Source: Candidatus Sulfotelmatobacter sp.
GTDB taxonomy: Bacteria; Acidobacteriota; Terriglobia; Terriglobales; Acidobacteriaceae
Assembly: GCA_030040965.1 (NCBI GenBank)
Contig: JASHOT010000130.1
Location: 1-64,000 of the forward strand
Reading direction: 5' to 3'
DNA: 64,000 bases
Shown: one piece after another, positions 1-64,000 of the stretch
Layout of the letters: each line of letters starts with the position of its first letter
Position numbering within the stretch: the first letter of the stretch is position 1
Made by a program: the position numbers and the translations under genes
Notes under the pieces: model-generated
What the model was told of the DNA's origin: nothing
Databases searched by the model: none
What the model saw: only the letters and a program-made list of their open reading frames with translations

Positions 1-2
1 CC

Positions 3-311
3 GGGCTCGAATCAACGCATCCGCGGCTCGTTGTCGACTTTTCTGAGACTCAGCACATTGATTGCGCCGGTGTGGAGATGCTTTTGCGGTGCATGGAAGA
101 AGCTATGAAACGCGATGGCGACGTTAAGTTAGCCGGAGTCTCTCCATCGGCCGCGGTGATCCTCGAGCTGATGAAAGTCGACCGGCTTTTCGAAATATTC
201 GACACCCCCGCTGAGGCGGTTCGCAGCTTCCACGCTCTTTCGCCTTATTCAATGCCAACCAGCCTGCCGTGGATGGAAGGCGGCGAAACGGATCTTGAAG
301 CGGCCGGATAA
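3..311 (+). CDS. STAS-domain protein (anti-anti-sigma type), 5' truncated
   Basis: The reading frame is open from the window edge, so the N-terminus is missing; 102 residues remain. The visible part reads like the second half of a STAS domain: a beta strand with VDFSETQHIDCAGVEMLL, where the family has a conserved Asp-Ser/Cys phosphorylation region, then an amphipathic helix, the strand VKLAGVSPSAAVILELM and a last helix ending in the usual pattern of an anti-sigma factor antagonist. Where canonical antagonists have DSSG this protein has DCAG, so the phospho-acceptor serine may be replaced by cysteine. Known members bind anti-sigma kinases or act in envelope and polysaccharide control. Here it lies directly upstream of a polysaccharide locus, which suggests but does not prove a regulatory link. 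Confidence 0.75.
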   Translation, partial: GLESTHPRLVVDFSETQHIDCAGVEMLLRCMEEAMKRDGDVKLAGVSPSAAVILELMKVDRLFEIFDTPAEAVRSFHALSPYSMPTSLPWMEGGETDLEAAG

Positions 312-320
312 CCTGCGGCT

Positions 321-950
321 ATGGAGCCAATGCCGATGAGGAGAGAAGTTCGGCAGTGCAGAGCCTGTGCGGTTGTGCTGTTCGCATTGCTGTGCGGAAG
401 CCTGGAACTGCGGGCGCAAGCGCCTTTGAAAAGAGGGACAGCTCAATCAACGCCGCCGTCTTCCACTCTGCCGAATAGCGGCCTCTCGTCGTCTGGCGGC
501 ACGCACGAAAATGCCACCGCTGATCTTCCAGACAGCCCGAGTGCAATCGCTTCGAAAGCGGCAACCAGGGAGTTGACGTGCGAGGATGTGCGAGGGGAAA
601 TTGTTATGCAAGCGAGTCTGCTGCCACAGCAGACGCAGTCATCCCCGTCTCAACCGCTTCAGTCTCAACCGCCCCAGTCTCAGTCGTCCCAGTCTCAATC
701 GTCGCCGGCTCAGCAGCAATCGCAACCACCCCCTCCACAAAAGCCGGTGGGAACCGCCATAGCTGGGAGCCCGACCGCGACCGGAATTGCCGCATCCCAA
801 CCAGCAGGTATGGCGGTTGCGCCGGCGAAACAGCGGCGGGTGCGGACCATCATCTTGCGAACGGGTGCGATTATAGGCGCCGGCGTTGCCCTCGGCACGA
901 TCGTCGCCCTCACGGCCGCAACGCCCAGCAAACCGCCGGGAGCGCATTGA
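321..950 (+). CDS. Hypothetical exported Q/S/P-rich protein with C-terminal hydrophobic segment
   Basis: I do not recognise a named family. The N-terminus has basic residues followed by a hydrophobic stretch (VVLFALLCGSLELRAQA), which fits a signal peptide cut after the AQA. The middle (about residues 95-150) is low-complexity Gln/Ser/Pro and is encoded by a short tandem DNA repeat. Near the C-terminus a basic patch (KQRRVRT) precedes a glycine-alanine hydrophobic helix (AIIGAGVALGTIVALTAAT), which could insert in a membrane. It starts 9 bases after the STAS gene and ends 7 bases before the kinase-like gene, so it probably belongs to the same transcript. The start could also be the ATG at 336. 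The reading frame is well supported by spacing, the function is not. Confidence 0.6.
   Translation: MEPMPMRREVRQCRACAVVLFALLCGSLELRAQAPLKRGTAQSTPPSSTLPNSGLSSSGGTHENATADLPDSPSAIASKAATRELTCEDVRGEIVMQASLLPQQTQSSPSQPLQSQPPQSQSSQSQSSPAQQQSQPPPPQKPVGTAIAGSPTATGIAASQPAGMAVAPAKQRRVRTIILRTGAIIGAGVALGTIVALTAATPSKPPGAH
645..704 (+). repeat. Four imperfect 15-bp tandem units encoding Gln/Ser/Pro
   Basis: Units beginning near 645, 660, 675 and 690 share the core cagtctca and vary at the end. They stay in frame and encode the QSQPPQSQSS-type linker of the surrounding protein. The array looks like a slippage-prone linker. Confidence 0.7.
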
Positions 951-957
951 AAATCCC

Positions 958-1656
958 GTGGTGGGCGAACTTCCAATCCTGGTCAGTTTCTCCGGTATTG
1001 ACGGAGCGGGCAAAAGCACCCAGATTCTTGCGCTCGAATCCTGGTTGCGCGATTCCGGCTTCTGTAGTTCGACTCTCACCATGTGGGATGACGTTGTGGT
1101 GGGACCCAGATTTCGGGAAATCGCGAGCCGCCTTGCATTTCGTGGCGACTGCGGAGTGGGCACACCGGAGAAGCCGGTCAATCGCCGCGACAAGAATGTT
1201 GATTCGTGGCTCCTGACGATTTTCCGTTATTGCATCTATGTAATGGACGCGGTCAGCCTGCGCGTGCGAGTCAGCAAGGCACGGCGAAATTCCGACTTCG
1301 ATGTCGTAATCTTCGATCGATTTATTTACGACGAGCTGGCAAATCTTCCCCTCGAACGAAGGTCCACCAATCTATTGGCCCGCCTTCTTTTGATGATTTC
1401 TCCCGAACCGGATGTCGCCTTTTTCGTAGATGCAGAGCCCGAGGCGGCGCGGTCGCGCAAGCCCGAATATCCGCTGGAATTTCTTCGCTGCAACCGCGAG
1501 GCTTATCTCAGGCTTGGCCGCATGGTGAGGCGTACCGTGGTTCTCGATGGCGGCACAGTCGAGCAAGTGGAGAGTACGATTCGGACCCAACTGAAGGCGA
1601 GGCTGTCCCGTAGTCCCAACCAAATTTCCGCTCGCGCCCACCCGCCCATGACCTAA
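958..1656 (+). CDS. Thymidylate kinase-like P-loop protein
   Basis: A P-loop of the dTMP kinase type is visible near the N-terminus (SGIDGAGKSTQ), followed in the middle by an FDRFIYDEL segment at the Walker-B/DR position. A C-terminal helix with RKPEYPLEFLRCNREAYL resembles the arginine-containing lid and substrate region of thymidylate kinases. The protein is about 232 residues, slightly longer than the usual 205-215. The frame stays open upstream to 886, but family alignment and avoidance of overlap favour GTG at 958 or 961. Essential Tmk normally lies near DNA polymerase genes. This copy sits inside a polysaccharide locus just ahead of a glycosyltransferase, so it may be a specialised paralogue phosphorylating another substrate. 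That role is inferred. Confidence 0.75.
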   Translation: MVGELPILVSFSGIDGAGKSTQILALESWLRDSGFCSSTLTMWDDVVVGPRFREIASRLAFRGDCGVGTPEKPVNRRDKNVDSWLLTIFRYCIYVMDAVSLRVRVSKARRNSDFDVVIFDRFIYDELANLPLERRSTNLLARLLLMISPEPDVAFFVDAEPEAARSRKPEYPLEFLRCNREAYLRLGRMVRRTVVLDGGTVEQVESTIRTQLKARLSRSPNQISARAHPPMT

Positions 1657-1766
1657 CCGCGAATCGCGTTGCGTTCCGGCGGTTTGCCTGGCGCACACCC
1701 TGCCAACATTCTTCTCCGCAAAGTCATCGAAAGTAAGTGCCACCGGGCCTCAGAGACCCATTGCTG

Positions 1767-3131
1767 ATGAGAATATGTCTGGTCACGACTTTCCCACCAA
1801 GCCACGGAGGGTTAAGTGAATACGGGCTTCACCTTGCGCGGGAGCTGCAACGCAATCCGTTCGTTAACCTGACGATTCTGGCCGATGAACTTTCCGCATC
1901 GACAGATGCGCATGCGGAACTTCCAGGATATTCGGTCGTGCGCTGCTGGTCGCCTGATCGACCAGGAAGTGTGGTCCGCTTATTGTCGGCACTGCGTTCG
2001 TCGAAGCCAGACGTTGTCTGGTTCAATTTGCTGTTCAGCACTTTCGGCAATAAGCCCTTGAATGCATTTGCGGGGTTGATGATCCCGCTGCTCACTCGTC
2101 TGAGCGGGCGTTACACGCACGTAACGCTCCATCATCTGATGGAGACGGTCGACCTCGAGGACTTAGGTGTACGCTTCGCCGGCGCGTATCGTTTGGCGGG
2201 CGCCGTAGCGACTCGAATGGTGCTGCTGGCAAATTCAGTGTCGGTGCTAATGCCGCGGTACCGCGAGATTCTGTTCGACAAGTACGGTCACGATAACGTG
2301 CACGTACGGGCGCACGGTATCCTGACGCGCTGTCCCGAATACCCGGATTTCGCACGGCGAGGTAACCCGCATCGCATTCTTGCGTTTGGAAAGTGGGGAA
2401 CCTATAAGCGGCTCGAGCTGATGATCGAAGCCTTCGCACTGATTCGAGCTCAAATGCCGAACGCGCGGTTGGTGATTGCAGGCAGCGATCATCCTCAGTG
2501 CGCTGGATACGTAGAATCAGTGCAACAAAAATGCCCCCCGGGTTCCGGAATCGAATTCACGGGGTATGTGGATGAGGAGCGGCTGCCCGATTTGTTTCAG
2601 CGCGCATCTGTCGCAGTAATGCCCTACACATCCTCCACCGGTTGCAGCGGTGTGGCCCACCTGGCGTGTGCGTACGGCGTGCCCATCGTATGCGCCGAGC
2701 TTCGCGACTTTCGAGAAATGGCCGATGGCGAAGATCTGGCAATTGATTTTTACGAGCCTGGCGCCGCTCCCAGCCTAGCGTCGTGCCTGATTCGTTTGCT
2801 CAATGATCCCGAACGCTTGCACGCGGCTGCAGAGCAGAATTTTTCCGCAGCGCTCCGCATGACAATGCCGAGCATCGTGCAGAAGTATCTGCGTCTTTTC
2901 GAATTGCAGCAAAGGCTGGACGCTTTACGTCAGGTTTCCAGATTCCACCGGCTGCCGAAATGGCTGCCTTCGAGGACCTTCTTATTGCGGGTGATGAACC
3001 GGGCCGCAAGGAGTTGGGTGGATCATCCTCTTGCGTATCGGGCTCGCAATAGTGGCAAGGTCTTGGATATGCCCGAAGATCGGTCTCGCGATTTCCTGCG
3101 TCGTGTGCCGGCAAGACGGCCTCGTCCCTGA
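1767..3131 (+). CDS. Glycosyltransferase family 4 (GT-B) protein
   Basis: The protein starts with the classic GT4 N-terminus MRICLVTTFPPSHGGLSEYG, where the glycine-rich loop contacts the sugar nucleotide. The second Rossmann domain begins at about residue 205 (RILAFGKWGTYKRLELMIEAF) and carries ARLVIAGS, EFTGYVDEERLPDLFQRASVAVMPY and GCSGVAHLACAYGVPIV, the sugar-nucleotide binding part of Glycos_transf_1. It should transfer a sugar to a lipid-linked or polysaccharide acceptor at the inner face of the inner membrane; donor and linkage cannot be read from sequence. The frame extends upstream to 1737, but the ATG at 1767 matches the family start. A basic C-terminal tail of about 60 residues follows the fold. 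It ends 25 bases from the convergent gene at 3156. Confidence 0.88.
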   Translation: MRICLVTTFPPSHGGLSEYGLHLARELQRNPFVNLTILADELSASTDAHAELPGYSVVRCWSPDRPGSVVRLLSALRSSKPDVVWFNLLFSTFGNKPLNAFAGLMIPLLTRLSGRYTHVTLHHLMETVDLEDLGVRFAGAYRLAGAVATRMVLLANSVSVLMPRYREILFDKYGHDNVHVRAHGILTRCPEYPDFARRGNPHRILAFGKWGTYKRLELMIEAFALIRAQMPNARLVIAGSDHPQCAGYVESVQQKCPPGSGIEFTGYVDEERLPDLFQRASVAVMPYTSSTGCSGVAHLACAYGVPIVCAELRDFREMADGEDLAIDFYEPGAAPSLASCLIRLLNDPERLHAAAEQNFSAALRMTMPSIVQKYLRLFELQQRLDALRQVSRFHRLPKWLPSRTFLLRVMNRAARSWVDHPLAYRARNSGKVLDMPEDRSRDFLRRVPARRPRP

Positions 3132-3155
3132 CGGGGATTGTCTGAGCTGAAGATC

Positions 3156-4070
3156 CTATGGTTGGGAACTGGCTTGTACGGTGAGGTCCCGTGCCACATA
3201 TCGATTGTGGTCAAACCTGACGATTGCGCTGACCTCGGCCCCCTCGCGCAGACTCATGTCGACGGGAATAGATGGATCGAGATGGATTTCGTATGTCTTG
3301 TGATTAGTACTTGAACTTAGGACGAGCAGGCCCGCGTGGAGGTCGAGAAACTGAACCGTCCCGACGAATGTAAAGATCGAATCTTGCTCGGCGAGTATCG
3401 AAATCTGCTGCACCGTATCGCGTCTTTCCCCGTCGGCAGCGAACCGGATCGCGACGAGCGTTCCGGGAACCAGCTCGCTTGACGAGGAAGCTCGATCGCC
3501 CTTCACAATTTGAGTGGAATTCGTGAGGCGAAGTCTGAGCAGCTGTGGAGCCGTCATGTCGCGGAGAACCAATTCGTTTCGATTTTCGCGATAAGCAACG
3601 ATAATCCCCTGGCTTTCTCCCAGATTCGAAGCAGTGCGCAGGCGGATGCTGCGGGCAAATTCCATTCCGTCGAAAAGAATCGTGTCGAGGTAAACTCGCT
3701 CTCCCGATTTCAGCGATGCGAGCAGCGCAGGCTGTCCATCGCGAAAGACCTGCGTGCGGCCGTCGAACCACGCCATGGTCTTGCCACCGCCGAAGAGTTG
3801 CAACGTGATTCGGTCTTGTACACGATCGAGTTTGAGGATCGTACCTCCAATGAGAGTGGCTTTGGCTTCTGGCAGCGCAGGAAGATCGGGGAGAAGACTC
3901 GCTGGATCAAGCGGTGTGTCGCGGGTGTCGGGCGTGGCCTCGACTGTATTGTCTGACGCGTTCTCGGAGGGCGAGAGCGCCTGCACAGAGGCAGCCCCTT
4001 GTGCCTGGGCGATGCGCGCGGCCGTCATAACGGCCAGTATGAGAATCAGGTTTTCGAACAAGCGACGCAT
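3156..4070 (-). CDS. Hypothetical exported protein with repeated beta-rich domains (DUF5666-like)
   Basis: The protein has a signal peptide (MRRLFENLILILAVMTAARIAQAQ), a disordered acidic segment to about residue 60, and then three or four similar beta-rich units of about 70 residues. Recurring patterns are GTILKLDRVQDRITLQLFGG, GIIVAYRENRNELVLRDM and GTVQFLDLHAGLLVLSSS. This layout resembles DUF5666-type OB-like repeats in secreted proteins, but I cannot confirm the family by eye. The ATG at 4070 is preferred because it begins a clean signal peptide; the frame continues upstream to 4121. It is convergent with the glycosyltransferase and divergent from the TPR gene at 4241. A periplasmic or surface role in the polysaccharide locus is plausible only from context. 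Confidence 0.65.
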   Translation of the reverse strand: MRRLFENLILILAVMTAARIAQAQGAASVQALSPSENASDNTVEATPDTRDTPLDPASLLPDLPALPEAKATLIGGTILKLDRVQDRITLQLFGGGKTMAWFDGRTQVFRDGQPALLASLKSGERVYLDTILFDGMEFARSIRLRTASNLGESQGIIVAYRENRNELVLRDMTAPQLLRLRLTNSTQIVKGDRASSSSELVPGTLVAIRFAADGERRDTVQQISILAEQDSIFTFVGTVQFLDLHAGLLVLSSSTNHKTYEIHLDPSIPVDMSLREGAEVSAIVRFDHNRYVARDLTVQASSQP

Positions 4071-4240
4071 GATTGGCTCGCACCATTCCGCAAAGGTTTT
4101 TGATGCTTTTCCACAACGCAAGGTGGCCGCTGGTTTTGCATAGGTGGAGGGCGTGCGGCAAACAAACTGACTTGCGCAGCATCAAAATTGTGCTGAAAAC
4201 GTGGCTAGCGGGCAGATTACTTTCAGGAGCAAGTTTTTCA

Positions 4241-5389
4241 ATGGTTTCGAGGATTCACATCGTTTCGGGGGTACTGGCTGTCGCGCTGTCGTTTTCGTCG
4301 ATCGGCTTCGCGCGCGATATCAAAATCACGATTCCGAAGCGCAGCCATCTGACGCCGGTGCAAAAGCTGAATCGCGAAGGCGTCGAGGCGATGCGCAAAG
4401 AAAAATATGAACGCGCCGAGTCGCTTTTCTACCGCGCCTATCTTTTCGATCCCGATGACCCATTTACGCTGAACAATCTCGGGTACATTTCCGAACTGCA
4501 AGGCCAGATGGACCGCGCCCAGCAATTCTACAAACAGGCGAGCCTGCTTCAGACCGACGCGGTCATCGATAAGGCTACGACGCGTCGCATGGAAGGTCAG
4601 CTGCTACGCACGGCGTTGTCTGTTCCGGATGTCCCCATGCAAGACAATCGCGACAACGTCGAGGCGCTGCAGCTGCTTGCCAATGGACGCGCATCTGAGG
4701 CGGACGCGCTTTTGCGGCAGACTCTCGCTCGTAATCCACGCGACCCATTTACGCTCAACAATTTTGGTGTGACCAAAGAAATGGAAGACGAATTTGAGGA
4801 AGCGCTGCACTACTACGATGCGGCCTCCGCAACAGGAACGGATACGTTGGCGGTCGTAACCGCTGAGCGTTCCTGGAGAGGCAAGCCGGTGAGCGAAATA
4901 GCGTCGCGCAATGCAAAATTATTGCGCCAGCGCATGGCAACTGAAAATACAGTAGCCTCGCAGGTTGCTTCGTTGAATCTGCGAGGAGTTTTTGCCGCCA
5001 ATCGCAATGATTTACAGACGGCAGCAAAAGATTTCCGTCAGGCCTATGCCCTCGATCCCAACAACGCATTTTCGCTGAACAACATGGGATACGCATCGGA
5101 GGTGGATGGCGACCGTGAAACGGCCCAGTTTTTCTACAACAGCGCGTTGCGGGCGGGAACTGCTGGCATGAATGTCGGACTGGCTACGAGGCGGTCGGCG
5201 GAGGGGATGAAAGCCTTCCAGGTTGCCGATGATAGTTCCGGAAGCGTCGAGAGTGCACTGGCTCGAGAACGCGAAATCCGCCAGAGGCAACACGCGCCAG
5301 TGGTGCTGCTGCGCCGCGATAACACGGTAGTGGAAGAGCCAACATCGCAGCCGCAGACGCCGCAAAACCCCACGGCTCAACCGAAGTAA
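4241..5389 (+). CDS. Exported tetratricopeptide repeat protein
   Basis: The signal peptide is IHIVSGVLAVALSFSSIGFA. Three copies of an unusually similar module follow, each with a TPR pair around DPDDPFTLNNLGYISELQG, NPRDPFTLNNFGVTKEMED and DPNNAFSLNNMGYASEVDG, spaced about 105-110 residues apart. The copies are alike enough to suggest internal duplication. The tail is Pro/Gln-rich. The ATG at 4241 has an AGGAG at 4225-4229 and begins the signal peptide; an in-frame extension to 4073 is unlikely. The protein probably acts as a periplasmic scaffold, as TPR proteins (AlgK, PelB and BcsC N-termini) do in exopolysaccharide export. The specific partner is unknown. Confidence 0.75.
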   Translation: MVSRIHIVSGVLAVALSFSSIGFARDIKITIPKRSHLTPVQKLNREGVEAMRKEKYERAESLFYRAYLFDPDDPFTLNNLGYISELQGQMDRAQQFYKQASLLQTDAVIDKATTRRMEGQLLRTALSVPDVPMQDNRDNVEALQLLANGRASEADALLRQTLARNPRDPFTLNNFGVTKEMEDEFEEALHYYDAASATGTDTLAVVTAERSWRGKPVSEIASRNAKLLRQRMATENTVASQVASLNLRGVFAANRNDLQTAAKDFRQAYALDPNNAFSLNNMGYASEVDGDRETAQFFYNSALRAGTAGMNVGLATRRSAEGMKAFQVADDSSGSVESALAREREIRQRQHAPVVLLRRDNTVVEEPTSQPQTPQNPTAQPK

Positions 5390-5450
5390 TGGAGAGTCGC
5401 AAAAGGGTCCTTCCCCAGGCCGGTTCTCTGCGCTTCTCTAATCCCCAGAT

Positions 5451-7457
5451 CTATCCCCGAAACTCTTCCGGCCGGTAGCGGCTTATGTCCGATTCTGGAT
5501 CGTAGGAGAAATAGCGGACGAGGTTCTTGAAATAGCGCAGCAGCGTGTTGATGTTCGTGTGATACCAACAACAGCGCGTCATCTTGGGCGAGAATCCGCA
5601 AATGAAATGGAAGCAACTGAAGGGAGCCGGGGGTTGGCTGAGCATGGCAGCCGCCATGCGGTGATTTCCGTCGAGGATAGTCAGCGGACCGGTCGCGTCT
5701 ACTCCAATGAGCAGCACCGTGGGGCTGACGGGCCCGCTCACGATTGACGCACTAAGCTGCTGCAGCTTGTCGAAGAATTCATCCTGCTTCGAGTAGGCCA
5801 GCACACGGCGGATCTGCTCCAAAATGTCTGGCGCATAAAAGCTGCCCTGCGCGATTCGCCGCCATTGCGCGCGCGGGAAGAAACGAATGCGTCCAATATC
5901 GTCCAGCGTGAGGCCTACGGCGAACCACTGAGTATCGGATGGCAACTCCCTCCACATTGCACCGCGGCGCAAGAATAACAACGCACGTCGCAGCTCATTC
6001 TCGCGCAGGTTGGTAAGATCCGGGTGCATAACGATCCGCTCAAAAACTGAGCGGTATTCGTCGAATTCGGGATGATGGAATTCGTTCCGCAGAAATTCTG
6101 CAATGACCTCTTCTTCTGTAAGAGGACGCAGAGCGTGGATTGGGCCGAATTTGCCCACGATTTCGCCGGCTCCGAACTCCTGGAGCAGTAACGGGATCGC
6201 CAGAACAGTCAGCAACGCGATCATAATCACCAGCTGCACAAGAATGACCTGTCGCAAGGTGTGATGAAATACGCAAATCCCACCAATGAAAACGACGCTA
6301 AAGCCGAGCTGCATCCAGCTGGTGTTGGCGATTTTTCGCGACATCTCATACGTAATTACGACCGAACTGAGCGAATAGACTCCGGCCGTGACTGCGTACA
6401 GAATGAGCAACTGCGGCAATATGGGGCCGCTGCTCATGGCGAAGTGAGCGCCGAAGATCATCCTCCAGAGGAAACTCGGCATGAGGCAAAGGACAAGGAT
6501 CAGGATCGTCAGAATTAGAAAGACGAGGCCCAGAGAGATCGTCAGGATGGACCGCGCCTCCCTTTCGTTCGACGTCTTGCTGGCTGAGACGGGAAACATT
6601 GTGTTCACCACCGACCAGGCGCACATGTTGACCAGACGACCTACCAAAGCTACCGCCGCATAGAGGCCGGCCTCGCTGGCCGCAAAAAAATGGTTTACCA
6701 GGATGATGTCGAAATTGTTGATGACCGTTTGCCCGGAGAAGAAAACGATTGCCTGCACACCTTCACGAAAGGAATCGGCAATTCCGCGCCAACGGAAACT
6801 GGTGATTTTGGGTGTGGGTCGCGCAAAACAGTAGGCGAGAATCACGGCCAATACACTGGCCAGCACCGCCCCGCGCACGCCGAGCCCGATTCCAATCAGC
6901 AAGAACACTCCAATCAGCCGCACCACACCTTCCAACAGGAAGTTGATGGCGAGCGGTCTGAACGCATGAATTCCCTGAATGAATCCCCGACGTACGCCAA
7001 GTGGAACGTAAAAAGCGGTGCCGAGGGCCAGGAGTCGTATGAGGTTGGCATCGGCCAGGTTGAGATATCGCGAGAGGGGACCTTCGAGCACAATCAGCAG
7101 TACGCCGATGCCAATTCCCGTGGTCCATGCCCGCTGGTGAAGGCTCGAGAAAATGGCTAACGCTTCTTCGTACGATTCCCGTCTCGCCACGTATTTTGCG
7201 CATACCACCTGAAACGACAATGTGATGGCTGATAGCAGCATCAACATCGTGTACACAGCAGTGGCATGAGCAAAGCCATCGGGGCCAAGCAAGCGGGCGC
7301 TGGCCACGTTGTAGATGAGGTTCGTGACGCCAACCACTCCGGAACTGGCCAGCAACGTGAGGCTGCCCCCGACCAGTTGGGAGCCCACACGTTTGGATTG
7401 CAATGCAGGTTTGGCTGCCGCATTGTGGTTTCCGTTTTCCGGGCCCAGAAAATTCAT
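5451..7457 (-). CDS. Wzx-type polysaccharide flippase fused to a ParB-like DGNHR domain
   Basis: Residues 1 to about 430 form a 12-14 helix integral membrane protein of the MATE/polysaccharide-synthesis flippase type (GVTNLIYNVASARLLGPDGF near the start, many hydrophobic helices, LYAAVALVGRLVNM in the middle). Such proteins flip lipid-linked sugars across the inner membrane. Unlike ordinary Wzx proteins of 420-480 residues, this one continues for about 235 soluble residues. That extension contains MHPDLTNLRENELRRALLF, a charged helical region and, at about residue 596, ILDGNHRMAAAML, the DGxHR signature of ParB/sulfiredoxin-fold domains. ATG at 7457 has AGGAAA 8 bases upstream and is preferred over the TTG at 7496. 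It lies 54 bases after the TPR-barrel gene on the same strand. The fusion is seen; its role is unknown. Confidence 0.82.
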   Translation of the reverse strand: MNFLGPENGNHNAAAKPALQSKRVGSQLVGGSLTLLASSGVVGVTNLIYNVASARLLGPDGFAHATAVYTMLMLLSAITLSFQVVCAKYVARRESYEEALAIFSSLHQRAWTTGIGIGVLLIVLEGPLSRYLNLADANLIRLLALGTAFYVPLGVRRGFIQGIHAFRPLAINFLLEGVVRLIGVFLLIGIGLGVRGAVLASVLAVILAYCFARPTPKITSFRWRGIADSFREGVQAIVFFSGQTVINNFDIILVNHFFAASEAGLYAAVALVGRLVNMCAWSVVNTMFPVSASKTSNEREARSILTISLGLVFLILTILILVLCLMPSFLWRMIFGAHFAMSSGPILPQLLILYAVTAGVYSLSSVVITYEMSRKIANTSWMQLGFSVVFIGGICVFHHTLRQVILVQLVIMIALLTVLAIPLLLQEFGAGEIVGKFGPIHALRPLTEEEVIAEFLRNEFHHPEFDEYRSVFERIVMHPDLTNLRENELRRALLFLRRGAMWRELPSDTQWFAVGLTLDDIGRIRFFPRAQWRRIAQGSFYAPDILEQIRRVLAYSKQDEFFDKLQQLSASIVSGPVSPTVLLIGVDATGPLTILDGNHRMAAAMLSQPPAPFSCFHFICGFSPKMTRCCWYHTNINTLLRYFKNLVRYFSYDPESDISRYRPEEFRG

Positions 7458-7511
7458 GATCGTGTTTCCTGTCGATTCATCACCAATGTTCTGCAAACCG
7501 AGGCAATCACA

Positions 7512-10500
7512 TCAGAACAAAGTAAGGTGCACGACCGGCAGAAGGGTTGTACGAGTTGAGCCCGGAAAATCATAGAAGGATTGTTGTTCGATGCCGGCTG
7601 AAAATCGTATTGGATATGAGATCGAAGTTTCAGAATCGCTGCCTTTCATTGACCCTCGCATGGATCGGACGTAAGAGACTGTGAACTCGCTCAAGGCGTT
7701 GTCGTAGGTGTGATAGCCCTGGCCGCGCGAAAGAACGAACGATCCCTGCATGCTCCATCGGCGGGTCGCCCGCAAATCGAACCGTGCTCCCGGAACGAAA
7801 GCCTGTGCAATGGCGTAGCGAGTGTCAAAGACCTCCCACGAGCGCAGGGACTCCGCCAACAAGGCCGCTGTAATACGATCACCAAACTTGTGTTGCAATC
7901 CAGCGTAGGAGGAAGTCGTGAAGTATTCGACAACTTGCGGTCGGTACAGCAGGTCGCGGGCCGTGTAGCCGGCGATCAGAGAGGTATTGCTCCAAGCATG
8001 CCCCACGGTGAATTCCACATTTGCGAAGAGATCGCGCGAGTGCAAATTCTGGTCAGTAAACGGGCCGGCTTCCCGAATGGCGCTGCCATGCACCGCTACC
8101 CAATTGAAGAATGAATTTGTGTACAGATAGAGGAATTGCCGGAACAGGTTCTGGCTCATGAACTGTGGTGAGATCGTGTCGCGGCGAACGGTGTACTGAA
8201 GACCTCCGTTGAATGTGATGGAATTTGTTCCGAAGCGCAGAACGGGCGTTATTCCCCCGTTGAAGTAGGTATCGTAGGTATTACGATCTTCAACTACATT
8301 TACGCTGGGAAACAGGAATCGGCCGGCCGTAAGGCTCTCGCCAAAGAAGCCGGAGATGAGCGGAAACTTTCCGATGCGTACTTGATAATGGGATTGTGCC
8401 AGACTCTGGAACGAATGGCGGGGCGGCGGCAGTAGAGCGGGATTTGTGACATTCAAAATCCTGGCGTCGAGAGCGTACACGTTGAGATCTTCCAGCGCCG
8501 GAGCAAAGGTCGCTTCCGGCAGAAGGCTCAACATTCCATTGATTTCTTTTCCGACTTCATCCGCCGATTCATATTCCTGGGTCTCGGCCAGATTCTGATT
8601 TTCCTGTCCGGCCACACTGCTGGCTTGCGCAAAATCGGAAAGGGCGTGGACGGAATCCTGTCGCTGACGGTAAACGCTGGCCGCGGCCATCATGTATTCG
8701 TAGTCGTCACGAAAATTCGCTGGCGAGCCCAATTGGGAAAGAGCCCGCTCGGCGCTCTGGGTCTTGCCTTCGGCGAGGTATGTATTCGTTAACCCGAGCG
8801 ATACCGATCTCAAATCGGCTCCCGCCAACTTCGCTTTATCGAAATATGTCTCTGAGAGATCGAAGTCGTGAAGAGCAAGAAAAATATTTGCCGCGGCAAC
8901 AACGTCTTCGGGATTCACCGGACCCCTACCCGCGCGCGCCTCCGCGAAGCCAAGCGCGACCTGGCGGCGTGCCTCGTCGGGATGTCCACGTTCGACGAAT
9001 AGATGAGCCAGGGCAAGACGCACATCGAGACGGTCGCCCTCTGGAACATCGAGCGCGCGAGAAAAGCGCTGCACGGCCGCATCCCGCTCGCCCAGCGTCA
9101 GCAATGCGTCCCCAGTCGCCATCAAAATCTTGACCTGATTGCCCCCATATTGCTCCGCAGATGCAATGTCGCGGTGGGCCGCATCCTTGTCATTCTGCTT
9201 GGCATCAACCTGCGCTCGTAGTGCATAAACTTCCGGGTCGGACGGTGATAGCTTTTCCGCGATATCGAGGGCTGCGAGCGAATCGCTGTAGTCATTGGCT
9301 CGATAGAGAGCGTCGGCATAGGCCAGTTGGGTGGGCACGTCGTTCGGATCTTCCTGAAGCACGGCGCGATACTCCGGCAGAGCACGGGAGAAATCTCGTG
9401 ACTGCCGATATGCTTCCGCGCGCGCCAGGTGCCACGCGTGTGTCGTTCCCAGCCGCTTGCCCGCAATTTCCAATTGCGCCAACGCTGATCGCGGGCGATG
9501 GCGCTGCAAGTCAGCGTAGGCCAGCCCGAGGTGTGCTTCCGCGTAGTCAGGTTGCAGCGTGAGGGCGACTGCAAAATCGCGCGCCGCCTGATTCGGCTCG
9601 CGCAGGTCGTTCAGAACGAAGCCGCGGTTGACATAACCCGTTGCCATCTCCGGATCGCGTTCAAGAGCTCGCGTGAAGTCACTGACCGCTGTGCGCAGGT
9701 CCCCGTTATGAACGCTCAAATAACCGGAGATCAAGGCCAGGTCTTTATCGTTCTCGAATCGCCGGTCGTATTTTGCAATCAGCGCTGCCGTGTCCTGGTA
9801 ACGTCCGAGGTAGTAGAGGTCGTAGGCCAGATAGACAACGCCTTCGCGGTCATTCGGAAGTTTCTCCAGGACTTTGTACCCAAGATCGGCAGAAGCGGCG
9901 TAGTCGCCCTTCCACGTCAGATACCGTTCTCGCTCGCGACTCACCTGCGGTGCATCGGCTGCTGGTCCATGCGCCCGGTCGAGCCAACGCTTTGCCAGAT
10001 CAAGATCGTGAGTTTCAAGTGCGGCATTGGCGCCTGCTGCAATTACAAGCGGGTTTGCACTCGCGTGCTCGTATGCGTGCTCGTACTCAGTTTCGGCCGG
10101 ATGGAATTTCCTCTCGGATGTATAGAGATCTCCAAGTGCAAGATACGCGGCAAAATCGTTGGGATGAAACTTGGCCGCGCGCGTGAAATAATCCTCAGCG
10201 GCTTTGTTGTCGCCGCGGTCCCGCGCCAAATACCCAAGCGACGCAAGCGCGGTGCGGTTATGGGAGTCGAGTTCAAGCACCTTTGTAAAAGTGCCCTCCG
10301 CAGCCTCTTTTTGTCCCATCTTCCACTGCAAACTCGCGAAATTTAACAGCGAATTTGTGTTCGTGGGCGCCAGTGCGAGGGCGTTGTGCAGATCTTTATT
10401 CGCGGCATCAAAATTTCCATTGGCCATTTCGATCGCGGCGCGCAGCCGAAGGCACTCTGACCCGGAACCGGATTGTGGCGGCAGGCTCTGGATTTCAGAA

Positions 10501-11684
10501 GCCGCAGTGTCGAGTTGCCGCTTAGCATCGTCGTCGTTATTTTGGCGTAGGTCCAACTCATAGAGATTCAGCCGCAGCTCGATCGGATAAAGCGCGCCTT
10601 CAGGAACTGACGCCGGGAGTTTGCTCAGCGCCAGCGTGTATTCCTGGCTGGCGTCCGCCAAGCGATCCTGTGACTCAGCCACTTGCCCAAGGATGGCGTG
10701 CAGGCGGTAATTTTGCGGCTCAGTTTTTTGTGCCTCGTCGAGAAAAGTTTGCGCTGCATCAGGCTGCCCTAGGTTCACCAGTGCCTGCGCCGCGCTCAGA
10801 GCAAGTCCGATATTTCCCTTCGCCGATGTCGCCAGCTTCGAGTAAAGACTCGCCGCTTCTTGAGGTCGGCCCGCGAGTTGATACGTGTAGGCCAGGTCCG
10901 CTTGTACATCGATCGATTTCGCAGGAATGGCCCGCAGACTGGAAATCGCCTGATCGAATTTTCCTTGATCGCGAAACTCGTCTGCGACGGCCCGCAGCAC
11001 TTCCGGGTCCCGCGGACCGCGAGCCTTGGCACGGTTTAAATACTGTGCCGACAGTTCCGCATTGCCAAGTCGATCATAGGCGTGCGCGATCAGAAGATCC
11101 GTGTGCGCCGAACCCTTCAAGGCATCTGCTCGCTTGAGTAATTCCATCGCACGATTTGGATCCGAAGACAGAATGAGTTCGCCGGCAAGTTGCAAGCTGT
11201 TGGCGTCTTTTGTGTTCGAGTTGATGATTTTCTGCAGCGCGGCTTCGGCTTCCGCGGTGCGGCCCATCTTGGCATAAGTTTGTGCCAGGCCAGCCAAGCC
11301 ATGCGCGGAGTTCGGCTCGATGCGCAGACCGTGATTGTAGGCATCGATCGACTCCTGGTACCGTTCGCCCAGGCGCGCGGCATAACCCAACAAGAACCAA
11401 AGCTCCGCATTTTGCGGAGCCGCATTGGCCGCGTGCTGGGCAAATGAGATGGCCGATGTGTAATCGCCGCGGCTCATCGCATCCTGCGCGGCGCGCGCTT
11501 GCCGCGCCACCTCGATGCTCGATCCCCATCCCAGGCTGGAGTTGTTCTGCTGACTTTCGGTGGAAGTGCCGGATTGCTGGGATGACGAAGGAGTACCGGG
11601 TTTACTGACGTCGTAAGTCTGGGCGAGAGCGCAGCGTAAAAGAAAAACAATCCAAAAGCTCGTGAGCGGAAGTCGGCTTTTCAC
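7512..11684 (-). CDS. Giant TPR plus outer-membrane beta-barrel protein (BcsC/PelB-like architecture)
   Basis: About 1390 residues. A signal peptide (LPLTSFWIVFLLRCALAQ) precedes about 950 residues of tandem TPR units (for example GLRIEPNSAHGLAGLAQTYA and EKLSPSDPEVYALRAQVDA). The last 330 residues are alternating beta strands rich in aromatic and glycine residues and end in HLTLF, with the terminal Phe typical of outer-membrane barrels. BcsC and PelB share this design: the TPRs guide polymer through the periplasm and the barrel is the exit pore. The start is uncertain. GTG at 11684 gives a good signal peptide and leaves room for a divergent promoter; the frame is open to 11873. The downstream flippase is probably co-transcribed. 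No glucan synthase (BcsA) is in the window, so this is not called cellulose export. Confidence 0.8.
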   Translation of the reverse strand: MKSRLPLTSFWIVFLLRCALAQTYDVSKPGTPSSSQQSGTSTESQQNNSSLGWGSSIEVARQARAAQDAMSRGDYTSAISFAQHAANAAPQNAELWFLLGYAARLGERYQESIDAYNHGLRIEPNSAHGLAGLAQTYAKMGRTAEAEAALQKIINSNTKDANSLQLAGELILSSDPNRAMELLKRADALKGSAHTDLLIAHAYDRLGNAELSAQYLNRAKARGPRDPEVLRAVADEFRDQGKFDQAISSLRAIPAKSIDVQADLAYTYQLAGRPQEAASLYSKLATSAKGNIGLALSAAQALVNLGQPDAAQTFLDEAQKTEPQNYRLHAILGQVAESQDRLADASQEYTLALSKLPASVPEGALYPIELRLNLYELDLRQNNDDDAKRQLDTAASEIQSLPPQSGSGSECLRLRAAIEMANGNFDAANKDLHNALALAPTNTNSLLNFASLQWKMGQKEAAEGTFTKVLELDSHNRTALASLGYLARDRGDNKAAEDYFTRAAKFHPNDFAAYLALGDLYTSERKFHPAETEYEHAYEHASANPLVIAAGANAALETHDLDLAKRWLDRAHGPAADAPQVSRERERYLTWKGDYAASADLGYKVLEKLPNDREGVVYLAYDLYYLGRYQDTAALIAKYDRRFENDKDLALISGYLSVHNGDLRTAVSDFTRALERDPEMATGYVNRGFVLNDLREPNQAARDFAVALTLQPDYAEAHLGLAYADLQRHRPRSALAQLEIAGKRLGTTHAWHLARAEAYRQSRDFSRALPEYRAVLQEDPNDVPTQLAYADALYRANDYSDSLAALDIAEKLSPSDPEVYALRAQVDAKQNDKDAAHRDIASAEQYGGNQVKILMATGDALLTLGERDAAVQRFSRALDVPEGDRLDVRLALAHLFVERGHPDEARRQVALGFAEARAGRGPVNPEDVVAAANIFLALHDFDLSETYFDKAKLAGADLRSVSLGLTNTYLAEGKTQSAERALSQLGSPANFRDDYEYMMAAASVYRQRQDSVHALSDFAQASSVAGQENQNLAETQEYESADEVGKEINGMLSLLPEATFAPALEDLNVYALDARILNVTNPALLPPPRHSFQSLAQSHYQVRIGKFPLISGFFGESLTAGRFLFPSVNVVEDRNTYDTYFNGGITPVLRFGTNSITFNGGLQYTVRRDTISPQFMSQNLFRQFLYLYTNSFFNWVAVHGSAIREAGPFTDQNLHSRDLFANVEFTVGHAWSNTSLIAGYTARDLLYRPQVVEYFTTSSYAGLQHKFGDRITAALLAESLRSWEVFDTRYAIAQAFVPGARFDLRATRRWSMQGSFVLSRGQGYHTYDNALSEFTVSYVRSMRGSMKGSDSETSISYPIRFSAGIEQQSFYDFPGSTRTTLLPVVHLTLF

Positions 11685-11902
11685 AGAATCATCCGGCAAC
11701 GCATGGAATGCGGAACCCTCCGCAAAGCCATCGTTGCGGTTTTGTTCAGATGCCGAGGAGCGGCGCAAGGCTGCCGCTGAAACTATGACTACAGCACCTA
11801 AGTCTTGGAAAGACGGGCACATCGGAGCCGGCAAAAAACGGGAACAAACCTTGCTTGCGATTTTTGAATCCAAGAACCGCTACAGACGAGGCACACCAAT
11901 CG

Positions 11903-13642
11903 ATGATTCGTGGCGAAGCGTACTCACGCCCAATTCCGCTCATGGCCGTGGTTCTGGTGGCGCTTGCGGTGCATGGCCCGCTCTTGTTCATGCAACTTCC
12001 ATCCAGTTCCTTCGACGCCAACTTCCACATCTTCTTTGCATCGCATTATGTTCATCACTGGTTTAATCCGTGGAACGAAAAGTGGTTTGCCGGATTCTCG
12101 CAAACCACTTACCCCCCGCTGACGCACCAGTGGATTGCCCTGCTTTCCAACGTGGTTGGTTTGAACATGGGCTACATGCTGGTGCAGCTCATCGCCGTGC
12201 TGCTTTTGCCGGTGGGGGTTTATCGGTTTTCTCGCATCTGGGTGGATGAAACGGCATCAAGCTACGCGGCCCTGGGCAGCGTCTTTTTGGGATCGTTGGC
12301 GTTCCTGGTGTACCAGGCGGGGCAACTGGCGACGGTGGCCTCCGCGGCGTTGTATCTCAACGCGTTGCCGTATTTTTATGAGTGGATGAATGACGCTTCG
12401 TTCGTCGCGATGGCGAAGGGAGTTGCCATCAGTTGGGCGGCTGCCGCGGCCCACCACGTGACGCTGATTTTTGGAATCGTCTTTTTCGCCGGGCCGGTGT
12501 TGTGGATCGCATGTCAGGATGCGGTCCACGAGCGCATCGCCGCCTCGCTGGCGGGTGCAATTTCACGCGCAGCGGTTTTCGCCGTCGTCGTGGCAGCTGG
12601 AGTTGGAGTCATTCTGCTGCCTTTCTGGCTCACGCTCATTCAGCATCCCGTTCACCAGATTCCGATTCCTCATGACAGCCGGGCGAATTTTCTGCTGCAT
12701 TCGATCACCGGGATCAATTATTTCGTGATTCCCTACGGCGCAATGATTTTGGCGCTGCCATTCATTCTTTTACGTGGCGCCGGCACGCCAAGGCTGCGCC
12801 CGCTCCTGTTCGGCTTCTGGCTGGCGTTCCTCTTCGGCCTTGGCGGCACAACCCCTTTGCCACGTTGGCTGCTGGGTCGCGCTTATGACATTTTGACCTT
12901 CGAACGCTTTACCTTCTGGGCGACGTTGCTGGCGCTGCCCTTCGTCGGCCTGCTGGTCACGAATTTGCTTCGAAGATTCACAAGCAAGGCTGCGCTCGCG
13001 TTATCGCTGGCGACCGTCATGACAATTGGCGCCGCGTTGTGGTGGCTGAAGGCCAACCCTTACCGGCCGACAGCAACCGTAGATGTCGACCCTGTGGTTG
13101 CATTTCTCAATCGCGATGGCCACGACACTTATCGCTATCTCACTCTCGGCTTTGCCAGCGATCTCGCTAAAGTTGCGACCTACACCAATGCCACCAGCGT
13201 CGACGGCGATTACAACTCGGCCCGCCTGCTGCCTGAGATGACGCACTACGGTTCAGCCCAGCTAACCAACGCCAAGTTTTACGGCACCGCGGGAATGTCC
13301 GCGCTGCGCAGCATGCTTGCACATGCGGACCGTTACGGGTTGAAATTCGTTTTTGTTCACGATTCCTACTACGAGCCGCTGCTCACCTTCGTGGGCTGGC
13401 GCAAGATCGAAGTGTTCGATCACGGCGAGGTAACCGCGTGGTCCAAAGAAGACGTTCCCCCGGCGCATCAGATTCCGTCCGATGCGATTCCACCGGCATG
13501 GCAGGGACTCATGTGGGGCACGCTGCCGCTCGGTGCCAGCCTGCTGGCGATATTCCTGGAAATCTTCTTGCCCGGTACGCGGCGGGCCCCACTCCAGTTC
13601 CAGATGCGGCCGCCGCAAAATGAAAAACAGTATGTGGCGTGA
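11903..13642 (+). CDS. Polytopic membrane protein, GT-C-like (6-pyruvoyl-tetrahydropterin-synthase-related membrane family)
   Basis: The protein has about 12 hydrophobic segments and a large first outward loop containing SSFDANFHIFFASHYVHHW and then TTYPPLTHQW. An acidic loop after the first helix and a YPPL motif are the pattern of GT-C type glycosyltransferases and of the PTPS-related membrane proteins found in polysaccharide loci. The last 170 residues (VDVDPVVAFLNRDGHDTYRY onward) form a soluble domain followed by one more helix, also typical of that family. It would use a polyprenyl-phosphate sugar at the periplasmic face, but this is inferred. ATG at 11903 is preferred over an in-frame start at 11855. 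It is divergent from the TPR-barrel gene and leads a run of closely spaced plus-strand genes. Confidence 0.7.
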   Translation: MIRGEAYSRPIPLMAVVLVALAVHGPLLFMQLPSSSFDANFHIFFASHYVHHWFNPWNEKWFAGFSQTTYPPLTHQWIALLSNVVGLNMGYMLVQLIAVLLLPVGVYRFSRIWVDETASSYAALGSVFLGSLAFLVYQAGQLATVASAALYLNALPYFYEWMNDASFVAMAKGVAISWAAAAAHHVTLIFGIVFFAGPVLWIACQDAVHERIAASLAGAISRAAVFAVVVAAGVGVILLPFWLTLIQHPVHQIPIPHDSRANFLLHSITGINYFVIPYGAMILALPFILLRGAGTPRLRPLLFGFWLAFLFGLGGTTPLPRWLLGRAYDILTFERFTFWATLLALPFVGLLVTNLLRRFTSKAALALSLATVMTIGAALWWLKANPYRPTATVDVDPVVAFLNRDGHDTYRYLTLGFASDLAKVATYTNATSVDGDYNSARLLPEMTHYGSAQLTNAKFYGTAGMSALRSMLAHADRYGLKFVFVHDSYYEPLLTFVGWRKIEVFDHGEVTAWSKEDVPPAHQIPSDAIPPAWQGLMWGTLPLGASLLAIFLEIFLPGTRRAPLQFQMRPPQNEKQYVA

Positions 13643-13681
13643 ACGGCATTTTGAATTTTCAGAAGGCATGGGGCAACTGAG

Positions 13682-14830
13682 ATGAAATGGACGCTTTCCA
13701 TTGCGCTAGTCGCAGCGACGATCGTTCTCATCGCGGCAGGCTTGTTCCAGACCAGATCTGGTGGAGGAACTGTCGGCATCGCTGCCGGCAGGGCTCTTCC
13801 CGGCTTTGCCATGCGGCCCGACACACCAGAACATGCGCTCACGATTCTTCTGGGAGCGGTGCAACGACGCGATTGGAAGCAAGCGCTAACTGTCATGCGC
13901 ACGAACGATGCCGCTACCAGTGAAGATGAGCAAGCCATGGCCCAAGACTGGCAGGGGTCAAACGGTAGTCTGCGAACCTTCTCCAGCCTGGAGAGCTTCG
14001 ACCTGTGGCCGCAACATGCCACGACCGACGAAGCTCAGATTCGCGCGCGCTTGAACTGGACAACGCCGGTCGGACCCGTGGAGGACCTGCGTGATTTCAA
14101 TCTCACGCGCTCGGGCGAGATTTGGACTGTCACCTTGCCGAGAACTGAACCGCCCAACGTGCCGGCGCAGATCGTGCCGGTTACGTACCTGCGTTGGGAC
14201 CTGGTGAGCGGCAACGGCCAGGATAAGTGGGGCACTCATAACCTCGATGCACCGCGGGTGCGGATCATCTCCATGAACGCCGTGAATTCAGCTCAAGGTG
14301 TGGTTGTCATGGGAGAAGTCGAGAATGAAGACACGGTTCCAGCCTTCGTCAATGTCAACGCGACTTTGCTGAATGCATCGGCAGCTGTAATCGATCAGGA
14401 GAACAGCTTCGACAAAATCGCACATGTGTTGTTGCCGAAAGCGGTTTCGCCATACCGCATCGATTTCCCCGGGCTTGATCTTGCCAAAGTGAAGAACGTG
14501 CGCATGGACATCAAGGCCGCTCTCGTGCCGGCCTCGGCCGATCCAGTCATCGGTGTGATGGATCAGAAAATTGAGCAAGACTTGCAGGGCAATCCTGTTC
14601 TTCACGGGGCATTGCTCAATCAGAGTGGACAAACCGTGAACATTCCCCACGTGATCGCCAGCTTCTCGGACAGCAATGGGCGCGTGATCTGGGTCTCTGA
14701 CGGATATGTCGACAATGCTCTTCTTCCTCAGTCATCAGCGCCATTTGCCATCCAGATTCCGCGAAATGTCGCGACGAACGTACGGAGCTTTCATGTCGTG
14801 GTTAACCAGTACAGTCTGGAAAATTCCTAG
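13682..14830 (+). CDS. Membrane-anchored protein with FxLYD-like beta domain
   Basis: A single N-terminal hydrophobic helix (LSIALVAATIVLIAAGLFQ) probably anchors the protein in the inner membrane with the rest outside. Residues 50-160 resemble an NTF2/DUF4878-like stress domain (EHALTILLGAVQRRDWKQAL). Two beta-sandwich units follow, at about 205-280 (VVVMGEVENEDTVPAFVNVN) and 295-375 (NPVLHGALLNQSGQTVNI), matching the FxLYD pattern. I know no enzymatic activity for this arrangement. It starts 39 bases after the GT-C-like gene and its 3' end overlaps the next gene by 38 bases, so the genes are likely translated together. A structural or accessory role in envelope polymer assembly is inferred. 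Confidence 0.6.
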   Translation: MKWTLSIALVAATIVLIAAGLFQTRSGGGTVGIAAGRALPGFAMRPDTPEHALTILLGAVQRRDWKQALTVMRTNDAATSEDEQAMAQDWQGSNGSLRTFSSLESFDLWPQHATTDEAQIRARLNWTTPVGPVEDLRDFNLTRSGEIWTVTLPRTEPPNVPAQIVPVTYLRWDLVSGNGQDKWGTHNLDAPRVRIISMNAVNSAQGVVVMGEVENEDTVPAFVNVNATLLNASAAVIDQENSFDKIAHVLLPKAVSPYRIDFPGLDLAKVKNVRMDIKAALVPASADPVIGVMDQKIEQDLQGNPVLHGALLNQSGQTVNIPHVIASFSDSNGRVIWVSDGYVDNALLPQSSAPFAIQIPRNVATNVRSFHVVVNQYSLENS

Positions 14831-15680
14831 AGCGGGCACGCTGTTACTTTTCGTTGGCGCATGTTGGGTAGCGCCTTCGGCTGCTCAGGAACTGCGCGTG
14901 CCGGAATCGGCCATGGCAGGGCAGGCAGCTGTCATTTCCACGAACGGCAGCGGCCATGCGACTTTTTATTTAATCGGTCCGGGCACGTCGATCAAGCGCG
15001 AGATCAATCTGGGCGAAGATGTTCACGTTGCTCCTGAAAGCCTCGAGGACTCCGGCCAGTATCTTGCCATCGTTTGCTCGGAGTCCTGTGGCAGCGCAAC
15101 CTTTTACGTGCAGCCCTCGCATCCGGCGAGTCTCAGTTTCCTGGTGCATCCTTCGCGTGTGCCCGACAATCAACCGGATGCGGTGAGCGGTGTGGCTTTT
15201 CCATTCGATCACTTCGGCAATCTTGTTCTCGATCCGCTTGCTGTCACCTTCCAGGCGGCCGGGCCGAAAGAAAAGTTGTTCGCGCGGGAGGTTTCGACGC
15301 GAGATGGAGTTGCCTGGTTTCGCACTGCTTCCGGTAAATCCGTCGGACCGCTGCACATTACGGCATCGATTGGTCCCGTTTCTTCGCCACGTGTAATCGC
15401 GCAAGTCGCCTCGGAACCGTGCAATCTTCGGATTAAAGGACAACGCACGGCGAAGGGAATTTTGGTTGAAACCGAGCCGGTTCACGATTGCGCAGGCAAT
15501 CCGGTCGCGGACGGAACGATCGTTACCTTCAACGCCTCAGGCGACGGCGAAAAATCGACGGTCGATGCGCCAATCAAGGGCGATGTGGCTCGCGCCCTCA
15601 TCACAGATTCCGGACCTGTAACCATCTCGGCGGCATCCGGAGTTGCTATGACAAACGAACTGCGCGTGGGCGGCAAATGA
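14793..15680 (+). CDS. Exported protein with invasin-like Ig domains
   Basis: ATG at 14793 has GGAG 6 bases upstream and starts a signal peptide (IPRAGTLLLFVGACWVAPSAAQ). The mature part reads as three beta-sandwich units: about 40-115 (AAVISTNGSGHATFYLIGPG), 120-205 (with the paired PFDHFGNLVLDPLAVTF) and 210-295 (HDCAGNPVADGTIVTFNASG followed by ARALITDSGPVTISAASG). The last two follow the Big_1/invasin pattern of linker, value and time-of-change strands. Cysteines in SESCGS and in CNLRI with HDCAG could form disulfides. It overlaps the preceding gene by 38 bases and the following gene by 4, so it is part of a tightly coupled set. Function is not known. Confidence 0.6.
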   Translation: MSWLTSTVWKIPRAGTLLLFVGACWVAPSAAQELRVPESAMAGQAAVISTNGSGHATFYLIGPGTSIKREINLGEDVHVAPESLEDSGQYLAIVCSESCGSATFYVQPSHPASLSFLVHPSRVPDNQPDAVSGVAFPFDHFGNLVLDPLAVTFQAAGPKEKLFAREVSTRDGVAWFRTASGKSVGPLHITASIGPVSSPRVIAQVASEPCNLRIKGQRTAKGILVETEPVHDCAGNPVADGTIVTFNASGDGEKSTVDAPIKGDVARALITDSGPVTISAASGVAMTNELRVGGK

Positions 15681-16219
15681 AGAATATGACTCAGCGGATT
15701 TTGCGGCGGCTTTCTCCGGTTATATATTTCGCCGCGGCGTGCCTATCTCTGCTGCTTCCCTTCAGCGCGTCGGCCGACGCTCCAACAGTTCTGGTTCATC
15801 TGGATGTGAATAAGGCTTCTCCGCGGGCGGTCGAGGAGCAGACGTCGCGGCGAATTCTTGCCGACTACCGCTTTGCGTGGACCAACCTTGCTCGAGCTGT
15901 CGAGACTGACACGATCGAGCCGGTCCGGGGACAATTCGTGGGATCAGCCGGAAAGTGGGTTGCGGAAACAATTGCCGCGCAACAGAAAGCCGGGTTGACA
16001 AGCCGACACATCAATCAAAATCACAAGCTCACAGCCACGTTTTATGCGCCCGAGGGCGATGTCATGGAACTGCACGATGACGCGCAGTTTCATCTGCAGG
16101 TGCTCGACGGAAGCAAGCTGATCTACGATCAGCCTGTCGTAATGCATTACATCGTGCTGATGACCCCTGGCGCCGACCGCTGGGTCATACGACAACTGCA
16201 GTCCGTGGAGAAGTTCTGA
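15677..16219 (+). CDS. Hypothetical periplasmic protein in coupled envelope operon
   Basis: ATG at 15677 overlaps the previous stop as ATGA, a translational-coupling arrangement, and begins a signal peptide ending in LLPFSASADA. The mature part of about 145 residues starts with a VLVHLDVNKASPRAVEEQTS strand-helix pair and ends with mixed beta strands (FHLQVLDGSKLIYDQPVVMHYIV). I do not recognise the family; the second half has the shape of a small alpha+beta NTF2-like or beta-sandwich domain. The strict overlap with the Ig-domain gene indicates that the two products act together at the cell envelope, next to the polysaccharide export genes. Confidence 0.6.
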   Translation: MKNMTQRILRRLSPVIYFAAACLSLLLPFSASADAPTVLVHLDVNKASPRAVEEQTSRRILADYRFAWTNLARAVETDTIEPVRGQFVGSAGKWVAETIAAQQKAGLTSRHINQNHKLTATFYAPEGDVMELHDDAQFHLQVLDGSKLIYDQPVVMHYIVLMTPGADRWVIRQLQSVEKF

Positions 16220-16263
16220 CTTGAAGAGAAGTTTCGAACTGATCTGAGAAGTTCCGAACTGAT
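16206..16263 (+). repeat. Short degenerate tandem repeat at the end of the coupled operon
   Basis: Three copies of a roughly 20-bp unit with core gagaagttycgaactgat begin near 16207, 16226 and 16246. The first overlaps the end of the upstream gene and is only partial. It looks like local duplication of the gene end and has no clear hairpin. Confidence 0.45.
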
Positions 16264-16391
16264 CACGGCGAGCCCGTTCGCCCACGCGACATCGCACTCG
16301 GCTTCGTACTCCCTGCCTTCTACAGCCTTCACTTGAGCCTGCGAAGCTCCAACCATCACTTGCCTCCCTGCATCCAAAATTTACTGAAAGC

Positions 16392-17402
16392 GTGAGAACG
16401 AAATGGAGAGGCTACTTGCTGAAGGGGTTCGTGAGCTTCACGATCGCGTGTTTTCTGTTTGTCTCCGGGTGCGCCACTGGAGGTCTCCATCACAGCGCAG
16501 GCAGAAATGCGCAGGCACCCGCGTCCAGCCCGAAGGTGCTGGCCGTCTACATGCCGTGGTTCGGCGACCACAGCCACATTGATGTCGGCTATTCCAGTCA
16601 GGATCCCGACGTCCTTCGCCACCAGATCGAGCAGGCGCGACAGCGCGGCATCTCGGCGTTTGTGGTTGATTGGAACGGCGAACGCCGGCCTTTTGCCGAT
16701 CATAACTTCGGAGTTCTCGAGCAGATCGCCAGCGAAAGTCACTTTCAGGTTGGGCTGCTTTATAACGAAGCGGAAGACGATGACTCGCAAGCTACCGGCG
16801 ACGCTTTGGCCGCATTCGATGACGCCTATAACAATTACATCGGACCGCAGGCTCCGTATCGAAATGCTTACCTCACGTATCAGGGTCATCCGATGATTTT
16901 CATTTTCCCGAAGCGTTCGCATACGGACTGGAACCGGGTTCGTGCGCATTGCAGCGCATGGGAATCCTCACCTGTACTCATCTACAAAGACGACCCTCCA
17001 GTGCAATATGACGACGCATTCGCGGGCTCCTACGCCTGGGTTCAACCGGGTAACCAGGGTTGGAAAGCTGATGGCAGCAACTGGGGCCAGGAGTATCTCG
17101 ACTATTTTTACAAGACGATGAAAAAGCATCCCGATAAGATTGCGGTCGGTGCGGCCTGGCCTGGATTCGACGATTCGCGCGCCCGTTGGGGTCTTAATCG
17201 TCATATGCAAGCTCGATGCGGTCAGACGCTCGACGACACCATGAGCTTCTACCGGCGCTACTACGATGATTCGAACCCGCTGCCTTTTCTGCTGATTGAA
17301 ACCTGGAACGACTACGAAGAAGGAACGGCGATTGAGAGGTTATCCACGGCCAACTGCAATCAGGGTGAGCCAACGACTCCCTCGGCAGTCAGCTCACGAT
17401 GA
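16392..17402 (+). CDS. GH99-like (endo-alpha-mannosidase fold) lipoprotein
   Basis: A GTG start gives a lipoprotein signal with lipobox VSGC, so Cys27 would be lipidated. The mature protein carries the pattern of the glycoside hydrolase family 99-like domain: VLAVYMPWFGDHSHI at the first strand, HQIEQARQRGISAFVVDWNG, QVGLLYNEAEDDD, and a C-terminal PLPFLLIETWNDYEEGTAIE. The final W-N-(D/E)-(Y/W)-x-E segment is where this superfamily keeps an active-site acidic residue. It could trim or edit the exported polymer in the periplasm or outer membrane, comparable in position to PelA or AlgL in other systems. The GH99-like fold also occurs in GT-associated domains of unknown activity, so catalysis is not certain. 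Confidence 0.78.
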   Translation: MRTKWRGYLLKGFVSFTIACFLFVSGCATGGLHHSAGRNAQAPASSPKVLAVYMPWFGDHSHIDVGYSSQDPDVLRHQIEQARQRGISAFVVDWNGERRPFADHNFGVLEQIASESHFQVGLLYNEAEDDDSQATGDALAAFDDAYNNYIGPQAPYRNAYLTYQGHPMIFIFPKRSHTDWNRVRAHCSAWESSPVLIYKDDPPVQYDDAFAGSYAWVQPGNQGWKADGSNWGQEYLDYFYKTMKKHPDKIAVGAAWPGFDDSRARWGLNRHMQARCGQTLDDTMSFYRRYYDDSNPLPFLLIETWNDYEEGTAIERLSTANCNQGEPTTPSAVSSR

Positions 17403-17499
17403 TCGTTAGCTCGGTCCGTCCGACCAACAACCCGACCACCATGAAACACATCGAAAACAATGCTCGCAATCGACGCTTAGCTTACGACGCAGGAATTGA

Positions 17500-18585
17500 A
17501 TGAACTACCAGCCCAACTCTCTCGCGTGTTGTGCGGTTCTTTCTCATCTCGTTCTGGGCACTGACGAGGCACACATCGGGAAAGAGGTTTTTCGCCTCAC
17601 GGCCTCTTTTCACGAGCCAGACTGGCAGGAACTGCAACATCTCGCCAACATGCATCACGTGGTCATTCGTGCTTTGCCGCGTTTATCCACCTTGCTGGAG
17701 AGGAACGGAAATAGATTGTGGGCTGATTATTTTGTCCGAATCGTTGCGACGGAGCGCGCTCGAATCGCTCACGCAATTTCCTTTCTGAAGCCCATCTGTA
17801 CGTCACTGGAGCAGGCCGGGAGCGTTGTCGTGATGAAATCGCTCGATCATTGGCCGGATCTCGGCAGTGATCTGGATTTGTTTACCGACGGCGATCCTGC
17901 CGCGGTGATTTCGATTATGTCCGATCTCCTGCACGCCACGATGGAGCCCAGAAGCTGGGGCGATCGTCTCGCCAACAAGTGGAATTTCGCGCTCCCCGGC
18001 TTGCCCGAGCTCGTAGAGGTCCATGTGCGGCGGCTCGGCCAAATGGGAGAACAAAAGTTGATCGGCGAAGCCCTCATCGCACGAGCCATCACCGTCGAGC
18101 GTGGTGACGAGGCCTTCCGGGTTCCCGCGCCTGAAGATCGTATTGTCATCAGCACGCTTCAGAGAATGTTCCGTCATTTTTACATGCGCATTTGCGACAT
18201 CGCGGAGATTTCGCAGCTCATCGCGGATCGAGCCGTTGATTTCGGATATCTGTGCTCTCTGGGCAAACTCAGTGGGCTGTGGGACGGATTGGCGACATAC
18301 CGGAACATCATCCGCGGATATGCCCGCCAGTATGGTCGATCTCTGGAGTTGCCGTCGTTCGTGCTGTCGGGGGCGCGGTTCGCAAACGACGAGGTCCGCT
18401 TCAGAAAGAGTTTCTTGCGGATCCCGATATTGCCGCATTGTGCCCAGCTTTACGCCGCGGAACTGAGGAAGCTGGTGTTCACCGGCCAAATCAGCAACAG
18501 TCTGCGTCTGAGCCTGATGCCCGCGCTTGCCACCGCTGCTGCACTCAGAGAGAAAATAGCTGGAAGCGACAGCGGTATCTGGTGA
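17500..18585 (+). CDS. Nucleotidyltransferase-fold protein (NTP_transf_5-like)
   Basis: A helical N-terminus precedes VVVMKSLDHWPDLGSDLDLFTDG at residues 107-129, where the GSDLDLF segment matches the DxD motif of polymerase-beta-type nucleotidyltransferases. The arrangement, in which the motif follows a helical domain and the protein is 350-400 residues long, fits the NTP_transf_5 family often found in capsule and lasso-peptide clusters. The lysine of a canonical LKG is present as MKS. The second half is helical, with HFYMRICDIAEISQLI. Substrate is unknown; transfer of a nucleotide to a protein or sugar is possible. It begins 98 bases after the GH99-like gene and closes the polysaccharide region. 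Confidence 0.7.
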   Translation: MNYQPNSLACCAVLSHLVLGTDEAHIGKEVFRLTASFHEPDWQELQHLANMHHVVIRALPRLSTLLERNGNRLWADYFVRIVATERARIAHAISFLKPICTSLEQAGSVVVMKSLDHWPDLGSDLDLFTDGDPAAVISIMSDLLHATMEPRSWGDRLANKWNFALPGLPELVEVHVRRLGQMGEQKLIGEALIARAITVERGDEAFRVPAPEDRIVISTLQRMFRHFYMRICDIAEISQLIADRAVDFGYLCSLGKLSGLWDGLATYRNIIRGYARQYGRSLELPSFVLSGARFANDEVRFRKSFLRIPILPHCAQLYAAELRKLVFTGQISNSLRLSLMPALATAAALREKIAGSDSGIW

Positions 18586-18743
18586 TAACCGTCAGTAAAT
18601 CAATGAAATTCTAAATTCGACCGCGTGCGTACTTAGGTGTGTGCGTACAGGTTTTGCCGGATTGTTGTCATCGCCCCCTGTCTTTATTCTTCATCCAAGA
18701 GTCGTAGAAAAGCACGCCTACGTGGTTTTTGCTCATCTGAGCA

Positions 18744-19157
18744 ATGTGGCAGAGTTCCTTGATTCGAATTCTTGTTGTAGATGACAATCCGTCCGTCCGG
18801 CACTACCTTCGCGCTCTTCTGGAGCAGCAAAATTCCTGGGAAGTTTGCGGCGAGGCTCGCACCGGAGGCGAGGCCCTCCAGCGTGTACGGGAGTGTCAAC
18901 CGGATCTGATCCTGTTGGATTTTCAAATGCCTGATTTGAATGGTCTGGATGTTGCAAGAGAAGTCGCGCGACAGTGGCCTTCCATTCCGATTTTGATGAT
19001 TACCGTACACCTGAACAAGCAGCTGGCCGCTGCCGCGAAAGAAGCCGGCATACGCGGTGCCTGCGCCAAGTCCGATGTCGGAAACATCGTGGAAGCGGTA
19101 CACGCCCTCTTGCATCAGCAGACCTATTTCCCCAGAATGCTATCGACGAACGGATAG
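18744..19157 (+). CDS. Stand-alone receiver-domain response regulator
   Basis: This is a 137-residue CheY-like receiver. The acidic pair is Asp13-Asp14, the likely phospho-acceptor Asp59 lies in LLDFQMPDLNG, the switch Thr is at 87 and the conserved Lys at 109 (CAKSD). Sequence closeness to the NarL-type receivers downstream suggests descent from a NarL protein that lost its helix-turn-helix. The tail stops at YFPRMLSTNG, where NarL proteins enter the linker. It would act by phosphate transfer or by binding a partner. No kinase is adjacent; the nearest is the hybrid kinase at 24-27 kb. Confidence 0.88.
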   Translation: MWQSSLIRILVVDDNPSVRHYLRALLEQQNSWEVCGEARTGGEALQRVRECQPDLILLDFQMPDLNGLDVAREVARQWPSIPILMITVHLNKQLAAAAKEAGIRGACAKSDVGNIVEAVHALLHQQTYFPRMLSTNG

Positions 19158-19234
19158 AAAGTTTCTGGCGCACAATGAGGCAATAGGGTCTCGACGATAC
19201 AGGATTTCCTGTATTCGGTTGGTGCTATCACACT

Positions 19235-19262
19235 GCTAGCCTCTCCTAGGCTGGCTTGTTTT
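19235..19262 (+). terminator. Probable intrinsic terminator after first receiver gene
   Basis: GCTAGCCT at 19235-19242 pairs with AGGCTGGC at 19248-19255, with one G-T pair and a 5-base loop, and is followed by TTGTTTT. It lies between two same-strand regulator genes 163 bases apart. The U-tract is interrupted, so strength is doubtful. Confidence 0.45.
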
Positions 19263-19320
19263 CGGCCGAATCGCGTTGAAAGAATGGGCCTCATTGTACC
19301 TGCAGAATCACGAAACTCTG

Positions 19321-19734
19321 ATGACAACCCGGATCTTACTCGTGGATGATCACCCCATCGTACGGGAAGGGCTGAAAACTGTTCTTCAGCGAAAGCCCGG
19401 ATGGGAAGTTGTGGGGGAAGCTGAAAACGGAGTGGAAGCTCTTGAAAAAGCGGAGAGTCTCCATCCCGACGTGATCGTGCTCGATATCACGATGCCCAGG
19501 ATGAACGGCCTTGAAGTCTGCCGACTCCTGAAGCAGAACTCTTCGGGATCGGAAGTCCTGTTTGTAACTCAGCATGATTCTCCGCAGATGATGCGTGAAG
19601 CTCTGGGAGCCGGGGCAAAAGGATATGTCGTGAAATCCAATGCGGCGAGAGATCTCCTGGAAGCCATTGAGGTTGTCAGTCAGCACAAAGTCTTCACCGC
19701 GATGGCGCGCCCTGACGGCACCCTCAAGAACTGA
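19321..19734 (+). CDS. Stand-alone receiver-domain response regulator, NarL-derived
   Basis: ATG at 19321 begins MTTRILLVDDHPIVREGLKT; an in-frame start at 19276 would add a non-family extension. The acidic pair is at 9-10, the phospho-acceptor Asp55 is in IVLDITMPRMNG, Thr83 is in FVTQH and Lys105 in YVVKSN. It matches the receiver halves of the NarL regulators at 19782 and 21866 but ends at VFTAMARPDGTLKN, just where those proteins enter their DNA-binding part. Only 47 bases separate it from the next gene, so the missing domain is not hidden in another frame. It is a likely phosphate sink or protein-binding regulator in this signalling cluster. Confidence 0.87.
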   Translation: MTTRILLVDDHPIVREGLKTVLQRKPGWEVVGEAENGVEALEKAESLHPDVIVLDITMPRMNGLEVCRLLKQNSSGSEVLFVTQHDSPQMMREALGAGAKGYVVKSNAARDLLEAIEVVSQHKVFTAMARPDGTLKN

Positions 19735-19781
19735 CTCGCTGGGGCAGCGATCGAGTTAACTGATTAAGGAGCAGTCCCGCT

Positions 19782-20510
19782 ATGAAGTTGCGCATCTTGC
19801 TGGCAGATGATCATGAGATTGTTCGCAAAGGTTTGGCCGCGCTTCTTCAGAGACATGACGGCTGGGAGGTCTGCGGAGAGGCCACGGACGGGCGCGAGGC
19901 TGTCGAAAAGGCCAAAGAGCTCAAGCCCGACGTCGTTATCGTCGATATCGGAATGCCGAATCTCAACGGTCTGGATGCGACTCGCCGTCTGCTGCAGATC
20001 GATCCCAATTTCAAGATCATCGTGCTGACCGTCACCGATGCAGATCAGGTGATCCGCGAGGCGCTGGATGCCGGCGCCAGAGGCTTTGTGCTGAAATCCG
20101 ATGCCGCCCGCGATCTGGTTTCCGCAATCGAAGCCATTGAAGGCAAGCGGATGTTCTTTACCCCCCGCGTGAACGAACTGCTGCTGGCCGGATTTCTGGA
20201 AAAAGGGCACCCGATTTCCAGAAGTCAACCGCCCGCGCTTCCAACCTTGACCGCGCGTGAGCGAGAAATTACCCAATTGCTGGCTGAAGGCCGCAGCTCG
20301 AAGGAAGCTGCCTCGCTGTTAAACCTGAGCACAAAAACGGTCGAAACCCACCGCAGCAACATCATGCGGAAGCTCAGTCTCCATTCCATTCGCGATCTGG
20401 TGGTTTACGCCATCAAGAACAAGATCATTCAGATCGAAATGCCGCCCGAAGGCGCCGATCATGTGCCCAAATCCGCTCCCACCGGTCAGCGCACCGATTC
20501 TCCGGTATAA
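19782..20510 (+). CDS. NarL/FixJ-type response regulator with LuxR HTH
   Basis: The receiver domain covers residues 1-120 (acidic pair in LLADDHEIV, phospho-acceptor Asp in VIVDIGMPNLNG, Lys in FVLKSDAARD). A linker and a GerE/LuxR helix-turn-helix follow at about 155-215 (LTAREREITQLLAEG, then STKTVETHRSNIMRKL). An AAGGAG lies upstream of the ATG with 10 bases or so of spacing. Its 3' end overlaps the convergent VWFA gene by 25 bases. Phosphorylation normally drives dimerisation and promoter binding. Cognate kinase and targets are unknown; neighbouring VWFA genes are possible targets. Confidence 0.93.
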   Translation: MKLRILLADDHEIVRKGLAALLQRHDGWEVCGEATDGREAVEKAKELKPDVVIVDIGMPNLNGLDATRRLLQIDPNFKIIVLTVTDADQVIREALDAGARGFVLKSDAARDLVSAIEAIEGKRMFFTPRVNELLLAGFLEKGHPISRSQPPALPTLTAREREITQLLAEGRSSKEAASLLNLSTKTVETHRSNIMRKLSLHSIRDLVVYAIKNKIIQIEMPPEGADHVPKSAPTGQRTDSPV

Positions 20511-21508
20511 ACGCCGCTTCGGGTGCGGACGGTTAGTTTGCCATATCCCGCGGAGCGCGCCTCGACCACAATTGGATGGAAGCCCGCTTTCTGGTCTTCC
20601 TGCTCCGGCTTGTACGCAATCACATATTGGTTGCGGATGTCATGTGCCAGCGTGCGCGTCACGTCTTCTACCTGATCAAGGCTCGTCGGAAAATATGCGG
20701 CGCCGCCTGTGGCTTCGGCCAGTTTTTCCAGGCCTTCTCGGCCTTTCGTCTGTGCCTCGCCCGTCAGTCCGATGGCGTACAAAACGGGGCCGGTTGGCTT
20801 TTGCAGTTCGCGGACTGCGTCCTGCAACGTCTCTTGACTCATATTGTCCTGCCCGTCAGTAATTACCAGAAGAATCCTCTTCTCGATTCGGGGATCGTTG
20901 GCGAGATGACGAGCGGATGCGACCACCGCATCATAAAGAGCCGTGCTTCCCCGCTCCGTAGTCCGGTGGAGTGCCTGTTCCAAAAGATCAATATTGGAGG
21001 TGAAGTCCTGATCCAGATATGGATTCTGGCTGAAGTTAACGACGAATACTTCGTCATTCGGGTTGCTCGCGCGGATGAGGTTCAATACGGCCTGGTTCAC
21101 TTTCTCGCGTTTATCCCGCATCGATCCGGAATTGTCGATCACCACTCCGATCGCCACCGGCACATCCTCGCGGCGAAAGGATGTGATCGTTTGCGGCCGG
21201 CCATCCTCAAATACGGAAAATGCGCTGCGGTCCAGATGCGCGGCTAACCGCTGATCCTGGTCAATCACGGTCGCGTGCAACACCACTTCCTCGACTTGTT
21301 TCTTGAACACAAAGGAGCCCTGATCCACTCCGTTAAGATCCTCGATAGATGAACTATTTTGAACTGGCGTTGGAGGAGGCACGCTTCTCGGCGGGCCACT
21401 CTGCAAGTCAGGCGCCGCCTGTTGAACCGGCTCTTGCGCCGGGGCGGAAACCACGAGAGCAGCGAACAGAACTCCTGCGGCAAGTCCATGCGTCGTGAAC
21501 TTTCGCAT
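20486..21508 (-). CDS. VWFA-related Acidobacterial domain protein (TIGR03436-like), MIDAS intact
   Basis: The protein has a signal peptide (HGLAAGVLFAALVVSAPAQ), a Pro-rich spacer, a beta-sandwich strand region beginning with EVVLHATVIDQDQRL and FSVFEDGRPQTITSF, and then a von Willebrand A domain. The metal-ion dependent adhesion site is present as DNSGS in GVVIDNSGSMRDKREKVNQ, with ILLVITDGQDN as the later Asp loop. The C-terminus is RNQYVIAYKPEQEDQKAGFHPI, characteristic of this acidobacterial family. It is likely exported and binds protein partners in a Mg-dependent manner; the biological role of the family is unknown. An AGGAGG lies 15 bases before ATG 21508 and 6 before an in-frame TTG at 21517, so the true start may be the latter. 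Confidence 0.88.
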   Translation of the reverse strand: MRKFTTHGLAAGVLFAALVVSAPAQEPVQQAAPDLQSGPPRSVPPPTPVQNSSSIEDLNGVDQGSFVFKKQVEEVVLHATVIDQDQRLAAHLDRSAFSVFEDGRPQTITSFRREDVPVAIGVVIDNSGSMRDKREKVNQAVLNLIRASNPNDEVFVVNFSQNPYLDQDFTSNIDLLEQALHRTTERGSTALYDAVVASARHLANDPRIEKRILLVITDGQDNMSQETLQDAVRELQKPTGPVLYAIGLTGEAQTKGREGLEKLAEATGGAAYFPTSLDQVEDVTRTLAHDIRNQYVIAYKPEQEDQKAGFHPIVVEARSAGYGKLTVRTRSGVYTGESVR

Positions 21509-21752
21509 CACTATCAATCTCACCCTCCTAAACGGCTTTGGATGCGCCCAAAATGGCCGCCGGGATGAGCTTTTGTTTACTACATCAGATTGAGCGATTA
21601 CATCCGCATAGTGTTTGAGGCAACTACAGCAAATACCTTATCGACGCAGCGTGAAGGAGACACATAATAGACAGTCAAGCCTTTGCCGGCCACGTAGATT
21701 GTGGCGAAGTTCGGCAAAACTTACATAAGCAAGGCCGATCGAACTGCGGGCG

Positions 21753-21774
21753 AATCAATGTTTGATCATTGATT
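21753..21774. promoter_or_regulatory. Perfect 8-bp inverted repeat, candidate operator
   Basis: AATCAATG at 21753-21760 and CATTGATT at 21767-21774 are exact inverted copies separated by tttgat. The dyad sits in the 340-base divergent region between the VWFA gene (start near 21508) and the NarL regulator (start 21866), about 90 bases before the latter. Nothing else in this intergenic stretch stands out. Confidence 0.4.
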
Positions 21775-21865
21775 AACGTTTGGCATGATTTGTGCTACTG
21801 CAGATCACGTCCCGACAAAGGGTACGTTATGGCCGTAACGCTGTTCCTTTACCGGAGGTGTGTGG

Positions 21866-22522
21866 GTGAGCGCATTACGAATTCTTATCGCGGATGATCA
21901 CGAAGTTGCCAGACGAGGTATTCGTTCCCTGCTTGAGAATCATCCCGGCTGGGAAGTGGTAGCGGAGGCAAGCAACGGCCGAGATGCCGTCAATGCGGCG
22001 ACTCGCCTCAAGCCCGACGTCGCCTTACTCGATATCGGCATGCCCAGTCTCAACGGCCTCGACGCGACGCGTCAGATTTTGAACGTATCCCCCGCGACGC
22101 GCGTCCTGATCCTGACCATGCACGATTCCGAGCAGGTGGTGCGCGAGGTGCTCGCAGCGGGCGCTCGTGGTTTCCTGTTGAAATCGGATGCCGGCCGCGA
22201 TCTGGTGTCGGCGGTCGAGGCTTTGCAGTTCCGCCGGACGTTTTTTACCACCAAGGTCGCTCAATTGGTTCTCGAAGGATATTTGCATCCCGGCGCCGTC
22301 GAGTCAGACCAGGTCTCGCGCAGCCTGCTGACTCCTCGTGAACGCGAAGTGATTCAGTTGCTGGCAGAGGGCAAAACCACCAAAGAAGTGGCGACCACGC
22401 TCAACTTGAGTGTAAAGACGGCGGAAACGCATCGCACCAATCTAATGCGCAAGCTGGATCTTCACTCCGTCGTCGATTTGACTCTCTATGCCGTGCGCAA
22501 TGGCATTGTTCATGTGGCCTGA
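21866..22522 (+). CDS. NarL/FixJ-type response regulator with LuxR HTH
   Basis: The N-terminal receiver has the acidic pair in LIADDHEVA, phospho-acceptor Asp in ALLDIGMPSLNG and Lys in FLLKSDAGRD. The C-terminal GerE domain reads LTPREREVIQLLAEG followed by SVKTAETHRTNLMRKLDLHS. GTG at 21866 has GGAGG at 21854-21858 with 7-base spacing and gives the compact family start; GTG at 21860 is in frame but too close to that site. It is very similar to the regulator at 19782, so the two are probably tandem paralogues. It is followed at 30 bases by a small exported-type protein and then by a VWFA protein, which may be co-transcribed. No kinase gene is adjacent. Confidence 0.92.
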   Translation: MSALRILIADDHEVARRGIRSLLENHPGWEVVAEASNGRDAVNAATRLKPDVALLDIGMPSLNGLDATRQILNVSPATRVLILTMHDSEQVVREVLAAGARGFLLKSDAGRDLVSAVEALQFRRTFFTTKVAQLVLEGYLHPGAVESDQVSRSLLTPREREVIQLLAEGKTTKEVATTLNLSVKTAETHRTNLMRKLDLHSVVDLTLYAVRNGIVHVA

Positions 22523-22552
22523 CGTGAGCCATCCCAAAAATGTAAGACCTCA

Positions 22553-22906
22553 ATGAAATTTGCTTTGCTTCTTCTCTACTGCGCCGGACGCGGTTCGATG
22601 ACCGATCCGGCGATTGTTTTACAGGACGCGGCAAGTTCCCCGCAGCAGCGCCAGCAGATTGACGATACGCAATCGGCGCGCCCCTTCGAAGGCAAAATCA
22701 TCAAAACCGGGCCCCACGGCTCGGCCGACACGAAGGCTGATAGATACATTCTGGTCGAGTCTTCGACCGGAGCAACTTACTCCCTCGATAACCAGCAAGC
22801 TGCCGCGAAGTTCGCGGGAAGGCACGTCAAGGTGATCGCCAGCATGGACCTGAAAAGCAACACGCTTCATGTCGTCGATATCAGGCTCGTTCACGCCGAG
22901 AAGTGA
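22553..22906 (+). CDS. Small DUF5818-like protein
   Basis: This 117-residue protein starts with a short hydrophobic stretch (MKFALLLLYCAGRGSM) that is a weak signal peptide. The rest forms a small beta-barrel pattern: RPFEGKIIKTGPHGSADTKA, RYILVESSTGATYSLDN, then KFAGRHVKVIASMDLKSNTLHVVDI. This matches my memory of acidobacterial DUF5818 proteins, with an OB-like fold (GxI strand, a central Y-x-L-D and a final H-V strand), but I cannot confirm it by search. It is placed 30 bases after the NarL regulator and 53 bases before the VWFA gene, so it is likely in one transcript. Function is unknown. Confidence 0.65.
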   Translation: MKFALLLLYCAGRGSMTDPAIVLQDAASSPQQRQQIDDTQSARPFEGKIIKTGPHGSADTKADRYILVESSTGATYSLDNQQAAAKFAGRHVKVIASMDLKSNTLHVVDIRLVHAEK

Positions 22907-22959
22907 GTTCATTTCCCACCCCGCAATTTGACAAGAACGGCCCTGAAGGAGCATGCCTG

Positions 22960-24018
22960 ATGCAGAGGCTCGCTTCCGTGAGGCTGCGGCTAACACCAGC
23001 AACGGTCGAACGGTATCGCAGATTCCATTTTCTGCTGATATTCATTGGGCTCTGCGGCCATGCTTTTGCTCAAAACACAACGCCGCCAAACTCGGCCATT
23101 GGTTCGCAGGACATAACGGTCCGCTCGCAATCCAATCTTGTACTGATCCCCGCGCTGGTTAAGGATCAGCACGGTGAGATCGTTTACGGATTGCAGGCCG
23201 ACGATTTTATTGTCGAAGATGACGGCGTACCGCAAGCGGTTCATCTGGACGAGACGCCCGAGGGGCAGCCTGTTTCATTGGTAGTCGCGATCCAGCGCGG
23301 ACGCAGAGCCAACTATGAGTTCCAGCGAATGCTCGGCTTGAAGACGATGCTTGACCCGCTATTCGCTACAGGAACTTCCCGGGTCGCGATCGTGGAGTTC
23401 GACAGTAAGGTTGATCTCACACGCAACTTCACCAGAGATGAAAGTTTGATCGACGCGGATCTGGAAAATCTTCAAGCGGGCGATGAAGGCGCCGCAATCC
23501 TGGATGCGATTACCTATTCGATCAATTTGCTCAAAGCAGAAGCGGAGAACCGGCAGCGCGTGTTGCTGTTGATCAGTGAAACGCGCGACCACGGCAGCAA
23601 GGCCAAGATTGAAGACACCGTATCAGCGACTGGCAGTAGCAATGTTTCGATGTACGCCCTGGCGTTCTCGCCGGGACTTTCCAACATTCTCGACACCGAA
23701 CGGGGCACGAACATAAACGAGATGCATGAAGGGGTAAATTTCCTCGACCTCGGTTATCGCCTGGCTCAGGCTATGAGGAAGAATGTTCCCAATACGGTTG
23801 CCTCGATGACGGGGGGCGAATACGAATTGTTCATGTCGCGCAAGAAATTCGAGATTCACATGAACGACTTCACCAATCACTTGCACAGCCGCTATCTGTT
23901 GAGCTTTGCGCCGAAGGATCCACATCCGGGCTTGCACCAGATTCGTCTGCGGCTTAAAGATCCGGGTCGCGGCGTCATTCTGGCAAGAAGCAGCTATTGG
24001 GCGAAAGCTGCAAAATGA
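22960..24018 (+). CDS. VWFA-related Acidobacterial domain protein lacking the MIDAS motif
   Basis: A signal-anchor (FHFLLIFIGLCGHAFAQ) is followed by the family beta region (SNLVLIPALVKDQHGEIVYG, DFIVEDDGVPQAVHL) and a von Willebrand A fold. At the place where the two sister proteins have DNSGS or DASSS this one reads LVVAIQRGRRANYEF, so the metal-binding site is gone. The later strands (VAIVEFDSKVDLTRNFT, VLLLISETRDHG) and the family tail LHSRYLLSFAPKDPHPGLHQI remain. ATG at 22960 has GAAGGA 9 bases upstream; the longer frame to 22903 overlaps the previous gene and lacks a signal start. It probably keeps a binding function without the metal. It is convergent with the hybrid kinase, 10 bases apart. 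Confidence 0.87.
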   Translation: MQRLASVRLRLTPATVERYRRFHFLLIFIGLCGHAFAQNTTPPNSAIGSQDITVRSQSNLVLIPALVKDQHGEIVYGLQADDFIVEDDGVPQAVHLDETPEGQPVSLVVAIQRGRRANYEFQRMLGLKTMLDPLFATGTSRVAIVEFDSKVDLTRNFTRDESLIDADLENLQAGDEGAAILDAITYSINLLKAEAENRQRVLLLISETRDHGSKAKIEDTVSATGSSNVSMYALAFSPGLSNILDTERGTNINEMHEGVNFLDLGYRLAQAMRKNVPNTVASMTGGEYELFMSRKKFEIHMNDFTNHLHSRYLLSFAPKDPHPGLHQIRLRLKDPGRGVILARSSYWAKAAK

Positions 24019-24028
24019 GAGGCGCGGC

Positions 24029-27000
24029 CTACTTCGACTCTTCGGCCTTATCTACGCTCGTATTCGCGTCCAGCACTTCGCGCACCTTGGCCACCAAAGC
24101 AGACAATGTGAATGGTTTTGGCAGGAACCAGAGGCCGGGATCGAGCACGCCATAGTGCACGATCGCATTGTTGGTGTACCCGGACATATATAGAACCCTG
24201 ACATTTGGCGACATCTTCAAGACCCGTTCCGCCAGCTGGCGGCCATTCATGCGTGGCATCACCACATCGGTTACCAGCAGACGGATGTTCTGATGATTCG
24301 ATTTACAGATATCCAGACCCTCTTCCGGACTGGCCGCGACCAGCACTTTATACCCGCAGTGCGCCAGCACGGATGAACTGAGTTGCCGCAGTTGCGGGTC
24401 GTCCTCGACCAGGAGGATGGTTTCCGTGCCGCGTTGAACACTGCCAATGCGGCGGTCGGCTCCGCCGGTCTGCACCGGCTGGTCAACACGCGGGAAGTAT
24501 ATCTTGAATGTCGTCCCGCGATCCGGTTCGCTGTAGACCCAGATGTAGCCCCCACTCTGCTTGACGATTCCGTAAACCATCGACAATCCGAGGCCCGTTC
24601 CTTTGCCCACTTCCTTGGTCGTGAAAAACGGCTCGAAGACGCGCGCCCGAATCTCGGGAGTCATGCCCAATCCCGTATCGCTCACCGCGAGCATTACGTA
24701 GGCTCCCGGCTTTACCGGTTGATGATCTTCGGCGTAGGCCTGATCCAGTTGCGCGTTGGCCGTCTCCAACGTGAGCTTGCCCCCGTGCGGCATCGCGTCG
24801 CGAGCGTTGAGAGCCAGGTTCATGATGACTTGCTCAATCTGTCCGGGATCGGCCTTAATTGAGCCGAGATCATTGGATGGGACGGTTAACACCTCGATGT
24901 CTTCTCCAATCAACCGGCGCAACAAAGAATCGAGATTCAGCATGATGTCATTCAGGCTGATGATTCTTGGCGAGAGGACCTGCTTGCGACTGAACGCGAG
25001 CAACTGGCGAGTGATTCCGGCCGCACGATCGGCGGCGGACTTGATTTGCGCCGTGCTCTCCGCCAGCTGACTGTTGGAGGGAACGCTGTCCGTGAGGATC
25101 TGGCTATAGCCCAGGATGACCGTAAGCAAATTGTTGAAGTCGTGAGCGACCCCGCCCGCCAGACGCCCGACCGCTTCCATCTTGTGGGACTGCCGCAACT
25201 TTTCCTCGAGAGCAACACGATCGGTAATGTCGCGAATGCCGCTGGTGATCAACATTCCCTGCTCGGTCTCGAGCGGACTGAGACTGGCCTCGATGGGAAA
25301 CTCGACGCCGTCTTTTCGCAGTCCATACAGTTCCAGGCCCATTCCCATCTCGCGCACTTGAGGCTGCGAAGAAAATTCCATTCGATGCGCCAAATGTTTC
25401 CCTCGAAAGCGCTCGGGCATGAGCATTTCGATCGGCTGATTCAGCAACTCCTCGCGGCCGTATCCGAATAGCTTTTCAGTTTGTGCGTTCACCAGCACGA
25501 TCTTGCCATCGCGGTCGACTACAACCATTGCATCCGGCGCCGATTCCAGCAGGCCTCGGAACTTTGCTTCCGCTCGTTCGCGCTCGGTAACATCCTGCAC
25601 TAACGAAGCCACTCCGAGCACCCGGCCCGCATCATCCACGAGTGGGGTGTTGTACCATTCGCACGAGATGATGCGGCCATCCTTAGTGACGTTGTCGTTT
25701 GCGCTACCTCGCATACCGCCTTTCTTATCGAGCAGCTCCTGCCACACACGGTCCACGGCCGGGCGCACTGAGGGAGGAACTATGAAATGTGCATGCTGGG
25801 CAATCGCTTCCTGCTGCGTATAACCGAAGATGCGTTCTGCCGCGTGATTCCACGCTGCGACGCAAAAATTAAGGTCCCACTCGACGACCGCCAGCGGGGT
25901 ATTCTCGATGTGCATTCTGAGTTTCTGTTGCGATTGTCGAATTTCCTCTTCCGCCCGCCGCTGTTCGGTAATGTCGCGACAGATGCCAAGCAGTCCAACC
26001 ACCCGGCCGCCGGGATCGCGAAACGGCCCCTTGGTGGCTGAGTACAATCGCGTGACTCCGGCCGCGGTTCCGAATTCCTCGTAAGTTTGGGTTGCACCGG
26101 ATCGGATGACTTCGCGATCGCGCTGCATGATCGCGCGGCCGACCTCCGGCAGAAACAATTCTGCGTCGTCCTTGCCAATGATTTCCGCGACTTTCCGCCC
26201 GAGGAGGCCGGCTCCTGCAGAGTTCATCATCAGGTAGCGGCCATTGAGGTCCTTGACGAACACGGCATCCGTCGTTCCCTCGGTGATCCCACGCAACAGA
26301 GCAAGATTTTTCTCGAGTTCGTGCGAACTCAGAAGCAACTGGTTTTGGACCAAGAACAATCGGCCGCTGGCGGCTGCAAACGAAACCGTTACCAGCACCA
26401 CGGACCAAACAAACTGCTCCTCGGCAATACGCAGCACCAGCGGAAATACGATCGCGGGTATCAGCAGTGGCAAAAATTGCGACAGAAGCTGCGATCCTTT
26501 TGAGAGTGGTGGAAGACTCTCTATCGCGCCAGACTCCTGGTCCTTCCAGGTGGCAGCGACTACCAGGATGAAACAAAAGCTGACTGTCCAGCACAGATCG
26601 AGCCAGGTGCCTTGCCGGTAATTTCCTGCTGCATAGCCATAGAGCGTGAGATTTGTGGTAATCGCAAACGCAAAAAAGAAGATAAACATGCGCAGGAAGA
26701 AATTTCGCGCCGCCTGGAGCGTCGACAGTAAGCCGCGAACCAGAAAACTCAACGCCAACAGGCCGAAGAAAATAATTCCCGCGTAAAGAGCGCGCCGGGC
26801 CATCGCACCGGCTGAATGCTCCCAGTTGGAGGGAACATAAAGTTGCGACAGCTCAACTCCCAGCACCAGAGTACAGACCTGCACAAAATCGCACACTCGC
26901 AGCCATCGGAAGTTGCTGTTGGGATCCCTGGGACTGAGGAAAAGCGTCATCATCGCCGGCACGGGCCAGAAAAAAACGAAGATGTCGCTTGGCAAGAGGG

Positions 27001-27289
27001 TGCTTGAGGGAGTGTGAACGACGTCAAAAATGTAGGTATAGAAGATTCCGCCGACGGAGGCGAGTAGAAGCGACAACGATAGCAGTCGCCAAACGCGCTT
27101 TCCGAAAGCGGTAGAGTTACGGGCGACCAACCATGCAGCGATGGATGCAACCAGAGGCGCACCCGCGGCACCGATGACATCACCCCACAAGGACGCGGCC
27201 GCCGTCGCGTATAAGGTCGCGAGTATGGCCACGTGAATGCCCACAAGCGTGACCGCCGCGGCTAGCGCCCACGTACGAATTTTTGACAT
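24029..27289 (-). CDS. Hybrid sensor histidine kinase: membrane N-terminus, three PAS, HisKA, HATPase, receiver
   Basis: The first 330 residues or so hold about nine hydrophobic helices, an integral sensor of the 7TM/MASE type. Three PAS domains follow ([60 protein letters not shown]). The phospho-acceptor His is in [14 protein letters not shown]-binding boxes are [20 protein letters not shown] and [19 protein letters not shown]. The receiver domain at the C-terminus has ILLVEDD, Asp in [12 protein letters not shown] and Lys in LPKPFT. It should autophosphorylate and pass phosphate to its own receiver, and possibly on to the receiver-only proteins at 18.7-19.7 kb through a phosphotransfer protein not seen here. 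ATG at 27289 begins the first helix; the extension to 27328 is unlikely. Confidence 0.93.
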
Positions 27290-27886
27290 CTCTCCGACTG
27301 CTCCGGCGTCTCGCCGACCCGCCTGCAAAGACGCGCCCCGGCCCGGTGTTCCGGTCTACATTATGTGGAGCAAACAATAGAATCAAGTACTTCTGTGATC
27401 CGGTGCATCGAAAACACAGCCCGCCGTTTTTTAGAAGCGAGGTTTTCTGCTTACGTTCTGCAAGGTTCTTCTGTGAATCCCGCGTTACTTTAGTTGCAAA
27501 CTACCTGCCAACTTTTTCGAGTCTTCCACTTGCCAAGGTCGCGCGTTTTCCCTAGCATCCAGATTGAAAGCCGGCCTGCCAGGTTGGTGATGGCGGGTCA
27601 CCGATATTTGAACCAATGCAGAATGAACGGGTGCTTGACTCGAACTAGGATCCGGTGAGCGACGCTGCGCCATGCGCAGATGCCTAAAGGGTCTCGGCGG
27701 GCGCCCAACGTCTACCGACGGGTTCATTCTCGGCCCCGTCACACGGCACAGCGGGTCGGCTTGATTTAGCCTTGTTATTGTTCCCGCACGACATCTCCTC
27801 AGGCGGAAAAACTTTCCTCTGCAAGAACGCAGCAGCCTCGCCGTTCTTTAGTCGCTTCGCGTGCCCCAGTCACATAAGGAGGTCTT
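27290..27886. other. 597-base intergenic region with no recognised gene
   Basis: The stretch separates the divergent hybrid kinase and DUF4440-like genes. Several short frames occur but none shows family features, a good ribosome site or a signal peptide. It contains only the AAGGAGG site serving the gene at 27887 near its end. Promoters for both genes must be here, but I could not pick a convincing -35/-10 pair. Confidence 0.5.
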
Positions 27887-28363
27887 ATGCGCCATGCGTT
27901 CGCCTTCGCAATGTTCTTTTGTCTTTGTGTCTGGCCGGCAGCTAGTCAGGCCGCGCCGGGCGATACCCGAAAAGCGGCTGGCACCGTTCAGTCCGACGTT
28001 GATGCCATCGAGAGCATTGAAGCTGACTTGGTCAAAGCCGAATCGTCCACCGATATTGCCGTCTTCGAGAGGACGCTTGCCGAGGACTACGTGAACCTAA
28101 ACCCACATGGGCTAGGTCCCGCCAAGAACGAAATCATCGCAGGCATGAGACCACACGCAGGCCAAGCACCCCCTTATACTGTCGAGATGCACAATCTGCG
28201 CGTTTACGTATTGGGAGATACGGCGGTGGCAGCCTCAGTGAGAACTTATACGGCGAAGGAGAATGGCAACAACGCCAACGAAGACTCGACCCATATCTAT
28301 GCCAGGAACCACGGGAGCTGGAAGCTGCACATCTCTCGGGCGAGCTCCTGCCCGATGAACTGA
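27887..28363 (+). CDS. Exported DUF4440/SnoaL-like protein
   Basis: A very good ribosome site (AAGGAGG, 5 bases before ATG) precedes a signal peptide (FAFAMFFCLCVWPAASQA). The mature 130 residues follow the NTF2/DUF4440 fold: helix IESIEADLVKAESSTDIAVFE, then RTLAEDYVNLNPHGLGPAKNEII, a strand pair around VEMHNLRVYVLGDTAVAASV and a final DSTHIYARNHGSWKLHISRA. Such domains bind small ligands or act as minor enzymes; no catalytic set can be assigned. It is monocistronic by position, with a 90-base gap before lgt. Confidence 0.82.
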   Translation: MRHAFAFAMFFCLCVWPAASQAAPGDTRKAAGTVQSDVDAIESIEADLVKAESSTDIAVFERTLAEDYVNLNPHGLGPAKNEIIAGMRPHAGQAPPYTVEMHNLRVYVLGDTAVAASVRTYTAKENGNNANEDSTHIYARNHGSWKLHISRASSCPMN

Positions 28364-28453
28364 GCGCCAACTCCTTAGGCCGGGGCGTGTCAAGCCCCTC
28401 ATCCTGTTAGACTGGTTTTGTAGCAAATCCAGCGTTCACGCATCCAATAACTG

Positions 28454-29266
28454 ATGTTCCCGCAACTTGTCCATATCGGAAAATTCTTTCTTCCAACCTA
28501 TGGCGTTCTTGTTTCCATGGGCGTGCTGATCGGGCTCTGGGTCAGCGTTCGCAACTCCGAACACCTCGGATATGACGGCGACAAGGCCTGGAATCTTGGC
28601 ATTCTGGTCGTTCTTTGCGGCATCGTCGGCGCCAAGATTTTGTATGTCATCAACGACTGGAGCATTTACAAGGATCATCCCGGAGACATTTTCAGCATCG
28701 CAACGCTGCAGGCCGGCGGCGTGTTCTCTGGCGGATTGCTTGCTGCCTTCATAGCCGCAACGTGGTATGTGCGAAAGAATCATATGCCGCCTTTGGGAAC
28801 ATGCGACGCATTTGCGCCGGGACTGGCCCTCGGTCACGCCATCGGCCGCATCGGCTGTTTCGCTGCCGGATGCTGTTACGGCAAGCCAACACATCACTGG
28901 TGGGGAGTGACGTTCACCAATCCGCTGGCCAACTCGATTACCGGAACGCCGTTGAATATTCCGATCGAGCCGACGCAATTGTTCGAATCCGCGGTCGAGT
29001 TCGCGAACTTTCTCTTTCTGATGTGGCTGCTGAAGCGCAGGAAATTCGATGGCCAGGTCTTCGGCGCGTTCATGTTCGTCTACGGCGTCGCCCGATTTTT
29101 CCTCGAGTTCATTCGCGATGATCCCGGCCGCGGTTCCGTATTCAACGGCGCCATGACCGGCACGCAACTGATCTCGATCGGACTTGTTCTGGCAGGCGGC
29201 GTGATCTGGTGGCTGCGTCCGGGAGCAAAGTCGGCAGCGGCGCAAACCGTAAGCGCGATGCGCTAG
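28454..29266 (+). CDS. lgt: Prolipoprotein diacylglyceryl transferase
   Basis: Lgt transfers diacylglycerol from phosphatidylglycerol to the lipobox cysteine of prolipoproteins at the outer face of the inner membrane, the first step of lipoprotein maturation. The 270-residue protein has about seven membrane helices. It starts FPQLVHIGKFFLPTYGVLV and carries the diagnostic signature HAIGRIGCFAAGCCYG, which holds the essential Arg, plus IEPTQLFESAVEF and the last-helix motif GVARFFLEFIRDD. Length matches the family. It is followed 77 bases later by a RluD-type gene on the same strand. The product would serve the lipoproteins predicted in this window (GH99-like, MdtA-like and beta-propeller). 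Confidence 0.96.
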   Translation: MFPQLVHIGKFFLPTYGVLVSMGVLIGLWVSVRNSEHLGYDGDKAWNLGILVVLCGIVGAKILYVINDWSIYKDHPGDIFSIATLQAGGVFSGGLLAAFIAATWYVRKNHMPPLGTCDAFAPGLALGHAIGRIGCFAAGCCYGKPTHHWWGVTFTNPLANSITGTPLNIPIEPTQLFESAVEFANFLFLMWLLKRRKFDGQVFGAFMFVYGVARFFLEFIRDDPGRGSVFNGAMTGTQLISIGLVLAGGVIWWLRPGAKSAAAQTVSAMR

Positions 29267-29343
29267 TCTCCGACTCATTAGCCCGCCGTTTCAGCGCCGG
29301 GTACACTGTGTCCACTGCTCTGCCTCCCCGGACGCTTGAAACG

Positions 29344-30366
29344 ATGGCACTGGCCGAACCAAAATACCTTGCGACAACTCAGGAAAACGCAGGGAAGCGC
29401 CTTGACCAATTCCTTGCCTCGCACTTGAGCATCTCCCGCGCCCGCGTCCAGCAACTCATCACGTCAGAGAAAATTCTGGTCAACGATGCTCCCGCCAAGC
29501 CGTCACTCAAGCTCCGCGGTGACGAACGCGTTTCCGTCCTCGGTCCGATTGCCCGTCCCCCGCTGCGCGCCATCGCCGAAGAAATTCCGCTCGACATCGT
29601 CTACGAAGACGACGATCTTGCCGTCATTGATAAGCCCGCTGGAATGATGGTTCACGCAGGAGCGGGCGCGACCGACGATGCGCGTAATCGGGGTACGCTG
29701 GTCAATGCCTTGCTGCATCATTTCGGCAGCCTGTCGGCCGTTGGCGGGGAGACGCGGCCGGGCATCGTTCATCGTCTCGATAAAGACACCAGCGGGCTGA
29801 TCATGGTCGCGAAGAATGACGCCGCTCATCAGAAGCTCGCCCGGCAATTTGCCCGCCGCGAAGTGAAGAAAACTTACGTTGCGCTAGTGCATGGTTGGCT
29901 GAAGAAAGACTCTGGCACTATTTCTTCCAGCATCAGCCGAGACCGTGTTCGCCGCACGCGTATGACCACGCGACTCTCTGGCGGGCGCGAAGCAGTCTCG
30001 CATTACAATGCACAACGTCGCCTCGATACTCCGTTCGGAAAATTTACGCTGATCGAGGTGAAGATTGACACGGGGCGGACCCACCAGATTCGCGTACACC
30101 TGGCGTCGATTGGGCATCCGGTTGTCGGCGACAGCCTTTACGGCGCGGCCGCCGAACTGAGGCCGCTCGCAAACAGATCAAGGCCGAATATCCCGCCACT
30201 TTCGTTGGGTCGCAATTTTCTGCACGCGGCGCAGTTGCAATTCGTCCATCCTAGGACCGGCCAATCACTCGTGTTGAAGAGTCCAATTCCTAGCGAGCTG
30301 GAGAGGTTTCTCGCCGCACTGCTATCGGGTACGCCGGCCCAAATCTCAGCCAAACATGCACCCTAA
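29344..30366 (+). CDS. rluD: RluA/RluD-family 23S rRNA pseudouridine synthase
   Basis: The 340-residue protein has an N-terminal S4 RNA-binding domain (RLDQFLASHLSISRARVQQLI) and a catalytic pseudouridine synthase domain with GIVHRLDKDTSGLIMVAKND, whose second Asp is the catalytic nucleophile. RTHQIRVHLASIGHPVVGD is the second family signature. It isomerises uridines in RNA; the S4 domain and length favour RluD (large-subunit helix 69) over RluA or RluC, though specificity is inferred. ATG at 29344 is used because the frame upstream to 29209 overlaps lgt and is not family-like. The end is separated by 36 bases from the next gene. Confidence 0.93.
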   Translation: MALAEPKYLATTQENAGKRLDQFLASHLSISRARVQQLITSEKILVNDAPAKPSLKLRGDERVSVLGPIARPPLRAIAEEIPLDIVYEDDDLAVIDKPAGMMVHAGAGATDDARNRGTLVNALLHHFGSLSAVGGETRPGIVHRLDKDTSGLIMVAKNDAAHQKLARQFARREVKKTYVALVHGWLKKDSGTISSSISRDRVRRTRMTTRLSGGREAVSHYNAQRRLDTPFGKFTLIEVKIDTGRTHQIRVHLASIGHPVVGDSLYGAAAELRPLANRSRPNIPPLSLGRNFLHAAQLQFVHPRTGQSLVLKSPIPSELERFLAALLSGTPAQISAKHAP

Positions 30367-30373
30367 GGACGGA

Positions 30374-30379
30374 TATAAT
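30374..30379 (+). promoter_or_regulatory. Possible -10 element (TATAAT)
   Basis: An exact TATAAT lies 24 bases before ATG 30403. No good -35 is seen at 17 bases (caaaca), so only weak support exists. It would make the VWFA gene independent of rluD. Confidence 0.3.
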
Positions 30380-30402
30380 GTCTGCAGATGGGAGTCTTGG
30401 GG

Positions 30403-31470
30403 ATGAAAATCTCGCGTACGACGATAATGGCGGCGGCGTTGGCCTCGCTTTCGCTGGCCGCATGGGCACAATCGCCAACCTCGACGCCGCCTCCGGCGCC
30501 TTCTCCGCAAACGGCGCCATCGGCGATCTCGAATACCCCGGCGAGTCCGTCTGCCGCGCAGAATCCATCCGACGCGGACTCGGGCGCCTCAGACGCCGTC
30601 CCCACGATTCGAACGACCACCAACGAAGTCAACGTCGTCTTCACGGTAACCGATAAGCACGGGAAGCGCATCACCGATCTGAAGCAGGCTGACTTTTCGA
30701 TCGTGGACGACAGCAAGCCCCCCTCTGAAATTCGCAGCTTCCACGCCGAGACGAACCTGCCGCTGCAGGTGGGCTTGCTGGTCGATGCCAGCAGTTCAGT
30801 TCGCGATCGTTTCAAGTTTGAGCAGGAGTCGGCCGTTGAGTTCCTCAACCAGACGATCCGTCCGCGCTACGACAGCGCCTTTGTTGTTGGCTTTGACGTG
30901 GTGCCGGAAGTTACTCAAGACTTTACCGACAACACGGATATGCTGGCGAACGGAATTCACGCACTGCGTCCCGGGGGCGGGACTGCGCTCTACGATGCGC
31001 TTTATTTCGCTTGCCGTGACAAACTGTTGAAAGCACCGAAGAACACTCCTGTGCGGCGCGCCATTATTTTGCTGAGTGACGGCGAGGACAACCAGAGCCA
31101 CGTCACGCGCGAAGAGGCCATCGAGATGGCACAACGGGCCGAAGCCATCGTGTACACGATCAGCACGAACGTCAGCGGGACCAAAGGGCCCGGCGACAAG
31201 GTTCTCGAGCGCATCGCCGACGCAACCGGCGGAAAGCCCTTTTTTCCGTTCCAGATTCGCGATGTATCCAACGCCTTTGCGGAAATTCAGGACGAACTGC
31301 GCAGCCAATACGCGGTTTCCTACAAGCCTGCCGACTTCAAGGCGGACGGCCATTACCGCACCATTGAAATCGTCGCCCGCGATCAGAAAACTTTCCGCGT
31401 CCGTGCCCGCCGCGGTTATTACGCGCCATCGGCTTCGCCCTCCTCGTCTGACCTCCAGACGATAAGATGA
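30403..31470 (+). CDS. VWFA-related Acidobacterial domain protein (TIGR03436-like)
   Basis: The signal peptide is SRTTIMAAALASLSLAAWAQ, followed by a Pro/Ser/Ala spacer to about residue 65 and the family beta region (VNVVFTVTDKHGKRITDL, DFSIVDDSKPPSEIRSF). The von Willebrand A domain has the MIDAS sequence DASSS in LLVDASSSVRDRFKFEQ and IILLSDGEDNQSH as the second Asp loop. The ending AEIQDELRSQYAVSYKPADF matches the acidobacterial family. ATG at 30403 has GGAG at 30391-30394 and good spacing; ATG 30388 is also in frame. It is third of the family in the window and lies outside the signalling cluster. Export and Mg-dependent protein binding are expected from the fold. Confidence 0.9.
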   Translation: MKISRTTIMAAALASLSLAAWAQSPTSTPPPAPSPQTAPSAISNTPASPSAAQNPSDADSGASDAVPTIRTTTNEVNVVFTVTDKHGKRITDLKQADFSIVDDSKPPSEIRSFHAETNLPLQVGLLVDASSSVRDRFKFEQESAVEFLNQTIRPRYDSAFVVGFDVVPEVTQDFTDNTDMLANGIHALRPGGGTALYDALYFACRDKLLKAPKNTPVRRAIILLSDGEDNQSHVTREEAIEMAQRAEAIVYTISTNVSGTKGPGDKVLERIADATGGKPFFPFQIRDVSNAFAEIQDELRSQYAVSYKPADFKADGHYRTIEIVARDQKTFRVRARRGYYAPSASPSSSDLQTIR

Positions 31471-31529
31471 CGCTCATTCGCCCTGGCAAGAACTGGCTCC
31501 CGCGAGAGCTTCTCATCTAATATTTCCGC

Positions 31530-31934
31530 ATGCCGGGATACTCGGGTACACCGCTGCCGAAAAAGCTCGGAATCAAAGATGGATTCCGCGTCTGCGTGCT
31601 CAAGGTGCCGTCCGATGTACAGGCGGAGCTGAAGTCAACGCTTTCCGCGTGCGACGTGGTCCGCGACGGTGAGGCTCCGCTCGATGTCGCGATCTTTTTC
31701 ACGACTTCGAAGGCCGACCTGGCGAGGGAATTCAAGCGGATTGCGAAGCTTCTCGCCCCCGCCGGAATGCTATGGATCAGTTGGCCCAAGAAGAGTTCCG
31801 GTGTTCCGACCGACCTGAACGAAAACCTCATCCGAGAAATCGGCATCGCCTCTGGCCTTGTCGACGTGAAAGTCTGCGCCGTCACGGAAGTGTGGTCGGG
31901 ATTGAAATTTGTGCGTCGGCTGAAAGATCGCTGA
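31530..31934 (+). CDS. DUF3052 family protein
   Basis: This small soluble protein of 134 residues has the DUF3052 look: MPGYSGTPLPKKLGIKDGFRV at the start, then a central ADLAREFKRIAKLLAPAGMLWISWPKKSSG and a C-terminal VDVKVCAVTEVWSGLKFVRR. The middle strand and SWPKK are well conserved in the family. Function is unknown; the shape is a Rossmann-like alpha/beta domain. It stands alone between the VWFA gene and a repeat element, with no operon partner. No signal peptide is seen, so it should be cytoplasmic. Confidence 0.85.
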   Translation: MPGYSGTPLPKKLGIKDGFRVCVLKVPSDVQAELKSTLSACDVVRDGEAPLDVAIFFTTSKADLAREFKRIAKLLAPAGMLWISWPKKSSGVPTDLNENLIREIGIASGLVDVKVCAVTEVWSGLKFVRRLKDR

Positions 31935-31951
31935 GAACAGCAAAATGGCGC

Positions 31952-32052
31952 TGTCATCGTGAGGCGTCTTTGCGCCGAAGGACCCTTGCAGCGAGCCCGC
32001 GGTGCTCAATGGGAGCGGGTTGCATAGATCCTTCGCTGCGCTCAAGATGGCA
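31952..32052. repeat. Dispersed inverted-repeat element (REP/MITE-like)
   Basis: The left end reads gtcatcgtgag then cgccgaaggacc; the right end reads agatccttcgctgcgctca then agatggc, an imperfect inverted copy. The approximately 100-base unit resembles the GTCATCCTGAG/GAAGGATC intergenic elements familiar from Acidobacteria genomes. It lies between two genes and could form a long hairpin. Only one copy is in this window. Confidence 0.5.
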
Positions 32053-32107
32053 AGCGGACTAGAGAATCGGTCGCTGATAATCGGACGACAGGTGGGAAGA
32101 GAGGAAC

Positions 32108-33166
32108 ATGGTTCGAGTCGGTCTCATCGGATTCGGTCTCGCTGGTCAGGCATTTCACGCTCCCGTCATTCGGGGTGTGCAAGGGATGGAGTTGGCCTGC
32201 ATTCTGGAGCGCCATGGTTCTAAATCGAAGGAACGGTATGCTGAGGTCCGCGTCGCGCGCACGCTCGACGAGATGCTCTCTGAAAAGACAATCAGCCTGG
32301 TCGTGGTTGCCACTCCCAACGATTCGCACTTCTCCTACGCGAAAACCTGTCTCGAGGCGGGACGGCACGTTGTGGTCGACAAGCCCTTCACACCAACCCT
32401 GGCGGAAGCGGAGGAACTGGTGCGTCTGGCCGCTGATCGAGGACGGCTGATCAGTGTCTATCAGGACCGGCGCTGGGATGGCTCTTTTCTGACCGTAAAG
32501 AAACTCGTCGCCTCCGGCGCGCTGGGCTCGGTTGCCGAATACGAAGCGCGCTTCGACCGCTTCCGCCTCGAGGCCAAGCCCGGCGCCTGGCGCGAGAAGG
32601 CTGATCATCCGGCCGCCGGCGTTCTCTGGGATCTCGGTCCCCATTTGATCGACGGTGCGTTGGTCCTGTTCGGCGTGCCGGACGTGGTTTGTGCATCGGC
32701 GTTCTGCCAGCGCCCCAGTTCGACGATCGACGATGCCTTTGACGTGACCATGGAGTATGCAAGGACGCGGGCAACGCTGCGCGCCCGCATCATCGCCTAC
32801 GCTCCGGGTCCGCATCTGCTGGCTCACGGCACAGAAGGCTCATTCGTGAAATATGGGATGGATCCCCAAGAGGACATCCTGCGGAGCGATCGCTGTCCCG
32901 ATGGGCTCGATTGGGGCGCAGACTGGGGACTCGAACCCGAAGCGCGCTGGGGCACTCTCACGCGCGTCGGCGAGAAGGCCAGAAAAATCCAGACCGAGCG
33001 CGGCGACTATCGCGGCTACTACGCCAACGTTCGGGATGCGATCGAGGGCAAGGCCGAACTCGATGTGACTCCCGAACAGGCCCTCCGTACGATGCGCGGG
33101 ATTTTGCTCGCCCGTAAGAGCAGCCGCGAAGGGCGCAAGGTGCGCTGGGCCGAAGCCGTGGAATAG
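32108..33166 (+). CDS. Gfo/Idh/MocA family NAD(P)-dependent oxidoreductase
   Basis: The Rossmann N-terminus is MVRVGLIGFGLAGQAFHAPV with a GxGxxG cofactor loop. VVVATPNDSHFSYA, the VDKPFTPTLAEAEEL segment (family E/D-K-P) and a C-terminal domain with AGVLWDLGPHLIDGALVLFG follow, the D-x-G-x-H motif being the catalytic region. It resembles YdgJ-type sugar or inositol dehydrogenases; the substrate cannot be inferred. The 352-residue length is normal. It is separated by 170 bases and a repeat element from the DUF3052 gene, and 360 bases from ilvC, so it is likely transcribed alone. Confidence 0.92.
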   Translation: MVRVGLIGFGLAGQAFHAPVIRGVQGMELACILERHGSKSKERYAEVRVARTLDEMLSEKTISLVVVATPNDSHFSYAKTCLEAGRHVVVDKPFTPTLAEAEELVRLAADRGRLISVYQDRRWDGSFLTVKKLVASGALGSVAEYEARFDRFRLEAKPGAWREKADHPAAGVLWDLGPHLIDGALVLFGVPDVVCASAFCQRPSSTIDDAFDVTMEYARTRATLRARIIAYAPGPHLLAHGTEGSFVKYGMDPQEDILRSDRCPDGLDWGADWGLEPEARWGTLTRVGEKARKIQTERGDYRGYYANVRDAIEGKAELDVTPEQALRTMRGILLARKSSREGRKVRWAEAVE

Positions 33167-33410
33167 GCCTTTCCGGTGCGAGGTATTACCGTGCTAATCG
33201 TGGGAGAGTTTCCGTTTCAATTTTGCACGCGGTTTGCTCCTTTCTGTCGTGATCTCGAGCCGAGCCGGTTTTCAGGCGGAGAGAGGGATCTCCGTGGGCA
33301 CAAAGCGGTTGCGGGAGATCTCTCGTCCCGCTGCTAAAGACGCGGGACTTCGAGGTGACGCCGGTTCATGTGAGATTTGAGGCTGAGGCGCTGCCCTTCC
33401 GGCTTACCCC

Positions 33411-33440
33411 TTGACATGCCTATCCAGACCCCGGTAAGAT
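33411..33440 (+). promoter_or_regulatory. Sigma70-type promoter of the ilvCB operon
   Basis: TTGACA at 33411-33416 is an exact -35 hexamer and TAAGAT at 33435-33440 is a near-consensus -10 at 18-base spacing. Transcription would start near 33447, 80 bases before ilvC. The remaining part of the 33167-33526 intergenic region holds only an imperfect hairpin (about 33281-33313) upstream of this promoter and so outside the transcript. Confidence 0.65.
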
Positions 33441-33451
33441 TAGAGAAACCG

Positions 33452-33465
33452 ACCGACCGGTCGGT
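33452..33465. promoter_or_regulatory. TetR-type operator palindrome ACCGACCGGTCGGT
   Basis: The 14-base sequence is a perfect palindrome and follows the -10 element by 11 bases, at about +5 of the predicted transcript. Sites of this kind (GACCGGTC core) are used by many TetR-family repressors. A repressor bound here would block initiation at the ilvC promoter. No tetR-type gene is in the window. Confidence 0.55.
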
Positions 33466-33526
33466 ATTAGGTTCCGCTGTCATTCTCAGATCCTGATTCT
33501 AGTGGTGCAATGAGAGGAGCACGCAG

Positions 33527-34576
33527 GTGGCTACTATTTTTTATGAACGCGATGCCAAGCCCGAGGCGCTGAGGGGTAAAACGATTGCCATCCTGGGCTA
33601 TGGCAGCCAGGGACACGCGCAAGCCCAGAATCTTCGCGACAGTGGATACAAGGTCATTGTCGGACTCGACCCAAGCCGGCAGAGCGCGAAGCAAGCCCAA
33701 GCCGACGGCATGGTGGTAGCGCCGCCCGATGAAGCCGCCAAGCGCGCCGACTGGATTCACGTTCTCACTCCCGACGAGACCCAAGCCCAGGTTTACGACC
33801 AATTCATCAAGCCTTACCTGCATCCGGGCAAGATTCTCGGTTTCTCGCACGGCTTCAGCATTCATTTCAAGACCATCGTCCCTCCCAATGATGTTGACGT
33901 CGTGATGATCGCTCCCAAAAGCCCGGGTCATCTTCTGCGGCGTGTCTACAGCGAAGGGCGAGGTGTGCCATCCCTCATTGCCATTCAACAGGACGCCACG
34001 GGCCGCGCTCACGAGTATGCCCTTGCTTACGCGCATGGCATTGGTTCGACGCGCGCCGGCGTTCTGCAGACCACCTTCCGCGAGGAAACCGAGAGTGATT
34101 TGTTCGGGGAACAGGCCGTTCTGTGCGGAGGTTTGACCTCTCTGATCAAAAAGGGATTTGAAACGCTGGTCGAGGCCGGCTACGCGCCCGAGATAGCCTA
34201 CTTCGAGTGCCTGCACGAGATGAAGCTCATCGTGGACTTGATCTACGAAGGCGGCCTTGGACGCATGCGCTACTCGATCTCGAATACCGCCGAGTACGGC
34301 GATTTGACTCGCGGCGAACAGGTCGTGGGCGATGCCACGCGTCAGGCCATGAAGAAGACGCTGGCCGACATTCAGAGCGGGGCGTTTGCTCGCGAGTGGA
34401 TCAAGGAAAACAAGGATGGCGGTTACAACTTTGCCGCTATGCGGGAAAGAGAACAGAAGCACCCGATCGAAATTGTAGGTGCACAATTGCGCAGCATGAT
34501 GAGCTGGCTGCCCAAAGAAGGCAAGAAGCCGGCCGAAGCTCCCGAGGAGCCCACAAAACAGGTGGTCAATGCTTAG
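33527..34576 (+). CDS. ilvC: Ketol-acid reductoisomerase (class I)
   Basis: IlvC converts acetolactate or acetohydroxybutyrate to the dihydroxy acids of valine and isoleucine synthesis with NAD(P)H and Mg. The N-terminal Rossmann domain has [30 protein letters not shown] (as [14 protein letters not shown]) and [20 protein letters not shown] follow. The knotted C-terminal domain contains [17 protein letters not shown] and [21 protein letters not shown] with the metal-binding Asp and Glu residues. Length of 349 fits class I. The start is GTG 33527 with GAGGAG about 8-10 bases upstream. It is the first gene behind the TetR-operator promoter and overlaps ilvB by 8 bases, so the two are translated in coupling. 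Confidence 0.97.
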
Positions 34577-36278
34577 AGGAGCCGAAATCGTATTGCGGTG
34601 TCTGCGCGCGGAAGGAGTCGAACTCATGTTCGGCTATCCCGGTGGCGCGATCATGCCGTTATACGACGCACTCGATGGCAGCGGCATACGGCACGTGCTG
34701 ACGAGGCACGAGCAGGGAGCCGTTTTCGCCGCGGAAGGCTATGCGCGCGTCACGGGCGAAGTCGGGGTTGCTCTTGCGACCAGCGGCCCGGGAGCGACAA
34801 ATCTTGTTACCGGGATCGCCGATGCGAAGATGGATTCCGTTCCCCTCGTCTGCATCACCGGACAGGTGCGCAGCGCGCTCATCGGCACGGACGCGTTTCA
34901 GGAAACCGACGTCTTCGGCGTGACTCTCTCACTGACCAAATGGAGCCGGTTGGTCCGCACGCTCGACGAAATCCCCGAAGTCATTGCCGAGGGATTTCAC
35001 TGGGCCCGCAACGGGCGTCCTGGCCCGGTCGTGATCGACATTCCGACCGACATGCTGAAGGCCAAGAAAGAATTCTCCGGTCCGGTGAAGTTCACGCCGC
35101 ATGCTCGCCCAGCAGAGGCGAAAGCCGAAGGCGGCTTTACTGACACGATAGTTGCGATGCTGCAGCAGTCGTCCAAGCCGGTGGCACTGGTAGGGGCGGG
35201 CGCAAAGTTATCGGGCGCGATTCCTGAGTTGCGGCGGCTGCTCGATCATCTCAACATTCCGACTTTCGCCACGGTTCACGGGCTGGGCGCCGTTCCTTCC
35301 GAGACTCCGTACTACCTTGGGATGGTCGGCATGCACGGCACCCGCGCGGCCAACACGGCGCTGAATGAAACTGATCTATTGCTCGTCTTTGGCGCGCGTC
35401 TGGATGATCGTGTAACCGGCGAGCCAACGCGCTTTGCGCCGCACGCCAAAATTGTTCATTTTGAAATCGATCCTGGACAGCTCGACCGGGTTCGGCCCTG
35501 CAATCTACCGGTGATTGGAAACCTGGCGGAGACGATTCCGGCGTTTCACGCCGAGTTGCGCCGACATTCCCTGCCAGACTTTGCCACGTGGCGCGGCGTT
35601 GCCTGCGGACCGGAACGTGCTGAGCTCGATCCGCGCGGTCTGGCACAGCCGACCATCCGATTCCTGGACGAACTTTTCAGCCGCTTGCCTGCCGACAGCG
35701 TTGTTTTAGCCGATGTCGGGCAGCATCAGATGTGGGCCGCGCAGCGTTACCGGTCGTCGTTGCCGCGCGGATTCATCACCTCTGGCGGGCTTGGAGCCAT
35801 GGGCTTCGCCCTGCCCGCCGCCATCGGAGTGCAACTCGCCAAGCCCGATACGTGCGTGCTTTGCGTATCGGGAGACGGCGGTTTTCAGATGAACATCCAG
35901 GAACTGGCTACGGTTCATCGTCTGGGCCTACCCATCAAGATGGTCATCGTTGATAACAAGTACCTCGGCATGGTGCGGCAGTGGCAGCAGCTCTTTTACG
36001 AGCGCAATTACGCGGAAACCGATCTCAGCGATAACCCCGATTTCGTGGAAATCGCCAAAGCCTACAAGATTCCCGCGCGGCGCCTCAATGAAGAAGCCAT
36101 GCGGGAATATCCCGTGGCGGAATATACCGCCGACTTGATCGACGGCTTTTTGCGGTCGCGTGGACCGGAGTTGCTGGTGTTCGATTGTCATCCTGAGGCC
36201 AACGTGTATCCGATGGTTCCGGCGGGAGCCGCACTTTCCGAGATGCTGCTGGAGGAAGAACCGGAGACAGCGCAGTAA
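34569..36278 (+). CDS. ilvB: Acetolactate synthase large subunit, biosynthetic type
   Basis: This thiamine-diphosphate enzyme condenses pyruvate with pyruvate or 2-oxobutyrate, the first common step of valine and isoleucine synthesis. Residues 1-170 form the PYR domain ([19 protein letters not shown]; the catalytic Glu in [25 protein letters not shown]). Next is the central FAD-like domain, with [11 protein letters not shown]. The C-terminal TPP domain has the [12 protein letters not shown] motif ending at the conserved Asn. The 569-residue length is typical. It begins inside the ilvC stop region (8-base overlap), and is followed 69 bases later by the small subunit. A hairpin with arms CCCCA/TGGGG and TCGCGC/GCGCGA lies between them. 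Confidence 0.96.
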
Positions 36279-36347
36279 AAGAAAATCCCCACTTCTCGCG
36301 CCAACAGCGCGCGAACAATGGGGCACCCAGAAGCCTAGGGAGAAAAC

Positions 36348-36650
36348 ATGCAAGCTTTTCAAATCCGTTATCGCAACACCCAGGGAACGCTGATGCGCAT
36401 TCTGAATGCAGCCTCTCGGCGCGGTTTGGATATTCCCTCGGTGCATGCGGAGAGTGCCGAGCACGATCACCAGGTCACGCTCGTGCTCGACGTCAATGCC
36501 AAGCAGGTGGGCCAGCTTTACCGCGAGTGGTATGCAATCGCGGACGTGATCCATGTCTCGTCGGCCCCGGCGCACACCGTAACGTGGACGTCGCCGCATC
36601 CACCGGCAACGGTGCAACTGGAGGAGTCGCGGGCTGCGGCCCGCGCATAA
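36348..36650 (+). CDS. Acetolactate synthase small (ACT-domain) subunit, IlvM-like
   Basis: A 100-residue protein with a single ACT domain: MQAFQIRYRNTQGTLMRILNAASRRGLDIPSVHAE, then HQVTLVLDVNAKQVGQLYREWY and ADVIHV. In the family this domain binds the end-product amino acid and activates the large subunit. It is shorter than the usual IlvN (about 160 residues, with a second domain) and near IlvM of enterobacteria, so feedback control may be reduced or handled differently. A Pro/Ala-rich tail follows. A GGGAG ribosome site precedes the ATG. The gene sits in the normal position after ilvB and ends before a strong terminator. Confidence 0.82.
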   Translation: MQAFQIRYRNTQGTLMRILNAASRRGLDIPSVHAESAEHDHQVTLVLDVNAKQVGQLYREWYAIADVIHVSSAPAHTVTWTSPHPPATVQLEESRAAARA

Positions 36651-36709
36651 ATTTTGATCGGGATTAGCTGGGCAAGCATGACGATCTCCTGGGCAGCGTC
36701 ATGCAACTT

Positions 36710-36744
36710 GGGGAACCTGCTTGACCGCGGGTTCCCCGTTTTTT
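36710..36744 (+). terminator. Strong intrinsic terminator of ilvC-ilvB-small subunit
   Basis: GGGGAACC at 36710-36717 and GGTTCCCC at 36730-36737 form a perfect 8-base-pair stem, followed by G and six T residues. It separates the first BCAA operon from ilvD. Confidence 0.85.
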
Positions 36745-36750
36745 GTATTG

Positions 36751-36840
36751 CCAAGTTTCAAAGTGCAAAGTTGCAAAGACCGGTCAGCGGTGTTGAAGGC
36801 CTTGAAACATTGAAACCTTGCAACTTTGAAACCTCTTTCG
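36751..36840. repeat. Mosaic direct and inverted repeat (gttgcaaag / ctttgaaac motifs)
   Basis: Left arm around 36755-36778 contains gtttcaaag, gtgcaaag and gttgcaaag. Right arm near 36810-36832 contains ccttgcaactttgaaacc, the inverted copy of the same words. The two arms can pair into a long, imperfect hairpin directly upstream of ilvD. The origin is not known; it may be a dispersed element. Confidence 0.5.
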
Positions 36841-36873
36841 TCTGTCCTGTAATCTTCCATCGGGTCTCTGACT

Positions 36874-38547
36874 ATGGATCTCAAACATCTTAGCCGCGGA
36901 ATTACCGAAGGGCGCGACCGTGCCGGAGCGCGCTCCATGTTCAAGGCTGTTGGATTTACTGACGCCGATCTGAGCCGCCCTCTCATCGGTGTTGCGAACA
37001 CCTGGATCGAAACCATGCCGTGCAATTTTCACCTTCGGCGCTTGTCCGCGAAGGCGAAGGAAGGGATTCGCGATGCGGGTGGAACGCCAATGGAGTTCAA
37101 CACCATTGCGATCTCCGATGGCGAAACCATGGGGACTGAGGGCATGCGGGCGTCGCTGGTGAGCCGCGAGTTGATTGCGGACTCGATTGAGCTCGTCTGT
37201 CGCGGGCAGATGTTTGATGCGGTGGTTTGCATTGTAGGGTGCGACAAGACGATTCCTGGGGCTGCTATGGCGCTGGCGAGATTGAATCTTCCCGGACTCG
37301 TGCTTTATGGCGGGACAATCGCGCCAGGAAGTTATCGCGGCAAGGACGTGACGATTCAGGACGTATACGAAGCGATCGGCGCCAACGTTGCCGGCAAGAT
37401 CAGCGACGCCGAGTTGAAGGAACTGGAGAATGTCGCTTGTCCGGCTGCGGGAGCGTGTGGCGGGCAATACACCGCGAATACCATGTCCACCGTGATGGAG
37501 ATGATTGGCTTGTCGCCCATGGGCTTCAACAGCGTGCCGGCGATGGACCCGCAAAAGGATGAAGTTTCTTTCGACTGCGGCAAGATCGTGATGAATGTAC
37601 TCAAAACGGGTCTTCGTCCACGCGACATTCTGACGCGAGAAGCCTTCGAAAATGCGATCGCGTCGGTCGCCGCGAGCGGAGGCTCGACCAATTCGGTTCT
37701 GCATCTGCTGGCGATCGCGCGCGAAGCAGGCGTCAATCTTGAGATCGATGATTTTCAGAGGGTGAGCGAGCGGACTCCGCTGCTGGCCGATCTCAAGCCG
37801 TCCGGCCGATTCGTGGCGGCCGACATGCATCGCGCCGGGGGCATCGGATTGCTGGCGAAGCGGCTGCTGCAAGGGAAATACCTGCATGCTTCGGAGAAAA
37901 CAGTTTCCGGTTTAGCCATCGGAGCCGAGGCGGAGCAAGCGAAAGAAACTCCAGGACAGGAAGTGATTGCCCCGCTCGACAAGCCACTCAAAGCGACCGG
38001 CGGACTCGTCATCCTCAAAGGCAATCTTGCGCCCGAGGGCTGCGTGGCGAAGATCAGCGGCCATGAGCGGCTGGAACATCGCGGGCCCGCACGCGTCTTC
38101 GATTCGGAAAAAGATGCGATGGCCGCGGTGACGGGCAAGAAGATCAAGGCGGGCGACGTGGTCGTGATTCGTAACGAGGGACCGAAGGGTGGTCCGGGAA
38201 TGCCCGAGATGTTGAGCGTAACCGCAGCAATCGTTGGCGAAGGGCTGGGCGAGACGGTGGCGCTGTTGACCGATGGACGCTTCAGCGGCGCGACCCACGG
38301 GCTCATGGCGGGACATGTCTCACCGGAGGCGGCACTCGGCGGGCCCATCGCTGCGGTGCGCGATGGAGATATGATTCGCTTCGATGTCCGCAAGCGGCTG
38401 CTCGAAGTTGAAGTCAGCAACGACGTATTGAAGCAGCGCATGGCGCAATGGAAGCCGCCGCAGCCGCGCTATCCAACCGGTGTGTTTGCCAAGTACGGGG
38501 CGCTGGTTTCGTCGGCATCGCAGGGTGCGATCACGCGGCCGAGGTAA
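36874..38547 (+). CDS. ilvD: Dihydroxy-acid dehydratase, [2Fe-2S] type
   Basis: IlvD dehydrates the dihydroxy acids to the 2-oxo acids of valine and isoleucine synthesis. Iron-sulfur ligands are visible as Cys50 (ETMPCNFH), Cys123 ([10 protein letters not shown]) and Cys195 ([15 protein letters not shown]). The full triad is the mark of the [2Fe-2S] class, which is more oxygen-tolerant than the [4Fe-4S] class. The second half has [14 protein letters not shown] and [21 protein letters not shown]. Length (557) is standard. The gene begins after a terminator and a repeat element, so it may have its own promoter; leuC follows at 41 bases. Confidence 0.96.
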
Positions 38548-38588
38548 AGCCGCGCATTTCTTGGAGAAATACCAAGAGGTAGAATTTT

Positions 38589-39998
38589 ATGGTGGGGCAA
38601 CAAACTTTATTTCAAAAAATCTGGGACCGGCACCTCGTCGCCCAGCCGGCAGGTCGATCACCGATTATTTACATCGATCTGCATCTGGTGCATGAGGTAA
38701 CGTCGCCGCAAGCGTTCGATGGATTGCGCGCCGCTGGGCGCAAAGTGCGGAGGCCCACGCGTACGGTAGCCACAGTCGATCACAATGTTCCGACCGAACC
38801 TCGGGGAACGCCAATCACCGATCTCATCGCCGCGCGGCAGATTGCGGCGCTGCAGCAGAACTGCAAGGAATTCGGGATCCAGCTCTTCGACATGGATTCT
38901 CCGGAACAGGGAATTGTGCACGTGATAGGTCCCGAGCTGGGGCTGACGCAACCCGGAATGACGATCGTATGCGGCGACAGCCACACCAGCACGCATGGGG
39001 CTTTCGGGGCATTGGCTTTCGGAATTGGGACTTCGGAAGTGGAGCACGTTCTGGCCACGCAGTGCCTGGCGCAGCAAAAACCAAAGACGATGAAAATCGA
39101 TGTGCGCGGACGGTTGGCCGACGGCGTGACGGCGAAAGACCTGGCGCTCGGCATCATCGGCCAGATCGGAACGGATGGCGCAACCGGACACGTGATCGAA
39201 TATGCCGGCCCGGCGGTGCGCGCGCTCTCGATGGAAGGGCGCATGACGCTCTGCAATATGAGTATTGAAGCGGGCGCGCGCGCAGGAATGGTTGCTCCGG
39301 ACGAGACGACGATTTCTTACCTAAAGGGAAAAAAATTCGCGCCCACTGGAAAGGCCTGGGAACAAGCTGTGGCTTACTGGCGAAGCCTGCCTTCCGACGG
39401 CGGCGCACAATTCGACAAAGTGGTCGAAATCGATGCTGCGCAGTTGTGCCCGTTTGTGACCTGGGGAACGAATCCGGGAATGGTCGCTCCTGTGACAGGC
39501 CGCGTGCCTGGGATGAATGGCCTGAAAGAAGCGGAACGTCGCGCCACCGAGCTTGCCCTGCAGTACATGGGACTTGAGCCGGGAAGAAAGATCGAAGACA
39601 TAAACATCGATCGCGTATTTATCGGATCCTGCACGAACTCGCGCATCGAAGATCTGCGGGCCGCGGCCCGGGTTGCGAAGGGACACCACGTCAGCACCAA
39701 AGTGCGGGCGATGGTGGTTCCGGGATCGCAGGCGGTGAAGCGCGCGGCCGAGCAGGAGGGGCTGCATCGCATTTTTCAGGATGCCGGGTTTGAATGGCGT
39801 GAGTCGGGATGCTCGATGTGTCTGGGCATGAATCCCGACATTTTGCAGCCGGGCGAGCGTTGCGCCTCTACCAGCAACCGCAATTTTGAAGGTCGTCAGG
39901 GACGTGGAGGGCGCACCCACCTCGTCAGCCCGATGATGGCGGCCGCAGCGGCAATCGCGGGGCATTTCACCGATATTCGAAACTGGAAGTTTGAGTAG
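38589..39998 (+). CDS. leuC: 3-isopropylmalate dehydratase large subunit
   Basis: LeuC with LeuD isomerises 2-isopropylmalate to 3-isopropylmalate in leucine synthesis and carries a [4Fe-4S] cluster. The sequence shows [42 protein letters not shown] and [10 protein letters not shown]. Cluster ligands are the Cys in [16 protein letters not shown] and the Cys pair in [31 protein letters not shown] ends the domain. The 469-residue length is typical. It lies 41 bases after ilvD and 6 bases before a small gene. Confidence 0.97.
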
Positions 39999-40004
39999 GC
40001 AGCA

Positions 40005-40217
40005 ATGTTTCATCATTTTGATGTGGTTACTCTCAAGAAGCCTTTACCCGGAGTTGATGTACCGCTAGGCACGACGGGCACGATCGTCCGCGTCTTTGAT
40101 TGGACAGACCCTCCGTCTTATCACATTAATTTTGACCATCCTAACCAGAGAGAATGGGCATTCTTGTCAGAGGAGACGATAGCTTGGAACTTAAGATTTC
40201 CTTGTGGCAGCAGCTGA
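40005..40217 (+). CDS. DUF4926-like small protein between leuC and leuD
   Basis: This 70-residue reading frame starts 6 bases after leuC and ends 10 bases before leuD. The text MFHHFDVVTLKKPLPGVDVPLGTTGTIVRVFDW then YHINFDHPNQREWAFLSEETI follows the DUF4926 pattern (DVV-L, GTxGTIV-V-- strand, then E-A- and TL). These small beta-barrel proteins are usually found near toxin-antitoxin and mobile regions. The frame is complete and undisturbed. A role in LeuCD assembly or simple insertion are both possible; nothing in the sequence decides this. Confidence 0.68.
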   Translation: MFHHFDVVTLKKPLPGVDVPLGTTGTIVRVFDWTDPPSYHINFDHPNQREWAFLSEETIAWNLRFPCGSS

Positions 40218-40227
40218 AAGGTCACAA

Positions 40228-40836
40228 ATGAAGCCGTTTACCGTGCATCGCGGGCGCGTAGCGCCCCTTGATCGAGTCAACGTCGATACCGACCAGATCA
40301 TCCCAAAACAATTTCTCAAAAGAATTGAGAAAACGGGATTCGGGCAATTTCTTTTCAACGACTGGCGCTTTTCCAACGAAGGGAAGAAGAACCCCGAATT
40401 TGTATTGAACGAACCTCGCTACGAAGGCGCGACTTTGCTCGTCGCCGGAAAAAACTTTGGCTGCGGTTCATCGCGCGAACACGCGGTGTGGGCTCTCGCC
40501 GATTTCGGATTTCGGGCGGTGATTTCCTCTTCATTCGCCGACATATTTTCCAACAACAGCACAAAAAATGGTTTTCTAACCGTGGTTCTTCGCGAGGAAG
40601 AAGTCGCTATTCTGATGAAGCGCGCTTTCGAGATTGACGATTACCAGATCACTGTCGATCTGGAGAAGTGCGAGGTCCGTGACGATCAGGGGTTTCGGGC
40701 AAATTTCGCCATCGATAGTTTTGTTCGACATTGCCTGCTCAATGGACTCGACGATATCGGTCTCACGCTCCAACACGCGGCGGAGATCGACGAATTTGAG
40801 AGACTTCATCCCATGCCGTTCGCTTCGCAGGCATAA
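40228..40836 (+). CDS. leuD: 3-isopropylmalate dehydratase small subunit
   Basis: LeuD forms the swivel domain that completes the active site of LeuC. It starts MKPFTVHRGRVAPLDRVNVDTDQIIP, and has KQFLKRIEKTGFGQFLFNDWR, and the signature FGCGSSREHAVWAL, FRAVISSSFADIFSNNSTKNGFLTV. The 202 residues agree with the family. ATG 40228 is chosen over an in-frame upstream start at 40204, with GAAAGG 7-8 bases upstream. It ends the BCAA gene set, followed by 270 bases with no gene and no clear terminator. Confidence 0.96.
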   Translation: MKPFTVHRGRVAPLDRVNVDTDQIIPKQFLKRIEKTGFGQFLFNDWRFSNEGKKNPEFVLNEPRYEGATLLVAGKNFGCGSSREHAVWALADFGFRAVISSSFADIFSNNSTKNGFLTVVLREEEVAILMKRAFEIDDYQITVDLEKCEVRDDQGFRANFAIDSFVRHCLLNGLDDIGLTLQHAAEIDEFERLHPMPFASQA

Positions 40837-41106
40837 AAACGACAGCAGATGAATGAACAGTCCAGTCAGGTAAAGAATTGTAAAAACCCTTGGCTCCTCT
40901 TGACCTTCCCCGGACCGCGGTTGATCCTGTTTTAGGCAGATTTTCTACTCTCTGAAAGGCCATTTCCCCGGACGCTAAGATTGAGGTTACCTTGGCGCTG
41001 GAAATCAGCCTCTTCTGCGGGCCAAACTTTTCGAAACGAGCCTACAATAGTTACGTCTAATACTTTGGCTATCCAGCCCTGAGCGTTCAAACTGACCTCT
41101 CGTGTT

Positions 41107-42432
41107 ATGACTGATCAATCTGTTGTTGAAAAGAATCTGCCTGTAAAGACCCGTGCCGCGGCACGGGCGGTAATAAGCCTGACGATCGCAGCTATCGCCC
41201 TGCTGGCGCAAGGCTGCAGCGGCGGTGATTCGAAGCCGCAAAAAGCGAACGCCGCGTCCGAACGTGTCGTGTCGGTCGCGGTCGCACAGGTTCAACGTCA
41301 AGACGTGCCCGTTTATCTGGCGGGACTGGGAGCGGTGACCGCGTTTTATACCGCCAACATCAAAAGCCGCGTTGACGGGCAAATCATGAAGGTGAATTTT
41401 CAGGAGGGTCAGATCGTACATGAGGGCGATCTGCTGATTGAAATTGATGCCCGGCCTTACCAGGTGCAACTCGAACAGATGGAGGCGCAACTTTTTAAGG
41501 ACCAGGCGTCGTTGCGGGACGCGCGGCTGAACTATGACCGCTATGTGGCGCTCATCCCTTCGGGCAGCATTGCACAGCAGCAGGTGGACACGCAGAAGTC
41601 GATGGTCGACCAGCTCGATGGCCAGGTACGAACAGATCAGGCGCAGATCGACAACGCCAAGCTGCAGATCATCTATTGCCACATCACGGCGCCCTTCACG
41701 GGCCGCGTAGGATTGCGGCAGGTGGATCCGGGAAATATTGTTCATGCCGCCGACACCAATCCCATGCTGATCCTGACGCAGTTGCAGCCGATTGCAGTCA
41801 TCTTCACTCTTCCTGAGGAACAACTTCCGATCGTCGCCCGGCGAATGAAAGAAGGGACTCTGGAAGTGGATGCCTTCAGCCGCGACGATCAGACCAGGCT
41901 GGGCACGGGCAAGCTGCAGACAATCGATAACCAGATTGATCCCACGACCGGCACAGCCAAGCTGAAAGCGGTATTCGATAACAAAGACAATGAGTTGTGG
42001 CCCAACCAGTTCGTGAACGCAAAGCTGCTGCTGGAGACCCGAAAAAACAGCACGGTCGTGCCGACGGCAGCGATCTTGCGCGGCCCCCAGGGCACTTTCG
42101 TTTACGCCGTCAATTCGGATAAGACCGTGGAGGATCGTTTGGTAACGGTCTCTCTCACACAGGGAGATACGACGATCGTCACCAGTGGCTTGAACGCAGG
42201 CGATACGGTCGTCACCGATGGTCAGGATAAATTGCAGCGCGGATACCCGATCCAGTTCCGCGACAATCCTCCTTCGAATGTGACCGGCGCTGCCGGTGTC
42301 ACCAGCGGCCTGCGCGCGCCGGCTGCACCAGACCACAGCTCCGATACGGCGATCTCAGGCGGCAATTCTGTCCCGAAAAGTTCGACGCGTCCCGATTCTT
42401 CCCATTCACGTTCGGCAACGCCCGGTTCATGA
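41107..42432 (+). CDS. mdtA: RND efflux periplasmic adaptor (MdtA type) lipoprotein
   Basis: This is the membrane fusion protein of a tripartite pump. An N-terminal helix ends in lipobox LAQGC (Cys37), so it should be a lipoprotein. The lipoyl half-motifs are [20 protein letters not shown] and [21 protein letters not shown], with a coiled-coil between them (about residues 130-195). The beta-barrel domain follows, with a [23 protein letters not shown] segment. The C-terminal 55 residues are Ser/Pro/Thr-rich and unlike E. coli MdtA. It overlaps the first permease gene by 4 bases (ATGA) and is therefore translationally coupled. Confidence 0.93.
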
Positions 42433-45400
42433 GTCCCTCAAGGCTGTTTATTCTTCGACCGGTCGCGACCACGCTGCTCATGTTCGGCGTAGTGCTCGTC
42501 GGCTGGGTTGCGTTCACCCAACTGCCGGTCTCGGCTCTTCCGGAAGTCGATTATCCGACGATTCAAGTGACAACCTTCTATCCGGGCGCGGATCCGGATG
42601 TGATGGCTTCGTCAGTTACTTCACCACTGGAGCGGCAGTTTGGGCAGGTTCCCGGCCTGACCCAGATGACTTCGACGAGTTCGTTCGGGAGTTCGGTCAT
42701 CACGCTTCAGTTCGGCCTCGATCAGAACATTGATGTCGAAGAGCAGCAGGTGCAGGCGGCCATTAATTCGGCAGCGACATACCTGCCGTCGGATCTCCCG
42801 AATCCTCCGATTTACAACAAGGTGAATCCGGCGGACGCGCCGATTCTTACGTTGTCGCTGAGTTCCGATTCTCTGCCGTTATCCAAGGTAGAAGATCTGG
42901 CCGACACGTCTCTGGCGCAGAAAATCTCCCAATTGCCGGGCGTAGGGCTGGTTTCGATCAGCGGCGGCCAGAAGCCAGCCGTTCGCGTTCAGGCGAATCC
43001 CACAGCGCTGGCTGGATATGGGCTGAGTTTGGAGGATGTCCGGGCGGCGCTGGTTCAGGCAAACGTTGACCAGGCGAAGGGCGTCATCGATGGAGTGAGG
43101 CAGTCGTACACGCTGGGCGATAACGATCAGTTATTCACCAGTGAAGATTACAAACCGATCGTGGTTGCTTATCACAACGGTGCACCAATCCGTCTGAGCG
43201 ATGTCGCCAATGTCATCGACAGCACCGAGAATAACCGCCTGGCCGCGTGGATGAATCTGACTCCGGCCGTGATCGTCAACATCCAGCGCCAGCCGGGCGC
43301 GAACATCATCTCCGTCGTGGACAGGATCAAGAAGCTGTTGCCGCAGTTGCAGGCATCGCTTCCGACGGCGGTCAAAGTAGAAATTCTCACAGATCGCACA
43401 CTTACGATTCGAGCCTCGGTGAAAGATGTTGAATTCGAATTGATGCTCGCGATCGGGCTCGTGGTCATGGTGGTCTTTCTGTTCCTGCGCAATCTTCCTG
43501 CAACCGTCATTCCAAGCGTCGCCGTGCCGCTTTCACTGATCGGGACGTTCGGCGTGATGTATCTGCTCGGTTACAGCCTTAACAATCTCACGCTCATGGC
43601 GCTGACGATCTCCACGGGATTCGTGGTCGATGACGCAATCGTCATGATTGAAAACATCGACCGATTCCTGGAAGCTGGAGATTCGCCGCTGGAAGCCGCA
43701 TTGAAGGGATCGGGGCAGATCGGCTTCACGATTGTGTCATTGACGGTATCCCTGATTGCCGTACTGATTCCCTTGTTGTTCATGGGAGATATCGTGGGCC
43801 GGCTTTTCCGCGAATTCGCCGTCACGCTGGCGGTAACGATTCTGGTCTCGGCCGGAGTCTCGCTCTCGCTGACACCCATGATGTGTGCCAAGCTCTTGCG
43901 ACATCGCGGAGAGGGCAATCAGGGTCGCTTTTACCAAATCACTGAGGACTTTTACAACCGCGTCATCGCCTTTTACGGCCGCACCGTGAAGTGGGTTTTG
44001 AAACATCAGACGGCGACGCTGCTGGTGACTTTTTCAACCCTGGTCCTCACACTCGCGCTGTACGTCATCGTGCCCAAAGGATTTTTCCCGGTGCAGGATA
44101 CCGGGGTGATTCTGGGTGTTTCACAGGCGCCGGACTCGGTTTCATTCGAGGCCATGTCGCAGAGGCAGCAGGAACTCGCCAAGATCATTCTGCAAGATAA
44201 AGATGTGGAAAGTCTGTCGTCGTTTATCGGAGTGGACGGGATAAATACAACCCCGAACTCCGGACGTATTCAGATCAATCTGAAGCCGCGCGATGAACGC
44301 TCCGATGACGCTTCGGCCATCATCCGGCGGCTGCAGCCGCAACTGGCAGCGGTTGAGGGGATCACTCTTTACATGCAGCCGGTTCAGGATCTGACGGTGG
44401 AAGACCGGGTGAGCCGTACACAGTTTCAGTACTCGATTGAAGACGTCGACGCGCAGGAACTTGCGCAATGGACGCCCAAGCTGGTGGCCAAGCTGCAGAC
44501 TCTGCCGGAATTGCGCGACGTAGCGACCGACCAACTGAACAATGGCCTGAGGACGAGCATCGCGATCGACCGCGACACCGCATCAAGGTTGGGAATCTTT
44601 CCGCAGGCCATCGATAACACGCTCTATGACGCATTTGGACAGCGGCAAGTATCCACGATTTTTACCCAGCTGAACCAGTATCACGTGGTGCTGGAAGTTC
44701 TTCCGAATTTCGCGCATACACCGGACTCTTTGAAAGACATTTACATCCGGCCAAGCGTCACGTCGGCGAACACGGGCGCTCCCTCCGCCAACGGAGCCAG
44801 CATAGCGACGAGTGGCGCTCCGGTCCCCATCTCTACGTTTACGCAAATGAAGTCCACCAGCACATCGCTGGCGGTCAATCATCAGGGGCAATTTCCTGTG
44901 GTCACGTTGTCGTTCAACCTTGCCCCCGGGGGCTCGCTCGGCAACGCCACCAGGGCGATTCAGCAGGCGGAAAAAGACATTCAACTGCCACCCAGCATTC
45001 ACCCGGCATTCCAAGGCACGGCGGCCGCTTTTCAAAACTCCCTGGCGTCGGAACCGTATCTGATTCTGGCTGCCGTGATTACCGTCTACATCGTGCTCGG
45101 CGTCTTGTATGAAAGCTACATTCACCCCGTAACGATTCTTTCCACCTTGCCCTCGGCGGGCGTGGGGGCGATTCTGGCGCTGATGATCACGGGAAATGAT
45201 CTTACGGTGGTCGCGCTGATCGGCATCATTCTTCTGATCGGCATCGTAAAGAAGAACGCCATCATGATGATCGACTTTGCGCTCGAGGCGGAGCGTGTGG
45301 AGCACAAGCCTCCGGAGGAAGCCATCTATCAGGCGTGTTTGCTGCGTTTCCGTCCGATCATGATGACGACCATGGCGGCACTGCTGGGCGGATTGCCGCT

Positions 45401-45596
45401 GGCCCTGGGATCAGGCACCGGCGCGGAGCTTCGTCGTCCGCTGGGAATCACAATCGTTGGCGGATTGCTGCTCAGCCAGTTGCTTACCTTGTATACGACA
45501 CCAGTTGTATATCTCTGGTTCGACAGGCTGTCGCACCGGTTTGCCCGCTATCGGATCGGAAATGCGATTCCGCAAGAGCCTATGTCGGCGGATTGA
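42429..45596 (+). CDS. mdtB: RND multidrug efflux permease, MdtB type
   Basis: This inner-membrane proton-driven transporter of 1055 residues has 12 helices and two large periplasmic loops. The start [17 protein letters not shown] and the run [16 protein letters not shown] are nearly those of E. coli MdtB. The helix-4 proton-relay Asp pair is in [16 protein letters not shown], and helix-10 Lys is in [17 protein letters not shown] Ser/Ala/Gly-rich insertion (about residues 780-800) in the second periplasmic loop is not in the E. coli protein. It is followed 12 bases later by the second permease. MdtB and MdtC form a mixed trimer in E. coli, with MdtC doing the substrate binding; this is assumed here. 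Confidence 0.95.
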
Positions 45597-45608
45597 GTTT
45601 CATCGAAG

Positions 45609-48600
45609 ATGAGCATTTCGGCTCCATTTATCCGGCGTCCGGTTGGAACTTCGCTGCTGGCGGCGGCGTTGCTGCTTTCCGGAATTCTAGCCTTCAAGTT
45701 CCTTCCGGTTGCTTCGCTGCCGCAAGTCGACTTTCCCGTCATCAGCGTGGGAGCGAGCCTTCCCGGAGCCGACCCGCAGACCATGGCGTCGGCGGTCGCG
45801 ACGCCGCTGGAACGCCAGTTTGGACGCATTGCGGCCGTCAATCAGCTGACTTCCTCCAGCCAGTTGGGATCGAGCAGCATCACCATGCAATTCGATCTGA
45901 ATCGTAATATTGATGCCGCCGCCCGCGACGTGCAGGCCGCGATCAACGCGGCGCGCGGCCAGCTTCCGCAGAATCTACCAAGCAATCCGACTTATCGGAA
46001 GGTAAATCCGGCGGATTCACCCATCCTGATTCTGGCTTTGTCCTCGGACACCGTTCCGGTTCCGCAGATGTACGATGTCGCGGATTCTGTTCTTTCGCAA
46101 AAGCTTGCACAAGTCGATGGCGTCGGGCAGGTTTTCGTCTGGGGATCGGCGCAGCCCGCGGTTCGAGTGGAAGTGAATCCCACTCTGTTGAATAAACTTG
46201 GCATCGGTCTCGACACGGTTCGCAATGCCTTGAACGCCGTGAATGCCAATGGGCCCAAAGGTTCGGTGTCAGCCCGCACCACAACTGATGCATTCGCCGA
46301 TAACGACCAGCTTTTCAAGGCCAGCGAATACCGGCCGTTGATCGTCGCCTACAACAATGGCGGCGCAGTGCGGGTTGCCGACGTGGGCGACGTTCTCGAT
46401 TCGGTTGCCGATGTGCGCAACATCGGGCTTGCCAATGGAAAACCGGGCATCCTGATCCCGATTTTCCGCCAGCCCACAGCCAATGTCATTGACACCGCGA
46501 ATCGAGTGCGTGCGATTCTGCCCTACCTGCAGTCCTCCATCTCTCCGGCCATCAGCTTGACCGTAGCCGTTGATCGTACGGTCACGGTTCGCGCATCAGT
46601 AAAGGACATCGAGAAAACCCTGCTGATTTGTATTTTTCTGGTCATCATGGTCGTATTCGTGTTCCTGCGGACCGTGCGGGCCACGATCATTCCCAGTATT
46701 GCGGTTCCCATGTCGCTGGTCGGGACTTTCGGGGCCATGTATCTGCTCGGGTACAGTCTCGACAACCTGTCGCTGATGGCGCTGGCGATTTCAACTGGCT
46801 TCGTCGTCGACGATGCCATCGTGGTGCTGGAGAACATCACCCGTTATGTTGAGCACGGCATGGACGCGGTCAAAGCGACCTTCAAGGGCGCAGCGGAAAT
46901 CGGATTCACCGTCGTTTCCATGAGCGTCTCGCTGGTCGCGGTCTTTATTCCGTTGCTCATGATGGGCGGTATAGTCGGCCGGCTTTTCCGCGAGTTCGCG
47001 GTCACGCTGAGCGTGGCCATCGGCGTCTCACTCATGGTTTCGCTCACCGTGACCCCGACCATGTGCGCCAAGTTCCTGCGAACCGGCGAGAAGGAAAGGA
47101 AACACAACCTGTTCTACCGGATCAGCGAGCGATTCTTCGACGGCATGCTCTCGGTCTATACGCATTCGCTGCGCTGGGTTCTCGGGCATCAGCCGCTCAC
47201 TCTGACGGTAACCGTGCTGGTAGCGGTTTTCAGCGTTTTCCTGTACATCAAAGTCCCCAAGGGATTTTTCCCGCAACAGGACACCGGACGAATCATGGGC
47301 GCGGTGATGGCGGCGCAGGATACCTCGTTCCAGTCGATGAGCAACAAGATGCACGAGTATGTGAATATCGTGATGAAGGACCCGGCGGTGGATACAGTCG
47401 TCGGTTTCGCGGGTGGCGGCTCGCCTTTGAATCAGGGACGATTCTTCATGATGTTGAAACCGCTGGAGCAGCGCGGTTCCTGCGAGAAGCACCATTTCTG
47501 GGAGACCTGCCACTATGTTACCGCCGACGATGTAATCAATCGTCTTCGAGACAATCTTGCGGTTGTGCCTGGCGCAACGCTCATCATGCAATCGATTCAG
47601 GACTTGACCATCGGCGGCCGCTGGGGCAACGCCCAGTATCAATACACCCTGCAGAGCACAAGTCTTGACGAACTGAACCGCTGGGGTCCGCGGATGCTGG
47701 AAAAACTCAAGGCGCTTCCTGAACTTCGCGACCAGAACTCCGACCAGCAGGATAAAGGCTTGCAGGCGATGCTGGTGGTCGATCGCGATACTGCCAGCCG
47801 CATGGGGATCACCGCGGCGACTCTGGACAATGCACTTTACGATGCCTTCGGACAGCGGCAGGTTTCGACCATGTACCGGCCTCTGAATCAGTATCACGTG
47901 GTCATGGAGGTCGCGCCGCAATTCCAGCAGACGCCGCAGGCGCTTGAAAATATCTACTTACGCTCGACCGCGGGAACACCGGTACCGCTTGCCGCCTTCA
48001 CGCACTACGAACCCTCCAACACACCACTGGCCGTGAATCATCAGGGACAGATTCCATCGGTCACAATCTCGTTCAATCTCGCGCCGGGGGTTTCGCTCGG
48101 ACAGGCGACCCAGGCAATCGAAAATGTGCAACACTCGATCGGACTGCCGCCGACGGTTCAAGCCAGCTTTCAGGGCACGGCTGCGGCCTTTCGGGATTCA
48201 GTCTCGAGCGAACCCCTGCTCATCTTCACGGCTCTGGTCGCGGTTTACATCGTGCTGGGAATGCTTTACGAGAGCTTCGTCCATCCCATCACAATTCTGT
48301 CAACGCTTCCCTCGGCCGGCGTGGGCGCCCTGCTGGCGCTGCTTCTCACCCACAACGAACTGAATGTGATTGGAACGATCGGAATCATTCTGCTCATCGG
48401 CCTGGTCAAGAAAAACGCGATCATGATGATCGACGTGGCTCTGGATGTGGAACGAAACCAGGGGAAGAAGCCTGCGGAGGCGATCTACGAGGCCTGCATT
48501 CTCCGTTTTCGTCCAATCATGATGACCACCATGGCGGCCCTGCTGGGGGGGCTTCCGCTGGCGTTGGGCACCGGCACGGGATCGGAACTACATAGGCCTC

Positions 48601-48758
48601 TCGGCATCACCATTGTTGGCGGATTGATTGTGAGTCAGGCTTTGACCCTGTTCACGACGCCCGTGGTCTACGTATATCTTGACCGGCTGCGGCTGGCGCT
48701 GCGGGGCGGCGAGGATGAGCCGCTCCCAGAGACTGGACCGGCTCCGGTGAGCATCTGA
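45609..48758 (+). CDS. mdtC: RND multidrug efflux permease, MdtC type
   Basis: A second 12-helix permease, 1049 residues. PLPQVDFP-type opening is seen as ASLPQVDFPVISVGASLPGA, and the aligned motifs ([50 protein letters not shown]) follow MdtC more than MdtB. A charged, Cys-containing insert (PLEQRGSCEKHHFWETCHY, near residue 618-636) in the second periplasmic loop is unusual, with two cysteines that may be disulfide-bonded. The gene ends the operon; 272 bases of unassigned sequence follow. No TolC-type outer-membrane factor is present in this window, so the pump must recruit one from elsewhere. Confidence 0.95.
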   Translation: MSISAPFIRRPVGTSLLAAALLLSGILAFKFLPVASLPQVDFPVISVGASLPGADPQTMASAVATPLERQFGRIAAVNQLTSSSQLGSSSITMQFDLNRNIDAAARDVQAAINAARGQLPQNLPSNPTYRKVNPADSPILILALSSDTVPVPQMYDVADSVLSQKLAQVDGVGQVFVWGSAQPAVRVEVNPTLLNKLGIGLDTVRNALNAVNANGPKGSVSARTTTDAFADNDQLFKASEYRPLIVAYNNGGAVRVADVGDVLDSVADVRNIGLANGKPGILIPIFRQPTANVIDTANRVRAILPYLQSSISPAISLTVAVDRTVTVRASVKDIEKTLLICIFLVIMVVFVFLRTVRATIIPSIAVPMSLVGTFGAMYLLGYSLDNLSLMALAISTGFVVDDAIVVLENITRYVEHGMDAVKATFKGAAEIGFTVVSMSVSLVAVFIPLLMMGGIVGRLFREFAVTLSVAIGVSLMVSLTVTPTMCAKFLRTGEKERKHNLFYRISERFFDGMLSVYTHSLRWVLGHQPLTLTVTVLVAVFSVFLYIKVPKGFFPQQDTGRIMGAVMAAQDTSFQSMSNKMHEYVNIVMKDPAVDTVVGFAGGGSPLNQGRFFMMLKPLEQRGSCEKHHFWETCHYVTADDVINRLRDNLAVVPGATLIMQSIQDLTIGGRWGNAQYQYTLQSTSLDELNRWGPRMLEKLKALPELRDQNSDQQDKGLQAMLVVDRDTASRMGITAATLDNALYDAFGQRQVSTMYRPLNQYHVVMEVAPQFQQTPQALENIYLRSTAGTPVPLAAFTHYEPSNTPLAVNHQGQIPSVTISFNLAPGVSLGQATQAIENVQHSIGLPPTVQASFQGTAAAFRDSVSSEPLLIFTALVAVYIVLGMLYESFVHPITILSTLPSAGVGALLALLLTHNELNVIGTIGIILLIGLVKKNAIMMIDVALDVERNQGKKPAEAIYEACILRFRPIMMTTMAALLGGLPLALGTGTGSELHRPLGITIVGGLIVSQALTLFTTPVVYVYLDRLRLALRGGEDEPLPETGPAPVSI

Positions 48759-49030
48759 CTTTCGCCATACCGGCAAGTCGACTACACTGATAGATTCGTG
48801 CAACCTGGCTGGAGAAATCCTGCATCGCAGAAATTTGTGTTGTCCCGAGCCGGATTCGAAGACGTTGTTTCAATCTTCCGGCGCATCCAACGGCGAAGCG
48901 GATGCGGTAAACCGGCCCGTCGCTTATGATATTAGCCACGGATAAAGCTTAGAAAAGGGACCGCCCTGTTCAGCCCGGGCAGACGAGACATTTTCCGACA
49001 TTCGTTATCAATATTTTTCAGGAGTCAGGA

Positions 49031-50107
49031 ATGCTAAAGAAGGCAGGGACTCTTTTGCTGATCTCTGTGAGCTTGGCCACATGGGTCAGTTGCGCCAAAA
49101 CCAGCAGCCATTATCTGTATGCCGCGATTCCCACCGCGAACGAGATTTTCGTATATCGCGAAGACCCCAACTCAGGCATTCTTACGCAGTTGGCGCTCAG
49201 TCCAATCGCTGCCGGTCTGGGCGTGCAGTCGTTGGCGGTGCATCCTTCGAACCAATATCTGTACGCCGCCAACTCGACCGAAGGCGATGTTTCCCTGTTT
49301 ACGATTTCGAGCGACGGCGCGCTGGTTGAAGTACTTCCCCGCGCCCTTGTGGGTACTGCGCCGACGGTGCTGGCGATCGACACGGCCGGCGCGTATCTTT
49401 ACGTCGCCAATTCCGGATCGAATGATCTTTCTGTCTTTTCTATCAGCTCCAGCAGCTCCAGCCCCGGAACACTAACTCCGGTGGCCGGATCGCCAGTGCC
49501 GCTCGGAATCTCGCCCATCAACCTGAAATTGGCGCCCGGAGGTCTGCTCTACGTGACCGGACAAGGTTCCCTGGGCGGAGTGATTGAAGCTTTCACCGTT
49601 GCCAACGGGCAGCTCACACAGGTTCCCGGTTCACCCTTTCAGACCGGAAATAATCCATATGGTCTGGCGATCGCGATCACTTCCAACCAAAACTATCTCT
49701 ATACGTCCAATTCCCTCGACAACTCCATCTCGGAGTTCTCCATTGCCACCGGCGGTGCTTTAACTGAGCTGGCCGGGTCGCCGATTGGCGAAATCTACAC
49801 GAATCCGCTTTCGCTGATCGCATCGACTTCGGGAAATTACGTCGCCGTGGCAAACGAAGGATCGAGCAATGTCGCGGTGTATGCGATCGCCAGCAACGGT
49901 TCCTTGAGCGCGGTCAGCAGTTCACCGTTTACTTCCGATAGTGGGCCAGCTTTTATCGCCAGCGATCCGAACGGCGAGTACTTATTCATTGGCACTCAGG
50001 TCTCCCCTCATATTCAGCCTTTCGCATTTGCCGGGGATGGAGCGATGACGTCGGTCGCCTCGTATCAAATTGCAGGCACTCCGACTTCGATCGTGATCGT
50101 GCCCTGA
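49031..50107 (+). CDS. Beta-propeller (lactonase-like/YVTN) lipoprotein
   Basis: The signal ends in lipobox WVSC (Cys21), so the protein should be lipidated. The mature part is a seven-bladed propeller with repeated blades such as HYLYAAIPTANEIFVYRED, QYLYAANSTEGDVSLFTIS, AYLYVANSGSNDLSVFSIS and NYLYTSNSLDNSISEFSIA. This pattern is the 6-phosphogluconolactonase-like (lactonase, YVTN) family, but members of this exported type usually have no proven lactonase activity. Catalytic residues of Pgl cannot be identified. Ribosome site CAGGAG lies about 8 bases before the ATG. It is separated from both neighbours by more than 200 bases. Confidence 0.87.
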   Translation: MLKKAGTLLLISVSLATWVSCAKTSSHYLYAAIPTANEIFVYREDPNSGILTQLALSPIAAGLGVQSLAVHPSNQYLYAANSTEGDVSLFTISSDGALVEVLPRALVGTAPTVLAIDTAGAYLYVANSGSNDLSVFSISSSSSSPGTLTPVAGSPVPLGISPINLKLAPGGLLYVTGQGSLGGVIEAFTVANGQLTQVPGSPFQTGNNPYGLAIAITSNQNYLYTSNSLDNSISEFSIATGGALTELAGSPIGEIYTNPLSLIASTSGNYVAVANEGSSNVAVYAIASNGSLSAVSSSPFTSDSGPAFIASDPNGEYLFIGTQVSPHIQPFAFAGDGAMTSVASYQIAGTPTSIVIVP

Positions 50108-50351
50108 GCACTCGGAGAAATGGGGCGCGACACGTTGTTAATGAGCTCGGCGCCACGAAAGACCGCGAAGTCCGCAGGTTTAAACACTTGCATTTTTTAA
50201 CAAGCGGATGACAACTGGCGGCGGTGGTGCTGGGACAATAGGACTTATTCAGGCAACGCAGCGGGTGCGAATGTAATCTCACTCGCGGCCTTGCCGGATG
50301 CACAACGTTCTTGGCACGGCCAAACCTTCCGTGCTGTGGCTGGATCAAACC

Positions 50352-51401
50352 ATGAAAATCGCCAGTGCCGCGAGCGCCTTCCCCAAGCATTACTATTCGC
50401 AGAAAGTTCTTCTGGAAAAACTCCAGGAATATTGGGGCGATCGGCTGCGAAATCCGCAGATGCTGGCGCGGCTGCATCGCAATGTAAGCGTCGAAGGCCG
50501 TTATCTGGCCATACCCACGGAGAAGTACTACGACATCGCGACCTGGGGGCAGGCCAATGACGTGTGGATCCAGGTCGCGCAGGAATTGGGAGAACAGGCG
50601 CTCTGCCGCGCCCTTCATCATGCCGGCCTCGACGCGAGCGAGTTGGGAGCGCTGATTTTCACGTCGGTTACCGGGATTGCAAGCCCCTCCATCGACGCGT
50701 TGCTGATCAACCGAATGGGGCTGTCGCAGAACATTCGCCGCGTGCCCATTTTTGGCCTCGGTTGCGTCGCAGGCGCAGCGGGAATTGCACGAGCCGCCGA
50801 TTACGTCCGAGCGTATCCTTCTCAAGCTGCGGCGCTGGTCTCGGTGGAACTTTGCTCCCTTACGATCCAGCGCGATGATCTCTCGGTCGCCAACCTGATT
50901 TCCTCAGGACTTTTTGCCGATGGCTCGGCTGCGGTTATCGTCGTCGGCGACGATTTGCCCGCGACAGGTCCTGAGATTCTCGCGACACGGTCTGTCTTTT
51001 ATCCGGAGACCGAAGAAATGATGGGTTGGCAGATCACCGAGAAAGGATTCCGCATCGTCCTCTCGCCCGAAGTGCCAGTATTGATTCGTCAGAACCTTGG
51101 CCGCGACGTGGACGCATTTCTAAGTGATCATGGCTACAAGCGCGGCGATATTGGAAGCTGGGTGCTTCATACCGGTGGGCCAAAAGTTCTGGAGGCAACC
51201 GCTGACGCGCTCGATCTGCACGACGGTCAACTCGATGCCTCCTGGGCCTGTCTGAAAAAAGTCGGTAATCTCTCGTCAGTTTCTGTGCTCGTCGTACTGG
51301 AAGATGTGATGCGAAACCGGCATCCTGAGCCGGGAACGCTCGGAATTCTCGCCGCGATGGGACCGGGATTCTGTTCGGAATTGGTGCTGCTGCGCTGGTA
51401 G
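50352..51401 (+). CDS. Type III polyketide synthase (chalcone/stilbene synthase-like)
   Basis: Two thiolase-like halves are seen, and the catalytic triad is Cys138 in FGLGCVAGAAG, His273 in VLHTGGPKVLEA and Asn306 in KKVGNLSSVSV. The 349 residues match the bacterial type III synthase length. Such enzymes condense malonyl-CoA units on acyl-CoA starters to make alkylresorcinols, pyrones or similar lipids. Starter size cannot be read from sequence. ATG 50352 corresponds to the family start; ATG 50298 would add 18 residues. It is followed at 11 bases by the FAD oxidoreductase and then by YceI, so the three form one cassette. No SAM methyltransferase, a frequent partner, is present. Confidence 0.93.
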   Translation: MKIASAASAFPKHYYSQKVLLEKLQEYWGDRLRNPQMLARLHRNVSVEGRYLAIPTEKYYDIATWGQANDVWIQVAQELGEQALCRALHHAGLDASELGALIFTSVTGIASPSIDALLINRMGLSQNIRRVPIFGLGCVAGAAGIARAADYVRAYPSQAAALVSVELCSLTIQRDDLSVANLISSGLFADGSAAVIVVGDDLPATGPEILATRSVFYPETEEMMGWQITEKGFRIVLSPEVPVLIRQNLGRDVDAFLSDHGYKRGDIGSWVLHTGGPKVLEATADALDLHDGQLDASWACLKKVGNLSSVSVLVVLEDVMRNRHPEPGTLGILAAMGPGFCSELVLLRW

Positions 51402-51412
51402 AAAACTACAAT

Positions 51413-52546
51413 GTGGAATCGTGCGTGACTGCGAGCGTGCCCAAAACGACAGATGTATTCGTGATCGGCGGTGGGCCTGCGGGATTGGCCGTTGCAATTG
51501 CGGCTCGGCAAAAAGGATTTGAGGTCGTCGTAGCCGACGGCACTCATGCGCCGATCGATAAAGCTTGCGGCGAAGGTTTTTTGCCGGATGGCCTGGCAGC
51601 GCTTGAGCGACTGGGAATTCGAATTCCTCTCGGGCTCGGTCGCCCATTTTGCGGCATTCGCTTCGTCGGCGCCGACATTTCCGCAGATGCAATGTTCCCT
51701 GGGCGCACCTTGGGTTTAGCTGTCCGGCGCACGGTCTTGCATCAGCTGATGATGGAGCGGGCTTCGCAACTCGGGGCTAAGTTACATTACGGAACCGCAG
51801 TCAGTGGAATTTCCGCTGAAGGTGTTCATCTGTGTGATCGTTTCGTTCGAGCGCGCTGGATTATCGGCGCCGATGGCTTCAACTCGCGCGTTCGGCGCTG
51901 GGCTGGAATGGGCGAGGGGCACCGTCCACGCATGCGATACGCATTCCGCCAACACTACCGTATCCCACCCTGGAGCGATCACATGGAAGTTTATTGGGGC
52001 GAGCGCTGCCAGGGATACGCGACGGCAGTGACTAACGACGAAGTCTGCGTTGCGGTAGCATCACCCGATCCTCACTTGCGTCTGGAAGAGGGCGTCAAAT
52101 TATTGCCGCATCTGAGCGCTCGGTTAAGCGGAGCGCAGGCCGTATCCGCCGAACGGGGTTCTCTCACCGGCAACCGCCAATTCAGGCGCGTTTCGAAAGA
52201 CAATGTTGTGCTCGTGGGCGATGCCTCGGGCACGGTGGACGCCATCACTGGAGAAGGAATGGGGTTGGCTTTCAGTCAGGCGGTCGCACTCGCCGAAAGC
52301 CTTCCGGCGCGCGATCTGGCGCACTATGAGGTTCAGCATCGAAAATTGGCAATGAGGCCGCTGGGCATGGCTCGCCTCATGCTGACCCTAGATGGAAGGC
52401 CTCGACTGCAGCATCGTACTCTACGAGTTTTCCAGACGCACCCCGAGATTTTCCAGCGACTGATTGCCCTGCATGTCGGAGTTCTCCCGCCTACGCGCAT
52501 GGTCTGGGACGGGCTCACTCTGGGATGGCGACTCTTGACTGCTTAA
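51413..52546 (+). CDS. FAD-dependent oxidoreductase (geranylgeranyl-reductase/UbiH-like)
   Basis: The dinucleotide-binding N-terminus is VFVIGGGPAGLAVAIAARQKG. ACGEGFLPDGLAALERLG, RRTVLHQLMMERASQLGA, WIIGADGFNSRVRR and the FAD ribityl-binding VVLVGDASGTVDAITGEGMG follow, the layout of the geranylgeranyl reductase and aromatic hydroxylase superfamily. It would reduce or hydroxylate the polyketide product made upstream, as FAD enzymes do in other type III synthase clusters; which of the two is not settled. Start GTG 51413 is used, but GTG 51425 is also possible. It ends one base before the YceI gene. Confidence 0.9.
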   Translation: MESCVTASVPKTTDVFVIGGGPAGLAVAIAARQKGFEVVVADGTHAPIDKACGEGFLPDGLAALERLGIRIPLGLGRPFCGIRFVGADISADAMFPGRTLGLAVRRTVLHQLMMERASQLGAKLHYGTAVSGISAEGVHLCDRFVRARWIIGADGFNSRVRRWAGMGEGHRPRMRYAFRQHYRIPPWSDHMEVYWGERCQGYATAVTNDEVCVAVASPDPHLRLEEGVKLLPHLSARLSGAQAVSAERGSLTGNRQFRRVSKDNVVLVGDASGTVDAITGEGMGLAFSQAVALAESLPARDLAHYEVQHRKLAMRPLGMARLMLTLDGRPRLQHRTLRVFQTHPEIFQRLIALHVGVLPPTRMVWDGLTLGWRLLTA

Positions 52547-52547
52547 G

Positions 52548-53153
52548 ATGAGAACTCGACTAGGCTGGATAAACCTCCTCCCATTGCTCTTAGCGACGTC
52601 GATTGCGGCGATTGCTCAGCAAACCACGCTGCAACTTGATCCGACAGCCACAAAGTTGACTTTTACTCTCGATGCCTCACTTCATGTCGTCCATGGTAGT
52701 TTTCAGGTGAAATCAACCGCGCTGCAATTCGATGCTGGCACCGGAGCAGTCTCGGGTGAAATCGCGGTGGAAACGCGAAGTGGTGAAACCGGCAACGGCA
52801 TGCGCGACCGCAAAATGCATAAAGATGTGCTGGAGAGCGAACAGTACACGGAAATTGTTTTTCGCCCCGATCACATTGAGGGACCGGTTGCGTCCAGCGG
52901 AAAGTCATCGGTGCGAGTGCACGGAATGTTTGGAATTCACGGCGTAGAGCGCGAGATCACGGTCCCCGCCAACATAGAAATGTCCGGAGATCGCTGGTCT
53001 GCGACCACCCACTTCACAATTCCCTACGCAAAGTGGGGAATGAAGAATCCCAGCACGTTATTTCTGCGGGTCAGCGATTCCGTGGAAATCGATCTGATGG
53101 CCGCCGGGTCCAAAGCACAAAGTAACGCTTCGAATCACGGCGCGAGTCAATAG
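52548..53153 (+). CDS. YceI family lipid-binding periplasmic protein
   Basis: A signal peptide (LLPLLLATSIAAIAQ) is followed by the YceI lipocalin-like beta-barrel: LDPTATKLTFTLDASLHVVHG, then GAVSGEIAVETRSGETGNGMRDRKMHKDVLES and GMFGIHGVEREITVP. The last signature, FGIHGVxRE, is typical. Family members bind polyisoprenoids or quinones in an internal cavity. Placement right behind a type III polyketide synthase and an FAD enzyme suggests that it binds or carries the hydrophobic product. That is inference. The 3' end overlaps the convergent CRTAC1 gene by 7 bases. Confidence 0.92.
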   Translation: MRTRLGWINLLPLLLATSIAAIAQQTTLQLDPTATKLTFTLDASLHVVHGSFQVKSTALQFDAGTGAVSGEIAVETRSGETGNGMRDRKMHKDVLESEQYTEIVFRPDHIEGPVASSGKSSVRVHGMFGIHGVEREITVPANIEMSGDRWSATTHFTIPYAKWGMKNPSTLFLRVSDSVEIDLMAAGSKAQSNASNHGASQ

Positions 53154-54847
53154 CCGTTGCGGGGAACGATCCCTTTCCCTTCGGTACACTCGTAGGCGCG
53201 ACCGGTGGCGAGATTCTTATACTCTTCGGTTCGGCCGCTTGGCCAATCGATCGTGACTCGCTCGATCTGATCCCGTTTTTCCACGCCGAACGTCACCGGC
53301 AACTCCGATTGAGAAAGATAGCTCGAGCCGCCTTTGACCATTCGCGATTGCAAAATACCGCCTGCAAAGAGGCGAACGGTTGCTCCTATCGCGTCGCGAT
53401 TCGATTTGGTCCCAGCCAGGTGAAAACGGATGGAGCGATTTCCGCTCAGTTGATCATTGCGATAAAGATAGGCGGGACCATTGTTGGTGGTAAGCAGCAA
53501 ATCAAGATCGCCATCCCGGTCGAAATCGGCATACGCGAGCCCACGTCCAACTTTCGGTTGATCGAAGTTTCCGCCAACTTCAGACGCAATGTCGCGAAAG
53601 CTGCCCTTGCCATTGTTCAGAAACAGTTGCGGCGACTGGGCATAGCCGACATTGCCGCGGATGTTGCGGACCGTTTCGTCGATGTGTCCGTTGGCGACGG
53701 CGAAATCCAGCCAGCCGTCCAGATTCATATCAAGAAACATGCAGCCAAAACCCAAACTGTTCTTGGACGCCAGCCCGACTCCCGATTGCGGCGCGATATC
53801 TTCGTAGCTTTTGCCGCTCAGCCGGTACAGGCCAATCATTTCATTATCAAAGTTCGTGATGGCGACGCCCGGCGAGCCTGAATTGTCGAAATCGCCAACG
53901 TCGATACCCATGCCGGCGCGAGCTTTTCCCTCGCTGCTGAAGGCGAGTCCCGCCTCGAGCGCCGCATCCTTGAATGTCCCGTTCTCCTGATTGCGGTAGA
54001 GCTTGTTTGGCTGCGTGTCGTTGGCTACAACGAGATCGGGCCAGCCACTACGGTTTTCGTCGAGCAATGCAACTCCAAGCGACTTGGAACTGCTGTCAAA
54101 GATTCCGCTTACGGCCGTCACGTCTTCAAACGTCCCATTTCCACGATTGTGAAACAGCCAGCAGGTCTCGCCCCGATAAGCCTCAGGGGTGCAGTACGAT
54201 TTGTGCTTTCCGTCGAGACTGCAGAAAACATCGTGCTCCGGAGACCATTTCACGTAGTTGCAGACAAAAAGATCGAGCAGCCCATCGCGGTCATAATCAA
54301 ACCAGAGCGCAGATGTGCTGAACCCCTCACGCTTCCCCAGACCGCTGGTGTTGGTGACATCTACGAATGTGGCTTTGCCGGTGTTGCGAAAAAGTCGGTT
54401 TTGCCCCACGCAGGTGATCAGGATGTCGGGAAAGCCGTCGTTGTTATAGTCACCGACCGCCACGCCCATGCCGTAGAGCTCAACATCAAGGCCGGCGCGG
54501 GTTGTCACATCCGTGAACGTCCCATTGCCGTTGTTGTGATAAAGCCTGAGCGTGGTACGGTTTCTTTTGTGGCCCGGCCAGTCGGCGCCATTGATTAGCA
54601 GGATATCTTGCCAGCCATCGCGATCGTAGTCGAGAAAGGCGCAGCCCGACCCGAGAGTTTCAGGAAGAAATTTCCCGCCGAAGGCTCCGCTGTTGTGCTG
54701 GAACTGGATTCCTGCCGGTGCAGTCACATCCGTGAATCGGAATCCAGGAGAGTTCCCCTCATTGTGCGCCGCAAGAGCATCGAGAGGTGGAAGCTGCGAG
54801 CAGGATGCCAGTCCCGCCATTCCCTGCAAGAAAGACCGACGGTTCAC
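53147..54847 (-). CDS. CRTAC1 family exported protein (VCBS/FG-GAP propeller with ASPIC/UnbV C-terminus)
   Basis: The N-terminus has a twin Arg-type start (MNRRSFLQGMAGLASC), so Tat export, or a lipobox Cys in LASC, is possible. Repeated Asp-rich calcium-binding loops follow (FLDYDRDGWQDILLING, VGDYNNDGFPDILITC, WFDYDRDGLLDLFVCN, DFDNSGSPGVAI, DMNLDGWLDFAV, DFDRDGDLDLLLT), forming a seven-bladed integrin-like propeller. The last 70 residues (GATVRLFAGGILQSRMVKGG, TIDWPSGRTEEYKNL) are the ASPIC/UnbV module. The start is GTG 54847, which overlaps the response-regulator stop as GTGA. Function of the family in bacteria is unknown; secretion and calcium binding are likely. Confidence 0.92.
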   Translation of the reverse strand: MNRRSFLQGMAGLASCSQLPPLDALAAHNEGNSPGFRFTDVTAPAGIQFQHNSGAFGGKFLPETLGSGCAFLDYDRDGWQDILLINGADWPGHKRNRTTLRLYHNNGNGTFTDVTTRAGLDVELYGMGVAVGDYNNDGFPDILITCVGQNRLFRNTGKATFVDVTNTSGLGKREGFSTSALWFDYDRDGLLDLFVCNYVKWSPEHDVFCSLDGKHKSYCTPEAYRGETCWLFHNRGNGTFEDVTAVSGIFDSSSKSLGVALLDENRSGWPDLVVANDTQPNKLYRNQENGTFKDAALEAGLAFSSEGKARAGMGIDVGDFDNSGSPGVAITNFDNEMIGLYRLSGKSYEDIAPQSGVGLASKNSLGFGCMFLDMNLDGWLDFAVANGHIDETVRNIRGNVGYAQSPQLFLNNGKGSFRDIASEVGGNFDQPKVGRGLAYADFDRDGDLDLLLTTNNGPAYLYRNDQLSGNRSIRFHLAGTKSNRDAIGATVRLFAGGILQSRMVKGGSSYLSQSELPVTFGVEKRDQIERVTIDWPSGRTEEYKNLATGRAYECTEGKGIVPRNGY

Positions 54848-55473
54848 GGAACGTTCACCAGCCCGGCGCGAATGGCATAGACGACCAGTTCCGCAGTTTT
54901 GTGAATCCCCAGCGTGTTCATGATGTTCGCGCGATGAACCGCCACAGTGTTGGCGCTGAGATCAAGCGCCGACGCAATCTCCTTATTTGACTTGCCGTCG
55001 ACGATCATCTGCAGCACTTCGAGTTCGCGCTGGGTCAGCGCTCCGCTGCGCTCGCCTTTCAAAACAGTGCGCTGTTCGACCTCGGGGTCAAACACCGTTT
55101 CGCCTGCGGCTACCTTGCGGATGGCCGCGCCGAGCTCCAGGTCCAAGGCGTTTTTGAGAACGTAGCCGCTGGCCCCGGCTTCAATCGCCTGGCGCACCCA
55201 TGTGCTCTCGCTATGCATGCTCAACATGAGGACCGCGGTCTCAGGAAATTCATTCATGATTTCCCTCGTCGCTTGCAAGCCATTCATTCCGGGAAGCGCG
55301 CAATCCATCACCACGACCTGGGGGTGTAATTGCCTGGCGAGTTTGACGGATTCTTCACCATCACCGGCCTCGCCAACCACCTCCATGTCAGCCTCGTCCT
55401 CGAGCATGCGACGAAAGCCACGACGCACAAGACTGTGATCATCCACAAGCAACACTGTGATCTTCTTTTCCAT
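54844..55473 (-). CDS. NarL-family response regulator
   Basis: The receiver domain has the acidic pair in LLVDDHSLV, phospho-acceptor Asp in VVMDCALPGMNG, and Lys in YVLKNALDLE. GerE/LuxR HTH starts at residue 145 or so with LTQRELEVLQMIVDGKSNKEIA and contains SANTVAVHRANIMNTLG. It overlaps the histidine kinase gene by 35 bases on one side and the CRTAC1 gene by 4 bases on the other, so the three genes are translated as a unit. The kinase is its partner with high probability. Target promoters are unknown. Confidence 0.94.
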   Translation of the reverse strand: MEKKITVLLVDDHSLVRRGFRRMLEDEADMEVVGEAGDGEESVKLARQLHPQVVVMDCALPGMNGLQATREIMNEFPETAVLMLSMHSESTWVRQAIEAGASGYVLKNALDLELGAAIRKVAAGETVFDPEVEQRTVLKGERSGALTQRELEVLQMIVDGKSNKEIASALDLSANTVAVHRANIMNTLGIHKTAELVVYAIRAGLVNVP

Positions 55474-56806
55474 ATGATTCCGCTTTCTCTCGGGGAACGC
55501 TAAGATGCACCAGGGTTCCGCCTTTGACTGTACTAGAAAAAATGATTTGGCCGCCCATCAGCTCGGAACGTTCCCGCATGGCCACTAGCCCGATTCCGCG
55601 CTTATTCTGTCGCTCCGGAATTCCAGTTCCATGGTCTTCCACTTCCAGTTCGAGCGTATTCGGCAGGAACCGAAGCCGAACCCACGCCTCTTTGGCTCCG
55701 GAGTGGCGCGCGACGTTGTTGAGCGCCTCTTGCAGCACGCGGTAGACGTGCACGCCCGCAACGCCCTCCACCCGAAACGGCTGGCCCTGCTTCTCATAGG
55801 ATATTGCAATTCCCGTCTGCCTTTCCACGGTGGGGATATACCAGTCGAGTGTCGTTTCCAGTCCGGCCTCGTCGAGCATCACCGGATGAAGCGCCTGCGA
55901 AAGACTGCGAACGCTCTCCAGGGTGGTCTGTACCGTCTGCAGAACTTCCTGCAAATCAGCCCGCAGCGAGGAGCCTTCCGGCGCATGCGTTCCGGCACGA
56001 CGCAACATTGAACCGATGGCAGTCAAAATTTGCCCGAATTCATCGTGCAGTTCGCGGGAAATATACCGGAGCGTCGATTCCTGCGTGGCGATCAGTTTCT
56101 GGGCCAGGTCGCTGCGCCGTTCCGAGATCTCAGCCAGACGTGCAAACAAACGGCGGTTCCAGCGAATCAAAGAAAGGCTCGTCAGGAGAATCGCCAGCAG
56201 TGTCGCGGCCAGAAAAACATAAACCTCGCGCTGCACACGATCGTAAATCTGCACAATGCGCTGGCCGGCCTGCTCCTGGCTCTCGCTGTTCTGCACCAGC
56301 AAGCGTGAAACCGTCGAGCTCAACGTCGCCTGACGCTCCTGCAGCGAGAGCTGGATCTGGTCGCGCGCCTCTTTTTCCTTTCCGTCGCGAGCCAGGCTGA
56401 AGACGCGGTCTACTGCGTCCCAGAACTGGGCAAACTCCCGCGTCAGAAAGGCATTCTGCTCGGGCGTTCGCGTGCCAGACGCAAATCCTGACTCCAAACG
56501 AATCGCGTCGTCCAGATCAGTGCGAATGCGCTGGAATTGCGAGGACCACGCGGTGAGGGGATAAGGCTCGTCGCCGCTGATCATATCCCGCATTCCGACT
56601 GCGAGCAGGCTGAGGTCGTTCTGGATGCGCAACAACTGCAGGGAATCCTTGCGATTGCGGTCAACCATATCGGTTTGCAATCGTCGCAAGCCATCTACTT
56701 GCCAAGTGATGTAGGCTGAATAGGCGACGACTGCCGACAGCGTGACCAGAAGACCCAACAGCAGGCCCAGCGTGGGCGAACGTTCGCGCGAATTTGCACG
56801 AGGCAC
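55439..56806 (-). CDS. Sensor histidine kinase, NarX/HisKA_3 type
   Basis: Two membrane helices (LGLLLGLLVTLSAVVAYSAY and VYVFLAATLLAILLTSLSLI) flank an about 150-residue helical periplasmic sensor of the four-helix/CHASE3 type. The dimerisation domain has the phospho-acceptor His in SRELHDEFGQILTAIGSML, and the ATPase domain has LQEALNNVARHSGAKEA and VEDHGTGIPE plus KRGIGLVAMRERSELMGG. This is the NarX-like family that pairs with NarL regulators. The frame is open up to GTG 56908, which would leave only 24 bases to the divergent ABC gene; GTG 56806 is preferred but not proved. No clear ribosome site decides. Confidence 0.9.
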   Translation of the reverse strand: MPRANSRERSPTLGLLLGLLVTLSAVVAYSAYITWQVDGLRRLQTDMVDRNRKDSLQLLRIQNDLSLLAVGMRDMISGDEPYPLTAWSSQFQRIRTDLDDAIRLESGFASGTRTPEQNAFLTREFAQFWDAVDRVFSLARDGKEKEARDQIQLSLQERQATLSSTVSRLLVQNSESQEQAGQRIVQIYDRVQREVYVFLAATLLAILLTSLSLIRWNRRLFARLAEISERRSDLAQKLIATQESTLRYISRELHDEFGQILTAIGSMLRRAGTHAPEGSSLRADLQEVLQTVQTTLESVRSLSQALHPVMLDEAGLETTLDWYIPTVERQTGIAISYEKQGQPFRVEGVAGVHVYRVLQEALNNVARHSGAKEAWVRLRFLPNTLELEVEDHGTGIPERQNKRGIGLVAMRERSELMGGQIIFSSTVKGGTLVHLSVPREKAESYGKEDHSVACG

Positions 56807-56932
56807 GCCCCGAGCATACAACGCGGGATCGTCGTTTGTCAGTGCGAGCGTCGGGCGGGAAAGAAAGCCGTCTATGTGTGAGAATGCAGTAATAATGAAG
56901 CGAATCACCGCTGAACGGAGTCAAACAAGGAA

Positions 56933-58831
56933 TTGAGTACTTCGAAAACAGAATCCGCCAAGCCTCCGAAACTCCAGCGCTTGAAGGGCGTTTTGCCGGA
57001 GGTCTGGAAGTTGATGCGGCCGCGGCGCGGGTTGCTTACACTCGGCTTCTTCCTGATGGTCATTAATAAGGTCGCCGGTTTCGTGCTGCCTTATTCCTCG
57101 AGGTTCCTGATCGACAACGTAGTGGTGAAGCGGCAAGTGGGGATGCTGCGGCCTCTGGTCTTATCGGTGCTGGTTGCCACATTGATTCAAGGGATCACTT
57201 CCTTTTCGCTGACGCAGTTACTTTCCAAGGCTGCGCAGCGGCTGATTGCCGAATTGCGCGAGCAGGTGCAAGTCCACATCTCGCGGCTGCCGATCGCGTT
57301 CTACGACGCCAACAAGACGGGAGCCCTTGTCTCGCGCATCATGAGCGATGTTGAAGGAGTACGCAATTTGCTGGGCACGGGTCTGGTCGATTTTTCCGGG
57401 GGACTGGTGGCCGCATGCATCGCACTGGTTCTGCTGCTTCGGACCAGCGTGCCGTTGACATTAATCGCGGTAGGTTCTTTGACCTGCTTTGCCTTGACGT
57501 TGAACAAAGCCTTCTCCACGATTCGTCCGATTTTTCGTGAACGGGGAAAGATCAACGCCGAAGTGACGGGGCGACTGACTGAATCGCTCGGAGGGGTAAG
57601 AGTCGTAAAGGGTTACCACGCGGAAGAACGAGAAGAAAAGATTTTTGCCACCGGCGTGAGGAGACTGCTGGATAACGTCATGCGAACGCTGACGGCGACG
57701 TCTCTGATGAGTCTTTCCGCGAGCGTCCTTCTCGGAGTGGTCGGAGCGGCCACGATGTACGTCGGCGGCCGCCAGATGATCGGCCACTCTCTCACTCCGG
57801 GTGGCTACATCTCCTACAACCTGTATCTGGTTTTCCTGGTCGCGCCCATCATGCAGATCGTGTCGATCGGGACGCAGATCACCGAGGCGCTTGCCGGCTT
57901 AGAGCGCACGCAAGAGATCATGCGCGAGAGCCCTGAGGATCAGGATCCGAAGCGCTCAGTGCGACTACCGGATATCGCGGGCTTGGTTGAGTTCGACGAT
58001 GTCAGTTTCAGTTATGACGGGACGCACGAAGTCCTGCACGATATTTCATTCACCGCTCAACCGGGAACGGTGACTGCGCTGGTCGGTTCCTCAGGTTCAG
58101 GAAAATCGACGACCATTGGATTGATCTCGGCATTTTACGTACCGGGCAAGGGCGAGATCCGCGTGGATGACGTGGATTTGAGCAGAGTACGTCTCGATTC
58201 GTTCCGGACGCGACTGGGGGTTGTGCTGCAGGAGTCGTTTCTTTTTGATGGGACGATTCGAGACAACGTCGTTTTCTCGCGGCCCGACGCCACCGAGGAA
58301 CAAATTCTGCACGCCTGTCGTATTGCACGTGTAGATGAGTTTGCCGAGTCATTCGCCGATCGCTATGACACGGTGGTTGGCGAGCGCGGCGTAAAGCTTT
58401 CGGGAGGGCAGCGCCAGCGAATTTCAATTGCTCGCGCCATCCTGGCGGAGCCGCGAATCCTGATTCTGGATGAAGCAACTTCCAGTCTCGACTCCGAATC
58501 CGAAGCAATGATTCAGGAGGGATTGTCTTACCTCATGCAGGGACGCACGACGTTTGTCATTGCCCATCGCCTGTCGACGATTCGCCGCGCTGACCAAATT
58601 CTCGTGATGGAGCAAGGAAGAATCGTGGAACGAGGAACGCACGCCCAGCTTTATGCCGCCCACGGCCGCTATTACGACCTCTACACTCGGCAACATGGAG
58701 TGGAAGACAACTTATTTCTGGCTCCGGGTGAAGGGGACACCGTTTCGGTGGATGCAACTGGCTCAAATGGCAAGAACGGCGATGTAAAAGCAGCTGATGC
58801 TCTGCGCGTTCTGCGAGGAGAGATGCGTTAG
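56933..58831 (+). CDS. ABC transporter, fused permease and ATPase (exporter type)
   Basis: Residues 30-320 are the six-helix exporter membrane domain (VLPYSSRFLIDNVVV near the start, FYDANKTGALVSRIMSDVEGVRNLLGTG in the intracellular loop). The nucleotide-binding domain at 345-590 has Walker A GSSGSGKSTT, Q-loop GVVLQESFLFD, signature VKLSGGQRQRISIARAI, Walker B ILILDEATSSLDSES and H-loop AHRLSTIR. It resembles MsbA and multidrug half-transporters and should act as a homodimer. Start TTG 56933 is weakly supported. A tail of about 30 residues (DTVSVDATGSNGKNGDVKAAD) is unusual. The next ABC ATPase begins 5 bases later. Confidence 0.93.
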   Translation: MSTSKTESAKPPKLQRLKGVLPEVWKLMRPRRGLLTLGFFLMVINKVAGFVLPYSSRFLIDNVVVKRQVGMLRPLVLSVLVATLIQGITSFSLTQLLSKAAQRLIAELREQVQVHISRLPIAFYDANKTGALVSRIMSDVEGVRNLLGTGLVDFSGGLVAACIALVLLLRTSVPLTLIAVGSLTCFALTLNKAFSTIRPIFRERGKINAEVTGRLTESLGGVRVVKGYHAEEREEKIFATGVRRLLDNVMRTLTATSLMSLSASVLLGVVGAATMYVGGRQMIGHSLTPGGYISYNLYLVFLVAPIMQIVSIGTQITEALAGLERTQEIMRESPEDQDPKRSVRLPDIAGLVEFDDVSFSYDGTHEVLHDISFTAQPGTVTALVGSSGSGKSTTIGLISAFYVPGKGEIRVDDVDLSRVRLDSFRTRLGVVLQESFLFDGTIRDNVVFSRPDATEEQILHACRIARVDEFAESFADRYDTVVGERGVKLSGGQRQRISIARAILAEPRILILDEATSSLDSESEAMIQEGLSYLMQGRTTFVIAHRLSTIRRADQILVMEQGRIVERGTHAQLYAAHGRYYDLYTRQHGVEDNLFLAPGEGDTVSVDATGSNGKNGDVKAADALRVLRGEMR

Positions 58832-58836
58832 GCGTC

Positions 58837-59598
58837 ATGGCGAGCATTCCAGCAGGCATCCCTCAAACGACTTCCGTCGCGATTCGCAGCGAGAATCTGT
58901 GCCGCCACTATCGAATGGGTCAGACTGTCATTCGCGCGGTCGATGGCGTGTCTCTGCAGATTGAAGCGGGAGAATTCGTTGCCCTGCTCGGCAGTTCGGG
59001 ATCGGGCAAATCTTCCTTATTGAATATGATCGCAGGGCTGGATCATCCGACGTCGGGCAGCGTGACGGTACAAGGTCGAGAACTGGCGAAAATGACCCGG
59101 GAGGAGTTGGCGAAACATCGCCTGCATGTGGTGGGAATGGTTTTCCAGTCGTTCAACCTGATTGCCAGCATGACGGTTCTGGAAAACGTCGAGTTGCCGT
59201 TGCGTTTCGCTGAAGTCGACCGCAGTAAGCGTGATGCCTTGGCGCGCGAAGCATTAGAACGCGTGGGGCTGCAGGCTCGAATGAATCACCGTCCCAGCGA
59301 ACTTTCTGGCGGTGAGCAGCAGCGCGCGGCATTGGCGCGGGCTCTGATCAATCGGCCTCAAATTCTGCTTGCCGACGAGCCCACCGGGAATCTGGATAGC
59401 CGAACCGGAACAGAAATCATGGACATGGTGCGTGAATTCAACAGCAAACTGGGCATGACCATCGTGATGGTCACACACGAGCGCGCCCTCGCCGAACGTT
59501 ACGTTGAACGCCTGATTTTCCTGGCAGATGGCAAGCTGGTTGGCGATCAAGAAAATACTTTGGCGATGTCGTCGTCTCAGGCGCGAAGCGAATTATGA
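58837..59598 (+). CDS. ABC transporter ATP-binding protein, MacB/LolD type
   Basis: ATPase of 253 residues with Walker A LLGSSGSGKSSLLNMIAG, Q-loop GMVFQSFNLIASMTVLENVELP, signature ELSGGEQQRAALARAL, Walker B ILLADEPTGNLDS and H-loop VMVTHERALAER. The extended TVLENVELPLRF segment is characteristic of the MacB/LolD/FtsE branch that works by mechanotransmission. It starts 5 bases after the fused exporter and its end overlaps the permease gene by 4 bases (ATGA), so the last two form the actual transporter. Substrate (lipoprotein, peptide or drug) is not known. Confidence 0.94.
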   Translation: MASIPAGIPQTTSVAIRSENLCRHYRMGQTVIRAVDGVSLQIEAGEFVALLGSSGSGKSSLLNMIAGLDHPTSGSVTVQGRELAKMTREELAKHRLHVVGMVFQSFNLIASMTVLENVELPLRFAEVDRSKRDALAREALERVGLQARMNHRPSELSGGEQQRAALARALINRPQILLADEPTGNLDSRTGTEIMDMVREFNSKLGMTIVMVTHERALAERYVERLIFLADGKLVGDQENTLAMSSSQARSEL

Positions 59599-60992
59599 AA
59601 ATTCCTGATCTCACCGAGCTTGCCCTGCGGAATTTGCGCGAATCCGTGTTGCGCAATTCGCTGACCACGGTTGGCATCTCCGTTGGTGTGGCCTCGCTGG
59701 TGGCGATGCTCTCTCTTGGCTCCGGCTTGCAGCAACTGTTCTCGCGCAAATTGATGAAATCGGGTCTGTTCGATACGGTGGTCGTGACTTCGCGCCGCGA
59801 TCTCCGCGGCATGGGACGAGAACAGGAGAGAAACGGTCCCACGCCGGGCGAAAGTCGCGTGCTCGACGAGTCGGCTCGCGAGCAGATGGAACACCTGCCC
59901 AACGTTCTGGAAGCGGACCCGGATATTCGTTTCGTCGCAAAACTACTCTACGATGACAAGCCGCACTTGACCATGATTTCCGCCATGCCGGCGTCCATGA
60001 AGTCGAATGACGCATTCGAAGGCATGCAGGGCAGCTTCTTTTCCTCTGAAACTGCTCCAGAGATCATGCTGCAAAAATCTTTTGCGGAGGAATTGCTGGG
60101 CAAAACTCCTCCATTGGGCGGAGCGGAACCATCCGTCGCAGAACTTGCGCCGCCGCTGCTCGGCAAAGAGATGATCCTGAGTTATCCGCAGAAGGTGACC
60201 GCTCCATCCCGCACCGTACCTGGACCAAACGGCAGCGCGGCCGATTTGGCTTCGGCTTCGTATTCCGTCGTTTCTCGCGAACAGAAATTGAAAATTGTCG
60301 GCATCGTCGATCTTGATCCGGAGAGCATGCGCGGGCCAACACGAGCCAAAGTTTTTTTGCCTCTGAAGCTGGCGGAAAGCTTGCACGTGATGCAGTCCAC
60401 CGATTTGCGCGAGATTTCCGAGGCCGCAAGCGACCAGCCCGTTTACTCCTCTTTGAGCGTCCGGGTAAAGAATCCCGCGCAGATGCAGCCCGTGGAAGAC
60501 GCCATCAAGAAGATGGGATTTACAACTTTCTCGATTCTCGATGCCAGCCAGAGTTTGCGGCGAGTGTTCGGCGTGCTCTATGCATTTCTTGCGATCTTCG
60601 GCAGTCTCGCGTTAACCGTCGCATCGATCGGCATTGTCAATACTCTGGTCATGGCAATTCTGGAACGCCGGCGCGAGATCGGAATCATGAAGGCAATTGG
60701 GGCGAGCGATAACGACGTGAAGAAACTTTTTTTTGCGGAAGCCGGAGCCATGGGCGTTCTGGGCGGAGTGGTGGGCGTCTTGCTAGGGTGGGCCATCGGA
60801 CAGATCATCAACTTTGGCACGAACATTTATCTCAAGAGTCAATCGATTCCGCCCGAACATTTTTGGGCTGTGCCGTTGTGGCTGGTGCTGTTTGCGATCG
60901 GATTCGCCATCCTGGTCAGCCTGCTCTCCGGGCTCTATCCCGCCAGCCGCGCAGCCCGGCTCGATCCAGTGCAGGCCTTGCGCTACGAGTAG
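59595..60992 (+). CDS. ABC transporter permease, MacB/FtsX type
   Basis: The first helix is near residues 15-45 (RNSLTTVGISVGVASLVAML). A periplasmic domain of about 260 residues follows, and then three helices of the FtsX domain (VLYAFLAIFGSLALTVASIGIVNTLVMAILERRREIGIMKAIG with the coupling helix). The ending LYPASRAARLDPVQALRYE is the family signature. It works with the ATPase upstream. The loop is long and Pro-rich near residues 175-220. MacB proteins normally join the ATPase and permease in one chain; here they are separate, as in LolCDE and many gram-positive systems. Confidence 0.92.
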   Translation: MKIPDLTELALRNLRESVLRNSLTTVGISVGVASLVAMLSLGSGLQQLFSRKLMKSGLFDTVVVTSRRDLRGMGREQERNGPTPGESRVLDESAREQMEHLPNVLEADPDIRFVAKLLYDDKPHLTMISAMPASMKSNDAFEGMQGSFFSSETAPEIMLQKSFAEELLGKTPPLGGAEPSVAELAPPLLGKEMILSYPQKVTAPSRTVPGPNGSAADLASASYSVVSREQKLKIVGIVDLDPESMRGPTRAKVFLPLKLAESLHVMQSTDLREISEAASDQPVYSSLSVRVKNPAQMQPVEDAIKKMGFTTFSILDASQSLRRVFGVLYAFLAIFGSLALTVASIGIVNTLVMAILERRREIGIMKAIGASDNDVKKLFFAEAGAMGVLGGVVGVLLGWAIGQIINFGTNIYLKSQSIPPEHFWAVPLWLVLFAIGFAILVSLLSGLYPASRAARLDPVQALRYE

Positions 60993-60999
60993 CTCTTGC

Positions 61000-61899
61000 A
61001 TGATACGTTTCTGCCTTCTCATCATCATCCTGGGCGCGATTACCTGTGCTGCTTCAGCCCAGAGCCGCATCGACTGTAGCGCCCTGAACAGCAAAATTCT
61101 GAAGAGAGCCGTCCGGTACTGCGTCTATCTTCCGGCCAGTTACGACGCCAGAAAAAATGACACGCCAGTGCAGCGTTATCCCGTGCTTTATTTTCTTCAC
61201 GGCCTGGGCGACAACGAACAAACACTCTTTAACAGCGGTGGATGGACGCTCATCGACGACCTGCGCGAGCATCATCGAATTGGCGACTTTCTCATCGTGG
61301 CGCCGGAGGGCCGGCGCAGCTTTTACATCAACTCCGCCGATCGATCAGAGCGTTACAGTGATTTTTTTCTGCGGGAGTTCATGCCGCACATCGAGAAAGA
61401 GTATCGCGTGAATCCGGGTCGCGCGAGCCGCGCGGTCAGCGGGATTTCCATGGGTGGGTACGGTGCGTTACGATTCGCGTTCGCCCGTCCAGAGCTCTTT
61501 TCGGCTGTAAGCGCACAGAGTGCGGCATTGATCACCGAGACTCCCGCTGAACTCGACGTAGCCGCCCATTCCGGGGCTCCGCTCATGGGTTTGCTGGCAT
61601 GGGTCTTTGGCAACCCCATCGACGTTCCCCACTGGAATGAAAACAGCATATTCGTGCTTGCGAAGAAAAATGAAGCGGCATTGCGCAATGTCGCGATTTA
61701 CTTCAATTGCGGCCAGGACGACAATTACGGATTCGAAAAAGGTGCGGCCGCATTACACGCCGAGTTGTTGAAAGAGAACATCAAGCACGAATATCATGCC
61801 TACCCAGGCGACCACAGTCCCGCATATTTCCTCGCACATTTCGAGGAAGTGATGGAATTTCATTCCCAAGCGTTCGACCTGAGAAGTGGAGCCCGCTAA
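61000..61899 (+). CDS. Secreted esterase (esterase D/putative esterase family)
   Basis: A signal peptide (LLIIILGAITCAASAQ) precedes an alpha/beta hydrolase: YPVLYFLHGLGDNEQTL with the oxyanion loop, then IEKEYRVNPGRASRAVSGISMGGYGALRFA with nucleophile Ser150 in GISMG, an Asp in NCGQDDNYGFEKG and His in YPGDHSPAYF. This is the feruloyl-esterase/S-formylglutathione-hydrolase-like family (PF00756). Substrate unknown; sugar acyl esters or trehalose-type lipids are possible. ATG at 61000 lies 7 bases after the permease stop, so it probably shares the ABC operon transcript. Confidence 0.9.
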   Translation: MIRFCLLIIILGAITCAASAQSRIDCSALNSKILKRAVRYCVYLPASYDARKNDTPVQRYPVLYFLHGLGDNEQTLFNSGGWTLIDDLREHHRIGDFLIVAPEGRRSFYINSADRSERYSDFFLREFMPHIEKEYRVNPGRASRAVSGISMGGYGALRFAFARPELFSAVSAQSAALITETPAELDVAAHSGAPLMGLLAWVFGNPIDVPHWNENSIFVLAKKNEAALRNVAIYFNCGQDDNYGFEKGAAALHAELLKENIKHEYHAYPGDHSPAYFLAHFEEVMEFHSQAFDLRSGAR

Positions 61900-62033
61900 C
61901 GGTGCCCGCTAGCTGCGCTCCGCATTCATGATTCCGCATAGGCGAGCATGCTTTTCTCTGATCCGCAAGAGTTCACTAAAGTACCCGCGATACGGCTGTT
62001 GTAAACTAGCAACATCCTCGCTCATTTCTCCGC

Positions 62034-62123
62034 GGAGGGATGTGTGAGTGGTTGAAACAGTCGGTCTTGAAAACCGATGTACGGGAAACCGTACCGGGGG
62101 TTCGAATCCCTCTCCCTCCGCCA
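62034..62123 (+). tRNA. tRNA-Ser (anticodon TGA)
   Basis: The 90-base type II tRNA has acceptor arms GGAGGGA (62034-62040) and TCCCTCC (62113-62119), a discriminator G and encoded CCA. The anticodon stem is tcggt/accga with the loop cttgaaa, giving anticodon TGA at 62068-62070 (reads UCA). A long variable arm (tacgg...ccgta) and T-arm gggttcgaatccc are present. A short imperfect hairpin (tggtc/gacca, 62124-62145) follows. Confidence 0.97.
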
Positions 62124-62182
62124 TGGTCCTTTAGCCGTAAGACCATTTAACATCGGGAGTTGCAGAGCGTCGGGCCGGTTCA

Positions 62183-62857
62183 TCACATGACCACCTTTAT
62201 GCTCGAATTGGGCTGTCTAGGTGTCACATGGGTGTCATTTAAGGCGGTTTCGAGCTTCCGCATGGCTGCCTTTGCATCTTCATTTGCCGTCTTGATGTAG
62301 CAAGCTTGCGTTATCGCGACGCTGCTGTGACGCAGGATTCGCTGGATCACTGAGTCGTCCACCCCCAAGCGATTGAGGTTGGTTGCAAGGCCCCGGCGGA
62401 AAGCGTGCCAGCCGCGCCACCGGGGAAGCACGTTGTTGCGTACGTACTTGTGGTTCGCTTTCTCGTGCTCTGCTTCGGGCTTGCTGCAGACAGCACAGAC
62501 CTCCAGAGCTGGCAAGATCACTCTGCGAACGTAACTATCGGGGTCAGCGGCATTACTCGCGCCATTGGGGAAAATGGGCCCGGTTTTCGTCTTTCCTAAC
62601 CGTATGCGATGCGCTTCCAGCATCGTGGCAAGTTTGCCGATGATTGGAATGGGCGCCTTGCTCTTTCGGCTCTTCGGGTCGGTCGTGATGCCATTCCAGA
62701 TCGATCGCGCAATGAGCAATTCGCCGTTCTGATAGTTCTCCCAGTACATGCCTCTCAATTCACCACGGCGCGCGCCGGTGAAGGCGGCAGCTGCGACGAG
62801 AGTTGAAGCAGGCTCGGGCACTGCGAGGGCAAATTCTTGACATTTCGCAGCCTTCTG
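62183..62857 (-). pseudogene. Tyrosine recombinase (phage-type integrase), C-terminal catalytic part only
   Basis: The frame carries the catalytic domain of a tyrosine recombinase: first Arg in FTGARRGELRGMYW, then WHAFRRG (H-x-x-R), RHSSVAITQACYIKT with second His and the nucleophile Tyr. Before VPEPASTLVAAAA the frame reads only a dozen more residues (KAAKCQEFALA) and meets a TAG at 62858-62860, so the N-terminal core-binding and arm-binding domains are missing. GTG 62821 is the first possible start. It points toward the tRNA-Ser gene with 60 bases between, the typical position of an integrase by its attachment site. It is probably an inactive remnant; a truncated protein could still be made. 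Confidence 0.8.
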
Positions 62858-62876
62858 CTAAAACTTGCTTTAGGGG

Positions 62877-63068
62877 TTGGGGGTCGGGTCGCTTTTCGTC
62901 TCGTCTCTTCTTTTCGCCCAGAACCCAAACGTAACCCTCCAAGGCACACTGCAAGGTCCGAACGGTCTTCCGCTCTCAAACGCCCCGATCAGTTTCACTC
63001 CCACTCAAGACATTTCTTCGTCGCCGGCCTCGGCTCGAGCACCTGTTCCGAATACATCATCAAGTTGA
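62877..63068 (+). pseudogene. Fragment of an exported carboxypeptidase-regulatory-like protein
   Basis: The frame reads GVGSLFVSSLLFAQNPNVTLQGTL and then QGPNGLPLSNAPISFTPTQ, like the end of a signal peptide followed by the first strands of a carboxypeptidase regulatory-like or Cna-B domain. It stops after about 60 residues. No good start codon or ribosome site precedes it. It is probably a remnant, next to the integrase fragment. Weak evidence by eye only. Confidence 0.35.
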
Positions 63069-63122
63069 ATGGTGCGCCGTGATTAGAGCAATCCGGTCAT
63101 CGTCCTTCCGATTCATTTGTCT

Positions 63123-63401
63123 TCAAGGTCGCCAAAAAACCGTACCGCTCACAGCAGTAACAGCCAAAAGTCGCAAACCGATAAGAATCAGGTCGGGAGA
63201 AGCAAGGGGGCCTCGATCCCAGGCGATCAGAAGCGGATCGCTTAACCGTGGGCCCGCCCACAGCCACCCATAGCCAACTCGGAGTTGGCTCGAAGCCCTA
63301 TCGTCGGTAGACCCCCTGACGATATGCCACGGTACCCAAGTGCAGCAATAGATGATCAAGAGGCAGAACAGAACGAGTACAAGCTGCTGTAATCGCGTCA
63401 C
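63123..63401 (-). CDS. Small two-helix membrane protein
   Basis: GTG 63401 has a GGGGGAG ribosome site with 8-base spacing and starts a hydrophobic helix (LVLVLFCLLIIYCCTWVPWHI). A loop with GYGWLWAGPRL follows and a second helix (LILIGLRLLAVTAVSGTVFW) closes the 92-residue protein. I recall similar small membrane proteins with V-P-W and Y-x-W-L-W patterns in Acidobacteria and other phyla, function unknown. The longer frame to 63446 has no ribosome site. Confidence 0.6.
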   Translation of the reverse strand: MTRLQQLVLVLFCLLIIYCCTWVPWHIVRGSTDDRASSQLRVGYGWLWAGPRLSDPLLIAWDRGPLASPDLILIGLRLLAVTAVSGTVFWRP

Positions 63402-63564
63402 GCGAGAGTCTCCCCCGAAAACGTCGTTTCTACTACGCTTACCCAAGCTTGCTGATCGGTGGAGTGCTGATGTTCCCTCCCCGATCCAGACTTTTCAATG
63501 GGCCGCTGGCACGCGCCTGTGAGCTACTTTGATAGCGGAAAGTGCCAGCATTCAAACATCGAGT

Positions 63565-64000
63565 TCACTTGAGCGGAATGCGATAAAGGTTCCGATGGGA
63601 AGTTCCCTTGCTGAAAGTGTAGCGGGAGCTGTCGGGGCCTGGAACAATGTTTCCCTCCAGTACCTGCGAAGCGACTGCGCGCAGCTCGTTCTCGGATTGG
63701 AATCCTGACTTGGGGAGTTTTGGCAGGTCGCTGCCGTGAGGGATTGGAACTACATAAGTCCGCGCGTTGCCGGTAAATGAGCTCTTGAAGAAGTACATTA
63801 CCTTACCGTCGGGAGCCCAATTGACATCACACCAACCTGAGCAAAGGGGAATCCAGGGACCGCCAGCTATCGGCACTGCCTCCGCGTCGCCCCAGCTCTC
63901 TTCCTTGTTGAGTGTGCGATCAACCACAACGTAGTGCTCATCAGGAGAAATCCCAAACGCATGGTCGATGGGTTCGGAGACGACTTTTTCCTCCTGTGTG
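63565..64000 (-). CDS. PD40/WD40-like beta-propeller protein, partial (C-terminus)
   Basis: The gene runs off the right edge, so only its C-terminal 144 residues or so are visible. It shows blades with FGISPDEHYVVVD, CDVNWAPDGKVMYFFKSS and YTFSKGTSHRNLYRIPL, the TolB/PD40 propeller pattern with S/N-x-D-G/E-x-x turns. Such a C-terminus is common in acidobacterial serine/threonine kinases with propeller domains and in TolB-like proteins. The N-terminal domain would decide which. No intact start is in the window. Confidence 0.7.
   Translation of the reverse strand, partial: TQEEKVVSEPIDHAFGISPDEHYVVVDRTLNKEESWGDAEAVPIAGGPWIPLCSGWCDVNWAPDGKVMYFFKSSFTGNARTYVVPIPHGSDLPKLPKSGFQSENELRAVASQVLEGNIVPGPDSSRYTFSKGTSHRNLYRIPLK

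Follow-up and report, generated by a model that had tools for sequence, protein, structure and literature searches.

A predicted Wzx-type flippase paired, and often fused, with a domain of probable ParB/sulfiredoxin fold in one group of soil bacteria

Why should a membrane transporter of lipid-linked sugars continue into a soluble domain with a ParB-like motif? The question is raised by a gene (5451..7457, minus strand) in the 64,000-nucleotide stretch of Candidatus Sulfotelmatobacter sp. DNA analyzed here (the window), whose frame runs unbroken from 7457 to 5451 and encodes 668 residues plus a stop codon (5451-5453); the ATG at 7457 was preferred over an alternative TTG start at 7496. The initial annotation had described it as a Wzx/MATE-type transporter joined to a ParB/sulfiredoxin (Srx)-like domain and speculated that nucleotides might gate polysaccharide export. 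We delimited three parts, all on the minus strand: a flippase (residues 1-430, 6168..7457), a linker (residues 431-440, 6138..6167) and a C-terminal soluble domain (residues 441-668, 5454..6137). The flippase had thus been correctly ended near residue 430, while the soluble part, put at about 235 residues, is shortened to ca. 228 by the linker at ca. 430-440.

The flippase fold was supported. The Polysacc_synt family of Pfam (PF01943) covers residues 33-292 (3.5e-12, 46.8 bits against a cut-off of 28.2), and the AlphaFold model of the whole protein, built on 41 fused relatives, predicts 12 transmembrane helices up to residue 430 (the first long helix counted as two), giving a MOP fold with at least 12 helices. 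In Foldseek comparisons, the membrane part retrieved WzxE, the lipid III flippase (TM-score normalized to WzxE of up to 0.76), and MATE transporters. Similarity to the remaining flippases of this genome and of related ones was weak (ca. 21 to 35% identity over partial stretches, E value of 0.003 or worse). The N-terminal part is probably a flippase that moves sugar-carrying lipids through the inner membrane, and both of its termini would be cytoplasmic, given the even number of spans and the arrangement known for the MOP fold. Beyond the last helix, the model (pTM 0.68, at which the orientation of the domain relative to the flippase is not fixed) shows a low-confidence linker at 430-433 followed by a compact alpha/beta domain.

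Pairing of flippase and domain in fused and split forms

We searched 298 genomes of the same order and found the domain in 97 of them, the same 97 that carried the flippase (E ≤ 1e-40). The domain was fused to, or within 200 bases of, a flippase of this type at 103 of 103 flippase places and, conversely, a flippase was present at 103 of the 105 places with a domain. In this group of soil bacteria, the association is obligate. Of the 71 loci retrieved first, 48 were fused single frames (ca. 42 distinct sequences, with a few loci duplicating a gene already counted), whereas 20 distinct loci had two genes, flippase followed by domain. Where the genes are split, the stop codon of the first and the start codon of the second nearly always overlap in the bases ATGA (GTGA at one locus), often behind a GAGG-like sequence; judging from the sequence, the two genes are probably translationally coupled. 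This gene boundary corresponds to the linker of the fused form, which has low pLDDT and is the least conserved stretch of the protein (none of 18 columns invariant).

In a tree of both parts, one change separates the fused from the split forms, and the branch concerned has a support of 99. When other flippases served as the outgroup of the flippase tree, branches reached up to 10 changes per column, too long to put fusion and fission in order, although seven of the eight outgroup rows joined the fused side.

The occurrence of two genes in some relatives might also suggest that a sequencing or assembly error has joined them in the window, as the initial annotation had considered. We regard this as negligibly probable and reject it: fused frames were found, uninterrupted, at 48 loci of many independent assemblies, the fused form makes up one side of a supported branch, and the split forms are genuine overlapping genes. 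Since independent assemblies carry the fusion and all 64 aligned domains carry GNHR, neither can be attributed to chance or assembly error. The search for further fusions that the annotation had proposed returned both the 48 fused loci and a pairing at every flippase place.

Fold and conserved residues of the C-terminal domain

Searches with the domain against Pfam, NCBIfam, PHROGs and PDB sequences gave no relevant match. Its AlphaFold2 model, built on 64 sequences (pLDDT 92.3, pTM 0.88), retrieved ParB, Noc, Srx, SerK, the Pyrococcus homologue of SerK or Osa in 34 of the 50 Foldseek matches listed, and 13 of the best 14 belonged to the ParB/Srx superfamily. However, all E values were above 0.1 and TM-scores were ca. 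0.2 to 0.4, none significant alone, which makes the domain a divergent member at most. Profile comparison with hhalign gave a probability of 53 against 28 ParB_N proteins of the same order and of 76 against the four most divergent of them (59 with the standard tool, applied to 11 of the 28), versus 0.7 or less for ten unrelated neighbor families used as controls. In the alignment, GNHR falls on the GERR of ParB, and the helix and strand before it fall on their ParB counterparts. A PF02195 protein of the same order (L215), which matches ParB clearly and SbnI, SerK and Srx weakly among PDB sequences, reads SGNHR at this motif.

No single score is strong, and the overall pattern is consistent. 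We consider a ParB/Srx fold likely, and well supported rather than proved; the domain would be a divergent branch of it, extended by a helical part at the N terminus and by a helix at the C terminus. The competing possibility that the fold is unrelated and resembles ParB/Srx only in a GxxR motif would fit the lack of any significant sequence match or Foldseek E value, but it leaves unexplained both the enrichment for one superfamily and a profile match in register with the helix-strand-strand-helix around ParB Box II, set against ten negative controls; we therefore judge it improbable. The fold proposed in the initial annotation from one motif is supported by the domain model, the Foldseek list and the ParB profile match, which speak against the unrelated fold named there as a refutation.

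Conservation was assessed in an alignment of the 64 domain sequences, down to 40% identity. The proportion of invariant columns was 14% in the domain versus 11% in the flippase. A first block, MWRELPxxTxW (residues 501-511, 5925..5957, minus strand), has E504, P506 and W511 invariant in all 64 sequences, and a last one, SxxMxxxCWY (residues 623-632, 5562..5591, minus strand), has S623, M626, C630 and W631. We know of no ParB counterpart of the MWRELP and CWY blocks. F527, P528, R529, W532 and T593 were likewise invariant, as were G597, N598, H599, R600 and some hydrophobic positions. Using the definitions of Box I (C motif) and Box II (P motif) in PMC12704722, the Box I counterpart would be residues 515-533 (5859..5915, minus strand), with an invariant FPRxxW (527-532); from the topology of the model, RFFPRAQW (525-532) would occupy the site of the base-contacting C motif of ParB. 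The Box II (GxxR) counterpart is [DE]GNHR (residues 596-600, 5658..5672, minus strand), contained in ILDGNHRMAAAML (residues 594-606). GNHR (597-600) was found in all 64 sequences and lies at the start of a helix (598-607) after a strand (592-596), the placement of GxxR in Box II. No Box III (ENLQR-like) was found in the domain alignment, and noncanonical members of the fold often lack it (PMC12704722). A sulfiredoxin-type catalytic cysteine (GxCHR) was discarded, the position being Asn in 64 of 64 sequences.

Glycan locus, flippase-free copies and proposed function

We read the surroundings of the gene as a putative locus for glycan synthesis and export. Recurring neighbors in relatives are a TPR protein of 1,100 to 1,450 residues, a multi-spanning membrane protein, a GT4 glycosyltransferase and a thymidylate-kinase-like P-loop protein. 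There are also a GT2, a DUF5666-like protein, a small TPR protein and a hexapeptide protein, the last perhaps a sugar nucleotidyl- or acyltransferase. In the window, the TPR protein (1453 residues, 7512..11873, minus strand, with TPR matches) is the upstream neighbor on the same strand and is conserved beside the flippase in many relatives. The GT4 glycosyltransferase (1737..3131, plus strand) and the membrane protein (595 residues, 11855..13642, plus strand, with no Pfam or NCBIfam match) are conserved too, and the P-loop protein (886..1656, plus strand; PF02223, 3.9e-8) is retained in most relatives' glycan loci. We identified neither an initiating transferase in the locus nor a ParA among the neighbors examined.

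Some of these neighbors deserve a comment of their own. The last ca. 370 residues of the TPR protein matched no family and are possibly an outer-membrane beta-barrel, and the protein may be an unrecognized PelB/BcsC-like exporter. The P-loop protein may phosphorylate a sugar, nucleotide or lipid instead of dTMP, and the 595-residue membrane protein is a candidate polymerase or GT-C type transferase. Often adjoining the kinase-like gene is a small protein (321-950, plus strand) with no family match; its C-terminal hydrophobic helix follows a conserved GTAxAP...APAxQ+R motif, and it also has a low-complexity Q/S/P region.

The domain also occurs without the flippase. Two of the 97 domain-bearing genomes (G193 and G095), and only these, have a second copy elsewhere, adjacent to an aroA-like gene; there, a single hydrophobic helix takes the place of the flippase and the motifs are intact (L038:7587-8564 and L051:7761-8783, mutually syntenic); tblastn found no flippase remnant near them. 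A stand-alone distant homologue was detected in another family of the phylum (G464; profile E value 1.7e-14, reciprocal 1.2e-7), and others on large plasmids (megaplasmids) of Streptomycetaceae, called "hypothetical protein" where annotated. Three of these (L160:1296-1892, L226:5004-5585 and L227:5001-5591) have ca. 195 to 200 amino acids, a DGHIR/EGHLR motif and no Pfam family. The residues shared with the domain are a P, two W and GxxR, and the CWY block is absent. Searches of phages, plasmids and viral contigs with the domain found nothing, and there is therefore no sign of a mobile-element ParB. Given its flippase-free copies and distant stand-alone homologues, the domain probably serves a function in its own right.

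We propose a two-part module for the export of exopolysaccharide or another glycoconjugate, in which a Wzx-type flippase would carry on its last helix, or be co-translated with, a ParB/Srx-fold domain that is probably NTP binding. The even number of helices and the absence of an evident signal sequence at the start of the split domains would place it on the cytoplasmic side. Nucleotide would be bound through GNHR and spent on modifying the lipid-linked glycan or a component of the export machine, most likely by phosphoryl transfer as in SerK and Srx, and flipping would follow this licensing step at the cytoplasmic mouth. The obligate pairing argues that the domain serves the flippase step; flippase-free copies, stand-alone relatives and invariant residues beyond the nucleotide boxes suggest that it has a chemistry of its own as well, and the latter residues could mark a substrate site and an enzymatic role. 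From models and sequence patterns, we give an NTP-dependent enzyme or licensing domain serving the flippase, as the best explanation of the whole, a probability of roughly one half. The fold and the module taken together are probable; the enzymatic mechanism by itself is tentative.

A pure regulatory switch, close to the gating idea of the initial annotation, would have NTP binding (and hydrolysis) change the docking of the domain on the cytoplasmic face and so open or close the flippase. Nucleotide switching is known for this fold (PMC12704722), and the one-to-one association with the flippase and a cytoplasmic position beside the transport path on a flexible linker would suit it. We nevertheless find it rather unlikely, because flippase-free anchored copies keep the motifs, stand-alone relatives exist, and the domain is as conserved as the transporter, with many invariant residues outside the nucleotide motifs. 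For these reasons the gating idea is weakened, and NTP-dependent modification or licensing is favored. The domain could instead have lost its nucleotide chemistry and act only as a scaffold through which the flippase recruits a glycosyltransferase, the TPR protein or the thymidylate-kinase-like protein. The conserved gene neighborhood and the weak similarity to active members agree with such a role, but GNHR, FPR and CW blocks invariant in 64 sequences would be unusual for a mere docking domain, making it an improbable one.

That the favored licensing domain defines a new class of export machine, in which a fused ParB/Srx-fold enzyme spends NTP to modify or license each lipid-linked unit before flipping, is a more speculative extension, to which we give limited credence. 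If true, an otherwise ion-driven or passive flippase would gain a nucleotide-dependent checkpoint, and sugar export may depend on an undescribed nucleotide-driven step. This bears on the control of Wzx-type flippases and their coupling to synthesis, a largely open question in the field. An obligate, often fused domain whose fold is of a nucleotide-binding type brings flippase control within reach of experiments on a single purified domain and a single point mutant.

Comparison with known systems

The flippase resembles Wzx/MOP flippases (WzxE, PF01943) in its 12 helices, its MOP fold and its glycan-gene surroundings, but unlike them it comes with a soluble ParB/Srx-type domain, either attached or co-translated. 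SerK/SbnI and sulfiredoxin are enzymes without HTH, and Foldseek ranks SerK and Srx together with ParB. Their P motifs, DGHHR in SerK and GGCHR in Srx, are presumably of the same GxHR type as the GNHR of the domain, a likeness by motif only. The extra helical N-terminal part, the MWRELP and CWY blocks and the membrane attachment set the present domain apart from them. The locus also has what we take to be a likeness to the PelD-PelG layout, in which a nucleotide-sensing part adjoins a flippase-like protein, alongside a TPR protein and a GT4. PelD senses c-di-GMP for Pel export; it is a sensor of a cyclic dinucleotide and not of the ParB/Srx fold, so that the likeness is one of layout only. Membership in the Pel family was rejected, as no Pel model matched any neighbor scanned.

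With the ParB/Noc CTPases (PF02195), the domain shares the topology around Box II, the GxxR motif and a profile match in register, but it sits on a membrane protein and is not a DNA clamp. It is not a canonical ParB of a parABS system, having no PF02195 match, no HTH or dimerization family and no Box III. Only in late 2025 did a survey (PMC12704722) cover what the ParB fold does outside chromosome segregation. The main text of that survey does not mention any flippase or polysaccharide fusion, and open-access full texts contained nothing relevant on a flippase with ParB or sulfiredoxin, a scope within which novelty is not proved. The many ParB-CTPase-fold fusions that the survey lists resemble the present one in that lineage-specific partners appear repeatedly and that the fold binds ATP, CTP or GTP. 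Its query, in contrast, was PF02195, which misses the present domain; the pairing described here would add a membrane-transport branch to the ParB/Srx fold.
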